Positions 1 through 64,000 of a stretch of 64,000 nt of DNA are shown one piece after another. The stretch is from the NCBI RefSeq assembly GCF_019039035.1, contig NZ_JAHNZT010000032.1:1-64000 (forward strand), given 5' to 3'. The position numbers and the translations under genes are program-made. Source of the DNA: Citreicoccus inhibens. GTDB lineage: Bacteria; Myxococcota; Myxococcia; Myxococcales; Myxococcaceae. Numbering within the stretch: position 1 is the first letter of the stretch; each line of letters opens with the position of its first letter. The notes below the pieces were generated by a model. That model worked only from the letters and a program-made list of their open reading frames with translations, was not told the DNA's origin and made no database searches.

Positions 1-1277
1 ACGGGGGCGCCTGGCGCGGCCACGGGCGGACGGGCCGCCGGCGGCGCTCCTGGGCGCGGGGCCTGCGCCGCGGGCGCCGTGGGGACCGGGGTCGGCACCG
101 GAGCACCCGCGGTGGGCGCGCCCTTCTGAGCGAAGGCGGCGGAGCCCGGGATGGGCCGCGCCTCGCCGGGCTTCGCGTCGAAGTTGTCCCACTTGGAGTC
201 GGACGTGCCGCTGATGCCAGAGAAGCGCAGCGCGAAGTCGTCCGGGTTGCTCGCCTGCCGGTGGGCCTCCTCGTAGGTCACGAGGCCCTGGCGCACCAGG
301 CCCATCAGGGACTGGTCGAACGTCTGCATCCCGTAGGTGTCCGTGCCCTGCGCGATGGCGTCGTGGATCTCCTTCGTGCGGTCCTTGTCCTCAATCAGCT
401 CGCGCACGCGCGCCGTGACGCGCAGCACCTCCACGGACGCCACGCGGCCCTTGCCGTCCGCGCGCGGCACGAGGCGCTGACTGACCACGCCGCGGAGCAC
501 GCTGGAGAGTTGCAGGCGCACCTGCTTCTGCTGGTGCGGCGGGAAGGCGGAGACGATGCGGTTGATGGTCTCCGTGGCGTCCAGCGTGTGCAGGGTGGAC
601 ATCACCAGGTGGCCCGTCTCCGCCGCGTGGAGCGCCGTCTCGATGGTCTCGTGGTCTCGCATTTCGCCCACGAGGATGACGTCCGGGTCCTGGCGCAGCG
701 CGCTCTTCAGCGCCTGCGAGAAGCTCATCGTGTCCACCCCGACCTCGCGCTGGTTCACCAGCGAGCGCTTGTCCCGGATGAGGAACTCGATGGGGTCCTC
801 GATGGTCATGATGTGGCTGGTCTCGTTGGCGTTGATGTGATCGATCATCGCCGCCAGCGTGGTGGACTTGCCCGAGCCCGTGGTGCCCGTCACCAGCACC
901 AGACCGCGCTCCTCGCCGCAGATCTTCTCCAGCACTGAAGGCAGCAGCAGGTCCTTGATGGTCATCACCTTGAACGGGATGACTCGGAGCACCACGCCCA
1001 CCGTGCCGCGCTGCTGGAAGACGTTGACGCGGAAGCGCCCCAGCCCCGGCACGCCATAGGCGAGGTCCAGGTCATTGCTGACCTTGAACTTCTCCTTCTG
1101 GAACTCGTTCATGATGCCGAACGCCATCCGGGCCACTTCTTCCGGCGGCAGACGGCGTCCGTCCTTGAGCGGCACCAGCGAGCCATCCACGCGGAACATG
1201 GGCGGCAGGCCCGCCTTCAGGTGGATGTCGGAGGCACCGCCGCGCAGGGCGATCTGGAGGATTTCGTTGAGTTCCAT
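1..1277 (-). CDS. PilT-like type IV pilus retraction ATPase, 3' end beyond the window
   Basis: Secretion-type hexameric ATPase of the PilT family, expected at the cytoplasmic base of type IV pili where it drives retraction. The protein starts MELNEILQIALRGGASDIHL; Walker A GTTGSGKST lies near residue 131, the Walker B stretch ILVGEMRD near 201 and the His box STLHTLDA near 227. The family core ends near residue 358. It is followed by a Pro/Ala-rich tail from about residue 370 that is still open at position 1, so the 3' end is missing. The tail is unlike canonical PilT, and this is probably a paralogue rather than the main twitching motor, so no symbol is given. The family call is firm; the role is inferred. 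Confidence 0.9.
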   Translation of the reverse strand, partial: MELNEILQIALRGGASDIHLKAGLPPMFRVDGSLVPLKDGRRLPPEEVARMAFGIMNEFQKEKFKVSNDLDLAYGVPGLGRFRVNVFQQRGTVGVVLRVIPFKVMTIKDLLLPSVLEKICGEERGLVLVTGTTGSGKSTTLAAMIDHINANETSHIMTIEDPIEFLIRDKRSLVNQREVGVDTMSFSQALKSALRQDPDVILVGEMRDHETIETALHAAETGHLVMSTLHTLDATETINRIVSAFPPHQQKQVRLQLSSVLRGVVSQRLVPRADGKGRVASVEVLRVTARVRELIEDKDRTKEIHDAIAQGTDTYGMQTFDQSLMGLVRQGLVTYEEAHRQASNPDDFALRFSGISGTSDSKWDNFDAKPGEARPIPGSAAFAQKGAPTAGAPVPTPVPTAPAAQAPRPGAPPAARPPVAAPGAP

Positions 1278-1335
1278 GAGCGGGGCGGATGGTAGCAGAA
1301 CGCCCTCCGCCCTCGCGACGGGGCGTGACGCACCC

Positions 1336-1379
1336 CAAAAAGCACAACGGCGGAGATTCCCGAGTGGGAATCTCCGCCG
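1336..1379 (-). terminator. Rho-independent terminator of rplM-rpsI
   Basis: A perfect 14-bp stem (CGGCGGAGATTCCC at 1348-1361 pairing with 1366-1379) closes a GAGT loop. Read on the minus strand it is followed by a T-rich run (TTGTGCTTTTT). It lies just downstream of the rpsI stop. Confidence 0.85.
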
Positions 1380-1410
1380 AGGTACGGCCTCCGAAGAGGA
1401 CCGAAGCGGC

Positions 1411-1812
1411 TTAGCGCTTGGAGAACTGGAACCGGCGACGGGCGCCCGGCTGGCCGTACTTCTTACGCTCGACCGCGCGAGCATCGCGGGTGAGGAAGCC
1501 GGCCTTCTTCAGCGCCGGACGGAACTCCGGGTTGAAGGCGCACAGGGCGCGCGCGATGCCGTGACGGATGGCTCCGGCCTGACCGGAGAGACCGCCGCCG
1601 CGCACGTTCACCGTGACGTCGAGCTTGCCCTTCTGCTCGAGGACCTCGATGGGCTGGTTGAGCACCATCTTGGAGGTCTCGCGACCGAAGTAGTCGTTGA
1701 TGTCGCGACCGTTGATGGTGACGACGCCGTTACCGGGGCGGAGCCACACGCGGGCCGTGGCCTCCTTGCGGCGGCCGGTAGCATAGAAACCGAGCTCAGG
1801 ATTGACAGGCAT
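1411..1812 (-). CDS. rpsI: 30S ribosomal protein S9
   Basis: Small-subunit ribosomal protein whose C-terminal tail reaches the P-site tRNA. The 133-aa product has the family core ([34 protein letters not shown]) and the diagnostic basic end RRRFQFSKR. It is downstream of rplM with a 14-base gap, the standard bacterial L13-S9 operon, and is followed by a strong terminator. Full length for the family. Expression is expected to follow the rplM promoter. Confidence 0.98.
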
Positions 1813-1826
1813 GGACGTGGGCTCCC

Positions 1827-2273
1827 TTACGCCTCAACCTCGCGCGCGACCGGCTTCTGGGCAGCGTGCGGGTGGGTGTCACCGGCATAGACCTTCAGCT
1901 TCGTCATCATCTGGCGCCCCAGCGCGTTGCGCGGGAGCATGCGGCGAACCGCGTTCAGGATGATGTCCTCGGGATGACGCTGACGGAGCTTCTCCAGCGT
2001 CGTGATCTTGAGGGCGCCGGGGAAACCCGCGTGCGGGTGCCGGTAGTAGTGCTTGTCCGTCTCCTTCGTACCCGTCACCTTCACCTTGTCGGCGTTGATG
2101 ACGATGACGTGATCACCCGTGTCGATGGACGGGGTGTACGTGGGCTTGTGCTTGCCCTTGAGCAGCGTGGCGATCTGGCTGGCCGCGCGGCCAAGCACCT
2201 TGTCGGACACGTCAATCACGTGCCACTGGCGCTTGATGTCCGCCGCCCTAGCGCTGTAGGTCTTCTGCGACAT
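1827..2273 (-). CDS. rplM: 50S ribosomal protein L13
   Basis: Early-assembly large-subunit ribosomal protein of 148 aa. The start [19 protein letters not shown] was chosen because it fits the family N-terminus and has a GGAG Shine-Dalgarno sequence about 8 bases upstream; a longer in-frame start 36 bases further out adds residues not typical of L13. Conserved segments include [15 protein letters not shown] and [13 protein letters not shown]. First gene of the rplM-rpsI pair. Confidence 0.97.
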
Positions 2274-2342
2274 TTCTTGCACTCCACAAACCAACCGCGG
2301 GTCATCCACCCATCCCTCGGTAGAAGCCCGGAAAGGCCGAAC

Positions 2343-2371
2343 CTCCTAGCGGTCGGCCGGGATCAAGTCAA
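2343..2371 (-). promoter_or_regulatory. Candidate vegetative promoter for rplM-rpsI
   Basis: On the minus strand TTGACT (-35, 2371-2366) is followed after 17 bases by TAGGAG (-10, 2348-2343), giving a leader of about 65 nt before rplM. The -35 fits well and the -10 weakly. It lies in the only gap (about 205 bases) between the helicase gene and rplM. Confidence 0.4.
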
Positions 2372-2479
2372 GGTCGAGCCGACCTCCCCGCCCCGAATTT
2401 CGAGCCTCCCTGCCTTGAAACCCGGGAGGTCGCGGAAACAGGCGCCCGCTCGGTGCCTCCCCTGCCCTGGCCGGGGTGC

Positions 2480-4549
2480 CTAGGACCCGGTGCCCGGCGT
2501 GCCCGAGCCGGGCGGTGCCGGGCGCGCCTTGAAGCGCTCCTTGAGGTTGGCGAAGAAGTTCTTCTCCTTCTCGTCCGGGGGGCCTTGCCGCGGCGCGTCC
2601 ATGTCCATGGTCTCCACGGCGTCCGGGGGCAGGTCCTCCAGGAAGCGCGAGGGCGTGCGAGGCACCTCCTTGCCGCGCTTCACGCGGGTGGTGGCGCGGG
2701 TGAGGTAGAGCAGTTCCTTGGCGCGGGTGATGCCCACGTAGCACAGGCGGCGCTCCTCCTCGAGGTTCTGCGCCTCGCCCTGCATGCCGCCGTGGGGCAT
2801 GAGGTCCTCCTCCAGCCCGATGAAGAAGACGAGCCGGTACTCCAGCCCCTTGGAGGCATGGACCGTCATGAGGGTGACGCGGCGGTTGCCCCCGGGCACG
2901 TCCTCGTCGTCGTCCTCCTGGCGCGTGTCCAGGCTCAGCCGGTTCAGGTAGGTGAGCAGGCTGGCCTTGGGGCCCTCGCGCTTCTCGAAGTTCTCCAGCG
3001 AGGTGAGCACCTGGTCCACGCTCTTGAGCTTCTTGTCCGCGGCGGTGGCGGAGGTCGCGTGCGCGCGCGTGGCGTCGCGGAAGCCCGTCTCCTCCAAGAG
3101 CTTGCGCGTCATCTGCGCGAGGTTGCCGTGCTCGAAGGACTCGCGGTAGCGCTCGATGAGGCGCACGAACTCAATCACCTTGTCGCCCGCGCCGGGGGGC
3201 AGGTCTTCGTACTGGGTGGCCCGCCGCATCACCGACCACAACGTCACGGCCTCCTTCTGCGCGTGCCCGTGCAGCCGCTCCATCGTCACGTCGCCAATGC
3301 CGCGCGCCGGCACGTTGACGATGCGCATGAGGGAGATCTCATCCATCTTGTTCGCGATGACCTTGAAGTACGCGATGACGTCCTTCACCTCGCGCCGGTC
3401 GAAGAACTCGCTGCCGCCCACGACTTCGTAGGAGATGTTCTTCTCGCGGAGCATCTCCTCCACCGGCCGCGACTGGCCGTTGGTCCGGTAGAGCACCGCG
3501 ATGTCCTCCGCCCGGTAGCCCAGCGACATGTGCTTCTGGATTTCGTACGCGACGAAGCGGGCCTCCTCCTCGTCGTTCGGGCACGCCACCAGCTTCACCT
3601 TCGCCCCGCCCCGGCGGTCGGTCCACATGCGCTTGTCCTTGCGCTCGGGGTTCTTCGAGATGACCGCGTTGGCCGCGTCCAGAATCATCGCCGACGAGCG
3701 ATAGTTCTGCTCCAGGCGCACCTCCTTCGCGCCGTTGAAGTGCAGGCGATCGAAGTCGAGGATGTTGCGCACCTCGGCGCCGCGCCACGAGTAGATGCAC
3801 TGGTCGTCGTCACCCACCGCGCACACGTTGCGCGTCTCGCCCGCCAGCTCCTTGAGCAGCTCTAACTGGGCGTGGTTGGTGTCCTGGAACTCGTCCACCA
3901 GCAGGTAGCGGAAGCGCTGCGTGTACTTGCGATGCAGGTCCGGGTGCTCGCGCAACAGGCGCGTGGGCAGCACCAGGAGGTCATCGAAGTCCACCGAGCC
4001 CTGGGCCTTGAGCGCCAGCTGGTAGTCCGCGAAGACCAGGTGGGTGATGAGGTCGTAGTCATCGCCCAACCCCTCGGGTTTGGGCTGGGGCGCCACGCCC
4101 GAGTTCTTCGCCTTGGAGATGAGGCCCAGCACCTTGCGCGCGTCGAAGGCGCGGTCATCGATGCGGTGCTCGCGCATGGCGCGGCGGATGATGGCGAGTT
4201 GGTCCCCCATGTCCGCGATGGCGAACTTGCGGGGCCAGCCCAGGCGGTGGATGTCCTCGCGGAGCATCTCCGCGCCGAACGCGTGGAAGGTGCACACCAG
4301 CACGCCCTGGGCGCGCGGGCCGGCCATGTGAATCAGCCGCTCCTTCATCTCCGTGGCGGCCTTGTTGGTGAAGGTGACCGCGAGGATGTTGCGGGCCAGC
4401 AGGTTGCCCGGCCGCTCGTTGAGGAGGTGGACGATGCGATGGGTGATGACGCGAGTCTTCCCGCTGCCGGCGCCCGCCAGAACCAAGAGCGGGCCATCGG
4501 TGGTCACCACCGCCTCGCGCTGCGGAGGGTTGAGCTTCGAGAGGTCCAT
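2480..4549 (-). CDS. UvrD/PcrA-family ATP-dependent 3'-5' DNA helicase
   Basis: Superfamily 1A helicase of 689 aa, likely acting in DNA repair and in removing protein from DNA. The start MDLSKLNPPQREAVV puts the Q motif at the N-terminus and Walker A GAGSGKT at residues 26-32. Motif II is VDEFQDTN near 217, GDDDQCIYSWRGA follows, and VTLMTVHASKGLEY lies near 566. An in-frame start 38 codons upstream would add an atypical extension overlapping the divergent lipoprotein gene. The C-terminus is short and disordered. It could be named pcrA, uvrD or rep-like; the sequence alone does not separate these. Confidence 0.93.
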   Translation of the reverse strand: MDLSKLNPPQREAVVTTDGPLLVLAGAGSGKTRVITHRIVHLLNERPGNLLARNILAVTFTNKAATEMKERLIHMAGPRAQGVLVCTFHAFGAEMLREDIHRLGWPRKFAIADMGDQLAIIRRAMREHRIDDRAFDARKVLGLISKAKNSGVAPQPKPEGLGDDYDLITHLVFADYQLALKAQGSVDFDDLLVLPTRLLREHPDLHRKYTQRFRYLLVDEFQDTNHAQLELLKELAGETRNVCAVGDDDQCIYSWRGAEVRNILDFDRLHFNGAKEVRLEQNYRSSAMILDAANAVISKNPERKDKRMWTDRRGGAKVKLVACPNDEEEARFVAYEIQKHMSLGYRAEDIAVLYRTNGQSRPVEEMLREKNISYEVVGGSEFFDRREVKDVIAYFKVIANKMDEISLMRIVNVPARGIGDVTMERLHGHAQKEAVTLWSVMRRATQYEDLPPGAGDKVIEFVRLIERYRESFEHGNLAQMTRKLLEETGFRDATRAHATSATAADKKLKSVDQVLTSLENFEKREGPKASLLTYLNRLSLDTRQEDDDEDVPGGNRRVTLMTVHASKGLEYRLVFFIGLEEDLMPHGGMQGEAQNLEEERRLCYVGITRAKELLYLTRATTRVKRGKEVPRTPSRFLEDLPPDAVETMDMDAPRQGPPDEKEKNFFANLKERFKARPAPPGSGTPGTGS

Positions 4550-4583
4550 TGCGCGCGGGCCGGGGATACCCTTTGATTCGGCC

Positions 4584-5144
4584 GTGCGCGACAACTTCTT
4601 GGGCCCGGCCATCGCCTTTTTGGTGCTCGTCGCGAACGCGAGCTGCCTGGACTCCCCCCGCACGCCGCCGGCCGAGCTGCCCCCCGCCGCGGTGAGCGCC
4701 GCGCCCTGCGTCTACTTCAAGCAGTTGACCCCATTCCTCCCCGAGTCACTGGAGGGCTTCGCCACGGGCCGCCTGTCCGGCTCCACCGGCAAATACGGCG
4801 AGGTGTCCGTGTCCGAGGCGGAGCGGACCTACACGCGAGGTGAGGGCCGCGAAGTGAAGGTGCGCATCGTGGACACCACCATGGGCGAGAAGATTGCCCA
4901 GGCCATCCGCGACGCGGCGGAGAAGGCGAAGGACCGCCCGACCAGCGACCCCACGGCCCCCATTCATTGGGAGGAGGCGGTGGGCTTCGTGCGCTATGAC
5001 GCGGACGAGGCGTTGGCGGAGGCGAACCTGGTGGTGGGCGACCGCTATGTGGTGGCGGTCACCAGTCGGGGGTTCCCGAGCACCGTGGAGGTGCGGCGGG
5101 TGGCACGAGGAATCGACCTGGCCGGGCTCGCCCGGCTGCAATGA
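4584..5144 (+). CDS. Putative lipoprotein of unknown function
   Basis: A 186-aa protein with a GTG start (VRDNFLGPAIAFLVLVANASC): a short hydrophobic segment ending in a lipobox-like NASC, which suggests export and lipidation at Cys. The rest is soluble and mixed alpha/beta (TYTRGEGREVKVRIVD, AVGFVRYDADEALAEANLVV), with a stretch resembling small secreted myxobacterial proteins, but I do not recognise the family. It is divergent from the helicase gene 35 bases away and overlaps or abuts the CxxC-repeat gene downstream, so the two are probably co-transcribed. The exact start is uncertain. Confidence 0.65.
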   Translation: MRDNFLGPAIAFLVLVANASCLDSPRTPPAELPPAAVSAAPCVYFKQLTPFLPESLEGFATGRLSGSTGKYGEVSVSEAERTYTRGEGREVKVRIVDTTMGEKIAQAIRDAAEKAKDRPTSDPTAPIHWEEAVGFVRYDADEALAEANLVVGDRYVVAVTSRGFPSTVEVRRVARGIDLAGLARLQ

Positions 5145-5161
5145 GAGCGCAAGGAGCATCC

Positions 5162-5665
5162 GTGGCGGTGAAGGACAGAGGCACTCGGCCCATGACGACC
5201 CCGGACCTGCTGGCCGAGGAGGCGGCGACGCGCGAGGGCGTGGCGGCGCTCAACAAGCGCGAGTTCCTGGACCAGTTCCAGAAGCTGTCCAAGCAGTACG
5301 CCCAGGACCCGGGCAACCCGGGCTCCTACGCCTGTGAAGGGTGTCAGCGCTGCGCCAACTGCATGTTCTGCAAGGACTGCGACAGCTGCCACCAGTGCAC
5401 GCACTGCACGCGCTGCGAGCTGTGCAACAACTGCTCGCACTGCGTGGACTGCAAGAGCTGCCACGCGAGCGCCTACTGCCAGCAGAGCGAGAACTGCACG
5501 CACAGCGCCTACCTGGTGCTGTGCCGCAACATGCAGGACAGCAACTACTGCTTCGGCTGCGTGGGGCTGTCCAAGAAGGACTTCCACATCCTCAACGTCC
5601 CCTTCCCCCGTACCGAGTACTTCAAGGTCGTGGCCCGGCTGCGCAAGGAGATGGGGATGCCGTGA
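5162..5665 (+). CDS. CxxC-repeat cysteine-rich protein
   Basis: A 167-aa protein. The GTG at 5162 is preferred because AAGGAG lies 5 bases upstream; an ATG at 5141 overlapping the previous stop (ATGA) lacks a ribosome binding site. From residue 58 to 100, fifteen cysteines occur at every third position without a break (C-x-x-C-x-x-C...), and five more follow, making 20 in total. The end, NYCFGCVGLSKKDFHILNV then TEYFK, resembles a repeat family sometimes mislabelled CaiB/BaiF in myxobacteria. No signal peptide is seen, so it is probably cytoplasmic. Regular Cys spacing suggests metal binding or a stacked solenoid; the function is unknown. Confidence 0.85.
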   Translation: MAVKDRGTRPMTTPDLLAEEAATREGVAALNKREFLDQFQKLSKQYAQDPGNPGSYACEGCQRCANCMFCKDCDSCHQCTHCTRCELCNNCSHCVDCKSCHASAYCQQSENCTHSAYLVLCRNMQDSNYCFGCVGLSKKDFHILNVPFPRTEYFKVVARLRKEMGMP

Positions 5666-5684
5666 GGCCCGCCGCGCGCCGCGG

Positions 5685-6863
5685 CTACAGGGCGCGCACG
5701 TAGAGGGCCTTGAGGTACTCGGTGTCCGGCAGCCCCGCGAGCACGGGGTGGTCCAACCCCGCGCCCCGGCGCTCCAGAATCTGCACCGGCCGCTTCGCAT
5801 CCGAGGCGGCCGACAGCACCATCTCCTCGAAGCCCGCGCGGTCGAGCTTGCCCGAGCACGAGCACGTGACGAGCAGCCCGTCTGGCCGCAGGCACCGGAG
5901 CGCGCGCAGGTTCAGCTCGTGGTAGGCGCGCAGCGCGGTGGCCAGCCCCTCGCGTCGCTTCGCCAGTCCGGGCGGATCCAACACGATGGTGTCGAAGCGG
6001 CGGCCCTCCTGGTCGAAGCGGCGCAGCACGTCGAACGCGTTCGCGTTCTCCACCTTCACGTTGGCGCGGCCGTTGGCCTCGGCGTTGGCCTGCGCGCGCG
6101 CGGCGGCCTTGGCGTCCTGCTCCACCGCGATGACCGAGCTGCAGTGGCGCGACAGCGCGAGCGCGAACCCGCCGTGGTAGCTGAAGCAGTCCAGGCCCTC
6201 TCCACGCGCCAGTTCGCCAGCGCGCAGGTGGTTGTCCACCTGGTCCAAGAAGGCGCCCGTCTTCATGTCGCCCAGCAGGTCCACCGAGAAGCGGTGCGGC
6301 CCCTCGTGGTACGTGAAGCGCGCGTCGCCGGTGCCGTGGAGCAGCCGGACTTCGCGGGGCAGGCTCTCGAAGTCCCGGCCCGAGGCGTCATCGCGGCACA
6401 CCACGTGGCTCACGCCCGTCAGCTCCACCAGCATCCGCGCCAGCTTCTCCTTGCGCGCATCCATCCCCTCGGAGAGCGTCTGAAGCGTGAGGCCATCGCC
6501 GTACCGGTCCACGAAGAGGCCCGGCAGCACATCCGCCTCGCCGTGCACCAGGCGCAGGCCGTCTCGCCCTGGCATCACCGCGCGGCGCGCGAGCGCGGCC
6601 TCCAAGCGACGCCGGAAGAAGGCATCATCCACCGCCTCCTCGGCGGGGCTCTTGCGGGTCAGCAGCCTCAGCGCCAGCGGGGAGCGCCGCGCGTAGAGGG
6701 CCTGACCGATGGGATTGCCCTGGGGGTCCACCACGGCCACCACCGCGCCGGCGGAGTCCACCGCGGGCGGCTCGGTCAGCTCCGTGCGGTAGAGCCACGG
6801 GTTGCCACGACGCAGGGACTTGGCGCCCTTGAGACTGACTCGGGCGGTGGGAAGGGATGGCAT
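5685..6863 (-). CDS. Class I rRNA large subunit methyltransferase, RlmI-like
   Basis: SAM-dependent methyltransferase of 392 aa with an N-terminal PUA-like domain (RVSLKGAKSLRRGNPWLYRT) and a C-terminal Rossmann domain. FDTIVLDPPGLAKR near residue 294 is the catalytic DPP motif of the RlmI/YccW family, which methylates C1962 of 23S rRNA to m5C; LLVTCSCSG follows. ATG 6863 was chosen; a GTG 12 bases upstream overlaps the previous stop. It sits 8 bases behind the zincin lipoprotein gene, so the two are likely co-transcribed. The family is solid; the exact target base is inferred. Confidence 0.88.
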   Translation of the reverse strand: MPSLPTARVSLKGAKSLRRGNPWLYRTELTEPPAVDSAGAVVAVVDPQGNPIGQALYARRSPLALRLLTRKSPAEEAVDDAFFRRRLEAALARRAVMPGRDGLRLVHGEADVLPGLFVDRYGDGLTLQTLSEGMDARKEKLARMLVELTGVSHVVCRDDASGRDFESLPREVRLLHGTGDARFTYHEGPHRFSVDLLGDMKTGAFLDQVDNHLRAGELARGEGLDCFSYHGGFALALSRHCSSVIAVEQDAKAAARAQANAEANGRANVKVENANAFDVLRRFDQEGRRFDTIVLDPPGLAKRREGLATALRAYHELNLRALRCLRPDGLLVTCSCSGKLDRAGFEEMVLSAASDAKRPVQILERRGAGLDHPVLAGLPDTEYLKALYVRAL

Positions 6864-6871
6864 GTGCGTGT

Positions 6872-8107
6872 TCACTCCAGGCCGCGCGCGGCCAGTTCCT
6901 CGTCGTCCTCGCCGCGCAGATGCCCCACCTCGTGCAGCAAAGTCACGCGAATCTGCTCGCGCAGCTCGTCTGACGTGCGCACCGCCCGCGCCAGATTGCG
7001 GCGGTACAGCACCACCGAGCGGCACGGGGTCTCCTTGCCGTCGCAGGGTTCGCTGAGGGAGGGGCCTCGGAAGAGGCCAAGAATCGTGGGGGACAGGGGC
7101 GGCTGGTTCGCCAGCAGGTCCGCGTCCGAGGGCAGCTCCTCGGTGTCTACCGGCACGCCCTTCAGGTCGCGCCGCATGTCGCTCGACAGGCCCGCCACGG
7201 CCTGCGCCACCGCCGCGCGGAAGTCCTCCTGCGAGGGCAACGGCGGCTCGGGGAAGTCCTCGGGGGACAGCTCGCGGGCCTTGTCGAAGTGTCCCTGCGC
7301 GAGCTTCCACTTGCCCTCGCGCTCCAGCAGCAGGCCCAGATGCTGGTGCACGTGCGCGGCGCGCTCCGGGTCGTCGAGCAGCGCCCCGAAGGCCTTGCGC
7401 GCCTCGGCGAAGCGGCACAGCTCGAAGAGGGCCAGGGCGCGCTCGTACTGCGCTTCGTGGTTGCCGGGCTCGCGGGCCAGCACGATGGCCGCGCGCGCGA
7501 GCGCCTCGTCCGCCTGCCCCAGGTCGTTGAAGGCCATGGCGGCCACCAGGGCCAGCTCGGGGATCAGCTCCGGCGGGGTGGAGGGCTGCGACAGGCCTCG
7601 CTCCGCGTAGAGGACGCCCAGTTCATCCCGCTCGCGGGTGGACTCCATCTGCACCGCATACAAGCGCGCCGCGCCCAGGAGCGACTCCGCGTCTCCTGGG
7701 TCGATCGCCAGCGCGCGGGCGAAGGCGAGCTGGGCCTCGGACTCGCGCCCCAATGCCGCCAGCGCCACGCCGCGCTCCGCGTGGGCCGCGGCGAGGTCCG
7801 GGTCCAACGCGGCGGCCTGCGCCGCGCAAGACAGGGCCTCCTCGTACTGGCCTCCGTCGTAGTAGTTCCGCGCCGCGTTCAAGGGCGAGCCACCGCGCGC
7901 ATCGCAGACGGCCAGCGGGTGCACCTCCGCCACCGAGGCGTCCGGCGCGGAGCCCACCGCCTGCGCCGCGCTGCCCGCGTCGCGCACCGAGGACGCGGCG
8001 GGCCGCACCTCACCCGCGCCAGCGTCGGGCACGGCGGAGGCGGCCGGCTCGGTGCGCTTACAGGAGGCGAGGAGAAGGAAGAGGGCAAGCAGCCCGCGCC
8101 GCGACAT
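6872..8107 (-). CDS. TPR lipoprotein with C-terminal zincin metallopeptidase-like domain
   Basis: A 411-aa product starting [16 protein letters not shown], a lipoprotein signal with lipobox LASC. After an Ala/Ser-rich linker come TPR units ([40 protein letters not shown]). The end, [12 protein letters not shown] then [18 protein letters not shown] near residues 375-400, carries an HEVGH zinc-peptidase motif and matches the small Zincin_1 family (possible zinc metallopeptidases). Fusing that domain to a TPR lipoprotein points to an envelope role. Activity is not established. Confidence 0.82.
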
Positions 8108-8214
8108 GGGCCGGCAGGGTACGGCAATCCCCCCGCCCGCCGGAAGCACGGACATCCATGCCCGCCTGCACACCGGGCCCCTCGACCGCGCCGGGTGGTC
8201 TACCCTGGGCCGCC

Positions 8215-8796
8215 ATGCGTGAGTTCCTCCTGGCGTCGACGTCCCCCTCTCGAAAGGCCCTCCTGGACGGGCTGGGCGTGCCCTATCGCGCCGAGCCGCC
8301 CGGCGTGGACGAGGCGGTCGCCGCCCACTGGTCCCCGGACGAGGCGGTGCGCCAGCTCTCCGCCCGAAAGGCTCGCGCGGTGCAGGCCCGCCACCCGAGC
8401 GCCTGGGTGCTGGGCTCGGATCAATTCGTCGTGGTGGACGGGCAGGTGCTGTCCAAGCCAGCCCATCGCGAGGCGGCGCGCCAGCAACTGCTCGCGCTCA
8501 ACGGCCGCACGCACGCGCTCTACACCGGCGTGTGCCTGGTGGGCCCGAGCGGCCACCTCACCGAAGCGGTGGAGGTGGCTCGCCTCACGTTCTTCGCCGT
8601 GGCGCCCGAGGAGTTGGAGCGCTACCTCGACACGGGCGAGTGGGAGGGCTGCGCTGGCAGCTACCGGGTCGAAGGCGCGGGGCAGGCGCTGCTCGCGAGC
8701 CTGGAAGGGGACCGCACCAACGTGCAGGGCCTGCCCATGATGTCCGTGGTGCGGCTGCTGCGTCAGGCGGGCTTCACCTTCTTCGAGCCCCGCTGA
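8215..8796 (+). CDS. maf: Maf-family nucleotide pyrophosphatase
   Basis: A 193-aa Maf/Ham1-fold enzyme that hydrolyses modified or non-canonical nucleoside triphosphates. Diagnostic motifs are [17 protein letters not shown] at the N-terminus, [16 protein letters not shown] in the middle, YTGVCLVG, and the late EGAGQ stretch. The GSDQ..LSKP variant is closer to the YceF group (7-methyl-GTP pyrophosphatase) than to the dTTP/UTP enzyme YhdE, so substrate preference is tentative. It is divergent from the zincin lipoprotein gene about 107 bases away and convergent with the DHH gene. Confidence 0.93.
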
Positions 8797-8801
8797 CAGG
8801 C

Positions 8802-9764
8802 TCAGCCCACCGACGACAGCTCCGCGAGAATCTCCTGGTAGGCCGCGCGGGCCTTGTCCTGCTGGTCCGCCTTGAAGCTGACCGCGGAGACCACCGGGTG
8901 GCCGCCGCCGCCATACCGCCCCGCGATGGCCGACAGGTCGTGCTGGCGCAGCTCGGGCTTCCACGGGTTCGAGCCGAGCGACACCTTGGCCCGCGACGCG
9001 CCCCGCCCCACCCACAGCGTGTAGCGCGCGTCCGGGTAGAGGTCATACGCGATGAACTTGTTGAGGCTGTCCACGCCCTCGTCCACCAAATCGAAGAAGA
9101 CGACGCCGCGCTCGTAGCGGGCCTTGGCGCGCACCAGGTCCATCTGCCTGCGGTGGCGCTCCAGCAGCGGCGCGAGCGGCGCGGCGATGAGCGGCGCGGC
9201 GGCCAGCTCCGCGAGCGACTCGGACTGCATGCGGCGGATGACCTCGGGGATGAGGGTCGGGTCCTTGTTGGACTCGAGCACCGTCATGATGCGCAGCGCG
9301 GGCTCCTCCAGCGCCACCGCCATGCGCGGCGAGGGGAACTGCGCGCCGTCGATGACCTCCGCCCAGTGGATGAGGCCCGAGAGCGCCGAGCCGTCCCACC
9401 CGAAGCGCTCGCGCGCCACGTCCGCCAGGTACTTCGTGCAGCTCTTGCGGTGCGCGTCGTGGAACTTGTGGCCGCTCACATCCGCGCGGAAGTGCGCCTC
9501 GTCCCCCGGCTGCTGGAAGGCGGAGGCGTGGTGGTCGAACCACCACGTGAGCCGCGCGTCCTGGCTGTAGCGGAAGTCGACGATGGCGTTCACGTCACCG
9601 GTGAAGACCGACGGGTCGATGCCCTCGGCGCCCGGCTTGTGGTTCAGGCCCTGGTACGTGAAGGACGCGTCCGCGCGGACACGCTCCCGGTAGAAGCGGG
9701 TGAAGACCGCGGCGCTGGCGGCGCCGTCGAAGCAGTTGTCGTGGAACAGGACCTGAACGTTCAT
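8802..9764 (-). CDS. DHH/DHHA1-family phosphoesterase
   Basis: A 320-aa protein of the DHH superfamily of Mn-dependent phosphodiesterases (oligoribonucleases, pApA hydrolases, RecJ-like). The N-terminal FHDNCFDGAASA corresponds to motif I, VDFRY to motif II and WWFDHHAS near residue 75 to the DHH motif; GRYGGGGHPVVSAVSF near 284 is the DHHA1 substrate-binding motif. The length fits the single-protein NrnA/Orn-like group rather than RecJ, so nucleic-acid recycling is plausible, but the substrate is unknown. It lies 15 bases downstream of the zinc-ribbon membrane protein gene on the same strand. Confidence 0.87.
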   Translation of the reverse strand: MNVQVLFHDNCFDGAASAAVFTRFYRERVRADASFTYQGLNHKPGAEGIDPSVFTGDVNAIVDFRYSQDARLTWWFDHHASAFQQPGDEAHFRADVSGHKFHDAHRKSCTKYLADVARERFGWDGSALSGLIHWAEVIDGAQFPSPRMAVALEEPALRIMTVLESNKDPTLIPEVIRRMQSESLAELAAAPLIAAPLAPLLERHRRQMDLVRAKARYERGVVFFDLVDEGVDSLNKFIAYDLYPDARYTLWVGRGASRAKVSLGSNPWKPELRQHDLSAIAGRYGGGGHPVVSAVSFKADQQDKARAAYQEILAELSSVG

Positions 9765-9779
9765 GGGGGTGGGCGCCCT

Positions 9780-10844
9780 TTACTGCAACGCGAGCCCCTC
9801 GCCCACCACCGCGAAGGCCGACTCGCCCTTGCCTTCCTCCTCCGACGTCGCCACCACCGCGAGCCCCACCAACCGTCCATCCGCCAACAGTCCGCAGCCC
9901 AGCGCGCCGCGCGCGCCAGAGGCCGTCCGCAGGGCGTACACCACGGACTTGCCCCCCAGCGCTCCGGGCGCGCTCCGGGAGGCGGCGCGCGGCTCGCCCT
10001 GGCCGCCCAGCGACTTGAGCAGCGCCTGGCATGCCGGAGCCAACGCATTGCCCGGCGTGCGCTGCACCCACAGCACGCCGTAGCGGCTCATCGTCTGGTC
10101 GCCAAAGGCCACGCCGCCCGCGTCGAGCGCGGCCTGCGGAATCTGAAGCCCGCCGCCCAGCCGCTCCCACGCGAGCATGTTCCAGCCGAGCGGCAGCTCC
10201 AGCGAATAGCCCAGCTCGCTCCCCACGATGCGGCGCGGGGCCTCGCGGCGCAGCGAGGCCTCCCCTTGCGCGCGCAGCAGCACGATGGCCACCAGCGTGA
10301 GCCCGCCGCCCACCCCCAGGCCCATGTGCCGGCGGATGGGCCCGGGCTCGCCGGCGATCATCCCCAGCGGCACCAGCCCCAGGAGCACGTAGGCCATGTG
10401 CACGTGTGCCAGCGGCTCATCGCGTGCCAGCCACGCCGTGGCCAGCAGTTGCACGAGCAGGCCGAGCTGCGTGAGCAGCTTCGCGGGCCCTCGGTTCACC
10501 ACCAGCACCGCGGCCAGCACCACGTCCAGGCCCACCAGCCCGAACGTCCACGCGGGATCTCCCAGCGCCCCCAGCACGCCACCCGCGCGGAGGAACCACG
10601 CGCACGCCAGCAGGCCGAGCATCGCCGCCGCGGGCCAGGGATGCGCGGACACCGCGCTCGTCACGAGGTCCCCGCCAAACACCGTCTGGTCCGAGTCCTC
10701 GTCGGCCCGCAGGTCCTCCAGCCGCGCGCGGCCCACCTTCTTGTAGGCGGCGAGATGTCCGAACGGCTCGCCACACTCCGGACACGCGTCGGCGCCACGA
10801 GGGATGGGACTGTGACCGCAGTTGGGGCAGAGGGTCTTGGCCAT
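9780..10844 (-). CDS. Zinc-ribbon membrane protein of unknown function
   Basis: A 354-aa protein opening with a double-CxxC zinc ribbon (CPNCGHSPIPRGADACPECG), then a short cytoplasmic linker, about five hydrophobic segments (for example AAMLGLLACAWFL, GLVGLDVVLAAVLVV, LLGLVPLGMIA, GLTLVAIVLL), and a soluble C-terminal domain starting near ELGYSLELPLGWNML that is probably exported. ATG 10844 was chosen; a GTG three codons upstream is possible. The family is not recognised. It is likely co-transcribed with the DHH phosphoesterase downstream. Confidence 0.75.
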   Translation of the reverse strand: MAKTLCPNCGHSPIPRGADACPECGEPFGHLAAYKKVGRARLEDLRADEDSDQTVFGGDLVTSAVSAHPWPAAAMLGLLACAWFLRAGGVLGALGDPAWTFGLVGLDVVLAAVLVVNRGPAKLLTQLGLLVQLLATAWLARDEPLAHVHMAYVLLGLVPLGMIAGEPGPIRRHMGLGVGGGLTLVAIVLLRAQGEASLRREAPRRIVGSELGYSLELPLGWNMLAWERLGGGLQIPQAALDAGGVAFGDQTMSRYGVLWVQRTPGNALAPACQALLKSLGGQGEPRAASRSAPGALGGKSVVYALRTASGARGALGCGLLADGRLVGLAVVATSEEEGKGESAFAVVGEGLALQ

Positions 10845-11179
10845 GTCACCCACGCGTATACCGCAGCGCGGCCGCGCGACCGCAGTCGAGGTGACACAAG
10901 ACCCGCCTGCCCGGGGTCAGTGCGGCCCCGGCCCGCGACGCGCGAGTTGAACGAAGCGTGGAAGTCGCTTCACGCCCTGAACGAAAGAACGCCACGGAAC
11001 GAGGAAGCCCACGACAGCACCGGAGAAGCCGGCGCGGACCGCCTCCGACAATTCCATCACTCTCGGCCGGGAACCCACGGCTCTCCAGAAGTCACGGACC
11101 CGTCATTTCTGGCACCTCGCCTGCATATGTCAGACCCCAGGTGTACTCACCCGCGTGGCACGGCGTGGTGGGAGGAACC
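10845..11179. other. Intergenic region between divergent genes
   Basis: About 335 bases between the zinc-ribbon membrane protein and the 80-aa basic protein. No convincing gene is seen. It contains a sigma-54-type promoter candidate near its right end and a strong Shine-Dalgarno sequence (GGAGGAACC) for the downstream gene. The promoter for the leftward gene was not identified. Confidence 0.5.
11110..11125 (+). promoter_or_regulatory. Candidate sigma-54 (-24/-12) promoter
   Basis: TGGCAC, five bases, then CTGCA, with the invariant GG and GC exactly ten bases apart, matches the RpoN consensus TGGCAC-N5-TTGCA except for one base. It lies about 43 nt from the predicted transcription start to the ATG at 11180. 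Sigma-54 promoters with enhancer-binding proteins are common in myxobacteria; no enhancer site was identified here. Confidence 0.5.
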
Positions 11180-11422
11180 ATGGCGAAGCAAGCGACGGAC
11201 AAGGGCCGGAAGGTGCGCAGGCAGGGGCGGCGGGTGATGCCCGCGCTCCGGCGAGGCGCGCGCCGCGCCCGGGCGAAGGCGGAGCGCGGCCCGCTGACGT
11301 TGGGAGAAGTCATCGCGGCGGCATTTGAAACGTCCGCCGGTGAACTCGGCGAGGTGCTGGCGCTCGTCACCTCGCCGCAGATGACGCGGGCCCTGGGCCG
11401 GCGCATCGTGCTGGAGAGCTGA
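11180..11422 (+). CDS. Small basic protein of unknown function
   Basis: An 80-aa protein starting MAKQATDKGRKVRRQGRRVM, very rich in Arg and Lys over its first 38 residues, followed by a predicted helical region (LTLGEVIAAAFETSAGEL, GEVLALVTSPQMTRALGRR). The ATG is supported by GGAGGA four bases upstream. The composition suggests nucleic-acid contact, but no known domain is recognised. It stands alone, preceded by a sigma-54-like promoter and followed by a hairpin, so it is probably a monocistronic, regulated unit. Confidence 0.65.
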   Translation: MAKQATDKGRKVRRQGRRVMPALRRGARRARAKAERGPLTLGEVIAAAFETSAGELGEVLALVTSPQMTRALGRRIVLES

Positions 11423-11463
11423 GACCGTCCGACATCCGTGTCACACGGTCCGCTCCGCGAGAC

Positions 11464-11498
11464 GAAAGCCCGCGTTCCCCCAAGGGAGCGCGGGCTTC
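11464..11498. terminator. Hairpin between convergent genes
   Basis: AAGCCCGCGTTCCC pairs with GGGAGCGCGGGCTT (one G-T wobble) around a short CCAA loop. It lies between the 80-aa gene and the convergent TolB-like lipoprotein gene. There is no real T-run on either side, so it may stop transcription weakly in both directions. Confidence 0.6.
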
Positions 11499-11534
11499 GC
11501 CCTGTCTGGGGCACAGGGGCCCCGCGCGCTTGGG

Positions 11535-13016
11535 CTAGCGGGGCTGCCAGCGCGGCCGGTGGTCGTCGCCCTTGGCCGTTTGGATGCCGGTGGGCTGCGC
11601 GTGGATGATGGCCGTCCCCACGGGGCTGGCGTCCGCGGGATTGAGTTGCTGGACGTAGAGCTTCCCGCCCGCGACGTACGCGAGGAACCGGCCGTCCGGT
11701 GAGAACGCGGGCAGCGTGCCGCCGGGGACCAGGGCCTTCTCATCCCCCACGGGCGCGCCCGACGCGTCGATGCGCCGCACGAAGATGATGTTGGCCTCGC
11801 GCGTGCCGCACAGCGTGGCGCCCGAGTTGCCGCACAAGAGCGGCGAGCCGCCGGTGGGGTTGGCGAAGTAGGCGCGCACATACGCGGCCCAGGTGCCATC
11901 TGGCGACCACGTGGGATACGCGACGAAGGAGTCCACCGAGCCCCCCGTGACGGCCTCGCTGGTCATCGCGGCGATGAGCGTCGCGGTGCCGCCGGCGGCG
12001 GGCAGCGTGTACAGCTCCTCGTTGAAGAGCGCGGGTGAGCCCGTCTTCGCCTTGAGGAACAGCAGCTCCGTGTTGGTGCGGTTGTAGTACGGCTCCGTGC
12101 CACCCGCGCCTCCACTGACGGGCGCCGCGGCGCCGCCGATGGACGACGCGACAATCCCATCCGCGCCCGTGCTGTATGCGTAGTCCACGCCGTTGGGGGC
12201 CCAGGCCAGCAGCACGCCGTTGGGGCTCGCGCTCACGAGCGTGCCGCCATCCGGCGGCAGCAGCTTGATGCCCGAGATGGTGTTGCCCGACTTCTGGGAC
12301 CAGCCGATGTACCGGGACGGCTCCCACTCCATGTAGACGAAGTCCGCCGTGCCCGCCGTGGTGCCGTCCGTCACTTCCTTGGAGCCGCCCAGCGAGGGCG
12401 ACACAGGGCGCGTCATGAGCTTCACGCTGCTGACGCCCTCGCTGCCCTCGGCGAACGCGACCGACGCGCCGCTCTTGCTCCAGCGCGGGTAGCGGCTGGG
12501 CGCGGAGGAGGACTCGCTCAGTTCGACCACCGGAGCCTGGGCGTCGTCGCTGCGCACGGCGACGGCGTGCGTCTGGCCACCGCCACCGGTCGCCACCGTG
12601 ACGGCCAGGTAGAGCGCCTGACAGGTGGAGGGCGTTCCCTCGCAGCGCAGCCCGGGCTTGCAGTCATCGGAGACGCCGCACACGCCGCCCTTGCCCACGG
12701 TCATGCCGCCGTCCGACACCGGCCCCGCGTCGGGAGTCCCCGAGTCCTCGTTGCCCGCGTCTGGGGTCCCCGAGTCCTCGCCCGCGTCGGTGTCCCCTCC
12801 ATCCCCCGGGTTCGTGCCCGCATCGAACTGGGCGGGCGCGGGGAGATTGCGCAGTTCGCACTTGTGGTTATCCAGGTTGCACTCCCACGTCTGGCCCGTG
12901 GGCGCGGCCCCCTTGTCCCGACAGTCGAACTCGTCACGACACTCCTTGCTGTCACACCCCGCAGCCACCACCCACAGCGCACCGCACAACGCGCCGACCA
13001 CGACTCGTTTGGTCAT
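11535..13016 (-). CDS. Lipoprotein with TolB/WD40-like beta-propeller repeats
   Basis: A 493-aa lipoprotein starting MTKRVVVGALCGALWVVAAG with the lipid-bearing Cys next; GGAGG sits 6 bases before the ATG. The mature N-terminus is Cys-rich (CDSKECRDEFDCRDK), followed by an Asp/Ala/Gly linker with SGTPDAG repeats typical of myxobacterial surface lipoproteins. The rest contains repeats such as YPRWSKSGASVAFAEGSEG, YPTWSPDGTWAAYVRAY and LPAFSPDGRFLAYVAGG, the W-S-x-D/S-G-x-x signature of TolB-type propeller blades. A scaffold or binding role in the outer membrane is likely; the ligand is unknown. Confidence 0.83.
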   Translation of the reverse strand: MTKRVVVGALCGALWVVAAGCDSKECRDEFDCRDKGAAPTGQTWECNLDNHKCELRNLPAPAQFDAGTNPGDGGDTDAGEDSGTPDAGNEDSGTPDAGPVSDGGMTVGKGGVCGVSDDCKPGLRCEGTPSTCQALYLAVTVATGGGGQTHAVAVRSDDAQAPVVELSESSSAPSRYPRWSKSGASVAFAEGSEGVSSVKLMTRPVSPSLGGSKEVTDGTTAGTADFVYMEWEPSRYIGWSQKSGNTISGIKLLPPDGGTLVSASPNGVLLAWAPNGVDYAYSTGADGIVASSIGGAAAPVSGGAGGTEPYYNRTNTELLFLKAKTGSPALFNEELYTLPAAGGTATLIAAMTSEAVTGGSVDSFVAYPTWSPDGTWAAYVRAYFANPTGGSPLLCGNSGATLCGTREANIIFVRRIDASGAPVGDEKALVPGGTLPAFSPDGRFLAYVAGGKLYVQQLNPADASPVGTAIIHAQPTGIQTAKGDDHRPRWQPR

Positions 13017-13136
13017 AAGGCCCTCCGCAATCCAAGGGCGCGCGTATAGCGTTCCATCCATGCGACGTATCGGGTTTGGATGACCCGCCCTCGCCACCTG
13101 TTCCTGATTGAACGGGCCCCTCTGAAACGGTGCTCA

Positions 13137-13934
13137 ATGATAGACACCCACTGCCACCTGGATGCCGCCCGCTTCGATGCGGACCGAGCCGACGTCGTGC
13201 GTCGGGCGTGGGCCGCGGGGCTCGAGGGACTCCTCATCCCCGCGGTGGGCCCGAGCACGTGGGAGCCCCTGCTCGAGCTGCCGCGGAAAGACGCGCGCAT
13301 CCAGGTGGGCTTGGGCATCCATCCCCAGCTCCTCCCGGACCTGCCCGCGGAAGAGGACGGCGCGCACCTGGAGCGGCTCGACGCGCTGCTCGGACAAGGG
13401 GGCGCGGCGGCGGTGGGCGAGTGCGGACTCGATGGTCCTTCGCAGGCAGGCGCGCCGCTGGAGCGACAGCTGGCGGTGCTCCGAGGACACCTCGCGCTGG
13501 CGCGAAAGCACCACCTGCCGGTGCTAATGCACTGTCACCGCCTGCACCCCGCGCTCATCGACCTGTTCAAGAGCGAGCCCTTGCCCGAAGCCGGCATCCT
13601 GATGCACAGCTACAGCGGCGGCGCGGAGCTGGCGCGCTTCTACATCCAGAAGGGCTGCCACTTCTCCTTCGCCGGCCCCGTCACCTGGGCCGAGGCGCGC
13701 AAGCCGCTGGACGCCCTGCGCGTGATTCCCCCCGAGCGGTTGATGGCGGAGACGGACGCGCCGGACCAGGCGCCCACGCCACATCGGGGGGCGCGCTCGG
13801 AGCCCGCCTACCTGCCTCGCATCATCGAGGGCATGGCCCAGGCCCTGGGAGTGCCCGCCGACGTGCTCGCCCAGCGAACGACCGAGAACGCGCGCCGATT
13901 GTTCCGGGAAGCTTTCCCCCCGGCTTCGCGGTAG
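13137..13934 (+). CDS. TatD-family metal-dependent hydrolase
   Basis: A 265-aa TIM-barrel hydrolase of the TatD DNase family. Metal ligands are visible: MIDTHCHLD at the N-terminus (HxH), GECGLD, the His of VLMHCH, MHSYSG, and ETDAP near the C-terminus. The start MIDTHCHLD is the family norm; 19 codons upstream another ATG is in frame but adds an unusual extension. TatD proteins are 3'-5' exonucleases or deoxyribonucleases acting on damaged DNA or RNA; the exact substrate is not decided by sequence. It lies about 28 bases upstream of tcdA on the same strand. Confidence 0.92.
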   Translation: MIDTHCHLDAARFDADRADVVRRAWAAGLEGLLIPAVGPSTWEPLLELPRKDARIQVGLGIHPQLLPDLPAEEDGAHLERLDALLGQGGAAAVGECGLDGPSQAGAPLERQLAVLRGHLALARKHHLPVLMHCHRLHPALIDLFKSEPLPEAGILMHSYSGGAELARFYIQKGCHFSFAGPVTWAEARKPLDALRVIPPERLMAETDAPDQAPTPHRGARSEPAYLPRIIEGMAQALGVPADVLAQRTTENARRLFREAFPPASR

Positions 13935-13962
13935 GCGAGCGGTCGCGTTATAGAGGACCGCC

Positions 13963-14847
13963 ATGAATTCGCAGCCCGCTCCGCTCCCCCCGTCCGACGC
14001 CTCGTCGCACCCTTCCGCTCCGGCCCCGGTGGAGCCCTCCCTCGCGAAGCCGTTCAAGCTCTCGCGCCGCTTCGACCGCACGGCGCGGTTGCTCGGCGAC
14101 GGCGCCATGGAGCGGCTGGCCAACGCGCACGTGGTCGTCTTCGGCCTGGGCGGCGTGGGCAGCTTCACCGCCGAGGGGCTGGTGCGCAGCGGCGTGGGCC
14201 GGCTGACCCTCGTGGACCATGACGACGTCTGCGTCACCAACACCAACCGCCAGCTCCACGCGACCGTGAGGGCGGTGGGCAAGTCCAAGGCCGAGCTGAT
14301 GGCGCAGCGCTGCCGGGAGATCAATCCCGAGGCGAAGGTGGAGGCCCTGCGCGAGTTCTACCGCGACGAGCTGGCGGAGACGCTGCTGCCCCCCGGCCGC
14401 TATGACTTCGTGGTGGATGCCATCGACAACGTGAAGGCGAAGCTCCACCTGCTGCATCGGTGCGTCACGCTCGGCATTCCGGTGGTCAGCTCCATGGGCG
14501 CCGCGGGACGCCTGGACCCCACGGCCATCCGCGTGGAGGACCTGTCCGAGACGCACATGGATCCGTTCGCCAAGGACATCCGCAAGCTGCTCAAGCGCAA
14601 GTACGGCGTGGAGACGGAGCGTCACACCGGCATCACCGCCGTGTACTCCATCGAGGCGCGCCGCCAGCCCGTGGCCCTTCAGTACGACGACGCCTCGGAT
14701 GGCTTCCTGTGCGTGTGCCCGCAGGACAACGAGTTCCACACGTGCGACCACCGCACCCAGATTGACGGCAGCGTGGCCTTCGTCACCTCCGCGTTCGGCA
14801 TGAACGCCGCGGGCGTGGTGGTGCGGCGGCTGGCGTCGGCGCGGTAG
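13963..14847 (+). CDS. tcdA: tRNA threonylcarbamoyladenosine dehydratase
   Basis: E1-like ThiF-family enzyme that uses ATP to cyclise t6A37 of ANN-decoding tRNAs to ct6A. The nucleotide-binding motif VVFGLGGVGSFTAEGLVRSG lies near residue 57; TLVDHDDVCVTNTNRQL and DFVVDAIDNVKAKL follow, as in TcdA/CsdL. The 294-aa protein has a Pro/Ser-rich N-terminal extension of about 30 residues not typical of the family. A general ThiF/MoeB-like E1 is the alternative, but the FDRTARLLGDGAMERLANAH start is TcdA-specific. Confidence 0.9.
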   Translation: MNSQPAPLPPSDASSHPSAPAPVEPSLAKPFKLSRRFDRTARLLGDGAMERLANAHVVVFGLGGVGSFTAEGLVRSGVGRLTLVDHDDVCVTNTNRQLHATVRAVGKSKAELMAQRCREINPEAKVEALREFYRDELAETLLPPGRYDFVVDAIDNVKAKLHLLHRCVTLGIPVVSSMGAAGRLDPTAIRVEDLSETHMDPFAKDIRKLLKRKYGVETERHTGITAVYSIEARRQPVALQYDDASDGFLCVCPQDNEFHTCDHRTQIDGSVAFVTSAFGMNAAGVVVRRLASAR

Positions 14848-14859
14848 GCCACTTTGCGC

Positions 14860-15825
14860 TCAGGCCACCTCGGCCCGAGCGCGCGCCACCGCCGCCTCGC
14901 GACCACACGGGCGGCGGAACACGCAGCGCGCGCAGGCGTTCAAGTCCTCGGTGGGCACGAACGCCTCCGCGTCCTTCGGGGTGTTCGTCGCGGGGTCCTT
15001 CAGCAGCGCGCGCATGCTCGCCACGCTGGTGGCGAAGTGTTCGCGGAAGGAGTCCAGCGCGGCCGGATCCACCGTCACGTCCTTCTCCACACCCTCGTTC
15101 AAGTACACGAGCGACGCGCGCACCTTCTCCACGGGGAAGCGGTAGCGCTGCGCCACGTAGAGCGCGTAGCCCAGCACCTGCTCCTCGTAGCCGTCGCGGT
15201 ACTTGCCCGTCTTCCAATCCACCACCACGGGCGCGCCATCGTCGTCCACGTAGGCGAAGTCCGGGATGGCGAAGACCTTCAGCCCATCCAACGAGAAGTG
15301 GGCGAAGTCGTAGCCCGCATCCACCTCCAACCACTGCGCGGGCTTGAGCGCCTGCGAGATGCGCGGCCACCGCGACGCGAAGAACCAGGACAGCGCCGAG
15401 CGCACCGTCTCGAAGTTCTGCTTCCACGTCTCGTCCGTGACGGGCTCGGCGTACTCGTGCTCCACCAGACCGGTGAACTGCTTGCGGTACTTCTGCGTCC
15501 AGTACGCCTTGCCGCGCGAGTGGCGGAAGTCGTCCTGCATGAGCTTGCGTGCCCGAGCCTCCACCGCCGCCGGGTCCACCGCGCGCCCGGCCCGCCAGTC
15601 CAGCAGCACGTCCTTGAGGGTCTCGTGCACCACGCTGCCCGCCCACGTGAAGCGGTTGGCGAGCTTCTTCAAGACGTACAGCTCCCGCACGTCCTTCGCG
15701 GCGTCCGGTTCCCACCCACCCCAGGAGCGGTAGTAGTAGAGGTAGTAGGCCCGGAGGCACTCGGAGAACTTCTCGTGGCGGCTCTTGGACCAGGAGAAGT
15801 CGTTGCTGAGAGGGGGACGCCGCAT
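14860..15825 (-). CDS. PD-(D/E)XK nuclease with predicted 4Fe-4S cluster (AddB/Cas4-like)
   Basis: A 321-aa RecB-type nuclease. The start is MRRPPLSNDFSWSKSRHEKF. The nuclease motifs are IPDFAYVDDDGAPVVVDWKTGK in the second half. One Cys at residue 23 (KFSECLRAYY) plus C298, C301 and C307 (C-x2-C-x5-C) reproduce the iron-sulphur layout of AddB, Cas4 and Dna2. No CRISPR genes lie nearby, so this is a stand-alone single-stranded DNA exonuclease candidate for repair. It is convergent with tcdA. Confidence 0.85.
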   Translation of the reverse strand: MRRPPLSNDFSWSKSRHEKFSECLRAYYLYYYRSWGGWEPDAAKDVRELYVLKKLANRFTWAGSVVHETLKDVLLDWRAGRAVDPAAVEARARKLMQDDFRHSRGKAYWTQKYRKQFTGLVEHEYAEPVTDETWKQNFETVRSALSWFFASRWPRISQALKPAQWLEVDAGYDFAHFSLDGLKVFAIPDFAYVDDDGAPVVVDWKTGKYRDGYEEQVLGYALYVAQRYRFPVEKVRASLVYLNEGVEKDVTVDPAALDSFREHFATSVASMRALLKDPATNTPKDAEAFVPTEDLNACARCVFRRPCGREAAVARARAEVA

Positions 15826-15947
15826 GGAAGCGGCGCATCCTAGGCGGTCGCTCGCTCCACCAGAAGCGGAACGAGCGGGACGCCGCCTCCTCGGAGGCCG
15901 AGGAAAGACGCCGAGCGTAGGGAACCACACGGGTATGGTGCGCGCCG

Positions 15948-16757
15948 ATGAAAATCCCACCCTTCAGGGAACGGACCGTCCTCGTCACGGGCGCCTCCAG
16001 CGGCATCGGTCGCGCGGCGGCGCGGGCCTTCGCGGCGGCCGGCGCGAACGTGGTGCTCGCCGCGCGCCGTGAGTCCGCGCTCCAGGACGCGGCCCGTGAA
16101 GTGGAGGCGCTCGGCGTGCGCGCCCTGCCCGTGCCCTGCGACGTCACGCGCGCCGAGGACGTGGAGCGACTCCTGCGTGAGACGGACGCGGCGTTCGGTG
16201 GGCTGGACCTGCTCGTCAACAACGCGGGCATCGGGTTGTACGGGCCGTTGGAGGCCATCTCCGAGGCGCAGCTCCGCGAGGTGTTCGAGGTGAACGTCTT
16301 CGCCCTGTGGCGGGTGACGCGCGCCGCCCTGCCGCTGCTGCGCCGCAGGAAGGGCGCGCAGGTGATGAACGTCAGCTCGGTGCTGGGGCACCGGGGTCTG
16401 CCGCTCCTGGGCGGCTACTGCGCGTCCAAGGCCGCGGTGAACGCGATGACCGAGTCCTTGCGCACGGAGCTGGCCTCCGAGGGCATCCGCGTGCTGCTCG
16501 TCTCCCCGGGCCTCACCGAGAGCGAGTTCCGCGAGCATCGCCGGAACGCCGAGGGCTGGGCCCAGGACGCCATTCCGCTTCGAGCCATGCCCGCCGAGGC
16601 CGTGGCGCAGGCCATGCTGCGCGCCGCCCTGCGCGGACGCCGGGACACCGTGCTCACCCTCCCCGGCCGCGCGATGGTGCTCGCGAATCGCTTCGTGCCC
16701 GGCCTGTTCGACCTCGTCGCCCGCCGCACCGCCAACCCTCGGAAGAAGTCGTCATGA
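15948..16757 (+). CDS. SDR-family NAD(P)-dependent oxidoreductase
   Basis: A 269-aa classical short-chain dehydrogenase. The nucleotide-binding motif TGASSGIG is at residues 14-21, LLVNNAGIG near 88, the catalytic Ser in MNVSSVLGH and YCASKAAVNAM near 159. The C-terminal VLTLPGRAMVLANRFVPGLFD suggests membrane association, as in several lipid-type SDRs. It overlaps mutY by four bases (ATGA), so the two are translationally coupled. The substrate is unknown. Confidence 0.88.
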   Translation: MKIPPFRERTVLVTGASSGIGRAAARAFAAAGANVVLAARRESALQDAAREVEALGVRALPVPCDVTRAEDVERLLRETDAAFGGLDLLVNNAGIGLYGPLEAISEAQLREVFEVNVFALWRVTRAALPLLRRRKGAQVMNVSSVLGHRGLPLLGGYCASKAAVNAMTESLRTELASEGIRVLLVSPGLTESEFREHRRNAEGWAQDAIPLRAMPAEAVAQAMLRAALRGRRDTVLTLPGRAMVLANRFVPGLFDLVARRTANPRKKSS

Positions 16758-17935
16758 GTCCGCGCCCGCGCACCTCCCCCGTCCTCCCCACCGTCAGCCC
16801 CGAGCGACACGCCGCGCTGCGCGGCCCGCTCCTGAACTGGTACGACCACGGCAAGCGAGACCTGCCGTGGCGCCGCACGCGGGATCCGTACGCCATCTGG
16901 CTGAGCGAGGTGATGCTCCAACAGACGCAGGTCTCCACGGTGATTCCCTACTGGGAGCGCTTCCTCGCGAGGTTCCCCACGGTGGGCGCGCTGGCCTCGG
17001 CGCCACTGGATGACGTGCTCTCGGGCTGGAAGGGGCTCGGGTACTACTCGCGCGCGCGCAACCTGCACCGCGCCGCGCAGGAGGTCGTCTCGCGCTTCCA
17101 AGGGCGACTGCCCGCCACGGCCGCCGAGTTGCTCACGCTGCCCGGCTTCGGGCGCTACACCGCCGGCGCGGTGGCCTCCATTGCCTTCGGTGAGGAGGCG
17201 CCGCTGGTGGACGGCAACGTGGCCCGCGTGCTCTCGCGCCTCTTCGAGGTGGAAGGACTCCCTGGAGACCGCGCGCGCGAGGCCACGCTCTGGGCTCTGG
17301 CTGGGGCACTGGTGAAGGGCGAGCGCCCCGGGGACTTCAATCAAGCGCTCATGGAGCACGGAGCCACGGTGTGTCGCCCGGAGTCTCCGCTGTGTCTGCT
17401 GTGCCCGGTGCGCGCGGGGTGCCTCGCGTACGCCAAGGGGCGCGTGGACGAGCTGCCTCCCGCCAAGGTGCGCGCCGCGCCCAAGAAGCTGGAGCTGGCC
17501 CTGGCGGTCTGGCCACGCGAGGGCAAGCTCCTCTTCGCGCGCCGCGCGGAGGAAGGCCTCTTCGGCGGCCTGTGGGAGCTGCCCACCACCGAAGTGGCCG
17601 AGGACACGACCGACGCAGTGGCCCTTGGGCAGCTCGCCTCCGCGCTGGGCACACCGGACCTGAAGCTCGTGGGCGCGCTGGGGAACGTGCGACGCCAGCT
17701 CACGCACCGCGCGCTCACGCTGCGACTGTTGCGCGTGGCGGGCCCTGTGCTGCCCCGCCAGGCGAAGTCCTTCCAAGAGCTGCGCTGGTGCACGCCGCAG
17801 GAGGCAGAAGCGCTCGGCATGAGCACCGCCATGCAGCGCGCCCTGGAGTCCGTCATCGCTCAAGACGTGCTCGCAGCGGCCACCCCCACCGCCCCAGCAC
17901 AGACACGGAAGCGCCGCCCCCGCGCGAGTCCCTGA
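16754..17935 (+). CDS. mutY: Adenine DNA glycosylase
   Basis: Base-excision enzyme that removes A mispaired with 8-oxoguanine. The 393-aa product has the catalytic Glu in LSEVMLQQTQ (E52), the HhH-GPD Asp in VDGNVARVL (D153) and the iron-sulphur cysteines C207, C214, C217 and C223 (C-x6-C-x2-C-x5-C). The C-terminal Nudix-like domain (ELALAVWPREGKLLFARRA) for 8-oxoG recognition is present. ATG 16754 overlaps the SDR stop. Confidence 0.96.
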   Translation: MSPRPRTSPVLPTVSPERHAALRGPLLNWYDHGKRDLPWRRTRDPYAIWLSEVMLQQTQVSTVIPYWERFLARFPTVGALASAPLDDVLSGWKGLGYYSRARNLHRAAQEVVSRFQGRLPATAAELLTLPGFGRYTAGAVASIAFGEEAPLVDGNVARVLSRLFEVEGLPGDRAREATLWALAGALVKGERPGDFNQALMEHGATVCRPESPLCLLCPVRAGCLAYAKGRVDELPPAKVRAAPKKLELALAVWPREGKLLFARRAEEGLFGGLWELPTTEVAEDTTDAVALGQLASALGTPDLKLVGALGNVRRQLTHRALTLRLLRVAGPVLPRQAKSFQELRWCTPQEAEALGMSTAMQRALESVIAQDVLAAATPTAPAQTRKRRPRASP

Positions 17936-18073
17936 GTCCGCGCGCTCGGGTGTCCACCGCTCGACACGACACGACGGCTCTTGTCGCGCCGACAACCCCC
18001 GGGACATGGGGGCGCTTTGTCAGGACGCGCGCTCGACGAAAGCTCCCCGCGCCCTCAATGCAGGAGAGCGACC

Positions 18074-18292
18074 ATGGCCCGCCACAGCGCCCAGAAGCCG
18101 ACCAGCCCCCCGCCCCCGACACCGCACGAGCGGCCCCAGGAGAACACCGCGGCGGGCTCACGCGAGCAGCCCACTCACGAGCGCATCGCCCGCCGCGCCT
18201 ATGAAATCTTCCTCGCGCGCGGCAGCGCCCCCGGTTGCCCGGAACAAGACTGGTTCCAGGCCGAGCGCGAGCTGCGCCTCGGCCGCCACTGA
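18074..18292 (+). CDS. DUF2934-family small protein
   Basis: A 72-aa protein whose second half, HERIARRAYEIFLARGSAPG followed by a C-P-x-x-D-W-x-x-A-E-x-E-L pattern, matches the DUF2934 family of unknown function. The first half is a Pro-rich disordered segment. AGGAG lies about 7 bases upstream of the ATG. It stands alone, convergent with the MetE-like gene. Confidence 0.75.
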   Translation: MARHSAQKPTSPPPPTPHERPQENTAAGSREQPTHERIARRAYEIFLARGSAPGCPEQDWFQAERELRLGRH

Positions 18293-18302
18293 CGCAAGCG
18301 AC

Positions 18303-19397
18303 TCAGTGAGGATGGGGCACGGCGCGGAGCGCGGGGCGCTCGGCCTCCAGCGCGCCCTTGAGTCGCCGCTGGGCATCCCGTAGCTCGGAGAGGATGCGCT
18401 CCGCATCGCCCACCGAGCGCATGGCCAGGCCGCACGCGGGCGTCAGCAACACCGTGGAGAGCACCTGCGAGAACGCGTGCCCCCGAGGCAGCGCCGCCTT
18501 GAGCGACGCCTCCACCGAGTCCACCAACTCCGGCACGGCATACGACGACGCCAGGTCCGTGGGCACGATGCCCAGGCTCAGCGTGGCCCCCGCCGCGAGG
18601 AAGCGCTCCAGCGCGGCCTGCTCCTCCACCATCGCGTCCAACGACAGGCGCACATCCAAGGACAAGAGGTCCGGCTGCACATCCAGGAGCGCGGCCCAGT
18701 CCGTGTTGCCGCAGCAGTGCAGCCCCACCAACGCGCCCTCGCGCTGCAACGCCACCACCAGGAGCTTCAGCTCCTGCAACGCCAGCAGGTGCCGCGGGTT
18801 CGTGCGCTCCAGGGCGTACAGGCCCGGCTCGTCCAGGAAGAACAGGGGCGTGGTGTTGGTGCGCCGGAGCGCCTTCACCATCGCGAGCGCCCGCGCCATC
18901 ACCAGCCGGAACATCGCCGCGTCCAACCCCGGAACATCCAGCGTCGAGGTGCCCGTGCTGGCACGCGCCACCGAGCGCACCGTGAACGGGCCCGCGAGCT
19001 GGGCCTTCGCGAAGGCCAGCTTCCGGTGCTCCACCTCCCACAGGAAGGGGCGCCACGCGCGGCACGCGTCCGGGGACGGCTCGTAGGACTCCAGCGCGCC
19101 CGCCGCGAGCGCCGCGTCCAGCCGCGCCTCGAACGCCTCGCGCCCGGCCTCCCAGGCGGAGAGGTCCACCGTGCACAGGCCCTCATCGTCGAAGCGAAGG
19201 CCCGGCAGTCCCTCCAGGGCCGCGGGAATCATCAGCTCCGAGGGATGGCCCACCGGGAGCTGCGGCAGGAAGGGGATGTCCAGGGCCAACGCGGCCTGGA
19301 GCCCCAGCTCCACCTGGGTATGCGGGAGGCTGCCGATGCCCGTGGTGGCGCAGGCGGGCAGCAACTGGACAGCACGGCGGATGGTCGGCGCGCTCAT
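18303..19397 (-). CDS. MetE-like (cobalamin-independent methionine synthase C-terminal type) zinc protein
   Basis: A 364-aa TIM-barrel protein of the UROD/MetE superfamily, about the size of the catalytic half of MetE. GIGSLPHTQVELGLQAAL at the N-terminus and the zinc-ligand motifs LHCCGN near residue 226 (HxC) and LTPACGLA near 321 (C) correspond to His/Cys/Cys ligands of MetE; the fourth ligand is not obvious. It lies 14 bases after the metH stop on the same strand, probably the last gene of the methionine operon. It may be a folate-independent (core-MetE-like) methyltransferase or a related methylthiol enzyme; this is inference. Confidence 0.75.
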   Translation of the reverse strand: MSAPTIRRAVQLLPACATTGIGSLPHTQVELGLQAALALDIPFLPQLPVGHPSELMIPAALEGLPGLRFDDEGLCTVDLSAWEAGREAFEARLDAALAAGALESYEPSPDACRAWRPFLWEVEHRKLAFAKAQLAGPFTVRSVARASTGTSTLDVPGLDAAMFRLVMARALAMVKALRRTNTTPLFFLDEPGLYALERTNPRHLLALQELKLLVVALQREGALVGLHCCGNTDWAALLDVQPDLLSLDVRLSLDAMVEEQAALERFLAAGATLSLGIVPTDLASSYAVPELVDSVEASLKAALPRGHAFSQVLSTVLLTPACGLAMRSVGDAERILSELRDAQRRLKGALEAERPALRAVPHPH

Positions 19398-19411
19398 GGC
19401 CCGGACTCTAT

Positions 19412-22400
19412 CTAGCCCACGGAGAAGTACGAGGCCCCGGGATGATGGAAGACGAGCGCGGACACCGACGCCTCCGGCTCCATCATGCAGCCGTCGGTGA
19501 GCCGCACGCCGATCTCCTCCGGCCGCAGCGCCTGGAACAGCTTGGACTGGTCCTCCAGCCGCGGACACGCCGGGTATCCGAACGAATAGCGCTTGCCCGT
19601 GTACTCCGCGCGGAAGCGCTCCACCATCGTCATGTCCGCGCGGTCCGGGAAGCCCCACATGCTGCGCAGCTGCGTGTGCAGGAGTTCGGCGTAGCCCTCG
19701 GCCGTCTCCAGCGCGAGCGCCTGCACGGCGTGCATCTTGAGGAACTCACCCTTCGCCTTCAGCTCCTCGGACAGCTCGCGGATGCCCGAGCCCGCCGTGG
19801 TGACGAACATGCCCAGGTGGTCCACCGGCGCGCCGCGCTCCAGCGGCTTCACGTAGTCCGCCAGACACAGGCCGTTCTCCTTGTCCTGGCGAGGGAAGTC
19901 GAAGGACACCACGGGCTCGCCGGTGCGCCCGTCGAACAGGTGCACGCGGTCCCCCTCGCTGCCCGCCTTGAAGAACTGGAACACCGAGCGCGCCTGCATG
20001 ACGCCGCCGCGCAGCATCGCCTTGAGTTCCTCCACCGCCTCCTTCAGCGCGAGCGCCTTGCGGCCCTCCTCCGTCTTCGCCAGCTCCGCCTCCTGCGGCG
20101 TGCCCAGCGCGCGAGACGACGTGCGCAGGCCCAGGTGGCGCCCGTACAGCATGACGGGGTTGATGAACTTCCAGATGTGATCCAACGGCGTGTTCGTCAG
20201 CACGTGCCGCTCGTGGTCCGGCGGCGCGGGCACCGTCTCCAGGACAGGCACCTCCGCGCTGCGGCCTCGGCGCGCGGTGGCGGTGGGCGCCGGGCGCTCC
20301 TTCACCTCCTGCGCGAGCCGCGCGCGGCGCTCGGCCAGCTCTCCGCGCAGCTTCGCGTGCGAGCCCGGGTCGACAATCTGCTTGGCCAGCTCCAGTCCGT
20401 TCATCGCGTCTTGCGCATAGGCCACCGTGCCCGCGCCGTAAGCCGGAGCGATGTTGCGGTCCACGAAGTTGCGGCTCAGCGCCGCGCCGCCCACCAGGAT
20501 GGGGACCTCCACGCCCGCGCGCTTGAGGTCCTCGGCCGTGGACACCATCTGGTGCGCGCTCTTCACCAACAAGCCCGACAGTCCGACGATGTCCGGCCGA
20601 TGCTCGCGCACCGCCTGCACGAGCTGCTCGGGCGGGACCTTGATGCCCAGGTTCACGACGTGGAAGCCGTTGTTGGCGAGGATGATCTCCACCAGGTTCT
20701 TCCCGATGTCGTGCACGTCGCCCTTCACCGTGGCGAGCACGATCTTCCCGCGCAGCGCCGCCTGGGCCTTGCTCATGTGCGGCTCCAGGTGGCTCACCGC
20801 GGCCTTCATCGACTCGGCGCTCTGGAGCACCTCCGCGACGATGAGCTCGTTCGCCGCGAACAGGCGCCCCACCTCATCCATGCCCTTCATCAGCGGGCCG
20901 TTGATGATCTCCAGCGGCGCGTACTTCTGCATCGCCAGGTCCAGGTCCGCGAGGAGGCCGTCACGCGTGCCCTCGATGATGTAGCGCTGGAGCCGCTCCT
21001 CCAGCGGCAGGCTGCTCACCTGCGCGCGCGCGGGCTTGCGCTCGCGGAAGTGCGCCGCGAAGGGCGTCACGGGGTCCGTGCCCCGGTTGTACAGGAGGTC
21101 CTCGGCCAGCCGGCGCTCCTCCTCGGGCAGCGACGCGTAGCGCTCCAGCTTCTCCGAGTTGACGAGCGCCATGTCCAGGCCCGCCTGCACGCAGTGGTAC
21201 AGGAACACGGAGTTGAGCACCTCGCGGCCCGCGGTGGGCAGACCGAAGGACACGTTGCTGATGCCCAGCACGGTGCGGCTGCGCGGGAAGCGCTGCTTGA
21301 TGAGGCGCACCCCCTCGATGGTCTCCACGCCGCTGCCCGTGTACTGCGCGTCGCCCGAGGCGCACGGGAAGACGAGCGGGTCGAAGTACAGGTCCTCCTC
21401 GCGCATGCCGTACTTCTTCGTCAGCAGCTCCATGGAGCGCTCGGCCACCGCCAGCTTGCGCTCGCGCGTGACGGCCATGCCCACCTCGTCGATGCAGCCC
21501 ACCACCAAGGCCGCGCCGAAGCGCCGCGCCAGGGGCACGACCTTCTCGAAGCGCTCCTCGCCGTCCTCCAGGTTGACCGAGTTGATGATGGCCTTGCCCT
21601 GGCTGTACGTGAGCGCCATCTCGATGACGCGCTCGTCCGTCGAGTCGATCATCAAGGGCACGCGCACCTTCTTGACGACCACCTCCAGGAAGCGGCGCAT
21701 GTCCTCCAACTCGTCGCGGTCCGGGTTCGCCAGGCAGATGTCGATGACCTGCGCGCCCCGCTTCACCTGCGCGCGGGCAATCTCGGACGCGTCATCCAGC
21801 GCGCCCGCGACGATGAGTTCCTTGAACTTCTTGCTGCCGATGACGTTGGTGCGCTCGCCCACGATGAGCGGGCGCTGCTCGTCCACCACTTCCAGGTAGT
21901 CCACGCCGGACAGCGTGGAGCGTCGCGGGGCCGCATGGTTCCGGGGCTTCACGCCCTTCACCGCGTCAGCCAGGGCGCGCACGTGGCCCGCGTGGGTGCC
22001 GCAACAGCCGCCCACCACGTTGAGCCAGCCCTGCTCACAGAAGCGCCGGAGCGAGCGGGAGATCATCTCCGGCGTCTCCAGATACTGGCCGTTCTCGTCC
22101 GGCAGGCCCGCGTTGGGCACGCACGACACGGGGAACGCGCTCATGCCCGACAGCGAGCGCAGGTGGTCCGTCATGAAGTCCGGACCCGTGGCGCAGTTGA
22201 GCCCCAGGTACAACAGCTCCGAGTGCTCCAGCGACGTGGCCAGGCTCTCCACGGACTGCCCCGCGAGCATGGTGCCCATGGGCTCGATGGTCCCGGACAC
22301 CGCCACGGGCAGCGCGTAGCCCAGCTTCCGGAACGCGCGCTCGCAGCCCTGGAGCGCCGCCTTGACGTTGCGCGTGTCCTGCGCCGTCTCCACCAGCAGG

Positions 22401-22927
22401 TAGTCCGCGCCGCCCAGCGCCAGCCCCTCCGCCTGCACGGCGAAGTTGTCCACCAACTCCTCGAACGTGACGCCGCCCGTGACGCTGATGGCCTTGGTGG
22501 TGGGGCCGATGGAGCCCGCCACCCAGCGCATGCGCCCGTCCCTCGCCTCGGCCGCGGCGGCGGCCTGACGCGCCAGCTTCGCGGACGCGATGTTGATGTC
22601 GAGCGCCTTGTGGCCGAGCCCGAACTCGGCCAGCACCAGCGGCGTGCCGCCGAAGCTGTCCGTCTCCGTCACGTCCGCGCCCGCGGCGAAGTACTCGGCG
22701 TGGATGGACTCGATGATGTCCGGGCGCGTGAGCACGAGGTTCTCGTTGCAGCCCTCGTAGTCCGGCCCGCCGAAGTCCGCGGCCTTCAGGGTGTGCCCCT
22801 GGAGCAGCGTGCCCATGGCGCCATCGAGCACGAGGATGCGCTCGCGCATGGCCGCGCGCAGGGCCTCCACGCGGCGGCCGTTCTCTCCCGGCGGGGGCGG
22901 CAGGGGGGTGGCATGCGGGCTCGTCAT
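19412..22927 (-). CDS. metH: Cobalamin-dependent methionine synthase
   Basis: Full-length MetH (1171 aa) catalysing methyl transfer from methyl-tetrahydrofolate to homocysteine through cobalamin. Domains in order: homocysteine-binding barrel (LDGAMGTLLQ, zinc cysteines in GLNCATGP and GGCCGTH), pterin-binding domain (ERTNVIGSKKF, IDICLANPDRDE), cap plus B12 domain with KGDVHDIGKNLVEIILANN near residue 736 (the cobalt-ligating His), and the C-terminal reactivation domain. ATG 22927 overlaps the upstream ArsR-methyltransferase stop by four bases (ATGA), showing translational coupling. Confidence 0.97.
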   Translation of the reverse strand: MTSPHATPLPPPPGENGRRVEALRAAMRERILVLDGAMGTLLQGHTLKAADFGGPDYEGCNENLVLTRPDIIESIHAEYFAAGADVTETDSFGGTPLVLAEFGLGHKALDINIASAKLARQAAAAAEARDGRMRWVAGSIGPTTKAISVTGGVTFEELVDNFAVQAEGLALGGADYLLVETAQDTRNVKAALQGCERAFRKLGYALPVAVSGTIEPMGTMLAGQSVESLATSLEHSELLYLGLNCATGPDFMTDHLRSLSGMSAFPVSCVPNAGLPDENGQYLETPEMISRSLRRFCEQGWLNVVGGCCGTHAGHVRALADAVKGVKPRNHAAPRRSTLSGVDYLEVVDEQRPLIVGERTNVIGSKKFKELIVAGALDDASEIARAQVKRGAQVIDICLANPDRDELEDMRRFLEVVVKKVRVPLMIDSTDERVIEMALTYSQGKAIINSVNLEDGEERFEKVVPLARRFGAALVVGCIDEVGMAVTRERKLAVAERSMELLTKKYGMREEDLYFDPLVFPCASGDAQYTGSGVETIEGVRLIKQRFPRSRTVLGISNVSFGLPTAGREVLNSVFLYHCVQAGLDMALVNSEKLERYASLPEEERRLAEDLLYNRGTDPVTPFAAHFRERKPARAQVSSLPLEERLQRYIIEGTRDGLLADLDLAMQKYAPLEIINGPLMKGMDEVGRLFAANELIVAEVLQSAESMKAAVSHLEPHMSKAQAALRGKIVLATVKGDVHDIGKNLVEIILANNGFHVVNLGIKVPPEQLVQAVREHRPDIVGLSGLLVKSAHQMVSTAEDLKRAGVEVPILVGGAALSRNFVDRNIAPAYGAGTVAYAQDAMNGLELAKQIVDPGSHAKLRGELAERRARLAQEVKERPAPTATARRGRSAEVPVLETVPAPPDHERHVLTNTPLDHIWKFINPVMLYGRHLGLRTSSRALGTPQEAELAKTEEGRKALALKEAVEELKAMLRGGVMQARSVFQFFKAGSEGDRVHLFDGRTGEPVVSFDFPRQDKENGLCLADYVKPLERGAPVDHLGMFVTTAGSGIRELSEELKAKGEFLKMHAVQALALETAEGYAELLHTQLRSMWGFPDRADMTMVERFRAEYTGKRYSFGYPACPRLEDQSKLFQALRPEEIGVRLTDGCMMEPEASVSALVFHHPGASYFSVG

Positions 22928-23817
22928 GGCTTGACTCCGGTCAGCAAGAAGACGCGAAACGGGCTCGCCCCATCGCGGGCGTGCGTCTCGCGGGAAAACG
23001 ACGTGAAGCCCGCTTCGGACAGCGCGGACTCGAGGAACTCGGGCGCGAAGCCCAGGTGCCGGTGGCCCAGCCGCTCGAGCACCCAGCGCTCGTCGTGCGG
23101 CATCAGCTCCAACACCACCACCCTGCCCCCCGGCTTCAGGATGCGCGCCGCCTCCGACAGCACCGAGGCGGGCGACTCCACGTGGTGCAGGCTCTGCGAA
23201 ATCACCACCAGGTCCATGCTCCCGTCCGACAGCGACAGGCGATGCAGGTCCTCGAGCAAGAAGGTGATGTTGGCGCGGCCCTCGCGCTGGGCCCGCTCGC
23301 GCGCCTGCGTGAGCGCCTCGGCGTTCTGGTCGATGGCCCACACGTGCCGCGCCCACCGCGCCGTCGCCACGCTCAGCGGCCCCGAGCCACAGCCGAAGTC
23401 CGCCACGTCCAGCGGCGGCAGCAGCGACGCCAGCGCGCCCGCCCACAGGAACCACGACTGGCCCGGCTCCAAGAGCCGCTCGTTGAGCGCCTGCCGGTCC
23501 TCGCGCGCGCGCAAGAGGTCCTTCAGCCGTGCCGAGTCCCCCGCCGCATCCTCCGCCTCGCGCGCCAACCGGATGAGCGGCCAGCGCGAGTCCGCGGACT
23601 CCAGCGCCAGCGAGTAGTAGCTGAACCCCGCCTGCCGCTCCTCGCGGATGAGCCCCAGCCCGCGCAGCTTGCCCAGGTGGTGCGACACCGACGACTGCGC
23701 CACCCCCACCAGCGACACCAGCTCCGTCACGTTCAGCGGCGCCTCGGCCACCAGCCGCAGGATTCGCAGCCGCGTCGAGTCACCCAGCACGCGGAAGGAT
23801 TGGGAAAGCTCGTCCAT
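22924..23817 (-). CDS. ArsR-family regulator fused to SAM-dependent methyltransferase (SahR-like)
   Basis: A 297-aa fusion. Residues 1-75 form an ArsR winged helix (FRVLGDSTRLRILRLVAEAP, VAQSSVSHHLGKLRGLGLI); residues 135-290 form a class I methyltransferase (VADFGCGSGPLSVATARWA, ISQSLHHVESPASVL, RILKPGGRVVVLELM). Position, overlapping metH and heading its operon, and architecture resemble SahR-type regulators that sense S-adenosylhomocysteine. Self-regulation through the palindrome 9 bases upstream is likely. A role as an active methyltransferase cannot be excluded. Confidence 0.85.
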   Translation of the reverse strand: MDELSQSFRVLGDSTRLRILRLVAEAPLNVTELVSLVGVAQSSVSHHLGKLRGLGLIREERQAGFSYYSLALESADSRWPLIRLAREAEDAAGDSARLKDLLRAREDRQALNERLLEPGQSWFLWAGALASLLPPLDVADFGCGSGPLSVATARWARHVWAIDQNAEALTQARERAQREGRANITFLLEDLHRLSLSDGSMDLVVISQSLHHVESPASVLSEAARILKPGGRVVVLELMPHDERWVLERLGHRHLGFAPEFLESALSEAGFTSFSRETHARDGASPFRVFLLTGVKP

Positions 23818-23825
23818 ATCGCCGC

Positions 23826-23841
23826 ATCAACATATGTCGAT
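23826..23841. promoter_or_regulatory. Operator-like palindrome upstream of the metH operon
   Basis: ATCAACATATGTCGAT is a 16-bp imperfect palindrome (14 of 16 bases symmetrical) centred on ACATATGT. It begins 9 bases upstream of the regulator ATG and is followed by a perfect CGATATCG (23838-23845). A weak minus-strand promoter (TTGAGG at 23870-23865, 17-base spacer, CACGAT) would start transcription within it, so binding would repress. It is likely the site for the adjacent ArsR-type protein; this is inference. Confidence 0.6.
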
Positions 23842-23915
23842 ATCGTGACTCCGCGCCAGTCGTACCTCAACGCGACGCGTTGCCAGGAGGGCAACAGTTC
23901 CGTAAAAATCCGCTC

Positions 23916-24791
23916 ATGCCGCCTCCCACCCTGCATTCCCTCCTCGAAGGTAAGCGCTTCGGGCTCGTGCTATCCGCCGGATATTTCGGCTTTTACGGGC
24001 ACGCTGGCTTCCTCAAGGGGCTGGCGGGGGCGGGGCTGAAGCCGCACGCGTACGCGGGCACGTCCGCCGGAGGCATGGTGGCGGCCTACGCGGCGGCGGG
24101 CACCTCGGTGCAGGGCATCGAGGAGCTGGTGCTGAGCCAGACGCGCGCGAACTTCTGGGACCCTGACCCCCTGGGCGCGGTGATGAACGGGGTGGCCGCG
24201 GGCCACGGCCTCACGGGGCTGCTCAAGGGCGAGCGCTTCCGCCGCCTGCTGGAGTCCACCCTCCCGGCGCGCACCTTCGAGGAGCTGCCGCACCCGCTGC
24301 TGCTCGTGGCCGCCAACCTCACCCACGGCACGCACGACGTCTTCACCACCGGCGAGCTGGCCCCGCGCGTCCACGCCACGTGCGCGTACCCGGGCCTGTT
24401 CCGCGCGGTGCCGCTGGACGGCAACCTCTACTGGGACGGCGGGCTCGTGGAGAAGGCGCCGGCGCTGGCGCTGCACGAGAGCGCCATCGGCCCGGAGCTG
24501 GATGCCATCCTGGTGCACTTCCTGCCCAGCCACACGCGCAAGGTGGTGGGCGGCCCCATGGCCTACGCCCAGGGCATCGCGGCGGGCTCGGCGGCGCTGC
24601 GGCGCGACCACTTCCGCCTCCAGCTCACCGTGCTGGGCCAGCGCCAGGTGCCCGTCTACGTCGTCGTCTCCAACCTGCCGCCCGTCACGCCCACCACCAT
24701 GGAGCGCGGCTTCGACGCGTTGGACCAAGCCCGCCTGTCCGCGGAGCGCGCCCTGGCGCGCCCGCCCGTGCCGTTCGAGCAGGCCCGCTAG
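23916..24791 (+). CDS. Patatin-like phospholipase
   Basis: A 291-aa alpha/beta hydrolase of the patatin family (Ser-Asp dyad lipases). The nucleophile motif is GTSAG (residue near 50) and the catalytic Asp lies in YWDGGLVEK. The N-terminal oxyanion stretch reads LSAGYFGFYGHAGFL, with Ala-Gly and a spaced Gly run rather than the usual GGGxRG, so it is a divergent member. ATG 23916 was chosen; a TTG 12 codons upstream is possible. It is divergent from the metH operon about 100 bases away and convergent with the CoA-binding gene. Confidence 0.85.
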   Translation: MPPPTLHSLLEGKRFGLVLSAGYFGFYGHAGFLKGLAGAGLKPHAYAGTSAGGMVAAYAAAGTSVQGIEELVLSQTRANFWDPDPLGAVMNGVAAGHGLTGLLKGERFRRLLESTLPARTFEELPHPLLLVAANLTHGTHDVFTTGELAPRVHATCAYPGLFRAVPLDGNLYWDGGLVEKAPALALHESAIGPELDAILVHFLPSHTRKVVGGPMAYAQGIAAGSAALRRDHFRLQLTVLGQRQVPVYVVVSNLPPVTPTTMERGFDALDQARLSAERALARPPVPFEQAR

Positions 24792-24804
24792 CCCTGGCCG
24801 GCGC

Positions 24805-25248
24805 TCACCGCGCGCCGTAGCGACGGTGGTCGACCATGAGGCAGCGGTCCTGCACCACCTGGATGCCCGCCTTCGCCAGCCGCGCGGCCGCGGCGTCGTT
24901 GCGGATGCCGGACTGGAACCACACCGCCTTCGGCTTCTTCGCGATGAGGTCATCCAGGTGCCCGTCGATGTCCTGCGGGCGCCGGAAGACATCCACCACG
25001 TCGAGGTCGCCGGGGATGTCCACCAGCCGCCGATACACCGGCTTGCCGAGGATGTGCGTCACGTCCGCGTAGTAGACGGGCACCGGCACCACCTCCACGC
25101 CCGCTTCCGCCAGGTAGCGCGGCACGTAGAAGGCGGGCTGGTCCGCGTGCTGCTCGGTCTTGATGCCCAGCACCGCCACGCGACGCGCGCCCTTCACCAC
25201 CTTCTCCACGCCGGCTTCGCTCGTCACCAGGTTGTCCTGCTCGCTCAT
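24805..25248 (-). CDS. CoA-binding domain protein
   Basis: A 147-aa Rossmann-type CoA-binding protein like YccU/succinyl-CoA-synthetase CoA domains: VAVLGIKTEQHADQPAF, DVVDVFRRPQDIDGHLDD and KPKAVWFQSGIRND are typical. ATG 25248 has GGAGGC upstream and overlaps the upstream lipoprotein stop by four bases (ATGA), so the pair is coupled. The function of this family is not established. Confidence 0.87.
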   Translation of the reverse strand: MSEQDNLVTSEAGVEKVVKGARRVAVLGIKTEQHADQPAFYVPRYLAEAGVEVVPVPVYYADVTHILGKPVYRRLVDIPGDLDVVDVFRRPQDIDGHLDDLIAKKPKAVWFQSGIRNDAAAARLAKAGIQVVQDRCLMVDHRRYGAR

Positions 25249-26144
25249 TGCGCCTCCTCCTGAAGCTGCTGGGCGTGGGTCTCGGTGGTCCACGTCCACG
25301 TCTCACCGCGCACCGGCGCGCTCACCGTCAGCCGCCGGTGCACCGGCACGAAGCGACTGCGCGCCACCACCTGCTCCCCCTGGCACGTCACGCCGGAGGT
25401 GAGCGCTGGAGAGCCCGCCTCGGACCACGCCTCCAGCAACTCGCGCGAGGCGTCCTTGGGCACCTTGTCCAGGCACCGCAGCGTGAACACCACCGCGTCT
25501 CCATACTCGGTGGCCCGCGAGCCCTGCACCGTGCGCTCCAGGAGGAAGTGGCCCTCCGAGTCCCCGGTCGTGAAGGCATCCACCGCCCACGTGCGCTGCC
25601 CCTCCACGAGGTTGCGTTGGAAGAGGCCGCCGTACTTCACCTCCCACTCGCGACGCGCGCGGGCCTCCAGGGCCTCGGGGGCGAAGAAGCGCTCCAGGAG
25701 GGCCATCTCCGGGCCCGCGGGGAGCGCCTGGCGCACCGCCTGCCTCGCGGCGTCCGCGCCCTCCAGCCGGATGAAGGAGCCATCCGCGGACAGCCGCTGC
25801 TGGAGGGCGAAGCGCGTCAGCAGCTCGTCCACCGCCGAGGTCACCTCCTGCCCGTCATGGACTCGGCGCGCGTGCTCGACCGTCTGCGTCAGCAGCCAGC
25901 CGCCCTCGGACGGCGCGAAGCGCGACTGCGTGGTCAGCTCCGCGTCGTCACGCGTGCGCGCCCCGCCGCGCTCCACCGTGCGCGAGGTCTGCAACAGCTC
26001 GGTGAGGACGCGGTCCACGGGGGGCCGGAAGTCCAGGCGCAGCGGAGGCGGCGGGCTCGACACGGGCACCAGCCGGGGCCGCGAGTGACACCCCAGCGCC
26101 AGGGACAGCAGCGCACAGCACGACACCAGGAGGAGGGAACGCAT
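25245..26144 (-). CDS. Lipoprotein of unknown function
   Basis: A 299-aa lipoprotein with signal MRSLLLVSCCALLSLALGC and lipid-bearing Cys near residue 19, followed by a Pro-rich linker. The body (VDRVLTELLQTSRTVERGG, EGGWLLTQTVEHARRVHDG) is a mixed alpha/beta secreted domain seen in many myxobacterial hypothetical proteins, with one Cys pair possible. I do not recognise a named family. It is translationally coupled to the CoA-binding gene. Confidence 0.78.
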   Translation of the reverse strand: MRSLLLVSCCALLSLALGCHSRPRLVPVSSPPPPLRLDFRPPVDRVLTELLQTSRTVERGGARTRDDAELTTQSRFAPSEGGWLLTQTVEHARRVHDGQEVTSAVDELLTRFALQQRLSADGSFIRLEGADAARQAVRQALPAGPEMALLERFFAPEALEARARREWEVKYGGLFQRNLVEGQRTWAVDAFTTGDSEGHFLLERTVQGSRATEYGDAVVFTLRCLDKVPKDASRELLEAWSEAGSPALTSGVTCQGEQVVARSRFVPVHRRLTVSAPVRGETWTWTTETHAQQLQEEAQ

Positions 26145-26221
26145 GCGGCCGGGGACGCTGGCAGAAAGCGCCAGCGCCCGCGAGCGTCTTCATACCCCTT
26201 GGGTGTGCCGGGCGACACGAC

Positions 26222-26539
26222 TCAGGGGTGGCGCGTGTGGCCCTCGGGCGCATGCTCCACCGCGTCCCGCCCGATGTTGCGCCGGTCGCGATTCACGCCG
26301 TCGTCATCGCGCAGACCTCCGCTGGCGAAGCGCCGCGCGGCCTCGGCCAGGTCGCGCATGGCATCCTCGCGCGAGGCGTACTCCTCGCGCGGCAGCGACT
26401 TGAGGACGTTGATGATGTCCACGGGCGCGCCGTTGTCCTCGGCCGCCTGGACCATCTCCTCGCGCTGCGCCGGGTACTCCACCGCGTCGAGCTGCGCCGA
26501 GATGGAGAGCCCTGGGTCCTCCGCCTGTCCGAATGCCAT
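26222..26539 (-). CDS. DUF2795-family protein
   Basis: A 105-aa protein. Residues 15-65 (VEYPAQREEMVQAAEDNG then PVDIINVLKSLPREEYASRE) match the DUF2795 domain, a small helical fold of unknown function seen next to stress genes in myxobacteria. The C-terminus is charged and His-containing (RNIGRDAVEHAPEGHTRHP). ATG 26539 was chosen; it is divergent from the YiiX-like gene. Confidence 0.8.
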   Translation of the reverse strand: MAFGQAEDPGLSISAQLDAVEYPAQREEMVQAAEDNGAPVDIINVLKSLPREEYASREDAMRDLAEAARRFASGGLRDDDGVNRDRRNIGRDAVEHAPEGHTRHP

Positions 26540-26731
26540 CGTGCGTCCACCTTTCCGCCCGAGCCACGTCGCCCGGGCACTGCGCCCTGCCCTGGAAACG
26601 TGGGGCCCATCCCCGCCCGGGACCACCGGGGCCCCCCAGACCCCTCCGGTGCCCGGCCAGGGGGCCAACCGCCCATCGCCCGGCGGGATAGAGTGACGCC
26701 CCACCCACCCCTGCTCCCTGGAGTCGCGTCG

Positions 26732-28318
26732 GTGCCTGCCTCCCCCACCCTGCTGCTCGCCTGGCTCGCGCTCGCCGAGCCCGCCCCCGCCCCTGCAGCG
26801 GCCCCGGCCCCGGCCGCTGACGTGTACGCGCTCGACGACGCGGCGTTCGTGGCCCAGGCCCAGCGAGACCTGGAGGCGCTCCAGCGACATGCCGAGGGCA
26901 TGCGGCGCCTGGAGGAGGACATGGGCCGCGCGCGCGCCCTCTACACGCAGGCGCGCGCGGTGCCGTACACGCCGGACCAGAAGCAGCGCCTGGTCAGCAC
27001 GTGGGCCGCGTTCTTCGACTACTTCGTCTCGGTGGAGGTCATCCGCCAGCGCTACTGGGAGTTCCTCAAGGCGCCCGCCCCCACCCAACCCATCAAACAC
27101 GGCTGGGGCTTCCTGCTCACGCACGGCGCGCTCACCACCGAGCTGGCCCGCGGGCTCACCTTCGTGGACCTCGCGGGAGGACGGCCGCAGTTGGAGGTCC
27201 TCCTCGACGAGCCCTCGCCCGAGTACGGCCTGCCCGCGCGCACCTTCGCCCGCTTCCGCGAGAAGGTCGTCCACGTGGGCACCGCCACGCAGCTCTTCAC
27301 CGGAGACGGCTACAAGGAACAGCTCCGGCCGGTGTTCGCGGACTCGGGCGCGATGGGCCAGCCGCGCGTGACGTGGCTCTTCCAGGAGATGAAGGACAAC
27401 AGCCGCGTGGCGCGCGGCAAGCTCGCCAGACGAGGCGCCCCGCTCTTCGTCCAAGCGGCGGCGGGCGTGACGCAGGACTCCACCCTGCGCGCCATCTTCC
27501 CCGTGCAGAAGGCCGTGGCCGAGTGGATGGGCGACACCCGCGTGCACCGCCTGGGCAAGCCCCTCATCACCCGCGAACAGGTCGACGCCGTGCTCGCGCG
27601 CATGGAGCCCGGCGACATCGTCCTGGCGCGGCAGAACTGGTTCCTCTCCAACATCGGACTGCCGGGCTTCTGGCCCCACGCGGAGCTGTATGTCGGCACG
27701 CCCGCGCAACTGTCCGCCGCGTTCGACGCGGATCCCGACGTGCGCGCCTGGGTGGCCACGCTGCCCGGAGGCGGCGCCACGTTCAGCGAGCACCTGGCGC
27801 ACGCCTTCCCCGCCAAGTGGGCCGAGTACTCGGGCCAGGACGCGCACGGTGACGCCATCCGCATCATCGAGTCCATCAGCGAGGGCGTGTCCTTCACCGG
27901 CCCCGAGCACGGCCTGCACGTGGACTACCTGGGCGTCCTGCGGCCTCGCCTCTCCAAGCGCGACAAGGCCCTAGCCATCCTCCGGGCGTTCACCTTCCAG
28001 GGGCGCCCGTACGACTTCAACTTCGACTTCTTCTCGGACCAGACGCTGGTGTGCACCGAGCTGGTGTGGAAGTCCTATGCCCCCGCCCAGGACATGAAGG
28101 GCCTGGCCATTCCGCTGGTGGACGTGGCCGGTCGGCGCACCTTGCCGGCCAATGAAATCGTGCGCGTCTTTGACCGGGAGTTTGGCCAGCCCGAGCACCA
28201 GCTCGACTTCGTGGCGTTCCTGGACGGTCGGGAGGGCTCGGGCGACGCGGTGGCGGCAAACGCCGAGGCATTCCGTTATTCGTATCGCCGGCTGAAGTGG
28301 GACATCGCCCAGGAGTAG
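26732..28318 (+). CDS. YiiX-like permuted papain-fold (NlpC/P60 superfamily) protein
   Basis: A 528-aa exported-looking protein (GTG start, VPASPTLLLAWLALAEPAPA, weak signal). The C-terminal half carries the permuted NlpC/P60 pattern: a nearby His in GDIVLARQNWFLSNIG and FWPHAELYVG, and the Cys in TLVCTELVWKSY. The N-terminal 200 residues are helical. Members act on lipids or peptides; the substrate is unknown. A GTG 39 bases further upstream is possible. It is followed 25 bases on by a 91-aa gene. Confidence 0.7.
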   Translation: MPASPTLLLAWLALAEPAPAPAAAPAPAADVYALDDAAFVAQAQRDLEALQRHAEGMRRLEEDMGRARALYTQARAVPYTPDQKQRLVSTWAAFFDYFVSVEVIRQRYWEFLKAPAPTQPIKHGWGFLLTHGALTTELARGLTFVDLAGGRPQLEVLLDEPSPEYGLPARTFARFREKVVHVGTATQLFTGDGYKEQLRPVFADSGAMGQPRVTWLFQEMKDNSRVARGKLARRGAPLFVQAAAGVTQDSTLRAIFPVQKAVAEWMGDTRVHRLGKPLITREQVDAVLARMEPGDIVLARQNWFLSNIGLPGFWPHAELYVGTPAQLSAAFDADPDVRAWVATLPGGGATFSEHLAHAFPAKWAEYSGQDAHGDAIRIIESISEGVSFTGPEHGLHVDYLGVLRPRLSKRDKALAILRAFTFQGRPYDFNFDFFSDQTLVCTELVWKSYAPAQDMKGLAIPLVDVAGRRTLPANEIVRVFDREFGQPEHQLDFVAFLDGREGSGDAVAANAEAFRYSYRRLKWDIAQE

Positions 28319-28343
28319 TCGCAGAGGAGTAGAAACGCGCACC

Positions 28344-28619
28344 ATGACGGAAGAGACAGCCCACGAAATGCTCGAGCTGGGTGCCCAGCTCTACGAGCGG
28401 ATGATTTCCCAGCAGCAGGCGAAGGTGCTTCGCCTGGCCCGGGAGGCGGTGCCGAACATGACGCCCGAGGAGCTGCGCAACCCTCACGACTTCCCAGAAC
28501 TCAAGGAACATCCGACGTTCGAGTTCGAGGACGGAATCCTGGCCGGGCTCATTTCCGCCCATGTGGCCCTGCGGGCCGAAATCAAGGGGCGCCTGCCTCT
28601 GAGGCCTCCGGCGAGCTGA
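28344..28619 (+). CDS. Small hypothetical protein
   Basis: A 91-aa acidic protein (MTEETAHEMLELGAQLYERM, LAREAVPNMTPEELRNPHDF, FEFEDGILAGLISAHVALRAE). No recognised domain, no signal peptide. It lies 25 bases behind the YiiX-like gene and 54 bases ahead of the SirB1-like gene, with the same orientation, so an operon is likely. It looks genuine by composition and by its neighbours. Confidence 0.65.
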   Translation: MTEETAHEMLELGAQLYERMISQQQAKVLRLAREAVPNMTPEELRNPHDFPELKEHPTFEFEDGILAGLISAHVALRAEIKGRLPLRPPAS

Positions 28620-28673
28620 CGCTCGGCCGCCTGCCTTTGCCGTTGGAGCGCCCGTGCGTTACTGGTTCCTCCC

Positions 28674-29528
28674 GTGAGCATCCCCATTGGATTCGGGCCG
28701 CCACTCGCCCGCGAGCGGTTGGTGTCCGCGCTGGCAGCGGATCCGCCGCGCTTGGACCTGGCGGCGCTGGCCATCGCCACCCTTGACCGCTCGGACCTGG
28801 ACGCGCCCGCGTGCCTGCACACGCTGGACGCGCTGGCGTGCCGGGTGCAAATCGAGGCCGAGCGACTCATGGAGCGCGGCGAGGCGATCGCCCCGCTGCG
28901 CGCGCTGCGCCATGTGCTGGCGGACATCGAGGGGTTCCGCGGCAACTCGCAGGACTACCACTCGCCGGAGAACAGCTTCTTGGACCGCGTGCTGGAGCGG
29001 AAGGTGGGGCTGCCCATCACGCTCTCGGTGCTCTACCTGGAGGTCGCGCGGCGCGCGGGCATCTCGCTCTACGGCGTGCCGTTTCCCGGCCACTTCCTGG
29101 TCGCGTGCGACGCGGGCGACCACAAGCTGGTGATGGATCCGTTCCACGAGGGCGACATCCTCACCGAGCACGGCTGCGAGGAGCTGCTCAAGCGCGTGGC
29201 GCCGCAGCTCAAGTTCGACCGGGCCATGCTGTCGCCCGCGCCCGTGGAGCTCATCGCGTACCGCATGCTGTCCAACCTGCGCCGCGTCTATCTGGGGCGC
29301 GAGGACTGTGAACGCAGTCTGGCGGTGGTGGACCTGCTCTTGCTGCTCGCCCCGGACCATCCGGGTGAGCTGCGCACGCGCGCGGCGCTGCTGGCCAGCC
29401 TGGGGGCCTACCGCGCGGCGCTCAAGGACGTGGAGCGCTGCCTGGAGCTGTCCCCGGATGCGCCGGACCGCGAGCGGCTGGAGCTCACCGCGCGCGAGCT
29501 GCGCGAGCGCGCCGCCCTGCTCAACTGA
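28674..29528 (+). CDS. SirB1-family transglutaminase-like protein with TPR end
   Basis: A 284-aa protein with GTG start. The N-terminal domain matches SirB1/transglutaminase-like core 2: DYHSPENSFLDRVLERKVG, LPITLSVLYLEVARRAG and GVPFPGHFLVACD are diagnostic. The C-terminus contains two TPR-like helices (RALLASLGAYRAALKDVERCLEL). Members are cytoplasmic proteins of unknown activity. It is followed by a Nudix gene. Confidence 0.88.
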   Translation: MSIPIGFGPPLARERLVSALAADPPRLDLAALAIATLDRSDLDAPACLHTLDALACRVQIEAERLMERGEAIAPLRALRHVLADIEGFRGNSQDYHSPENSFLDRVLERKVGLPITLSVLYLEVARRAGISLYGVPFPGHFLVACDAGDHKLVMDPFHEGDILTEHGCEELLKRVAPQLKFDRAMLSPAPVELIAYRMLSNLRRVYLGREDCERSLAVVDLLLLLAPDHPGELRTRAALLASLGAYRAALKDVERCLELSPDAPDRERLELTARELRERAALLN

Positions 29529-29557
29529 CCTTGAAGCCCCTCACGAAGGAGTCCGCC

Positions 29558-30109
29558 GTGTCTCGGACGGTGAAGCCCTGGCCGCGACTGCGCAAGGGCC
29601 TGGAGCATGACTTCCGCGTCGTGCAGGTGCGCCAGGACGTGGTGGCGGATCCACGCACGTCGCTGGAGCACCCGCGCGTGCGCATCGGCTGCGCGGACTG
29701 GGTCAACGTCATCGCGGTGACGCCAGGGGACGAGCTGGTGCTCGTGCGGCAGTACCGCTTCGGCACGGAGACGGCGACGCTGGAGATTCCCGGCGGCGTC
29801 ATCGACCCCGGCGAGACGCCGGAGGCCGCCGCGGCGCGCGAGTTGGAGGAAGAGACGGGCCATGTCGCGGGCCGCTGGGTGTCCTTGGGCTCGGTGCACC
29901 CCAACCCCGCGCTCCAGCCCAACCGGTGCTTCAGCTTCCTCGCGCTGGACTGCGTGAAGGTCCACGCGGGCAAGCAGGACGAGGGCGAGGACATCCTCGT
30001 GGAGCTGCACCCGCGCGCGGACGTGCCTCGGCTCATCCTGGAGGGGCACATCACCCACTCGCTCGTGGTGGTGGCCTTCTTCCTGGAGCACCTGCGCGGC
30101 GCGCGTTAG
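29558..30109 (+). CDS. Nudix hydrolase, ADP-ribose pyrophosphatase type
   Basis: A 183-aa Nudix enzyme. GTG 29558 is preferred because AAGGAG lies 6 bases upstream; an in-frame TTG at 29531 lacks one. The Nudix box GGVIDPGETPEAAAARELEE ends in ETG and is intact. The sequence VLVRQYRFGTETATLEIPGG is typical of ADP-ribose and nucleotide-sugar pyrophosphatases. The stop codon is one base from that of the convergent lipoprotein gene. Confidence 0.9.
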   Translation: MSRTVKPWPRLRKGLEHDFRVVQVRQDVVADPRTSLEHPRVRIGCADWVNVIAVTPGDELVLVRQYRFGTETATLEIPGGVIDPGETPEAAAARELEEETGHVAGRWVSLGSVHPNPALQPNRCFSFLALDCVKVHAGKQDEGEDILVELHPRADVPRLILEGHITHSLVVVAFFLEHLRGAR

Positions 30110-30110
30110 C

Positions 30111-30365
30111 TCACAGCGCGGGCAGCGCGCAGCCGCAGCCGCAGGCGGTCAGGAAGGCCGTCTCCCCGGGGCGACAGACGAAGTAGAGGTCGTGGCAGTC
30201 CTGCTGCGCGCGCGACACGTAGCGAAGCTCCGGCGTGCGGTCCGCGCACCGCTTGCGCTCGCCCTCCGCGGTGGCATCGGCGGCGTCCGTCTCGCCGCAA
30301 GCCACGCTGCCCAGCACCACGGCGGCCGCGAGCCACGCCAGCCCGAACGACATGCTCCGCAGCAC
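30111..30365 (-). CDS. Small Cys-rich lipoprotein
   Basis: An 84-aa secreted lipoprotein: MLRSMSFGLAWLAAAVVLGS with lipobox VACG. The GTG start at 30365 is supported by AGGAGG seven bases upstream; ATG 30353 is an alternative. The mature part has six cysteines, ending CGCGC. No family is recognised. Confidence 0.7.
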   Translation of the reverse strand: MLRSMSFGLAWLAAAVVLGSVACGETDAADATAEGERKRCADRTPELRYVSRAQQDCHDLYFVCRPGETAFLTACGCGCALPAL

Positions 30366-30600
30366 CCCGCTACCTCCTGGCTCGGACGTCTTGGCGTCAC
30401 GAGTCCCGGGATTTCAACGCGCCCAATCTGACGGGGTGGGCCGCGCGGCGGGAGCCCCCGGCACGGATGACCCGGCGGCATCGTCCTGCGGCGCACGGCC
30501 GCCGCGTGCGGGAGTGAACCTCGCCCGGGACTCCGGACCTTCGAGTGTCGGGCCCTCGACGGCGCGAGCGCCTTCGCGCCCACGCGCCCGGCCGAGGATG

Positions 30601-31080
30601 TCAGGCCCGGCGCGCTGTCTTCTTTCTCGCACGAGGAGGAGTGGGCTCGGCCCGCTCCCACGTTCCCGAACGTCCGCCCGACTTGTGCTCCAGTTGGACA
30701 GCCTCGATGACCATGCCCCGGTCCACGCTCTTGCACATGTCGTAGACGGTGAGCGCCGCCGCGCAGGCCGCGGTGAGCGCCTCCATCTCCACGCCCGTGC
30801 GGTCCACGGTCTTCACGCGCACCTGGACGGACAGGCCGGCCTCCACGGGAGACAGCCGCACCTCCACCCCCGCGAGCGCGATGGGATGGCAGAGCGGCAC
30901 GAAGTCCGGCGTGCGCTTGGCCGCCATGATGCCCGCGAGCCGCGCCGCCGCGAGCACATCCCCCTTCTCCACCTTGCCGGCCAGGATGCGCTCGCGCGTG
31001 GCGGGGAGCATCCGCAACAGCGCGGTGGCCACCGCCACGCGCTCCGTCTTCTCCTTGTCGCCCACGTCGATCATCTTCAT
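30601..31080 (-). CDS. moaC: Cyclic pyranopterin monophosphate synthase
   Basis: Molybdenum cofactor enzyme of 159 aa that turns the MoaA product into cyclic pyranopterin monophosphate. MIDVGDKEKTERVAVA, KRTPDFVPLCHPIALAG and VEMEALTAACAAALTVYDMCK are signature MoaC segments. The start overlaps the stop of the upstream PLP enzyme gene (ATGA). The C-terminus is a short Arg/Lys-rich extension. Confidence 0.95.
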   Translation of the reverse strand: MKMIDVGDKEKTERVAVATALLRMLPATRERILAGKVEKGDVLAAARLAGIMAAKRTPDFVPLCHPIALAGVEVRLSPVEAGLSVQVRVKTVDRTGVEMEALTAACAAALTVYDMCKSVDRGMVIEAVQLEHKSGGRSGTWERAEPTPPRARKKTARRA

Positions 31081-32264
31081 GGGCGCGCCCCCTTCGCCAC
31101 GGCTTGGAGCAGGTCGTCCGCCACGTCGTCTGGATCTTCCAGGCCCACGGACACGCGGATGAGGCTCTCGCGAATGCCAGCGGCCTCGCGCTCCTCGGGC
31201 GTCATGCGGCGCGCGCTGGCGCTGGCCGCGTGCATCACGAGCGTGCCCACGTCTCCCAACGAAGGGCCCGGCTTGCAGATGCGCAGCGCCTCCAGGAAGC
31301 GGTCCCCCTCGGGGCGTCCACCGCCCTTGATTTCAAACGCGACCATGGGGCCGAAGCCACCCTCCAACAGCTCGCGCGCCACGGCATGGTCCGGGTGCGA
31401 AGGCAGCCCGGGGTAGATGACGCGATCCAACAGCGCCGAGCCCTCCAGCCGCCGCGCCACGTGCGCGGCATGCTCGGCATGGGCCTTCATGCGCACCGGA
31501 AGCGTGCGCAGGCCGCGCAGCGTGAGCCACGCCTCGAAAGGCCCGAGCACATCGCCCGCGAGGATCCTCGCGGCGCGCAGCGGCGCCATGCGCGCCTGCG
31601 AACCACTGACGGTGCCGCCCAAGGCATCGCTGTGCCCATTGAGCCACTTGCTGGTGGACTGAACGGCGTAGTCCGCGCCGAGCGACAACGCGCGCTGGCC
31701 ATGCGGCGACGGGAACGTGGCGTCCACGACGAACACCGCGCCTGCGTCCCCGCACGCATGGGACAACGCGCGCAGGTCCGGCACGCGCAAGAGCGGGTTG
31801 GTGATGCTCTCGGCGAGCACCATGCGCGGGCGCAGCTCTCGAATGCGCGCCGGAGCTTGCGCATCCGTCAGCAGGAGCGCGTGCAGCTCCACGCCCAAGC
31901 GGGCGCAGAGGTTCTTGTAGAGCAGCCGCGTGACGCCATAGCCATCCGCCGGCATCACCAGGCGGTCTCCGGGTCGCCACGCCTGGGCGTCGAAGACGGA
32001 GCGCAGCGCGGCCATCCCGCTCGCGTACGCCACGCACGCCTCGGCGCCCTCCAACGCCGCCACCGCCTCCTCCAACAACGAAGCGTTGGGAGCGCTGATC
32101 CGCGCGTAGGCGAAGTCCTTGCCATCCAACGCGTCCGACAGGTCCTCACTGCTGTCGAACCAGTTCACCGCCGCCGGGAAGACGGGCGGCGCCACGGGCA
32201 CGGCCTTGCTGCCCGTGAGCCGCGAGCCCGCGTGCACCGCCAGCGTCTTCTGCTTCTTGCTCAT
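31077..32264 (-). CDS. Cys/Met-metabolism PLP-dependent enzyme
   Basis: A 395-aa member of the cystathionine gamma-synthase/lyase family (fold type I). The PLP lysine sits in TSKWLNGHSD; VAYASGMAALRSVF and VDATFPSPHG are characteristic. It lies between trxB (40 bases upstream) and moaC (overlap), so the three form an operon. Synthase, gamma-lyase and methionine gamma-lyase activities cannot be separated by eye. Confidence 0.88.
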   Translation of the reverse strand: MSKKQKTLAVHAGSRLTGSKAVPVAPPVFPAAVNWFDSSEDLSDALDGKDFAYARISAPNASLLEEAVAALEGAEACVAYASGMAALRSVFDAQAWRPGDRLVMPADGYGVTRLLYKNLCARLGVELHALLLTDAQAPARIRELRPRMVLAESITNPLLRVPDLRALSHACGDAGAVFVVDATFPSPHGQRALSLGADYAVQSTSKWLNGHSDALGGTVSGSQARMAPLRAARILAGDVLGPFEAWLTLRGLRTLPVRMKAHAEHAAHVARRLEGSALLDRVIYPGLPSHPDHAVARELLEGGFGPMVAFEIKGGGRPEGDRFLEALRICKPGPSLGDVGTLVMHAASASARRMTPEEREAAGIRESLIRVSVGLEDPDDVADDLLQAVAKGARP

Positions 32265-32304
32265 GCGCGTGTCGTTCCTCGTGCCGGCGGCGGTGGGCTT
32301 CGGG

Positions 32305-33270
32305 CTATTCGCCCTGTTCGATGAGCCAGCGCTCGGTGTCGATGGCCGCCATGCAGCCCGTGCCAGCCGCGGTGATGGCCTGCCGGTAGTAGCTGTCCTG
32401 CACGTCGCCGCACGCGAACACACCCTCGATGTTGGTGCGCGTCGAGCCGGGGTGCGTCTTCAGGTAGCCGCCCTGGTGCGTCTCCAGGATGCCCTGGAAC
32501 AGCTCCGTGTTCGGCGTGTGGCCAATGGCCACGAACAGGCCCGTGGCCTTGAGCAGCTGGCTGTCCCCGGACTTGAGGTTGCGCACCACCGCGCCGTTCA
32601 TGCCCTTGGCGTCGCCCACCACTTCCTCGACCGCCGAGTTCCACAGGATGGAGATCTTCGGGTTGTTGAGGACGCGCTCCTGCATCACCTTGGACGCGCG
32701 CAGCGAGTCACGCCGGTGGATGAGGGTGACGTGCTGGACGATCTTCGCCAGGTACGTGGCCTCCTCCATGGCCGTGTCGCCGCCGCCCACCACCAGCACG
32801 TCCTGCTTCTTGAAGAAGGCACCGTCGCAGGTGGCGCACGCGGACACGCCGCGGTTCTTGTAGGTGTCCTCGCCCTTGACGCCCAGCCACTTCGCGGTGG
32901 CGCCCGTGGCGATGATGACGCTCTCCGAGCGGTAGCTGATGCCGCTCTCGCCCTGGATGAAGAAGGGGCGCGAGGAGAAGTCGATCTTCGTGACGTTCTC
33001 CATGTGAATCGTGGTGCCGAAGCGCTCGGCCTGCTTCTGGAACCGCTCCATCAACTCCGGGCCGGTGATGGCGTCGGGGAAGCCGGGGTAGTTCTCCACA
33101 TCCGTGGTGACCATGAGCTGGCCGCCGGGAACTCGTTGCGGGTGGTCCAGGGTGGGACCGCCGGCGAACACCACGGGCTCCAGGTTGGCGCGAGCGGCGT
33201 AGATGGCGGCGGTGTAGCCCGCCGGGCCCGACCCGATGATGGTCACCTTGTTGATCTTCTCCTGCGACAC
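32305..33270 (-). CDS. trxB: Thioredoxin-disulfide reductase
   Basis: Flavoprotein of 321 aa reducing thioredoxin with NADPH. FAD motif IIGSGPAGYTAAIYAARA at the N-terminus, redox motif CATC (SACATCDGAFFKKQDVLV), NADPH motif VVGGGDTAMEEA and a C-terminal FACGDVQD are all present. The GTG start has GGAGGAGCC upstream. First gene of the trxB-PLP enzyme-moaC operon, divergent from the cNMP-binding gene. Confidence 0.96.
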   Translation of the reverse strand: MSQEKINKVTIIGSGPAGYTAAIYAARANLEPVVFAGGPTLDHPQRVPGGQLMVTTDVENYPGFPDAITGPELMERFQKQAERFGTTIHMENVTKIDFSSRPFFIQGESGISYRSESVIIATGATAKWLGVKGEDTYKNRGVSACATCDGAFFKKQDVLVVGGGDTAMEEATYLAKIVQHVTLIHRRDSLRASKVMQERVLNNPKISILWNSAVEEVVGDAKGMNGAVVRNLKSGDSQLLKATGLFVAIGHTPNTELFQGILETHQGGYLKTHPGSTRTNIEGVFACGDVQDSYYRQAITAAGTGCMAAIDTERWLIEQGE

Positions 33271-33342
33271 GGCTCCTCCTGTTCGATGCGAGGCCGCGAA
33301 GGTACCAGAGGCCCTCGGGCACGTGATACGAAGCTGGGCCCT

Positions 33343-33801
33343 ATGGATGCTGCGGTCCTCAAGAAGGTTGCGCTCTTCGAGGGTTTGACCCAGGGCCAGC
33401 TCGCCAAGGTGGCCCAGATTGCTCAGCCCCGGAGCTACCCGACAGGCGCCTTCCTGTTTCGCGAAGGCGAAGCAGGCCAGGACATGTTCGTCATCGCCGA
33501 GGGCAAGGTCCGCATCTCCAAGTCGGTGCCCGGCATCGGCGAGGAGGCGCTCGCCATCCTGGAGGCCGGGCAGTATTTCGGCGAGATGGCGGTAATCGAG
33601 GACTCGGCCCGCTCGGCGGACGCCATCGCCCATGTCGCCTGCACGGTCTGGGTCATCGAGCGGTCGCGGTTGGACCAGCTCATGTTCACCGACAAGGACC
33701 TCGCCTACGTCCTGCTGTGGACGTTCGTCCGCACGCTGAGCGAGCGACTTCGCGAGACGAACGAGAAGATTAAAGGCTTCTTCGCCATCTCGCGCTTCTA
33801 G
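33343..33801 (+). CDS. Cyclic nucleotide-binding domain protein
   Basis: A 152-aa protein consisting of one cNMP-binding domain (CRP/PKA type): FLFREGEAGQDMFVIAEGKV, GQYFGEMAVIEDSARSADAI. The FGEMAVIEDSARSAD segment is the phosphate-binding cassette. No DNA-binding helix-turn-helix follows, so it is a binding module without an obvious output domain, as in M. xanthus cNMP proteins. The final helix (KIKGFFAISRF) ends the product. Confidence 0.9.
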   Translation: MDAAVLKKVALFEGLTQGQLAKVAQIAQPRSYPTGAFLFREGEAGQDMFVIAEGKVRISKSVPGIGEEALAILEAGQYFGEMAVIEDSARSADAIAHVACTVWVIERSRLDQLMFTDKDLAYVLLWTFVRTLSERLRETNEKIKGFFAISRF

Positions 33802-33987
33802 CGCGTGACAGGCCCCTTGCCCGGCGGGCGGGCGTCTCGCGCGCCGAGAGCCAGACTGGCGCATGCGCGCCCGTCCCCGCGGTGAGCCTCCGCCCACGAG
33901 GTGAGACGGCGGACGCCCGCCTCGCCCGAGTGGCGGAGACCGGCATGTGGGTTGCTCAGCCAACACCCCGGCGTGTCGGGAGGCGGG

Positions 33988-34761
33988 ATGGCGAGAGGCG
34001 GGACGAGGGCGGAGGTACAACGAGCCTCCGTGAGCGAGGTCGCGGAGAGGGCACGGGAGACGGACGCGGAGGCAGCGCGAGAACGCCTCTTCCGGCTGGG
34101 CGCTGCGGCCCTCACGGACGCGGAGCTGCTGGGGCTCTTGTGGGAGCCGGGGCCTCGCGACGGAGGACGGCAGGAAGGCGCGGCCCAGGTGTTGGAGGGC
34201 AGCGGCCTCAAGTCCCTGGCACGAGAAGACGCGGTGGCACTGAGCGCGCGGCCAGGGCTCGGCCCCTCGCGCGCCATCCAGTTGGTGGTGGCGCTGGAGC
34301 TGGCCCGCCGCGCCAGACGCAGCGAGGAGCCGCGCCCGCGCCTGTGCAACGCCCGGCAGATTCACGCCTATCTGGAACCCACGCTGGGCGCGCTGCGCCG
34401 CGAGGTGTTCCACGTGCTGTGCTTCAACGCGCGCAACGTGCTCGTGCACGACGCGAGGGTGGCGGAGGGCACCATGAACATGTGCCCGGTGGACCCACGC
34501 GAGGTCTTCAGCGCGGCGCTCGCCTCGCGCGCCACCGCCATCGTGCTCGCGCACAACCATCCCTCGGGTGACCCGGAGCCCAGCGCGCAGGACATCGCGC
34601 TGACCCGCCAGCTCGCGGCGGCGGCGTGCCTGCTGGGCATCAAGCTGTTGGACCACCTGGTGGTGGGGGACACGGGCTACGTGTCGCTGATGGAACGGCG
34701 GCTCTTGCCCGATGACGAGGACGGGAGACGCAGATGGGGTGTGGCTGGGAGGGGCTCGTGA
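33988..34761 (+). CDS. RadC-family JAB-domain protein
   Basis: A 257-aa protein with the RadC/JAB zinc-hydrolase motif AHNHPSGDPEPSAQD and the upstream Glu in EGTMNMCPVDPREVF; the N-terminal helix-hairpin-helix (LGAAALTDAELLGLLWEPG, LSARPGLGPSRAIQLVVALE) is typical. ATG 33988 has GGGAGG upstream; a GTG at 34030 is possible. RadC proteins are linked to DNA repair or mobile DNA but their chemistry is unsettled. It overlaps the DUF3006 start by one base. Confidence 0.9.
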   Translation: MARGGTRAEVQRASVSEVAERARETDAEAARERLFRLGAAALTDAELLGLLWEPGPRDGGRQEGAAQVLEGSGLKSLAREDAVALSARPGLGPSRAIQLVVALELARRARRSEEPRPRLCNARQIHAYLEPTLGALRREVFHVLCFNARNVLVHDARVAEGTMNMCPVDPREVFSAALASRATAIVLAHNHPSGDPEPSAQDIALTRQLAAAACLLGIKLLDHLVVGDTGYVSLMERRLLPDDEDGRRRWGVAGRGS

Positions 34762-35012
34762 TGGTGTGCGGCGTGTTGGGGTTGGGGAGCGGACCGGTGC
34801 GGGTGGAGCTGTTGGAGGACGACCGGGCGCTGGTGGTGGACGCGGCGAACGGACGGGCCTGCACGGTGGAGCGGTGGCGCGTGCCACCGGGGGCACGCGA
34901 GGGCGACGTGGTGGTGGACGGCAGGGTGGACCCGGAGCGAACGGAGCGGCTGCGCCAGGAGGTCGCGACGGCGCGGCGGGCGATTCCCGTCCCGCCGGGG
35001 CTGGAGCTGTGA
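34761..35012 (+). CDS. DUF3006-family small protein
   Basis: An 83-aa protein: VRVELLEDDRALVVDAANG, VPPGAREGDVVVDGRVDPE. This is the DUF3006 pattern of a small beta domain of unknown function. GGGAGGGG sits six bases upstream of the ATG, which follows the radC stop by one base of overlap; it is co-transcribed with it and possibly with recQ 48 bases on. Confidence 0.78.
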   Translation: MVCGVLGLGSGPVRVELLEDDRALVVDAANGRACTVERWRVPPGAREGDVVVDGRVDPERTERLRQEVATARRAIPVPPGLEL

Positions 35013-35060
35013 GGCCGAGGAAGCACGAGGCGGGGGATTGCCGTTGACGGCCGACCCAGG

Positions 35061-37136
35061 ATGGTGAACATGCGCGCGATGCCGGAGTCCCTGCCCTTTC
35101 TCGAAGAAGCCCAGCGGGGGCTGGTGCGGCACTTCGGCCTCGCGGAGTTCCGCCCCGGCCAGGCCCCCGTCATCAACTCGGTGCTCAGCGGCAACAACAC
35201 CGTGGTGGTGATGCCCACGGGCGCGGGCAAGAGCCTGTGCTACCAGCTGCCGGCCACGATGCTGCCGGGGCTGACGCTGGTGGTGTCACCGCTCATCGCG
35301 TTGATGAAGGACCAGGTCGAGCAGCTCACCGCGCGCGGCATCCCCGCCACGTACATCAACTCGTCGCTGTCCGACCTGGAGCGGGCCGAGCGCATGCGCC
35401 GGGTCCGCATGCGCGAGTACAAGCTGCTCTACGTGGCGCCGGAGCGCTTCCGCAGCGCGCGCTTCCTGGAGGCGGTGACGGAGCTGGGCGTGGACCTGTT
35501 CGCGGTGGACGAGGCGCACTGCATCTCCCAGTGGGGCCACGACTTCCGGCCGGACTACGCCTTGCTGGGCCAGGTGCGCAAGCGGCTGCGTCCCCCGCGC
35601 ACCGTGGCGCTCACCGCCACGGCGACACCGGAAGTTCGCGAGGACATCGTCCGGGTGCTGTTGATGAAGGACCCGCGCGTGTTCACGCAAGGGTTCGATC
35701 GCCCCAACCTCTTCCTGGAGGTGATGAACGTCGGCGGTGACGAGGAGCGGCGCGAGGCCTGCGCCCAGCTCGCCGCGCGAGGGGGCAGCGGCATCGTCTA
35801 CTGCTCCACGCGCAAGGCCGCGGAGAGCGTGCACGCGGCGCTGCTGACGCGGAAGGTGCGCGCGGTGCTGTACCACGCGGGCATGGACGTGGAGGCGCGC
35901 AAGCGGGCGCAGGACGACTTCATGTCCGCGAAGGAAGCAGTGGCGGTCGCGACGAATGCCTTCGGCATGGGCATCGACAAGCCGGACATCCGATTCGTGG
36001 CGCACGCCAACATCCCCAAGGCGGTGGAGGCGTACTACCAGGAGATTGGCCGCGCGGGCCGAGACGGCGGGCCGGCCTCCGCGGTGCTGCTGTTCAACCA
36101 CGCGGACGTGTACACGCAGGAGCGCCTCATCGAGGGCAGCCACCCCTCCGAGGCGGTGATGGCGGACGTGTGGAACGTCCTCCAGGCCGAGGGCGACTTC
36201 GAGCGCGGCGTGCACGCGTTGGCGGCTCGGGTGGGTTCGAGCGAGTTCGAGGTCTCCGCGGCGCTGAAGGTCTTCGAGCGCGAGGGCCTGCTGGAGCGCG
36301 GCGGCCGAGGCGAGGGCGAGTACAACCTGACGCTGACGGAGAAAGCCTCGGGCACCCATCCGCACGCGGACGACGCCCGCCGGCTCTTGAAGTCCCTGCT
36401 GGAGACCTTTCCCCTGGGGCGGCAGTCCACCACGGAGCTGCCCATCCTCGCGCGGCGCACCGGCCTGTCCTCGGAGGAGGTCCGCCACGCGCTGGGGCTC
36501 CTGGAGAAGTCTGGCGCGGTGGTGGTGCGAAAGCCCTTCGTGGGTCGCACCCTTCGCGCGCTCAAGCAAGGCGCCTTCCGCGACCTGGAGCTGGACCTGA
36601 GTCGCGTGCGCGAGCAGGAGCGCCGCAGCCTGCTGAGCCTCAAGCGGATGACGGACTACGCCTATACGCAGCGCTGCCGGCGGGCCTTCATCCTGCGCTA
36701 CTTCGGCGAGCTGGACGCCGACACCGTCTGCGGCAAATGCGACCGCTGCGCGGGCACCATGATGCCGCGGCTGTCTCGCACGTCCTCCGCTCGCTCGGCG
36801 CCCTCGACGGCGGGGACTCCCGTGCTGGAGTACAGCGAGCTGGCCTCCACGGAGCTGCGCCGCTGGAGAAAGGACCTGGCGAGGGACCTGGGCATCGCGC
36901 CGTTCATCATCTTCAACGACGCGACGCTGCTGGGGCTGTCCTCGGCCTTGCCCGTGGACCGTGAGGCCTTCCTCGCGGTGAAGGGTACGGGCGAAAGTCG
37001 CTGGGAGCGCTTTGGCCCGAAGGTGGTGGAAATCTGCCTGATGGCCCGAGCGGCGGGACACGAGCCCCAGGCCGTGCCCTTCACGCCGCCCAAGGTGAGA
37101 AAGGCGCGGGCCCGGCGCGCGTCCACGTCCGAGTAG
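35061..37136 (+). CDS. recQ: RecQ-family ATP-dependent DNA helicase
   Basis: A 691-aa 3'-5' helicase of recombination and replication-fork repair. Walker A MPTGAGKSLCYQLP, DEAH box VDEAHCISQWGHDFRPDY, motif VI QEIGRAGRDG. The RecQ-C zinc site is seen as CRRAFILRYFGE then CGKCDRC, followed by an HRDC-like segment (LARDLGIAPFIIFNDATL). Longer than E. coli RecQ by about 80 residues, with an extra winged-helix-containing linker at 370-560. The closing Lys/Arg-rich tail is disordered. Confidence 0.93.
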   Translation: MVNMRAMPESLPFLEEAQRGLVRHFGLAEFRPGQAPVINSVLSGNNTVVVMPTGAGKSLCYQLPATMLPGLTLVVSPLIALMKDQVEQLTARGIPATYINSSLSDLERAERMRRVRMREYKLLYVAPERFRSARFLEAVTELGVDLFAVDEAHCISQWGHDFRPDYALLGQVRKRLRPPRTVALTATATPEVREDIVRVLLMKDPRVFTQGFDRPNLFLEVMNVGGDEERREACAQLAARGGSGIVYCSTRKAAESVHAALLTRKVRAVLYHAGMDVEARKRAQDDFMSAKEAVAVATNAFGMGIDKPDIRFVAHANIPKAVEAYYQEIGRAGRDGGPASAVLLFNHADVYTQERLIEGSHPSEAVMADVWNVLQAEGDFERGVHALAARVGSSEFEVSAALKVFEREGLLERGGRGEGEYNLTLTEKASGTHPHADDARRLLKSLLETFPLGRQSTTELPILARRTGLSSEEVRHALGLLEKSGAVVVRKPFVGRTLRALKQGAFRDLELDLSRVREQERRSLLSLKRMTDYAYTQRCRRAFILRYFGELDADTVCGKCDRCAGTMMPRLSRTSSARSAPSTAGTPVLEYSELASTELRRWRKDLARDLGIAPFIIFNDATLLGLSSALPVDREAFLAVKGTGESRWERFGPKVVEICLMARAAGHEPQAVPFTPPKVRKARARRASTSE

Positions 37137-37139
37137 CGC

Positions 37140-37511
37140 TCAGGGCCTCGCGGCGCGCCGCTGGAGCAGGTAGCGCACGCCGCCCATGACGCTGCCCACC
37201 ACGAGGGCCAGCATGAAGATGACGCCCACCGTGGTGATGCCGAAGAGGATGCGCACCTGCGCCTCGGTGAGCCGTCCGGTGAAGTAGGCCGTGCGCAACG
37301 GCTCCATGGCCCCCACCAGCTCCAGCGCGCGCGCGGGCAGCGAGTCCAGCGACAGCGACAGACGCTGCAGGAGACGCGACGGATACAGCCGCCGCGCCAC
37401 CTCCACGCCAATCCCCGTCAAGAGGTAGAGGACGGAGAGCAGAAACGCGTTGCCCCACATGATGCGCAGGAGGGGCGAGTCCGTTGGCCGGCGGGAGTGC
37501 ACGGAGTCCAC
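37140..37511 (-). CDS. Two-TM membrane protein of unknown function
   Basis: A 123-aa protein with two hydrophobic segments (AFLLSVLYLLTGIGVEVA and GVIFMLALVVGSVMGGVRYL). The soluble loop between them is helical (LSLSLDSLPARALELVGAM). Its start is 2 bases from the TPR gene stop, so the pair is co-transcribed. No family is recognised. Confidence 0.75.
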   Translation of the reverse strand: MDSVHSRRPTDSPLLRIMWGNAFLLSVLYLLTGIGVEVARRLYPSRLLQRLSLSLDSLPARALELVGAMEPLRTAYFTGRLTEAQVRILFGITTVGVIFMLALVVGSVMGGVRYLLQRRAARP

Positions 37512-37512
37512 C

Positions 37513-40500
37513 CTACTTCGCGGCCTTGCGCTTGAGGATCGGAAGTGCCTTCTTCACGCGCGAGGCCTCGGACGACCCGCCGGCCAGCCGGAGGAAGGCC
37601 TCATATGCGTCCACGGCCCGGGTCAGCTCGCTCGGCTCGCGAACCAGCAGGTCGGCCAACGCCAGCTGCGCAAGCCCGTCCGTCGGTTCCAGCTCCACGG
37701 CCTTGAGCAGGGCCTCCTTCGCCGGCGCCTCCTGGCGCTGCTTGAGGGCCACCAGCCCGAGGGCCAGATAGCCGCGGCCCGTGAATGGGGCCAGCTTCAC
37801 GGCCTCGTCCGCCGCGGTGCGCGCCTCCTTCAGCGCCCCGGCGCCGAGCTGCACGCGCGCGATGGCCGCCTGGGCAAAGGCCTTGTCCGCCACCGACGAG
37901 GCCTTGTCCGCCAGGTCCTGGAGTGTCCGAGCGGCCGTGCGGCCTCCGGCGGGCACCTGCGCGTAGAGCTCGCCCACGCGACCGCACGCGACGTCCGGCC
38001 CCTCACGCCGCGCCGCCGCGAAGGCCGCCTCCGCGTTGTCCACGTTGTCCTGCCGCAGGAAGGCCTGGGCAATCTCGCAGAACGTCTCCGGGTCCTTCGG
38101 GTCCAGCTTGTTGGCGCGCTCCAGCGCGGCGAAGCCCCCTGCCCCATCCCCGGCTGCAAAGAGGATGGCGGCGCGGATCCGCTGTCCCTCGGCGTCATCG
38201 GGCGCCAGCTTCACTGCGCGCCCCACCGCGCCTTCCGCGTCCTTGCGCCGCCCCAACTGGTACAGCGCGAGCGCGAAGCCCTTGTGGGCCGCGGCGTTGC
38301 CTGGGTTGTCGAGCTGCCAGGTCTCGAACTGCTTGAGCGCCTCGGGCGCGCGCCCCAGGGCCAGCAGCGTGCGGCCCAGCGCGTCGCGGGCCTCGCCGTG
38401 CGCGCCGTTGCGCTCGACGGCCTTCGTCAGCGGCGCCAGCGCCATGTCCGGCAGCCCGCGCGACAAGAGCAGCCGCCCCAGCGAGCACGCGGCCTCGTAC
38501 TCGCGAGGGTTCTTCATGGCCTCTTCGAACTGGGTCTGCGCCTTGTCCAGCGCGCGCTCGCGCCAATAGACCTGTCCCAAGGCCACGCGCATGTCGTTGC
38601 GCGGGCGCTTGAGCGCGGCCAGGGCCTTCTCCAGGACCTCACGCGCTTGCGCACCGTTGCCCTCGGCGGCGTCCGCCAGGGCCAGCCACGCGATGGCCTC
38701 GGGGGAGTAGCGGTCGTTGACGCGCGTCCGGGCCAGCTCCGCGCGAGCGCGCTTCCAATCCCCCAGGCGGGCATAGGCCGCGCCTCGGACCAGTGACACC
38801 TTGCGGCCGCCGTCCGGCTCCAGGCGCTGAAGGGCCTCGCGCTCGCGGTCGCGATCCAACAGCGTGCGCCCGAGTCCTTCGCGGGCCTCCTCGCTCTTGG
38901 GCTGGAGCTTGAGCGCGGCCTCATACGCCTGCTGCGCGACATCCAACTTTCCGGCCGCGCGGCTCGCCGCCCCCAGCGCCTGCTGGAAGTCGAACGCCTT
39001 GGGCCCCTGCGCGCCGCGAGACAACAGCGCGCGCGCCTCGTCATACCGCCCGAGCGCGGACAAGAGCTGTCCCTGCACCAACTGCTGGCGCGACTGGAGT
39101 GCAGCGGGAAGCCGCGTGTCGGTCGCCAGGGGCGCGACGTCGGCCAGCGCCTCGTCCAGCTCCTGCTCCAGCGCGAGCCGGCTCTCCGCCATGCCAATGC
39201 GCGCGGCGGGATGCTCGGGGGACACCTCGCGCGCGCGACGGAACATCTCGAGCGCCTGCGGATGGTCCTCCGACGCGAGGTAGTAGCCCCCCAGGGCCAC
39301 GAGCGCACGAACGTTGGTGGGGGACGCCTTCAGGGCCCGGTCAAAGCGCTCCAGGGCCTTCTTCTCGTCCTTCGCGGCGAGCAGCAGCGAACCCGCGAGG
39401 GCATGCAGCTCGGTGGACTCATCCGTCGAGGCGAGCAGCGCGCGCCGGGCCGGCTCACGGCCCCGGTCATCCGCCACGAGCACATTGGTGGCCAGCATCA
39501 GGCCGGGGAAGCCCTCCTTGACGCCCGTCTTCTCCAGGGCCTCCAGCGCCTTCTGGCGCTCGTCCGGAGCCATCCCATGGTCCGCGAAGAGCAGCGCGTG
39601 GACGTAGGCCGTCAGCGCCCAGGCCTGACTGCTGCCATCGTCCATCTCGTGGGCCCGGTCGAGTTGCTTGAGGGCCTCGTCCAGCGACGCGCGCGTGTCC
39701 TGAGAAACCAGGCGGCTGGTCCGGTCCAGCGTCTCCTTGAGAGTCTGCCCCCCCTGCCGGGCCCGGTAGGTGACGAAGGCCCCGACGCTGACGAGCACGA
39801 ACACCGTCGCGACGATGGCCGACGCGAGCTTCACGCCGTTGCGAGCCAGGAACGACCGCTTGGCCGACTCCTTCGCCAGCTTCTCGCGAAGCTCCTGCTC
39901 GTACTTCGCGGCGAGCTTCTCCGTGTCCTGCGCGCTGGCCGCGACCTTCGTGGCGCCGGAAGGAGCGTGGACCTCCGCCGCGTCGGGGATGTCATCGAGC
40001 AGCGACCGCTTGCCCCCCGACGAACGAACCGGCTCGGGAGCCCGAGCCGCCACGGTCCGCCGCGCGCCAGTCTCCTCGGGAGGAGGCAGCTCTCCGAGCA
40101 GTCCGCCGCCCCCAGCCGCGGCGCCCTCGCCCGAGGCCTCTGGGAGGTCCGCCAGCAAACCGTCGCTCCCACCGCGACGGTCGCCCGAGGAATCACGCTC
40201 CGGAGAGTTCTCCCCAGCCGCCGCGAGCGACTCCGAGCGGTCAGGAGCCTCCTCACTCCCCAACTCCGGAATGAGTCCGCCCTGCGCCGTCGAGGAGGAC
40301 GCGCGAGCCTCCGCCTCCGAAGCGCCATCGCGCCCCGGGGCGTCATCCAGGCCGCCCAGGTCCACGGACTCGGAGCGCTCGTCACCCGAGTTCGACGAGG
40401 CAGCATCTCGCGAATCGTCCGCCGAGGAGCTTCCGGGCTCCGCGTGGGAATCGCCTCCACGAGACGTCCCCGACTCGGAGTCCTCGGCGCCGAAGGGCGA

Positions 40501-41433
40501 GCCACCGTGAGCGTCGCTGCCCGGCTCGAGTCCGGGAGCCGAACCACGCTCGGGATTCAAATCCCCGCTGGAGTCAGCAGACGCAGGTGCGCCCGCATCG
40601 CGCTCGGTCGTCCCGCCGGAGCCCGTCGCGCCGTGAGCGCCGTCGTCCGCCGCGCGCCCGCGCGCCTCGGACGCAGGAGCAGCACCGTCACCGCGCGCCC
40701 GCGACTCGAGCGACTGAGCCGTGGCGGGACGTCCCGTCTCACGCTCCCGCCCGGGCGAGTCACCGTCACCACGAGCCGCGCCCCGCCCCGGCGAATCGGA
40801 AGCACGCGCCCCATCCGCAGCACCTGCTCCGCGAACCTGGGCATCGGACGTCCGCGCGGCCCGCGCTCCAACGCGTCCCGCGGCTGCGGCGGAGCGCGCC
40901 TCGAACGCGGAGGGATGCGCGGCTTCCGGCCGGGCCTGCGGACCGGACTCGGCCGTCGCGGCGTCGGGCGGGGGCTCGGCGGGCTTCTCCAGCCCCATGA
41001 GGTCCGCGAAAATCGGCGCGGGCCCTCCAGACACCGCCTGCTGCGCCTGCTCCAGCCACAGCTTCACGCGCCCGTCATTCGGCTGGAGCGTCACCGCCTT
41101 GCGCAAGATGGGCAGCGCCGAGCGATACAGCCCGCGCTGCAACAACACCTCGCCAATGAGGTTGTATGCGTAGGGGTTGTCCTTCTCGATGGCGATGGCC
41201 TGGTCGAACTGCTCCATCGCCTCGGCGGGCCGCCCCAGTTGGATGAGCGCCTTGCCCCACAGCACCCGGCCCACCGTGGAGCCCGCATGGTGCGAGACGC
41301 CTTGCGCGCAGACCTCGATGGCTCGCGCGGCTTCCCCTTTTTCCAGCAGGAGCTTGGCGAGCTCGACGAAGACGGAAGAGGTCGGATCCTGCCGGAGGAG
41401 CTGCTCGTAACGCTCCACCATCGACTTGGCCAT
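37513..41433 (-). CDS. Large TPR membrane protein with disordered linker
   Basis: A 1306-aa protein. Residues 1-150 hold cytoplasmic TPR repeats (YEQLLRQDPTSSVFVELAKL); 150-490 are a low-complexity Ser/Ala/Gly/Asp/Glu linker with short LLADLP, LLGELP and LLDDIP motifs; a single membrane helix lies near 531-554 (LASAIVATVFVLVSVGAFV); and residues 580-1300 are more than ten further TPRs, presumably periplasmic. Architecture suggests an envelope scaffold of the sort seen in myxobacterial motility or secretion systems, but no direct evidence links it to one. Start MAKSMVERYEQ. Confidence 0.8.
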   Translation of the reverse strand: MAKSMVERYEQLLRQDPTSSVFVELAKLLLEKGEAARAIEVCAQGVSHHAGSTVGRVLWGKALIQLGRPAEAMEQFDQAIAIEKDNPYAYNLIGEVLLQRGLYRSALPILRKAVTLQPNDGRVKLWLEQAQQAVSGGPAPIFADLMGLEKPAEPPPDAATAESGPQARPEAAHPSAFEARSAAAAGRVGARAARTSDAQVRGAGAADGARASDSPGRGAARGDGDSPGRERETGRPATAQSLESRARGDGAAPASEARGRAADDGAHGATGSGGTTERDAGAPASADSSGDLNPERGSAPGLEPGSDAHGGSPFGAEDSESGTSRGGDSHAEPGSSSADDSRDAASSNSGDERSESVDLGGLDDAPGRDGASEAEARASSSTAQGGLIPELGSEEAPDRSESLAAAGENSPERDSSGDRRGGSDGLLADLPEASGEGAAAGGGGLLGELPPPEETGARRTVAARAPEPVRSSGGKRSLLDDIPDAAEVHAPSGATKVAASAQDTEKLAAKYEQELREKLAKESAKRSFLARNGVKLASAIVATVFVLVSVGAFVTYRARQGGQTLKETLDRTSRLVSQDTRASLDEALKQLDRAHEMDDGSSQAWALTAYVHALLFADHGMAPDERQKALEALEKTGVKEGFPGLMLATNVLVADDRGREPARRALLASTDESTELHALAGSLLLAAKDEKKALERFDRALKASPTNVRALVALGGYYLASEDHPQALEMFRRAREVSPEHPAARIGMAESRLALEQELDEALADVAPLATDTRLPAALQSRQQLVQGQLLSALGRYDEARALLSRGAQGPKAFDFQQALGAASRAAGKLDVAQQAYEAALKLQPKSEEAREGLGRTLLDRDREREALQRLEPDGGRKVSLVRGAAYARLGDWKRARAELARTRVNDRYSPEAIAWLALADAAEGNGAQAREVLEKALAALKRPRNDMRVALGQVYWRERALDKAQTQFEEAMKNPREYEAACSLGRLLLSRGLPDMALAPLTKAVERNGAHGEARDALGRTLLALGRAPEALKQFETWQLDNPGNAAAHKGFALALYQLGRRKDAEGAVGRAVKLAPDDAEGQRIRAAILFAAGDGAGGFAALERANKLDPKDPETFCEIAQAFLRQDNVDNAEAAFAAARREGPDVACGRVGELYAQVPAGGRTAARTLQDLADKASSVADKAFAQAAIARVQLGAGALKEARTAADEAVKLAPFTGRGYLALGLVALKQRQEAPAKEALLKAVELEPTDGLAQLALADLLVREPSELTRAVDAYEAFLRLAGGSSEASRVKKALPILKRKAAK

Positions 41434-41524
41434 GTTCGGTCGCGACTCCGGTGCTCGTGCGGGGGAGCCGGACCATAGCACCGAGCCCCTCGTCCGATGC
41501 GAGGGCCGGGTGTAGCCTCGCCAC

Positions 41525-41944
41525 GTGAATCGCCTGCCCGTCCTCGTCCTCGCGCTCCTCCTCGGTGGGGCCTGTGCCCACACCTCCAAGAAGACCGACC
41601 TGGAGAACCTCAAGCCCACCGTGGAGGCCTTCCACGAGAACATCCGCTGGAGGAACTTCCGGAACGTCTCCCGCATCCTCGTCCCAGAGCGCCGCGACGC
41701 CTTCGAGCGCTCCCGACGCGAACACCAGGACGACCGGGACCTCACCATCACCGACTACGAAATCGAGGACGTGAAGGTCTCTGACGACGGCCAGCGCGCC
41801 ACCGTGCGCAGCACCATCCAATGGATGCGCCTGCCCTCGGCCTCCGCGCACACCGACACCGTCACCTCGGAGTTCATCTTCCGCGACGGCGCGTGGCTCT
41901 TGGAGCGACAGGAGTCCGGCCCTTTCGAGGGCGAGCTGCCCTAG
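41525..41944 (+). CDS. Lipoprotein of unknown function
   Basis: A 139-aa lipoprotein with GTG start: MNRLPVLVLALLLGGACAH, lipobox GGAC. The mature part (DLENLKPTVEAFHENIRWRN, FEFIFRDGAW-like FIFRDGAWLLERQES end) resembles a small SnoaL/NTF2-like beta domain, consistent with SnoaL-like folds. It is divergent from the TPR gene and ends at a hairpin. Confidence 0.75.
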   Translation: MNRLPVLVLALLLGGACAHTSKKTDLENLKPTVEAFHENIRWRNFRNVSRILVPERRDAFERSRREHQDDRDLTITDYEIEDVKVSDDGQRATVRSTIQWMRLPSASAHTDTVTSEFIFRDGAWLLERQESGPFEGELP

Positions 41945-42014
41945 AAAAGAAACCGCCCACCGTCTCGGGGCCGGCCGAGGCGGTGGGCGTCGAAGGTTCC
42001 CCCATGGAACCTTC
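41943..42014. terminator. Double hairpin terminator between convergent genes
   Basis: A 15-bp stem (CGCCCACCGTCTCGG, 41954-41968, with 41975-41989, one wobble) and a 9-bp stem (GAAGGTTCC, 41992-42000, with 42006-42014). On the minus strand the first is followed by GTTTCTTTTC, so it serves the leftward epimerase operon best. Confidence 0.65.
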
Positions 42015-42278
42015 TACCAGGGTGGCCCGGCGACGCTGTGCTGCCAGCCCGCGTCGTCGTGCCTTCTTGCCTGGCTCCTAGAGCAATGCAGGTGCCAACG
42101 CCCCGCGCGCAGCCCAGGCGGAGGGACTGGTTCCGGAAATCGGGCACTTGCGCCTGTCCGCCCCCCGACATCCCCCTGCCCCGCGTGACATGCCTGTCAG
42201 AGCCCGCCAACGCTGTCATCCCCTCGGGACTGACAGGGCTGTCAGGGCCCCCTCGGACTTCTCAAGCGCGAGAGGGGG
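41945..42278. other. Intergenic region between convergent genes with hairpins and inverted repeats
   Basis: 334 bases without an evident gene. Holds two adjacent hairpins near the lipoprotein end (stems 41954-41968/41975-41989 and 41992-42000/42006-42014) and, near 42186-42244, two TGACA-N4-TGTCA inverted repeats with a lone TGTCA between. Possibly a terminator zone or an unannotated small RNA. Confidence 0.5.
42186..42244. repeat. TGACA-N4-TGTCA inverted repeats
   Basis: TGACA at 42186-42190 pairs with TGTCA at 42195-42199; TGACA at 42231-42235 pairs with TGTCA at 42240-42244; a lone TGTCA sits at 42214-42218. The spacing is four bases in both pairs. Sited at the 3' ends of two convergent genes, so not an obvious promoter operator. 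Confidence 0.5.
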
Positions 42279-43202
42279 TTACTCGCCCAGGACGGAGCGG
42301 ATGGTGTCGCGCATCGAGTGGCGCGGCTTCCAGTGGATGTCCTTCACCCACCGGGAGCCATCCACGGCGCACAGGAACTGGATGTGGTCCAGCTCCGGCG
42401 GCGGGAAGCTGGCCAGCCGGTAGCGGAACAGCAGGCCCAACAGCGGGCGCGCCACCGGATGCGGCACGGGCAGCGGGGTATTGCCCAGCTCGCGCATCAC
42501 CGAGGACAGGGGCACCTCGCCCGGTCCCACGACGTTGTAGACGCCGCGCAGCTCGGGCCGGAGCGCGGCGACCATGGCGCGCGCCACGTCCTCCACATGG
42601 ATGAGCTGCACCATGGGGTCGAAGCCCGCGAGCGTCCACGGGTGGCGCAGCCGCAGGTAGTTGGACGGCGCGTTCTTGATGGTGGGCCCGACGATGTGGA
42701 CGGGCCTGAGAATCACCGTCTCGATGTCCGGGTGCTTCCAGAAGAAGCCATGCGCGAGCATGTCCACTTCGATGAGGTCGCGCACCCCCGAGAACCGGCT
42801 GGCCGCCATGAGCGGCGCGTCCTCGGTGAGGAAGTTGGAGTTGTCCGGACTGGGGCCGTAGACGTTGGCCGAGGACAGCACCACGACCTTCTTCACCCCG
42901 TACTTGGCGCAGTACTCGAGCAGCCGCGTGGTGCCCACCACGTTGAACGAGTGGTGCTCCTCCTCGCTCATCCGGGGGTCATGCATGATGCCCATGTGGA
43001 TGACGGCGCGGACGTCGTTCTTGCGAAAGACGTCCTCGGCCTTCTTCTTGCGAAGGTCGAGCTGGTACATCTCGACGTCCTTCGGCCGCCCCTGGAAGGG
43101 ACGCCGGTCGATGCCGATGATGCGCTCCTGCTTGTGGAGGAGCTTCGCGAGGGTGCGGCCGAGGTTTCCGCTGATGCCCGTGACGACGACGGCGGGTCTC
43201 AT
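42279..43202 (-). CDS. NAD-dependent epimerase/dehydratase-like protein (extended SDR)
   Basis: A 307-aa extended SDR. The N-terminus VVVTGISGNLGRTLAKLLHK binds NAD; LSSANVYGPSPDN gives the Ser region, but the usual YxxxK position reads FSGVR, so the catalytic Tyr and Lys look replaced and activity is doubtful or altered. The RPVHIVGP and YNVVGPGEVPLS segments are typical sugar-nucleotide epimerase features. It is the last gene of the five-gene envelope cluster. Confidence 0.85.
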   Translation of the reverse strand: MRPAVVVTGISGNLGRTLAKLLHKQERIIGIDRRPFQGRPKDVEMYQLDLRKKKAEDVFRKNDVRAVIHMGIMHDPRMSEEEHHSFNVVGTTRLLEYCAKYGVKKVVVLSSANVYGPSPDNSNFLTEDAPLMAASRFSGVRDLIEVDMLAHGFFWKHPDIETVILRPVHIVGPTIKNAPSNYLRLRHPWTLAGFDPMVQLIHVEDVARAMVAALRPELRGVYNVVGPGEVPLSSVMRELGNTPLPVPHPVARPLLGLLFRYRLASFPPPELDHIQFLCAVDGSRWVKDIHWKPRHSMRDTIRSVLGE

Positions 43203-43239
43203 GTGCCCGCCGTCTTAACATCACCGCCGGTCCGGGCGC

Positions 43240-44094
43240 TCACCAGAACACGCCTCGGCGCTCCTTGAGGCCCTGGTGGAGCATGGCCTGGATGGCGGCC
43301 TTCACGGTGCGGACCTTCTTGTCCAGCTCGCTGTCCTCGTCGTCCGCCCGGCCGGTGAAGCGCAGCGGGTCCCCGAAGTAGATGCGGTACTTGGTGGGCA
43401 GCGGGATGGGCAGTCCCGTCGGGGTGATGGGGAACGAGGGGAACCCCAGGAGCTTCGCCAGGGGCTTGAGGTCCATCAGCGCGGGGGCCTGCTCCTCGGC
43501 GCCGACGACGGCGATGGGGACGATGGGCGTGTCCGTCTCCAGCGCCAACCGCATGAACCCCAGGCCGAACTCCTGGAGCTGGTAGCGCTGGGGCCACAGC
43601 TTGTTGATGCCGCGCGCGCCCTCGGGGAAGACGAGGATGGCCTCGCCGGCCTCCAACAGCCGCCGGCAGTTCTCCGGCGTCCCGACAATCTGCCCCACAC
43701 GCGCCATGAAGGTGGAGACGTACGGGAGCGAGGGCACCCACTTCTCCACCATGCTGCGGATGGCGCGGGGAGGCTGGGCCTCCACCATGAGCGAGATGCC
43801 AATCATCGCGCCGTCCAGCGGCAGCTGCCCCGAGTGGTTGGACACGAGCAGCACGCGGCCGCTGGGAATCCGGTCCGCCCCGTAGGCCTCCACGCGGAAG
43901 TAGTGGCGGTAGAGCCACAGGAACGGAGCGATGGCGGCCAGGCTGTAGTCCAGGTTGAACCCGAACGGGTCCACCCCGTACTCGTTCTCCGTGCGCGCCA
44001 GGGCCTGGAGCTGCTGCTGCTGCTCCGCCCCGGCCATGCGCTCGGTCCAGCCGCGCAGCCCCTTCTTCACCTTGTCGCTGAAGCGCTCCAGCAT
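43240..44094 (-). CDS. Lysophospholipid/1-acyl-glycerol-3-phosphate acyltransferase-type protein
   Basis: A 284-aa PlsC-like acyltransferase. The catalytic motif is NHSGQLPLD (HxxxxD) with VFPEGARG downstream, and the membrane-near stretch SLAAIAPFLWLYRHYFR precedes it. It lies 37 bases upstream of the epimerase gene, on the same strand. The acceptor could be a phospholipid or a glycolipid. Confidence 0.88.
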   Translation of the reverse strand: MLERFSDKVKKGLRGWTERMAGAEQQQQLQALARTENEYGVDPFGFNLDYSLAAIAPFLWLYRHYFRVEAYGADRIPSGRVLLVSNHSGQLPLDGAMIGISLMVEAQPPRAIRSMVEKWVPSLPYVSTFMARVGQIVGTPENCRRLLEAGEAILVFPEGARGINKLWPQRYQLQEFGLGFMRLALETDTPIVPIAVVGAEEQAPALMDLKPLAKLLGFPSFPITPTGLPIPLPTKYRIYFGDPLRFTGRADDEDSELDKKVRTVKAAIQAMLHQGLKERRGVFW

Positions 44095-44166
44095 GGCGGC
44101 TGTTTAACACCACCCGCCCGCGCACCGGGAGAGGCCCTGTCCGGCACGCCACGTTTCCTGGGCGCG

Positions 44167-45111
44167 CTAGAGCGTGGGCGCGAGCCGCTCCGCCACGACC
44201 TTCAACGTGACGACGTCGAAGTCCGCCTTGAGCCAGCGGAAGACCTCGAGCAGCCGCTCCTGCTTCTGGGCCGCGGGCACGCGCAGGTCTCGCTGCTGCC
44301 GGGTCAGCTCGGGCGGGATGCCGTCCGCCGCGTCCAGCACGTCCACGCCGTGCATCTCGAAGTTGAAGAACGCCTCGCGCTGGAGGGCCCGGTAGGTCGA
44401 GCGCAGGACGGGGCGCGGGAGCGTGGCGGCGAACGTGCCGATGAACGGGAAGCGCACGCCCGGGGTCACCGCCATGGGCAGCTCCAACACCGCGCCCGAG
44501 CCTCGCTGGTAGGGCCGCGCCGGGTCCGGACGGTACGGCACGCGCGGCGCCAGGAGCACCCGAGGCGTGTCCAGCACGGACCGGGACGGCCGCCCCAGGA
44601 TGGCCAGCGCCCCCATCACCGTCGCCTTGGCCGCGTAGTACGGCGCCGCCGGAAAGGCGGACGAGCCATACAGATACCCCTGCGCGACGGTGGCCGCGTA
44701 CAGGTCCGGGCTGAGCGTGTAGCCCGGTGCGCGAAACCCCGAGGGCCGCTCGCCCGTGGCGCGTGCAATGAGCGCGTCCGCGCGGGCAAGGTCCTCGTGG
44801 ATGGCCTCCACGCCCCGGCGGCTCAGCGCGTAGTCATGCGAGTGGCTGTGGCTGGCCACCTCGATGCCGCCCGCGTGCGCCTGCCGCATGCCTTCCGCGG
44901 CGGTGGGGTCCGACTCCAGGTCCTCGCCAATGACGAAGAACGTCCCGGGGGCGCCCACGGTGGCCAGCAGCTCGCGGAAGCGCGGCACCGCCACCGCGTG
45001 CACGAGCGACCGGGCGCGCGCATCCAGGAGCGACTCGGGCAGCCCGTGGATGCGGCAGTAGTGCGGCAGCGAGTCCAGGTCGACGGAGATGGACGCCAGC
45101 CGCGCCGCCAT
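44167..45111 (-). CDS. Polysaccharide deacetylase-family protein
   Basis: A 314-aa NodB-type carbohydrate esterase: SISVDLDSLPHYCRIHG, VGAPGTFFVIGEDLESDPTA, GIEVASHSHSHDYALSRRG and SGFRAPGYTL give the Asp, His-x3-His and Arg motifs. Metal ligands are present, so activity on an N-acetylated sugar is likely. No signal peptide, so it probably works on a cytoplasmic or membrane-bound intermediate. It is 14 bases behind the GT2 gene. Confidence 0.9.
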   Translation of the reverse strand: MAARLASISVDLDSLPHYCRIHGLPESLLDARARSLVHAVAVPRFRELLATVGAPGTFFVIGEDLESDPTAAEGMRQAHAGGIEVASHSHSHDYALSRRGVEAIHEDLARADALIARATGERPSGFRAPGYTLSPDLYAATVAQGYLYGSSAFPAAPYYAAKATVMGALAILGRPSRSVLDTPRVLLAPRVPYRPDPARPYQRGSGAVLELPMAVTPGVRFPFIGTFAATLPRPVLRSTYRALQREAFFNFEMHGVDVLDAADGIPPELTRQQRDLRVPAAQKQERLLEVFRWLKADFDVVTLKVVAERLAPTL

Positions 45112-45125
45112 GTGCCGTCCCCTGC

Positions 45126-45836
45126 TCAGGTCCCGCGGATGCGGATGACGTAGACCAGCTTGCCCACGTTCTTGAGCACGTTGGGCACGCGCCGGAACAG
45201 GTGGATGGAGGGCTGGCGCTTCTCGTGGAGCTGGATGGGGATCTCCACCACGTTCAGGCCCTCGCGCCACGCGCGGACCACGAACTCGCTGGCGAACACA
45301 TCCATGTCCACGACGCACTTCTGGATGACGGGCAGCAGCGCCTCGCGACGGAACGCCTTGAGGCCGTGCGTGTCCGTGCCCTGGAAGCCCAGCGTCACCT
45401 TCAAGAGCTTGTTGTGCACCCGCGTGGCCGCGCGACGGATGAGGGGCCGCTGGTCGCTGGCGCCCTTGGCCGCCTTCGAGCCCACCACCATGTCCGCCTC
45501 ACCGCGCTCCAGGCGAGGCAGCGCCGCGTCGTAGAACGAGAGGTCGCACAGGTCGATCTCATCGCAGACGACATAGGTGCCGCGGGCCATCAGGATGCCC
45601 GCCTTCAGCGCGACGCCGTAGTTGGGCCGCTCCGAATGGAACCACCGCATCCGCGGGTTCTTCGCGCACAGCTCTTCCAGGATGGCCGGCGTCGCGTCGC
45701 GGGAGCCGTTCTCCGCGAAGATGATTTCGTAGTCGAGCCCGCGCGCATCCAACCCCTGGCGCAGCTCCTCCGCCGCCTGGGTGATGATGGACTCTTCGTT
45801 GTAGACGGGGATGACGACGGAAAGGTGCGGGGCCAT
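45126..45836 (-). CDS. GT2-family glycosyltransferase, dolichol-phosphate-mannose-synthase type
   Basis: A 236-aa GT-A enzyme: LSVVIPVYNEESIITQAAEE, IIFAENGSRDATPAILEEL, and VVCDEIDLCDLSFYD in place of the usual DxD. It has no C-terminal membrane domain. It probably makes a polyprenyl-phosphate sugar or adds a sugar to a lipid carrier for the neighbouring deacetylase. Confidence 0.86.
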   Translation of the reverse strand: MAPHLSVVIPVYNEESIITQAAEELRQGLDARGLDYEIIFAENGSRDATPAILEELCAKNPRMRWFHSERPNYGVALKAGILMARGTYVVCDEIDLCDLSFYDAALPRLERGEADMVVGSKAAKGASDQRPLIRRAATRVHNKLLKVTLGFQGTDTHGLKAFRREALLPVIQKCVVDMDVFASEFVVRAWREGLNVVEIPIQLHEKRQPSIHLFRRVPNVLKNVGKLVYVIRIRGT

Positions 45837-45922
45837 GTGTCAGGGGCGGGCGGAAAGGGGCGGGACCTAGCACGGCCCGCGACACCCGTCGACAGGACTC
45901 GCGCCAGGAGCGTTCGCCAGCG

Positions 45923-47236
45923 TCAGCGGTTGAGCGTCCGAGCGACAGCGCGCCCGGCCAGGATGGCGTCCTCCATGGACGAATACTCCCACTGCCCGTA
46001 GCGGCCCGCCGTGTGGATGCCCGCCTGGTCGAGGAAGCGCACCACCTCACTCTTCGCGGGGCCATACGCGTCGTCGTAGAGCACGTAGGCGTTGGGAATC
46101 TCACGGGCGCGCGTAAACAGGATGTCGTCCGCGGAGTGGATCATCTGGGAGCGCAGCAGGTCCTCCACGGCCTTCGCCTCGGCGTCCGCCAGCGACAGGC
46201 TCCCGTGGTGGCTGTACTCGACGGAGAACGTCGCGGTGTCCGGAGGCGCCAGCGGCGCGAACACGGCGGAGGGAGAACCGATGCGGTAGCTGTGGAACTC
46301 CGACTCGGGCAGGTAGATCCAATGCCACGGCTGCCGGTTGGCGCCGCGCGCGGCGACGCAGACATAGGTCACGGTGGTGGCGCGCAGCTGCTTCGCCGCG
46401 GCCTGCACCGACTCCGGCACTCCGGCGCCGCCCTTCGCGAGCAGCTGCACCAGCCCGGGCAGGGAGATGGAGGACACCAGACTCGCGTAGCGCAGCGAGC
46501 GCCCGTCCGACAGCGCCACCGTCTTCGCCTTCCAGTCGATGGAGACAGGCTCGGTGTGGACACTCAGCTCGCCACCCTCCAGGTGGCGGAGCATGGCGCG
46601 GGCCAGGCTCTCGATTCCGCCCTCGCGCGGATACAGGAACGACGCGTTGTAGCCGAGCGCATCGCTGCCGCTGCCGAGCGCCCCGTCCACGACTTCCTTG
46701 AGCGTGGGCCTGGGGACGAAGCGGCCCACCCACGCGGCGGACAGCTCACGCGGGTGCACGGTCCAGAGCTTCTGGTTGTACGGCACCATGAAGTTCCGGG
46801 CGAAGCCCTCACCCATGTAGCGGAGGATGAACTCCTCGAAGTTGCGCGGATCCCGCTCGCGCAGCTCCCGGCCCTTCTCGCCGTAGATGGCCTCCACGTA
46901 GCCCACGAGGTTCTCGGCGACGACCTCGGCCGGCAACCCGTGCGTGTTCACCTGGTAGGGGAAGCGCGTGAAGACGCCGCGCGAGAACACCGCCGCCTTG
47001 CGCTGGATGCGGACCAGTTCGCCGGGCAGCCACAGCGTGTTCACCAGCTCCTGCACCTCGGGGTCGCGCAGGTGGAGCCAGTGGCCGGTGGGGTCGAAGT
47101 AACACCCATCAATGACCTCGGTCTTGATGAGGCCACCCACGCGGTCGGACCGCTCGATGAGGCGCCACGGGCGCTGAAGGAAGTGGGCGGTGGACAGGCC
47201 CGCCAGGCCCGCGCCGAGGATGACGATGGGGTCCAT
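45923..47236 (-). CDS. FAD-dependent amine oxidase/UDP-galactopyranose-mutase-like protein
   Basis: A 437-aa FAD enzyme: PIVILGAGLAGLSTAHFLQ for the dinucleotide fold, ERSDRVGGLIKTEVIDGCYF, and VPYNQKLWTVHPRELSAAWV, a pattern shared with UDP-galactopyranose mutases and related protoporphyrinogen-oxidase-like proteins. Beside a glycosyltransferase and deacetylase it fits sugar modification. First gene of the envelope cluster; the promoter is expected in the 47237-47458 gap. Confidence 0.85.
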   Translation of the reverse strand: MDPIVILGAGLAGLSTAHFLQRPWRLIERSDRVGGLIKTEVIDGCYFDPTGHWLHLRDPEVQELVNTLWLPGELVRIQRKAAVFSRGVFTRFPYQVNTHGLPAEVVAENLVGYVEAIYGEKGRELRERDPRNFEEFILRYMGEGFARNFMVPYNQKLWTVHPRELSAAWVGRFVPRPTLKEVVDGALGSGSDALGYNASFLYPREGGIESLARAMLRHLEGGELSVHTEPVSIDWKAKTVALSDGRSLRYASLVSSISLPGLVQLLAKGGAGVPESVQAAAKQLRATTVTYVCVAARGANRQPWHWIYLPESEFHSYRIGSPSAVFAPLAPPDTATFSVEYSHHGSLSLADAEAKAVEDLLRSQMIHSADDILFTRAREIPNAYVLYDDAYGPAKSEVVRFLDQAGIHTAGRYGQWEYSSMEDAILAGRAVARTLNR

Positions 47237-47458
47237 GCTCGGGCGGGTCTACCATCTCCCCCCTCGCGCGGGGGAGACGAACGCGCGACAGCTGACTGCG
47301 GGTGAACCTGCTCCCCTGGCCGCTCGGGGGGCTCGAATCGGGACCGAGCGCGTTCTTTCCGGGCTCGAAACGCCTCTGGTAGCCTGCGCACCGCCCCGCG
47401 GGAACGTACCGAGCCCGCCTCACGTGCGCGCGCCAGCCGGTCCCGTCGAAGGAACCCC

Positions 47459-53382
<5,924 letters not shown>

Positions 53383-53406
53383 CGAAACGCCGATCATCCA
53401 TCTTGC

Positions 53407-53434
53407 TTGCAACGGGCAAGAAATGAGGTAGAAG
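53407..53434 (+). promoter_or_regulatory. Candidate promoter of the tRNA cluster
   Basis: TTGCAA (53407-53412), a 16-base spacer, then TAGAAG (53429-53434), about 54 bases upstream of the first tRNA. It lies in the gap between serS and tRNA-Ser(UGA), so tRNAs could be expressed independently of serS. Confidence 0.45.
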
Positions 53435-53487
53435 GGCGGCCCCACGAACGCCGTCGGTTCGCGGGGCACCGCCGGCGCAGTGGGTGT

Positions 53488-53574
53488 GGAGGCGTGGCCG
53501 AGCGGCTGAAGGCAGCGGTCTTGAAAACCGCAGAGGGTGCAAGCTCTCCGTAGGTTCGAATCCTACCGCCTCCG
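53488..53574 (+). tRNA. tRNA-Ser (anticodon TGA)
   Basis: An 87-nt class II tRNA. Acceptor GGAGGCG pairs with CGCCTCC; anticodon loop CTTGAAA gives TGA at 53522-53524, reading UCA. A long variable arm and GGTTCGAATCC T-arm are present. CCA is not encoded. Confidence 0.97.
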
Positions 53575-53617
53575 AGATTTTGTTCTTGAGTTTGGTGGTT
53601 CTTTGACAGAGAAAGAT

Positions 53618-53707
53618 GGAGAGATGGCCGAGAGGCTGAAGGCACAGGTTTGCTAAACCTGCATACTCGAAAGGGTATCGAGGGTTCGAATCCCTCTCTC
53701 TCCGCCA
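53618..53707 (+). tRNA. tRNA-Ser (anticodon GCT)
   Basis: A class II tRNA. Acceptor GGAGAGA pairs with TCTCTCC; loop TTGCTAA gives GCT at 53652-53654, reading AGC and AGU. Unlike its neighbours it encodes the CCA end (53705-53707). Confidence 0.97.
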
Positions 53708-53733
53708 CTTGTCGTTGTAGCGCCAGAAAGATT

Positions 53734-53807
53734 GCTCCCTTAGCTCAGCTGGATAGAGCGTCGGACTACGAATCCGAAGGCCGGAGGTTCGAATCCTCCA
53801 GGGAGCG
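53734..53807 (+). tRNA. tRNA-Arg (anticodon ACG)
   Basis: A 74-nt class I tRNA. Acceptor GCTCCCT pairs with AGGGAGC; loop CTACGAA gives ACG at 53768-53770. A34 must be deaminated to inosine to read CGU/CGC/CGA; the enzyme gene tadA begins 24 bases downstream. Confidence 0.97.
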
Positions 53808-53830
53808 CTGTTTTCCTCGGCGCGTGTCTC

Positions 53831-54298
53831 ATGAGTGACGATGTGAAGTTCATGCAGCAGGCTCTTTTGCTCGCGCAAGAAGCCTCGTCCCTCGGAGAGG
53901 TCCCGGTTGGTGCGGTTGCGGTGCTCGATGGAAACATCGTGGGCACTGGCTTCAATCGCCGCGAAATGGACCGCAATCCTTTTGCACACGCGGAAATGTT
54001 GGCTCTCGAGGCTGCCGCCAAGGCTGTGAATGCCTGGCGGCTAACGGGCATTACGTTGTATGTGACTCTGGAGCCGTGTGCCATGTGCGCCGGCGCGTTG
54101 GTTCAATCCCGAGTCACCCGGCTTGTTTTTGGAACGCAGGACCCCAAAGCCGGCGCTGTAGGTTCGCTGTACAATCTGGCCGAGGAGCCCCGACACAATC
54201 ACCGGCTCCTCGTGACAAGCGGGATCCTGGCGGACGAGAGCCGCCTGCTTCTCAAGGCGTTCTTCGAGCGCTTGCGCGCGAAGCGACGTGACAATTGA
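53831..54298 (+). CDS. tadA: tRNA adenosine(34) deaminase
   Basis: Zinc deaminase of 155 aa that makes inosine at position 34 of tRNA-Arg(ACG). HAEMLALEAA (zinc His and proton-shuttling Glu) and TLEPCAMCAGALV (two zinc cysteines) are intact, as is VPVGAVAVLDGNIVGTGFN. It lies between tRNA-Arg(ACG), its substrate, and tRNA-Ser(CGA). Codon use is slightly less GC-biased than in neighbours. Confidence 0.96.
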   Translation: MSDDVKFMQQALLLAQEASSLGEVPVGAVAVLDGNIVGTGFNRREMDRNPFAHAEMLALEAAAKAVNAWRLTGITLYVTLEPCAMCAGALVQSRVTRLVFGTQDPKAGAVGSLYNLAEEPRHNHRLLVTSGILADESRLLLKAFFERLRAKRRDN

Positions 54299-54303
54299 AT
54301 ATT

Positions 54304-54390
54304 GGAGAGCTGGCCGAGTGGTCGAAGGCACCTGACTCGAAATCAGGCGTACCGGCAACGGTACCGTAGGTTCGAATCCTACGCTCTCCG
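54304..54390 (+). tRNA. tRNA-Ser (anticodon CGA)
   Basis: An 87-nt class II tRNA. Acceptor GGAGAGC pairs with GCTCTCC; loop CTCGAAA gives CGA at 54338-54340, reading UCG, a favoured codon at this GC level. It begins 5 bases after tadA. Confidence 0.97.
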
Positions 54391-54403
54391 CTGCAGTTGT
54401 GTT

Positions 54404-54490
54404 GGAGAGGTGGCCGAGCGGTTGAAGGCGCACGCCTGGAACGCGTGTATATCTGAAAGGGTATCGTGGGTTCGAATCCCACCCTCTCCG
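54404..54490 (+). tRNA. tRNA-Ser (anticodon GGA)
   Basis: An 87-nt class II tRNA. Acceptor GGAGAGG pairs with CCTCTCC; loop CTGGAAC gives GGA at 54438-54440, reading UCC and UCU. It completes the serine set of the cluster. Confidence 0.97.
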
Positions 54491-54519
54491 TTTCTGTTGT
54501 TGTTGAATGAAAGCTTTGT

Positions 54520-54599
54520 GGTCGGGACAACGTGGGGGCGCGAACCCCGCCAGGTCCGGAAGGAAGCAACGGTAGCGTACTTCCGCGTGTGTCCCGGCC
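54520..54599 (+). ncRNA. ffs: Signal recognition particle 4.5S RNA
   Basis: Contains the universal SRP domain IV core GGTCCGGAAGGAAGCA (54553-54568), the Ffh-binding loop. The ends GGTCGGGACA and TGTCCCGGCC pair with one wobble, giving an RNA of about 80 nt. With Ffh it targets membrane and secreted proteins. It is followed by a terminator. Confidence 0.93.
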
Positions 54600-54609
54600 G
54601 TTCTTGTCT

Positions 54610-54652
54610 GAAAGGGCTGATTCCCTCTTGGGAGTCGGCCCTTTCGCTTTTG
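54610..54652 (+). terminator. Rho-independent terminator after ffs
   Basis: A 16-bp stem (GAAAGGGCTGATTCCC with GGGAGTCGGCCCTTTC, two wobbles), TCTT loop and following GCTTTTG. It ends the tRNA/SRP RNA transcript. Confidence 0.85.
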
Positions 54653-54683
54653 CGGGCTCCGACGGCACGGTGCCGCGCCGCGC

Positions 54684-56213
54684 TCAGTCGCGCGCCAGCA
54701 CCGTCTCCCGCCCCACTTCGCGCACCACGTGGAAGCCCGCCGCCTGAAGCTCCGCCAGCGCGCGCTTCTCGAACGTCACCGCGCGGTTGAAGTCCGGGTC
54801 CCGAATGGACGCCTGGAACGCCGCGTCCTGGGGCCAGTCGCAGGTGCGCCAAGGGATGTTCTTCCCGATGTAGAAGAACCCGCCCGCGCCCCACAGCCCC
54901 TCGTTGACGATGAGCAACCCCCGCGCACCGTCTCGCGTCGCCGAGACGATGGCTCGGAACTGGTCCGCACGCAGGTCATCCGGAGGAAAGCCCTCCGCGT
55001 GGACCGTGCCCAGGACCACGGCCAGCCCACCGAGCCCCCACCGCAGGACCTGCCGCTGACGCGCCAGGATGAACTCCGCCACCCGCGGCGCAGCGGCCAT
55101 CAGGCCCAGCACCAATCCCGGATAGAGGAAGCGCGCCTCCTTGTGCGGCGTGGACAAGAGGATCGCCACGTACGCGAGCGCGCAGACCAACGGGAGCGAG
55201 AGGGCTCGCGAGCGCCGCAGACCGAGCAACCCCAGCGGCACCGCGGCCCAGCCCCACACCGGCACGGAGTTGAGGATGGGCTGCAGGTAGAAGTCGGGCG
55301 GGGCCGCCCCGAAGGTCGCCGCCGCTCCATCCGACAGGACATTGAAGCGCGCGTACGCGAAGAACGAGTGGAACGGCGAACCCCACGTCACCGCGTCGAG
55401 GGCGCCCAGCGCGACGGCAACCCCCGCGCCGCCCAGGCAGGCGAAGGCCAACACCCGCCACCGCCGCGCGAACACCAGCCACAACAGCGCCACCACCACG
55501 AAGACACCCGAGGGGTAGCGCGCCACCACGGCCAACCCCAGCGCCAGTCCCCCCACGAGCCCCGCTCGGGCGGGACGCGCGTCTTGGCGGTCGAGCGCCT
55601 CCATCGCGACGAGCAGGAAGGACGCGGACAGGGACTCCGCCATGGTGCGGCCCGCGAAGACGAGCAACGGGCCATAAAGGCCAATCATCAGAGTTGCGAG
55701 CCAGCCCCCCGCCGCTCCCGCGCGCCGCTCCGAGAAGCGATACACGGCAGATAGGCTCCAGGCATGAAGGGCCCACTGCGGCACCGCGATGAGCCCGCGG
55801 TATGCCACCGGATGGGTGAGCCCCAGCATGTCCGCGAGCCGCAGACAGCCGGCCACGACGAGGGGCGCGGCCCAGTTGCGCAAGCCCCGTTGCCACTCCC
55901 ACGCCATGACGCCGTACCCGTGCACGCGCCACCAGCCGGGCTCGAGCACCTGGTACACCTCATCCGGGTGGATGCGCCCCAACTGGGCCACCGCCAGCAG
56001 CGCGGGAAGCAGGGCCACTCCGGCGAGCACCCACCCCTGAAGCTCGGAAAGAGCCGAGGGCGCCTCACGCGCTTCAGGGGAAGCGGGAGGAAGGGCTCGC
56101 GGCTCGGCGGAGGCGGACTCGGGTGCGGTGGCGTTCACGGGCGGCGGTGACTCTCTCCGCCCCTCCGTCCGGGTGCAAGCCGCGCCGTGTTTGTCCGTCC
56201 GCCCTCCAGTCAT
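54684..56213 (-). CDS. GT22-type (ALG9/PIG-B-like) mannosyltransferase
   Basis: A 509-aa polytopic membrane enzyme with about ten hydrophobic segments. RIHPDEVYQVLEPGWWRVHG near residue 81, VMAWEWQRGLRNWAAPLVVA and HKEARFLYPGLVLGLMAA are the signature of GT22 mannosyltransferases, which use a lipid-linked sugar donor outside the membrane. The first 50 residues are a disordered, likely over-long N-terminus, and the start is uncertain. A lipid-linked glycan acceptor is expected. Confidence 0.83.
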   Translation of the reverse strand: MTGGRTDKHGAACTRTEGRRESPPPVNATAPESASAEPRALPPASPEAREAPSALSELQGWVLAGVALLPALLAVAQLGRIHPDEVYQVLEPGWWRVHGYGVMAWEWQRGLRNWAAPLVVAGCLRLADMLGLTHPVAYRGLIAVPQWALHAWSLSAVYRFSERRAGAAGGWLATLMIGLYGPLLVFAGRTMAESLSASFLLVAMEALDRQDARPARAGLVGGLALGLAVVARYPSGVFVVVALLWLVFARRWRVLAFACLGGAGVAVALGALDAVTWGSPFHSFFAYARFNVLSDGAAATFGAAPPDFYLQPILNSVPVWGWAAVPLGLLGLRRSRALSLPLVCALAYVAILLSTPHKEARFLYPGLVLGLMAAAPRVAEFILARQRQVLRWGLGGLAVVLGTVHAEGFPPDDLRADQFRAIVSATRDGARGLLIVNEGLWGAGGFFYIGKNIPWRTCDWPQDAAFQASIRDPDFNRAVTFEKRALAELQAAGFHVVREVGRETVLARD

Positions 56214-56245
56214 GTAGGAACTGGAGGAAAACCCGGAGAAAGCAC

Positions 56246-57784
56246 ATGCCAGACGTCATCGTGGTGGGCGCAGGACACAACGGACTTGTCACCGCGGCGA
56301 TGCTGGCGAAACGGGGCCTGTCGGTCACTGTCCTGGAGGAGAAAGACACCCTGGGTGGGGCGTGCAAGACGGAGTACCCGTTCCGCAGCGCGCCCAAGCT
56401 GGGGGTTTCCACCGGGGCCTACCTGCTCGGACTCATGCCGCCGGAGCTGCTGCGCGAGCTGGAGCTGGACCTGCCGCTCAAGCGCCGCGACCCGCATTAC
56501 TTCCTGCCCACCATGGACCGGCGCTACCTGCTCTTCGGCTCGGACGAGCGGGAGCTGGAGCGGCAGTTCCGGGAGTTCTTCTCCGAGGCGGACTGGCTCG
56601 CCAACCAGGCGATGAACGCGGAGTTGTCCGCCCTGCGCGAGGACGTGGCCCCCGCCTGGCTCCTGCCGCCGCTCTCCATCGAGGAGACGGCCGAGAAGTA
56701 CATCCGCCCTGCCCTGCGGCACGCGTTCGTGCGGCTGTGTCGCGGCTCGGCGCGCGAGTACCTGGACCGCTTCGGCTTCAAGTCGGACTTCGTCAAGGCG
56801 ATGTACGCGGTGACGGACGCGTTCTCCGGCCTGGACGGCGGATACGACACGCCGGGCACGGGCATGAACCTGCTGGTCCACAACATGTGCCGGCTGCCGG
56901 GCAGCGGTGGCACGTGGATGATTGTCGGCGGGGGCATGGGCACCGTCACCCAGCAGATTGCCCGGGTGGCTCGCAAGTACGGCGCCGAGCTGCGCACGGG
57001 CGCGAAGGTGGCCTCGGTGCGCGTGGACAACGGCGTGGCCAAGGGCGTGGTGCTGGAGAACGGGGAGGAGCTGTCCGCGAAGGTCGTCGTGTCCAACGGC
57101 GACCCGTTCCGCACCCTGCGGCTGCTCTCCACCAGCGCGGTGCCGTCCGACTACCGCGCCCAGGTCGAGTCAATGGCCGCGCCCGGCACCACGATGAAGG
57201 TGAACCTGTGCCTCAAGGGCCTGCCACGCTTCACGTGCCTGCCCGAGGACCGGGGCCAGTTCGGTCCCACCATCCACCTGCTCCCTCAGGAGGACGACGT
57301 CCTGGGCGCGCTGGCTCGCGGCTACGCCGAGACGAAGGCGGGCCGGCTCTCCGAGTTCCCCTCCATCGAGTGGTACGTGCACACCACGGTGGACCCGTCC
57401 CTGCGCGACGAAGAGGGGCACCACAACTCCGCGCTGTTCGTGGAGTGGGTGCCGCACACGCTGACGGGCACCACGTGGGAGAAGGAGGAGGCGCGCTACG
57501 TCCAGCACCTCTTGTCCATCTGCGACCAGTTCGCCCCGGGGACGAGCGACCTGGTGCAGGAGTACTTCGCGCTCACGCCGCCGAAAATCGAGCGGCACTT
57601 CGGCATCACCCACGGCCACATCCACCACGTGGACAACAAGCGGGGCTTCAATGACCGCCTGCCCTACGAGACGCCGGTGCAGGGCCTGTACTTCTGCAGT
57701 GCGGGCTGCCATCCGGCCGGCAGCGTCATCGGGGCGGCGGGGCACAACGCCGCCAACGTCGTCCTCCAGGCGCTCGGACGGTGA
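56246..57784 (+). CDS. Phytoene-desaturase-like FAD-dependent oxidoreductase
   Basis: A 512-aa flavoprotein: VIVVGAGHNGLVTAAMLAKR for FAD binding, LEEKDTLGGACKTEYPF, and the C-terminal GLYFCSAGCHPAGSVIGAAG with NAAN. This is the CrtI/PYROXD2 family, members of which oxidise carotenoids or act on unknown lipids. GGAG precedes ATG 56246. No carotenoid genes are nearby, so a PYROXD2-like role is more likely than carotenogenesis. Confidence 0.86.
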   Translation: MPDVIVVGAGHNGLVTAAMLAKRGLSVTVLEEKDTLGGACKTEYPFRSAPKLGVSTGAYLLGLMPPELLRELELDLPLKRRDPHYFLPTMDRRYLLFGSDERELERQFREFFSEADWLANQAMNAELSALREDVAPAWLLPPLSIEETAEKYIRPALRHAFVRLCRGSAREYLDRFGFKSDFVKAMYAVTDAFSGLDGGYDTPGTGMNLLVHNMCRLPGSGGTWMIVGGGMGTVTQQIARVARKYGAELRTGAKVASVRVDNGVAKGVVLENGEELSAKVVVSNGDPFRTLRLLSTSAVPSDYRAQVESMAAPGTTMKVNLCLKGLPRFTCLPEDRGQFGPTIHLLPQEDDVLGALARGYAETKAGRLSEFPSIEWYVHTTVDPSLRDEEGHHNSALFVEWVPHTLTGTTWEKEEARYVQHLLSICDQFAPGTSDLVQEYFALTPPKIERHFGITHGHIHHVDNKRGFNDRLPYETPVQGLYFCSAGCHPAGSVIGAAGHNAANVVLQALGR

Positions 57785-57849
57785 GTGAACGGGGCGGGCC
57801 CGGCATGCACATGGATCATTTCCGCCAGCATGTTTAGATGCCCGCCCCC

Positions 57850-59037
57850 ATGAGCTACCTCGTCCTCGCGCGCAAATGGCGCCCGCAGAAGTTCGATGAC
57901 ATGACCGGCCAGGAGCACGTGGTCCGGACCATCGGGAACGCCATCAAGATGGACCGGGTCGCGCATGCGTACCTGTTCTGCGGGCCTCGTGGCGTGGGGA
58001 AGACGACAGCGGCGCGACTGCTCGCCAAGGCGCTCAACTGCGAGCAGGGCCCCACGGCCACGCCGTGTGGCACCTGCCGCGCGTGCACGGAGATCGCCGC
58101 GGGCACCAGCGTGGACGTGGCGGAGATCGACGGCGCCTCGAACAACGGCGTCGAGAACGTCCGCGAGATTCGCGAGAACGCCAAGTACCTGCCGCAGCGA
58201 GACCGGCACAAGATCTACATCATCGACGAGGTCCACATGCTCTCGGGGGCGGCGTTCAACGCGCTCCTGAAGACGCTGGAGGAGCCGCCCGGGCACGTGA
58301 AGTTCATCTTCGCGACCACCGAGGCGCACAAGCTCCCAGACACCATCCTCTCGCGCTGCCAGCGCCACAACTTCCGCCGCATCTCTGCGGCGCGGATGCT
58401 CCAGCGGCTCAAGGAGATTGGCCAGGCCGAGGGCGCGGGCATCTCGGACGCATCGCTGTCCATGGTGGTGCGCCAGTCCGAGGGCGGCATGCGTGACGCC
58501 CTCAGCTTGCTGGATCAAATCCTCGCCTCGTGCGGCCCCAACCCCACGGACGAAGCCGTGGCCGAGGCCCTGGGCGCCATCGACCGCACGGTGGTGCAGG
58601 ACTTCGCCGAGGCGATGGTTCGCAAGGACGCCAAGCGCGTGCTGGAGCGCGTGGAGGAGGTCTTCAATCGCGGGCTGGACCTCAAGCGGCTCGCGGAGGA
58701 ACTGGCGCTTCAATTGCGCCACCTCTTCGTCACCAAGGCGATTGGCGAAGCCCCCGCGGAGCTGTCCGAGTCCGAGCAGAAGTCGCTGCAAGGGCTCGCC
58801 AAGGAAGCAGACACCGCGCAGCTGTCGCGGCTGTTCGACGTGGTGCACGGCTGCATCTGGGACGTGTCGCGCGCGGCCCAGCCGAGACTCGCGCTGGAGA
58901 TGGCGCTGCTCAAGGCCATCCAGCTTGCGCCAGCAGGCTCCATTCCGGAGCTGCTCGCCCGCGTGGACCGACTGACCGCCAAGGCCGATTCCGGAGCGTC
59001 CGGAGGTCGCTCCGGCCCCGCGAACTTTCGCGTCTGA
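57850..59037 (+). CDS. dnaX: DNA polymerase III gamma/tau subunit, zero-frame (gamma-like) part
   Basis: Clamp-loader ATPase. MSYLVLARKWRPQKFDDMTG is the standard start (an ATG 12 bases upstream is possible). Walker A GPRGVGKTTAARLL, the zinc cysteines in CEQGPTATPCGTCRAC, IDEVHMLSGAAFNALLK and ATTEAHKLPDTILSRCQ are intact. The 395-aa product ends in TGA at 59035 just after clamp-loader domain III, without the tau linker and C-terminal domain. Those are present in the +1 frame (see next entry). Start of the dnaX-ybaB-recR cluster. Confidence 0.93.
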   Translation: MSYLVLARKWRPQKFDDMTGQEHVVRTIGNAIKMDRVAHAYLFCGPRGVGKTTAARLLAKALNCEQGPTATPCGTCRACTEIAAGTSVDVAEIDGASNNGVENVREIRENAKYLPQRDRHKIYIIDEVHMLSGAAFNALLKTLEEPPGHVKFIFATTEAHKLPDTILSRCQRHNFRRISAARMLQRLKEIGQAEGAGISDASLSMVVRQSEGGMRDALSLLDQILASCGPNPTDEAVAEALGAIDRTVVQDFAEAMVRKDAKRVLERVEEVFNRGLDLKRLAEELALQLRHLFVTKAIGEAPAELSESEQKSLQGLAKEADTAQLSRLFDVVHGCIWDVSRAAQPRLALEMALLKAIQLAPAGSIPELLARVDRLTAKADSGASGGRSGPANFRV

Positions 59038-60664
59038 GCGCCCCGCAGAGCCCCGCTCCACTTCGCCTCTTCACGAGAGCAGCGCACCGGCTGGGCCTCT
59101 GGCCCACGGCGGAGCTGCGCACACGTCCCCGCAGCACAGCGCGGGGAGTGGAAACACGCGCGCAGCCATGCCGTCCCCGACAAGTGGCGGCACGACACAG
59201 TCCCCAGGCGCCTCCATTACGGCAGATGCGCCGCGAGGCTCGCGGCTGGTGGGTGACAGCGACCCACGTCCCCATGCGCCGCCGTTCGCGAATGGAGATG
59301 TGCATGCCTCGCCGCAGGCCCCATCAGCCCAGAGCGAAACTCGTGCATCCACCGCGGGCAGCGACACACGGGGAGCCTCACACTCGAACCCCACTGCACC
59401 TTCACTCGCGGGCAGCGACACTCGCGCAGCCCAGCACGCTGGCCACCCTGCCCCTTCGTTCGCGGGTGGTAACTCCCTGCCCCCTCAGTCCGCGCCGGGC
59501 AGTGTCGAACCCCATTCCTCCTCGTTCTCGGATCCGCGTGGCGCACCGCTCCCGACTTCGGTCATGGAGGGCCTGCCCCCGTCGGCTGCGCGTCCCCTGT
59601 CCTTCCTGAAGAATGGCGGAGCGGGCACCCCACCCCCGGCGCCTTCGCTCATCCCTGGTGAAGCATCGCCTCCCCGCGCGCCGGGGCCCGCGATGGACGA
59701 CCTGCCGCCGTCGGCCGCGCGCCCGCTGTCGTTCCTTCGCAACGGGGCTCCCACTCCTGGCGCACCCGAGCCCCTCCCACCCGCATCGACGCAGGACCCG
59801 GCGGACCCGCCACCTCCTGGCTCGCGCCCGCTGTCCTTCCTGCGCAATGGCGCCGCGGGCACGACGGACGCTCGGCCTGCGCCCGTTGCGCCCCTGGGGG
59901 CCGCGCCACTTCCCCGCGCGACTGAGCCTGCGACCAGCCCCCCCATCGGGCCGACTCCGGTCTCCCGCCCGGCGGAGCCCGTGCCCACGGTGCGCGTGAC
60001 CAACGTGCGGCGCCCGGAGCCCTCGGGGCCACCCGAGCCCCCGTTCCCGGCGGAAGAGGACGCGCGACTGTTCGCGGAGGAAGGCTCGGCTGAGGGCTGT
60101 GCTTCAGGCGAGTGCATCCCTGCCCCGGAGCCGGAAGCCCCCGAGCCGGAGCCCGACCCCGTTGCCCCCGCGCCTCGCGTCGGGAACGGCCGCGACAACC
60201 CCAACCTCTCGCTGCCCGAGCGCTGGCGTGCCGCGGTGGAGACCGTGAAGTCATCGTCGCCGCGTCACGGCGCGGCGCTCGCCAATGGCCGCATGCTCTC
60301 CATGCGCGCCGGGGAGATCATCCTGGGCTTCGCGCCCCAGGCCGGGTTCCACAAGAACGCCGTCACGTCGGCCTCGGGCAAGAGCACCGTTGACGCGGCC
60401 CTGGCCGACCACTTCGGCCGGCCCGTCAAGCTCACCATCCAGGACATCGCCGCCGAGCCCAACGGGGGCTCGCTGAGCATCGCCGAGCAGGACGCCCAGA
60501 GCCGCGCGGCGCACGAGAAGAGCACGGAGGGAAAGGTGCGGAATCACCCCTCGGTGCGCGCCGTGCTCCGGATGCTGGGGGGCGAAATCGAACACATCCA
60601 GGTGCTGGAAGCCGCGCGCCCGGCGGCCACCCCGTTGAGCGACACTCCCGAGGAGAGCCCCTGA
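58976..60664 (+). CDS. dnaX: DNA polymerase III tau linker and C-terminal domain in the +1 frame
   Basis: Open from just after a TGA at 58973 to the TGA at 60662, overlapping the zero-frame dnaX end by about 60 bases. Residues near the end (SLPERWRAAVETVKSSSPRH, AGEIILGFAPQAGFHKNAV, HPSVRAVLRMLGGEIEHIQ) match the tau C-terminal domain that binds DnaB and the polymerase. The first ATG is at 59168, inside the Pro/Ala/Ser linker, so it is unlikely to be an independent gene. Either recoding or a frameshift error or mutation joins it to dnaX. The linker holds three copies of a PLSFL(K/R)NG motif. Confidence 0.8.
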   Translation, partial: PPRPIPERPEVAPAPRTFASERPAEPRSTSPLHESSAPAGPLAHGGAAHTSPQHSAGSGNTRAAMPSPTSGGTTQSPGASITADAPRGSRLVGDSDPRPHAPPFANGDVHASPQAPSAQSETRASTAGSDTRGASHSNPTAPSLAGSDTRAAQHAGHPAPSFAGGNSLPPQSAPGSVEPHSSSFSDPRGAPLPTSVMEGLPPSAARPLSFLKNGGAGTPPPAPSLIPGEASPPRAPGPAMDDLPPSAARPLSFLRNGAPTPGAPEPLPPASTQDPADPPPPGSRPLSFLRNGAAGTTDARPAPVAPLGAAPLPRATEPATSPPIGPTPVSRPAEPVPTVRVTNVRRPEPSGPPEPPFPAEEDARLFAEEGSAEGCASGECIPAPEPEAPEPEPDPVAPAPRVGNGRDNPNLSLPERWRAAVETVKSSSPRHGAALANGRMLSMRAGEIILGFAPQAGFHKNAVTSASGKSTVDAALADHFGRPVKLTIQDIAAEPNGGSLSIAEQDAQSRAAHEKSTEGKVRNHPSVRAVLRMLGGEIEHIQVLEAARPAATPLSDTPEESP

Positions 60665-60761
60665 CAACCCCCGCGCGCAACGGTAGGGTGCGCGTCACAG
60701 TCCCATGTCCGAGCGGGGCCATGCCGGCGCCCGCTCCCACGTCCGCGGACCGAGGAAGCAC

Positions 60762-61079
60762 ATGCCTGGCATCGATTTGAACTACTTCATCCGGCAGGCG
60801 AACAAGCTGACGGAGAAGATCGAAGAGCGGAAGAAGCAGCTGGCGGACGAGACCGTCGAAGCCAAGGCCGGTGAGGGCCGCGTGACGGTGGTCGCCAACT
60901 GCGTGCAGGAGATTCGCAGCATCAAGATCGACAAGTCCGCCATCGACCCGAACGACCCGTCGATGCTCGAGGACCTCATCACCGCCGCCGTGAACGCCGC
61001 CCTGGCAAGCAGCCGCCAGCACATGCAGAGCGAGCTGGCCAAAATCTCCGGCGGCATCAAGATCCCCGGCATTAACTAA
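60762..61079 (+). CDS. YbaB/EbfC-family nucleoid-associated protein
   Basis: A 105-aa dimeric DNA-binding protein: ANKLTEKIEERKKQLADETV and KAGEGRVTVVANCVQEIRSI are typical. GAGGAAGCAC precedes ATG 60762. It is the usual middle gene of dnaX-ybaB-recR, 7 bases before recR. Confidence 0.95.
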   Translation: MPGIDLNYFIRQANKLTEKIEERKKQLADETVEAKAGEGRVTVVANCVQEIRSIKIDKSAIDPNDPSMLEDLITAAVNAALASSRQHMQSELAKISGGIKIPGIN

Positions 61080-61085
61080 GGCCGG

Positions 61086-61679
61086 ATGACGCCCGATCCG
61101 CTCAATCGACTCGTCGCGCAGCTCGCGAAGCTTCCGGGCATCGGCGAGAAGACGGCCCAGCGCCTCGCGTTCCACATCCTGCGCGCGCCTGGCGAGTTCG
61201 CCGTCGACCTGTCGCAGGCCATCCGCGAGGTGAAGGAGAAGGTGCACCTGTGCACCCGCTGCTTCTCCCTCACCGACTCGGAGCTGTGCGGCTTCTGCCG
61301 TGACTCGCGCCGCGAGGAGCGCGCGCTGTGCGTGGTGGAGACCTTCGCGGACCTGATGGCGCTGGAGCGCACCCGTGAGTTCAAGGGGCGCTACCACGTC
61401 CTGCACGGCGTGCTGTCCCCGCTGGAAGGCGTGGGCCCCGAGCAGCTTCGCATCAAGGAGCTGCTCGAGCGCCTCAACGACAGCCGGGTGGAGGAGATCA
61501 TCCTCGCCACCAACCCGGACGTGGAAGGGGAAGCCACCGCGCTCTACCTGACGCGCCTGCTCAAGCCGATGGGTCTGCGCCTCACCCGCATCGCCCAGGG
61601 CCTGCCCATGGGCGGCGACCTGGAGTTCGCGGACCAGGCCACCTTGGCCAAGGCGCTCTCCGCGAGGCGCGACCTCTGA
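61086..61679 (+). CDS. recR: Recombination protein RecR
   Basis: A 197-aa RecFOR-pathway protein loading RecA at gaps. N-terminal helix-hairpin-helix (LVAQLAKLPGIGEKTAQRLA), zinc finger CTRCFSLTDSELCGFC and Toprim segment (LCVVETFADLMALE, LATNPDVEGEATALYLT) are intact; RIAQGLPMGGDLEFAD ends the domain. Confidence 0.97.
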   Translation: MTPDPLNRLVAQLAKLPGIGEKTAQRLAFHILRAPGEFAVDLSQAIREVKEKVHLCTRCFSLTDSELCGFCRDSRREERALCVVETFADLMALERTREFKGRYHVLHGVLSPLEGVGPEQLRIKELLERLNDSRVEEIILATNPDVEGEATALYLTRLLKPMGLRLTRIAQGLPMGGDLEFADQATLAKALSARRDL

Positions 61680-61686
61680 GGTTCGT

Positions 61687-61710
61687 GCCCGCTCTGACTC
61701 GAGAGCGGGC
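61687..61710. terminator. Hairpin between recR and the convergent kinase gene
   Basis: GCCCGCTCT and AGAGCGGGC form a 9-bp stem around GACTCG. There is no T-run on either strand, so termination is likely weak and bidirectional. Confidence 0.6.
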
Positions 61711-61715
61711 GCCGC

Positions 61716-63662
61716 CTACTGTGTCACCCGCCAGGAGAACGGCATCATCACCGTGACCTCCTGGTCGCGGTGAGCCGGGAAACGCAGCCGCTGCGCCTGC
61801 GACTCCAGGCACCGCCCCACCTCGGTCGAAGCCAGCGGGCCCTTCGTGTCCGCGGTCACCTTCCCCGACGAGACGATGCGAAGCTGAACCTGCACCTCGC
61901 CCTGGCTGGCGGGCAGGTCGGCCTTGAAGCGCTCGAAGCACGAGGTGATGCGCGAGCGCCCACCCGACACCACGCGCTGGATGTCGTCGATGCCCAGCGT
62001 CACCAGCTTCGCGGGCCGAGCCGCGCCCTTCGGATTGGGGTTCGCCGCGGGCTGCCGCGTGTCCGCCGCGAACGCGACCGCGTCCTGCCCCGGCGTCCCC
62101 GTGCCCACGGCGGGAACGGCCACCTTGTCCGGCTCGGTCGGAGTCGCCCCCTCCGGAGTCGCCACCGAGCCCGGAGCCGCACCCGCGGCCGGATGCGCGG
62201 TCACGTCCGATGGCGTCGCGTCGCCCCCTGGCGAGGGAGCTGCCTCCGGAGGCTGAGCCGGCGCGGGCTCCACCGTGGGGGCCGCAGGCGGGACAGGAAC
62301 AGCCGTCACGACCGCGGGGGCGGCAGGCTGCGCGTCCCCCGGCGCCCAGGCTCGCGCCACCACGAACGCACCGCCCGCGAGCACCAGTCCTCCCACCAGC
62401 CCCACGGCCAACGAGCGCCACCGGCGAGGCGCGGGAGCCATCTCCACGGGCCCGGACCGCGTGGGCGTTCCCGGAGCCTTGTCCGACTCAGACGAGACCG
62501 GTGGCACCCACGGCCGGCCCTGCACGGTGGCGCCATCTCCCGCCCCCGTCCGCACAGGCGCGGGAGCGGCTGAAACGGGCGGCGGCGCGACGACGGGCGC
62601 CGCGGGCTGCGCCACGCCCTCCACCGCGGCCGAGACATTCAACGTCGCCAGCGTGGGGATCCGGGTGCGCTCGGTGAAGCGCTCCTCGCCAAAGTGCGAG
62701 CGCAGGAAGGCCGCGAGGGTCGTCGATGCGCCCGTGGCGCGCAGATGCTCCGCGAGGAAGATCTCCAGGTCCTGCGCGAACTCCTCGGCGGTGGCGTAGC
62801 GGTCATCGCGCTGACCCGCCATGGCCTTGAGGATGATGGCCTCCAAGACCTCGGGAAGGTCCGCGCGCAGCGTCCTCGGCGCCTCGAACTCGCCACGCGT
62901 CAGCGCGTTGAGGACGGCGAGATCATTGTCCCTCGCGAAGGGCCGCACATGGGTGACGGCCTCGTACAGACTGACGCCGAGCGCGAAGATGTCCGCGCGG
63001 CGGTCCACCTCCAGCCCCTGGGCCTGCTCCGGGGCCATGTACATGTACTTGCCCTTCACCACGCCGGTGCGCGTGTGCACCAGGCGCGACTCGGCCTTGG
63101 CGATGCCGAAGTCCAGCACCTTCACCTGGCCCTGGTAGGTCAGGTACAGGTTCGAGGGCGAGATGTCCCGATGCACCACGTGCAGCGGCTGGCCCTGCTC
63201 GTTGGTGAACTCATGAGCGTGGTGCAGGCCGTGCGCCGCATCGATGAGGACCCGCAGCACCACGGGCAGCGGCACGTACTGACGGCGGCGCCCCGCCAGC
63301 CGCAGCGTCGTGGAGAAGTCCTCGCCCGCGAGGTACTCCATGCAGATGTAGTAGCAGCCGTCCGTGAACCCCAGCTCGTGGATCTGGATGATGTTCGGAT
63401 GGGAGAGCTTGGCCGCGAGCCGCGCCTCGTCTCGGAACATCTCCACGAAGTCGGGGATGTTGGACAGGTGCGGCAGCATGCGCTTGATGACGACGTTGCG
63501 CTCGAAGCCGTCGGTGCCGAGCAGCTTGGCCAGGAAGATTTCCGCCATCCCGCCCTCGGCCAGCTTCCGCACGAGCACATACTGGCCATAGGGCCGCAGC
63601 AGGGGCGTGTCGGACGCGCCGGAGTTCTCCGGAATGGGGACGGTGGGCTGGGGGGGTGACAT
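61716..63662 (-). CDS. Membrane Ser/Thr protein kinase with AgmX/PglI-type C-terminal domain
   Basis: A 648-aa Hanks-type kinase. Gly loop LAEGGMAEIFLA, Lys in NVVIKRM, catalytic HRDISPSNL (Ser-Pro in place of Lys-Pro, as in many myxobacterial kinases), DFGIAK, and GKYMYMAPEQ. After a Pro-rich region a single membrane helix lies near 414-437 (LAVGLVGGLVLAGGAFVVA), and residues 560-648 (DDIQRVVSGGRSRITSCFER, GEVQVQLRIVSSGKVTADT) form the AgmX/PglI C-terminal domain, presumably periplasmic. It may sense the envelope and signal to the cytoplasm; orientation is inferred. Confidence 0.92.
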   Translation of the reverse strand: MSPPQPTVPIPENSGASDTPLLRPYGQYVLVRKLAEGGMAEIFLAKLLGTDGFERNVVIKRMLPHLSNIPDFVEMFRDEARLAAKLSHPNIIQIHELGFTDGCYYICMEYLAGEDFSTTLRLAGRRRQYVPLPVVLRVLIDAAHGLHHAHEFTNEQGQPLHVVHRDISPSNLYLTYQGQVKVLDFGIAKAESRLVHTRTGVVKGKYMYMAPEQAQGLEVDRRADIFALGVSLYEAVTHVRPFARDNDLAVLNALTRGEFEAPRTLRADLPEVLEAIILKAMAGQRDDRYATAEEFAQDLEIFLAEHLRATGASTTLAAFLRSHFGEERFTERTRIPTLATLNVSAAVEGVAQPAAPVVAPPPVSAAPAPVRTGAGDGATVQGRPWVPPVSSESDKAPGTPTRSGPVEMAPAPRRWRSLAVGLVGGLVLAGGAFVVARAWAPGDAQPAAPAVVTAVPVPPAAPTVEPAPAQPPEAAPSPGGDATPSDVTAHPAAGAAPGSVATPEGATPTEPDKVAVPAVGTGTPGQDAVAFAADTRQPAANPNPKGAARPAKLVTLGIDDIQRVVSGGRSRITSCFERFKADLPASQGEVQVQLRIVSSGKVTADTKGPLASTEVGRCLESQAQRLRFPAHRDQEVTVMMPFSWRVTQ

Positions 63663-63666
63663 CGCC

Positions 63667-64000
63667 TCAGGGCCCTCGCTGTTTCAGGGTGCGCACCGTC
63701 TGAACCGCCGGGGCACCGGGACGACTCATCTTAAACACCAGCATCGGCGGCGTTCCCACGGGGACCGACCAGATATCGAACCGGTGCTTGCCGTCCAGCG
63801 TCACCGGACGTCCGTTGATGGACAGGTGCGAGTCCACCGGAGCCACCCCCGTCGCGCGAATCTTCGCCGCCGCCGGCTGGCCGTTGCGGGGGGACTCGAT
63901 GACCAGCTCCTGCACGGAGTTGTCATAGATGAGCTCCAGCTTGTTCATCCGTCCGCCCTGGAGCGCCGCCCCCGCCGAGGACAGCGGCGTCACCGACCAC
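63667..64000 (-). CDS. C-terminal end of an unidentified protein, 5' end beyond the window
   Basis: An open frame of 110 codons running in from the right edge, ending 4 bases before the kinase start. Segments such as NKLELIYDNSVQELVIESP and ATGVAPVDSHLSINGRPVTL and KHRFDIWSVPVG suggest an exported beta-sandwich domain of the type that follows FecR or Ig-like regions. No start is needed within the window. The family is not identified. It is probably co-transcribed with the kinase. Confidence 0.55.
   Translation of the reverse strand, partial: WSVTPLSSAGAALQGGRMNKLELIYDNSVQELVIESPRNGQPAAAKIRATGVAPVDSHLSINGRPVTLDGKHRFDIWSVPVGTPPMLVFKMSRPGAPAVQTVRTLKQRGP

Follow-up and report, generated by a model that had tools for sequence, protein, structure and literature searches.

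A myxobacterial protein family with a predicted cysteine-core beta-solenoid and a conserved aromatic ladder

Very narrow beta-solenoids are best known from secreted, disulfide-bonded antifreeze proteins. The core of the Tenebrio molitor antifreeze fold is filled by side chains, and its core cysteine positions form disulfides in the beetle protein. This cysteine solenoid is a rare fold. Small beta-solenoids also occur among the pentapeptide-repeat proteins, with a unit of five residues. The bacterial ice-nucleation protein has repeats of 16 residues (PMC9418140), and its tyrosine ladder is a proposed dimer face (PMC10727499). A further cysteine-rich repeat is almost wholly eukaryotic (PMC7379824), and it looks unrelated to the family described below.

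Here we analyse a cysteine-rich protein encoded in a 64,000-nucleotide stretch of DNA (the window) from a 9.05-Mb Citreicoccus inhibens genome of 123 contigs. The features of the locus are collected in Table 1.

Table 1. Positions in the window of the gene, its predicted parts and the gene upstream
Feature	Position	Strand	Details and basis
Gene of the cysteine-rich protein, predicted solenoid	5162..5665	+	167 aa, GTG at 5162, stop TGA 5663-5665; sequence, codon-position bias, homologues
AAGGAG, likely ribosome-binding site for GTG 5162	5151..5156	+	Read from the sequence
Likely N-terminal cap, residues 13-48, with helices predicted at 13-28 and 32-48	5198..5305	+	AlphaFold2 model, alignment A2
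Seven predicted 12-residue coils A-G, residues 57-140; inward positions 2, 5, 8, 11 mostly cysteine	5330..5581	+	Model, alignments, Tenebrio fold match
Aromatic ladder, first position of coils B-G plus cap	5366..5584	+	Lag-12 autocorrelation, counts in 79 unique sequences, L116
Ladder codon F69	5366-5368	+	
Ladder codon H81	5402-5404	+	
Ladder codon H93	5438-5440	+	
Ladder codon Y105	5474-5476	+	
Ladder codon Y117	5510-5512	+	
Ladder codon Y129	5546-5548	+	
Ladder codon F141	5582-5584	+	
Likely C-terminal cap, residues 129-167, made of the last coil (YCFGCVGLxKKD), FHILN and the helix at 150-163	5546..5662	+	A1/A2, model
Upstream codirectional lipoprotein-like gene	4584..5144	+	186 aa; ends 17 bases before GTG 5162; lipobox read by eye

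The product has 167 residues if the putative start is GTG 5162, and 20 of them are cysteines. The initial annotation described fifteen consecutive CxxC steps at residues 58-100. Fifteen cysteines do stand three residues apart there (58, 61, 64, 67, 70, 73, 76, 79, 82, 85, 88, 91, 94, 97, and 100), which makes 14 steps. The five additional cysteines it mentioned are residues 106, 112, 121, 130, and 133, and the CFGCVGL..FHILN stretch it placed after the array is present. The protein is near neutral in charge (18 D+E, 20 K+R), its N-terminus (AVKDRGTRPMTTPD after the start) has no signal peptide by eye, and it is apparently cytoplasmic. When residues 57-166 are compared, L005, the nearest relative, shows 0/0/6 nucleotide differences at codon positions 1/2/3, and the 74 loci above 70% identity, some of which are one record present twice, show a summed 1032/605/1459. 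Because the differences are biased by codon position in both comparisons, the gene is real. The cysteine array is not a product of chance, since 127 of 195 Myxococcota genomes contain a homologue. On the + strand, an open frame of 758 aa (5334-7610) overlaps this gene together with the methyltransferase gene that follows, the latter with Pfam matches; the long frame is probably a spurious frame of GC-rich DNA.

The positions of the cysteines were studied in the homologues. Counted over coils A-F of 33 non-redundant sequences, the core positions 2, 5, 8, and 11 amount to 792 cells, occupied by 579 Cys, 126 Ser, and 65 Leu, with 7 Val, 6 Ala, 3 Thr, 3 Met, 2 Ile, and 1 Gly in the rest. Not one of these cells holds a charged or large-polar residue. 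The divergent homologue L116, which lies outside this set, likewise has only Cys, Ser, and Leu at its 24 core places. With only small or oily residues as substitutes, the pattern is that of a packed core and not that of metal ligands, and a metal-ligand arrangement is thereby disfavoured as the best reading. Cysteine fills 69% of the 231 cells at position 2 and 75% of the 231 at position 8. The cysteines C67, C76, and C130 are kept in 36 of 36 sequences and C64, C112, and C133 in 35 of 36, counts for which the search pattern fixes residue 130 and limits 133 to Cys or Ser; L116 has a serine at 76.

A disulfide ladder across the coils was considered and is not favoured. Neither the 2/8 nor the 5/11 cross-coil pairs covary positively (means of -0.13 and -0.17, from two testable pairs each, so that informative pairs are few), and the number of core cysteines is odd in 19 of the 33 sequences. 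Fixed disulfide pairs therefore look unlikely. The strongest covariation among core cysteines is found elsewhere (70/106, 0.90; 61/73, 0.88; 61/70, 0.88) and may reflect shared descent only.

The periodicity of the family lies in its aromatic residues as well as in its cysteines. In alignment A2 (30 sequences) the cysteine signal has a period of 3 residues, while the aromatic autocorrelation peaks at lags 12 (0.52) and 24 (0.51) and does not exceed 0.04 at any of the remaining lags between 2 and 25; FYHW was picked as the aromatic set after inspection of the alignment. At lag 5 the autocorrelation is negative for aromatic residues and for cysteine. When the non-cysteine residues of the window protein were shuffled, the observed periodicity was reached in none of 20,000 shuffles, the best of periods 4-14 being taken for each. 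The 12-residue period is thus visible in the sequences without any model. Judged from the sequences, the real unit has 12 residues and is not the pitch of three that had been taken as the defining feature of the protein: what is kept is a unit of 12 with an aromatic first position in coils B-G. As to conservation of the pitch, the longest run of cysteines three apart varies from 2 to 18 among the 33 homologues, and the core cysteines number from 10 to 21 of the 24 places.

Divided into twelves, residues 57-140 form seven coils, of which coil A alone does not start with an aromatic residue. The ladder in the window protein consists of F69, H81, H93, Y105, Y117, and Y129 (coils B-G) and F141 in the cap. 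Among 79 unique sequences, position 69 is Phe in 79; 81 is His in 76 and Tyr in 3; 93 is His in 76, with Leu, Gln, and Arg once each; 105 is Tyr in 76 and His in 3; 117 and 129 are Tyr in 79; and 141 is Phe in 78 and Tyr in 1. For these counts, as for the sets of 33 and 36 sequences above, the loci were chosen by a pattern over residues 129-145, which fixes Y129 and limits 141 to Phe or Tyr; both Y129 and F141 are invariant in the pattern-free alignments A1 and A2. At position 1 of the coils, Phe, Tyr, His, or Trp occupies 85% of the 231 cells. The ladder of L116, a sequence of 36% identity aligned without gaps over 137 residues, reads F, H, W, Y, Y, H, F, with Trp at 93 and His at 129. No gap occurs within residues 57-141 in the 92 aligned sequences (91 unique plus L116), and the number of coils is therefore constant in them. 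Eleven of the 137 records, which comprise the window and 136 loci, fail the 129-145 pattern: L116, eight stretches from phages or plasmids, and L002 and L003, which are hits at the DNA level only. The non-redundant sets contain 91 unique sequences and 36 at 80%, 77 and 33, or 79 unique of 124 rows, and they differ in size because different lengths were compared.

A beta-solenoid, closest to the antifreeze protein of the beetle Tenebrio, is well supported by structure prediction. AlphaFold2 run on A2 (30 sequences) gives a mean pLDDT of 77.7, with block means of 92-96 over residues 61-110. In the model, strands recur at intervals of 12 residues, with two helices at the N-terminal end and one at the C-terminal end. 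A second model, of the homologue L077, has the same arrangement. The pTM values are 0.54 for the window protein and 0.57 for L077, and the pLDDT falls below 50 at residues 140-148 and 109-116, respectively. The longest run of cysteines three apart in L077 is 2, so that, as far as predictions go, the fold is kept where the pitch is lost; the L077 model is not independent of the first because its alignment contains Cys-rich relatives. The initial suggestion of a stacked helix or a metal or Fe-S scaffold is consistent with a solenoid in outline, as the two models have it, while its metal or Fe-S part is not supported by the core substitutions.

In the structural comparison, the crystal structure of the Tenebrio protein (1ezg) is the best match for both models, with Z 11.1, rmsd 2.5, and 81 of 82 residues for the window protein and Z 11.0, rmsd 2.4, and 82 of 82 for L077; for repeats, according to a note of the aligner, a Z under about 13 may be just a common arrangement. 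After the Tenebrio crystal and NMR entries, the next fold follows at Z 6.3 and 6.4. The ends of the window alignment (57 to 2, 138 to 83) suggest that the coil-2/8 cysteines of the beetle protein fall on the same places, and those of L077 show a register not quite as in the window model. Foldseek finds no PDB entry at E <= 0.001, and 1ezg comes third (prob 0.84, E 0.35). Among viral models three pass the same threshold, their TM-scores being 0.20-0.35; one of them, named 'Caib/baif family protein', has an E of 6.3e-5 but TM-scores of 0.31 and 0.35. AlphaFold2 is reported to give over-confident beta-solenoids for perfect repeats, and methods to agree for families with diverged repeats (PMC11795689). 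The repeats of the present family are diverged.

The 127 Myxococcota genomes mentioned above, which include the source genome, were found with profile A1 at E <= 0.001. Each carries one strong copy, and in two of them a further, weak match was obtained (E 5e-6 and 2e-5). A single-sequence query matches 26 of 40 genomes, again including the source. The match in genome G188 spans a TAG, which precedes an open frame of 140 residues. A scan of genome contigs gave 49 loci, of which 48 are titled Myxococcota or Deltaproteobacteria and one Comamonas; as the scan used exact peptides of one sequence, it reaches close relatives only. The Comamonas record (L046, titled Comamonas sp. KCTC 72670) contains a Myxococcus-like locus of 79% identity to the query and has probably been mislabelled or contaminated. 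Among named relatives, those closest to the gene are from Pyxidicoccus, Corallococcus, and Myxococcus, and a Myxococcus xanthus strain carries a homologue (L045).

The window protein matches no Pfam or NCBIfam family at E up to 1, metallothionein and zinc-finger models included. At the same cutoff, the single sequence finds no PDB chain. In the PDB, profile A2 weakly matches three entries, namely eS31 (E 0.085), 1ezg (E 0.093), and the CXXC region of TET1 (E 0.36). In searches of the literature for the motif, for the fold in bacteria, and for the name of the viral family, no description of the family was found among the matches listed. A similar motif, CFGCVGLRNK, probably occurs in proteins of bacteria of the candidate phyla radiation, and the range of the family may extend beyond Myxococcota. 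The myxobacterial family thus lacks a curated model, and its predicted fold is one that is known but rare.

Arrays of CxxC steps are also encoded by Campylobacter phages, a Vibrio phage, a Flavobacterium phage, a Helicobacter prophage, and a Campylobacter fetus plasmid. We examined 7 of the 18 matching phage records and 1 of the 2 plasmid records, several of the matches being weak (E 1e-2 to 0.5). Ten such arrays contain 18 to 76 cysteines each, with cysteine at 362 of 396 inner places, and show no comparable ladder, the aromatic lag-12 value in these single sequences being at most 0.26. They may have a common origin with the myxobacterial family or just a repeat type in common with it. One phage relative is annotated as an insect antifreeze protein. 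The window protein matches PHROG 15341 (E 1.5e-7, profile positions 49-132 of 276), a match which may come from the array alone. Gene product gp032 of Campylobacter phage CP220 matches the same profile over positions 1-135 (E 2.8e-53), and the Vibrio phage protein only over 38-114. Scans of viral contigs by profile A1 and by two DNA patterns yielded no relative; the one DNA-pattern match lies outside any open frame of more than 90 residues with FGCxG.

Some of these viral and plasmid records deserve separate mention. In the Flavobacterium phage FL-1 (KY421186.2), a long open frame (L110:2983-3684) encodes the CxxC array, and the annotated APZ82901.1 (L110:3095-3439), with its APVAPI repeat, is another frame of the same stretch; the annotated frame is probably wrong. 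The Campylobacter fetus plasmid pCfviMP1 has two open frames with long CxxC arrays (L111:2941-3345 and L111:5449-6153), the first without a gene in the plasmid table used, which is itself incomplete. An MKTQIF N-terminal block precedes the arrays in the Vibrio phage (L109), the Flavobacterium phage (L110), and a viral contig (L139), and a stretch with a WH.C.TT motif follows in L110 and L139.

The genomic surroundings of the gene vary by lineage in the 35 loci compared by crude gene calls and clustering, in 25 of which the caller put the cysteine gene in its cluster. Ten neighbours or partners were compared with Pfam and ten with NCBIfam. A UvrD-like helicase cluster is present in 11 loci, with L112 and L127 coming from families other than that of the window; one neighbour we take to be UvrD-like from its sequence. 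A double ABC ATPase or an M23 peptidase is among the neighbours in L072, L113, L128, and L129. Elsewhere there are TPR genes and weakly AAA-like genes, and in a few loci TldD-like genes and a D-Tyr-tRNA deacylase. L074 and L118 share their neighbours and are on contigs of equal length (486,517), and their context was counted once. The upstream lipoprotein-like gene, which has no NCBIfam match, had been described as coupled to the cysteine-rich protein. Of 69 homologous loci, some shortened by contig ends, 27 have a relative of it, one of these being weak; the coupling is limited to part of the family, and the gene is thus not a general partner. As the neighbours differ between lineages, no function was drawn from an operon. 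In a distant part of the window (53487-54491), five tRNA genes are clustered, four for Ser (tga, gct, cga, gga) and one for Arg (acg).

Computation establishes the 12-residue unit, the buried character of the cysteine places, the fold match of two models, the constant coil number in the members aligned, and the conserved ladder; a function as scaffold is suggested by analogy. The protein would be a flat beta-solenoid of seven 12-residue coils set between a helical N-terminal cap and a C-terminal cap made of FHILN and a helix. Its cysteines would be mainly free thiols filling a very narrow core, neither metal ligands nor members of obligatory disulfides, and the capped ends would block end-to-end stacking. 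By analogy with the beetle fold, the ladder F-H-H-Y-Y-Y-F would point outward. With less certainty, we suggest a rigid scaffold on which the ladder and the caps dock a partner or a second copy, as is proposed for the tyrosine ladder of ice-nucleation proteins. On balance, we find it somewhat probable that the capped cysteine-core solenoid is a binding scaffold with the aromatic ladder as its likely contact face.

The strongest rival reading covers the ladder by the N-terminal helices of the protein itself, so that the ladder would be structural only and the function would reside in the caps (KKDFHILN, RxEYF, and the C-terminal helix). The longest invariant run of the protein agrees with this, being the last coil and the C-terminal cap, where residues 129-145 are mostly invariant or nearly so in A1 and A2. 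So do F35 and L42 of the N-terminal helix region, both invariant in A2, and the pTM of the model of the window protein leaves the packing of the parts open. However, the rungs H81/H93 and Y105/Y117/Y129 are kept more strictly than packing seems to need, a strictness limited by the Trp at 93 and the His at 129 of L116. We regard a covered ladder as rather unlikely.

A lower probability falls to readings that put the cysteines themselves to work. If the cysteine-lined core bound metal ions or clusters, as a metal or Fe-S scaffold, one could account for the twenty cysteines, six of them kept in all or all but one of the 36 sequences, for two histidines one coil apart (H81 and H93), and for the weak profile matches to eS31 and the CXXC region of TET1, both of which we take to be zinc-binding. 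But 213 of the 792 core cells are not cysteine, mostly Ser or Leu instead, L116 replaces position 76 by Ser, the run can be as short as 2, the family databases give no model, and the matched beetle fold has a core filled by side chains; a metal scaffold is improbable. The many CxxC pairs, and the disulfides at equivalent positions of the beetle protein, would also suit a thiol buffer or redox switch in which CxxC steps alternate between thiol and disulfide. The cross-coil pairs without positive covariation and the odd core numbers do not fit this, nor is there a redox partner among the neighbouring genes compared with families, and we give such a switch little credence. A beetle-type ice-binding or antifreeze protein, finally, could be proposed from the fold match of both models to 1ezg and from the annotation of the phage relative. 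Yet the TxT face is absent, with aromatic residues at position 1 as described and Thr at position 3 in just 31 of 231 cells, and no secretion signal is seen by eye. On the models and sequences, an antifreeze protein appears highly improbable.

Extending the binding-scaffold reading to the whole family, we tentatively propose, with a good deal of doubt, an ancient myxobacterial family in which a fixed seven-coil cytoplasmic scaffold on the beetle-antifreeze fold has a reduced-thiol core instead of disulfides, the His/Tyr ladder is a new recognition face, and the phage CxxC arrays are relatives of variable length. The interest of the family lies in its breadth in Myxococcota and in this possible free-thiol version of a disulfide fold. 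If true, a very narrow beta-solenoid works in bacterial cells with a free-thiol core and offers a clean test of how such a fold holds without disulfides. An uncharacterised gene of model myxobacteria, a Myxococcus xanthus strain included, would also gain a concrete, testable surface.

A comparison of the window protein with the Tenebrio antifreeze protein (1ezg, 1l1i) shows 12-residue coils in common, and coils of this length with cysteine at positions 2 and 8 are both predicted and seen in the sequence. The Tenebrio repeat, TCTxSxxCxxAx as taken from the profile alignment, and coil E of the window protein, YCQQSENCTHSA, have the same core pattern of Cys, Ser, Cys, and a small residue. The beetle protein carries a TxT ice face where the window protein has the aromatic ladder. 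The window protein differs further in having up to four core cysteines per coil, helices predicted before and after the coils, and an apparently cytoplasmic location. The sequence match between the two is weak, at the profile E value given above and with none for the single sequence.

The phage proteins of PHROG 15341, represented by CP220 gp032, have the cysteines three apart in common with the window protein, and gp032 has CFGCYGI near its end; the N-termini of the phage and plasmid proteins differ from that of the window protein, and a comparable ladder is missing there. Pentapeptide-repeat proteins (MfpA, Qnr, AlbG) are small beta-solenoids too and give weak structural matches (Z 4.2-4.8), whereas the window protein has a 12-residue unit, no Pfam match, and a near-neutral composition. 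With a unit of 12 and the negative lag-5 autocorrelation, membership in the pentapeptide-repeat family was rejected. The bacterial ice-nucleation protein has a stacked tyrosine ladder on a beta-solenoid, similar to the ladder predicted in the window protein, and differs from it in being ice-active and in its 16-residue repeats, against 12 in the window protein.
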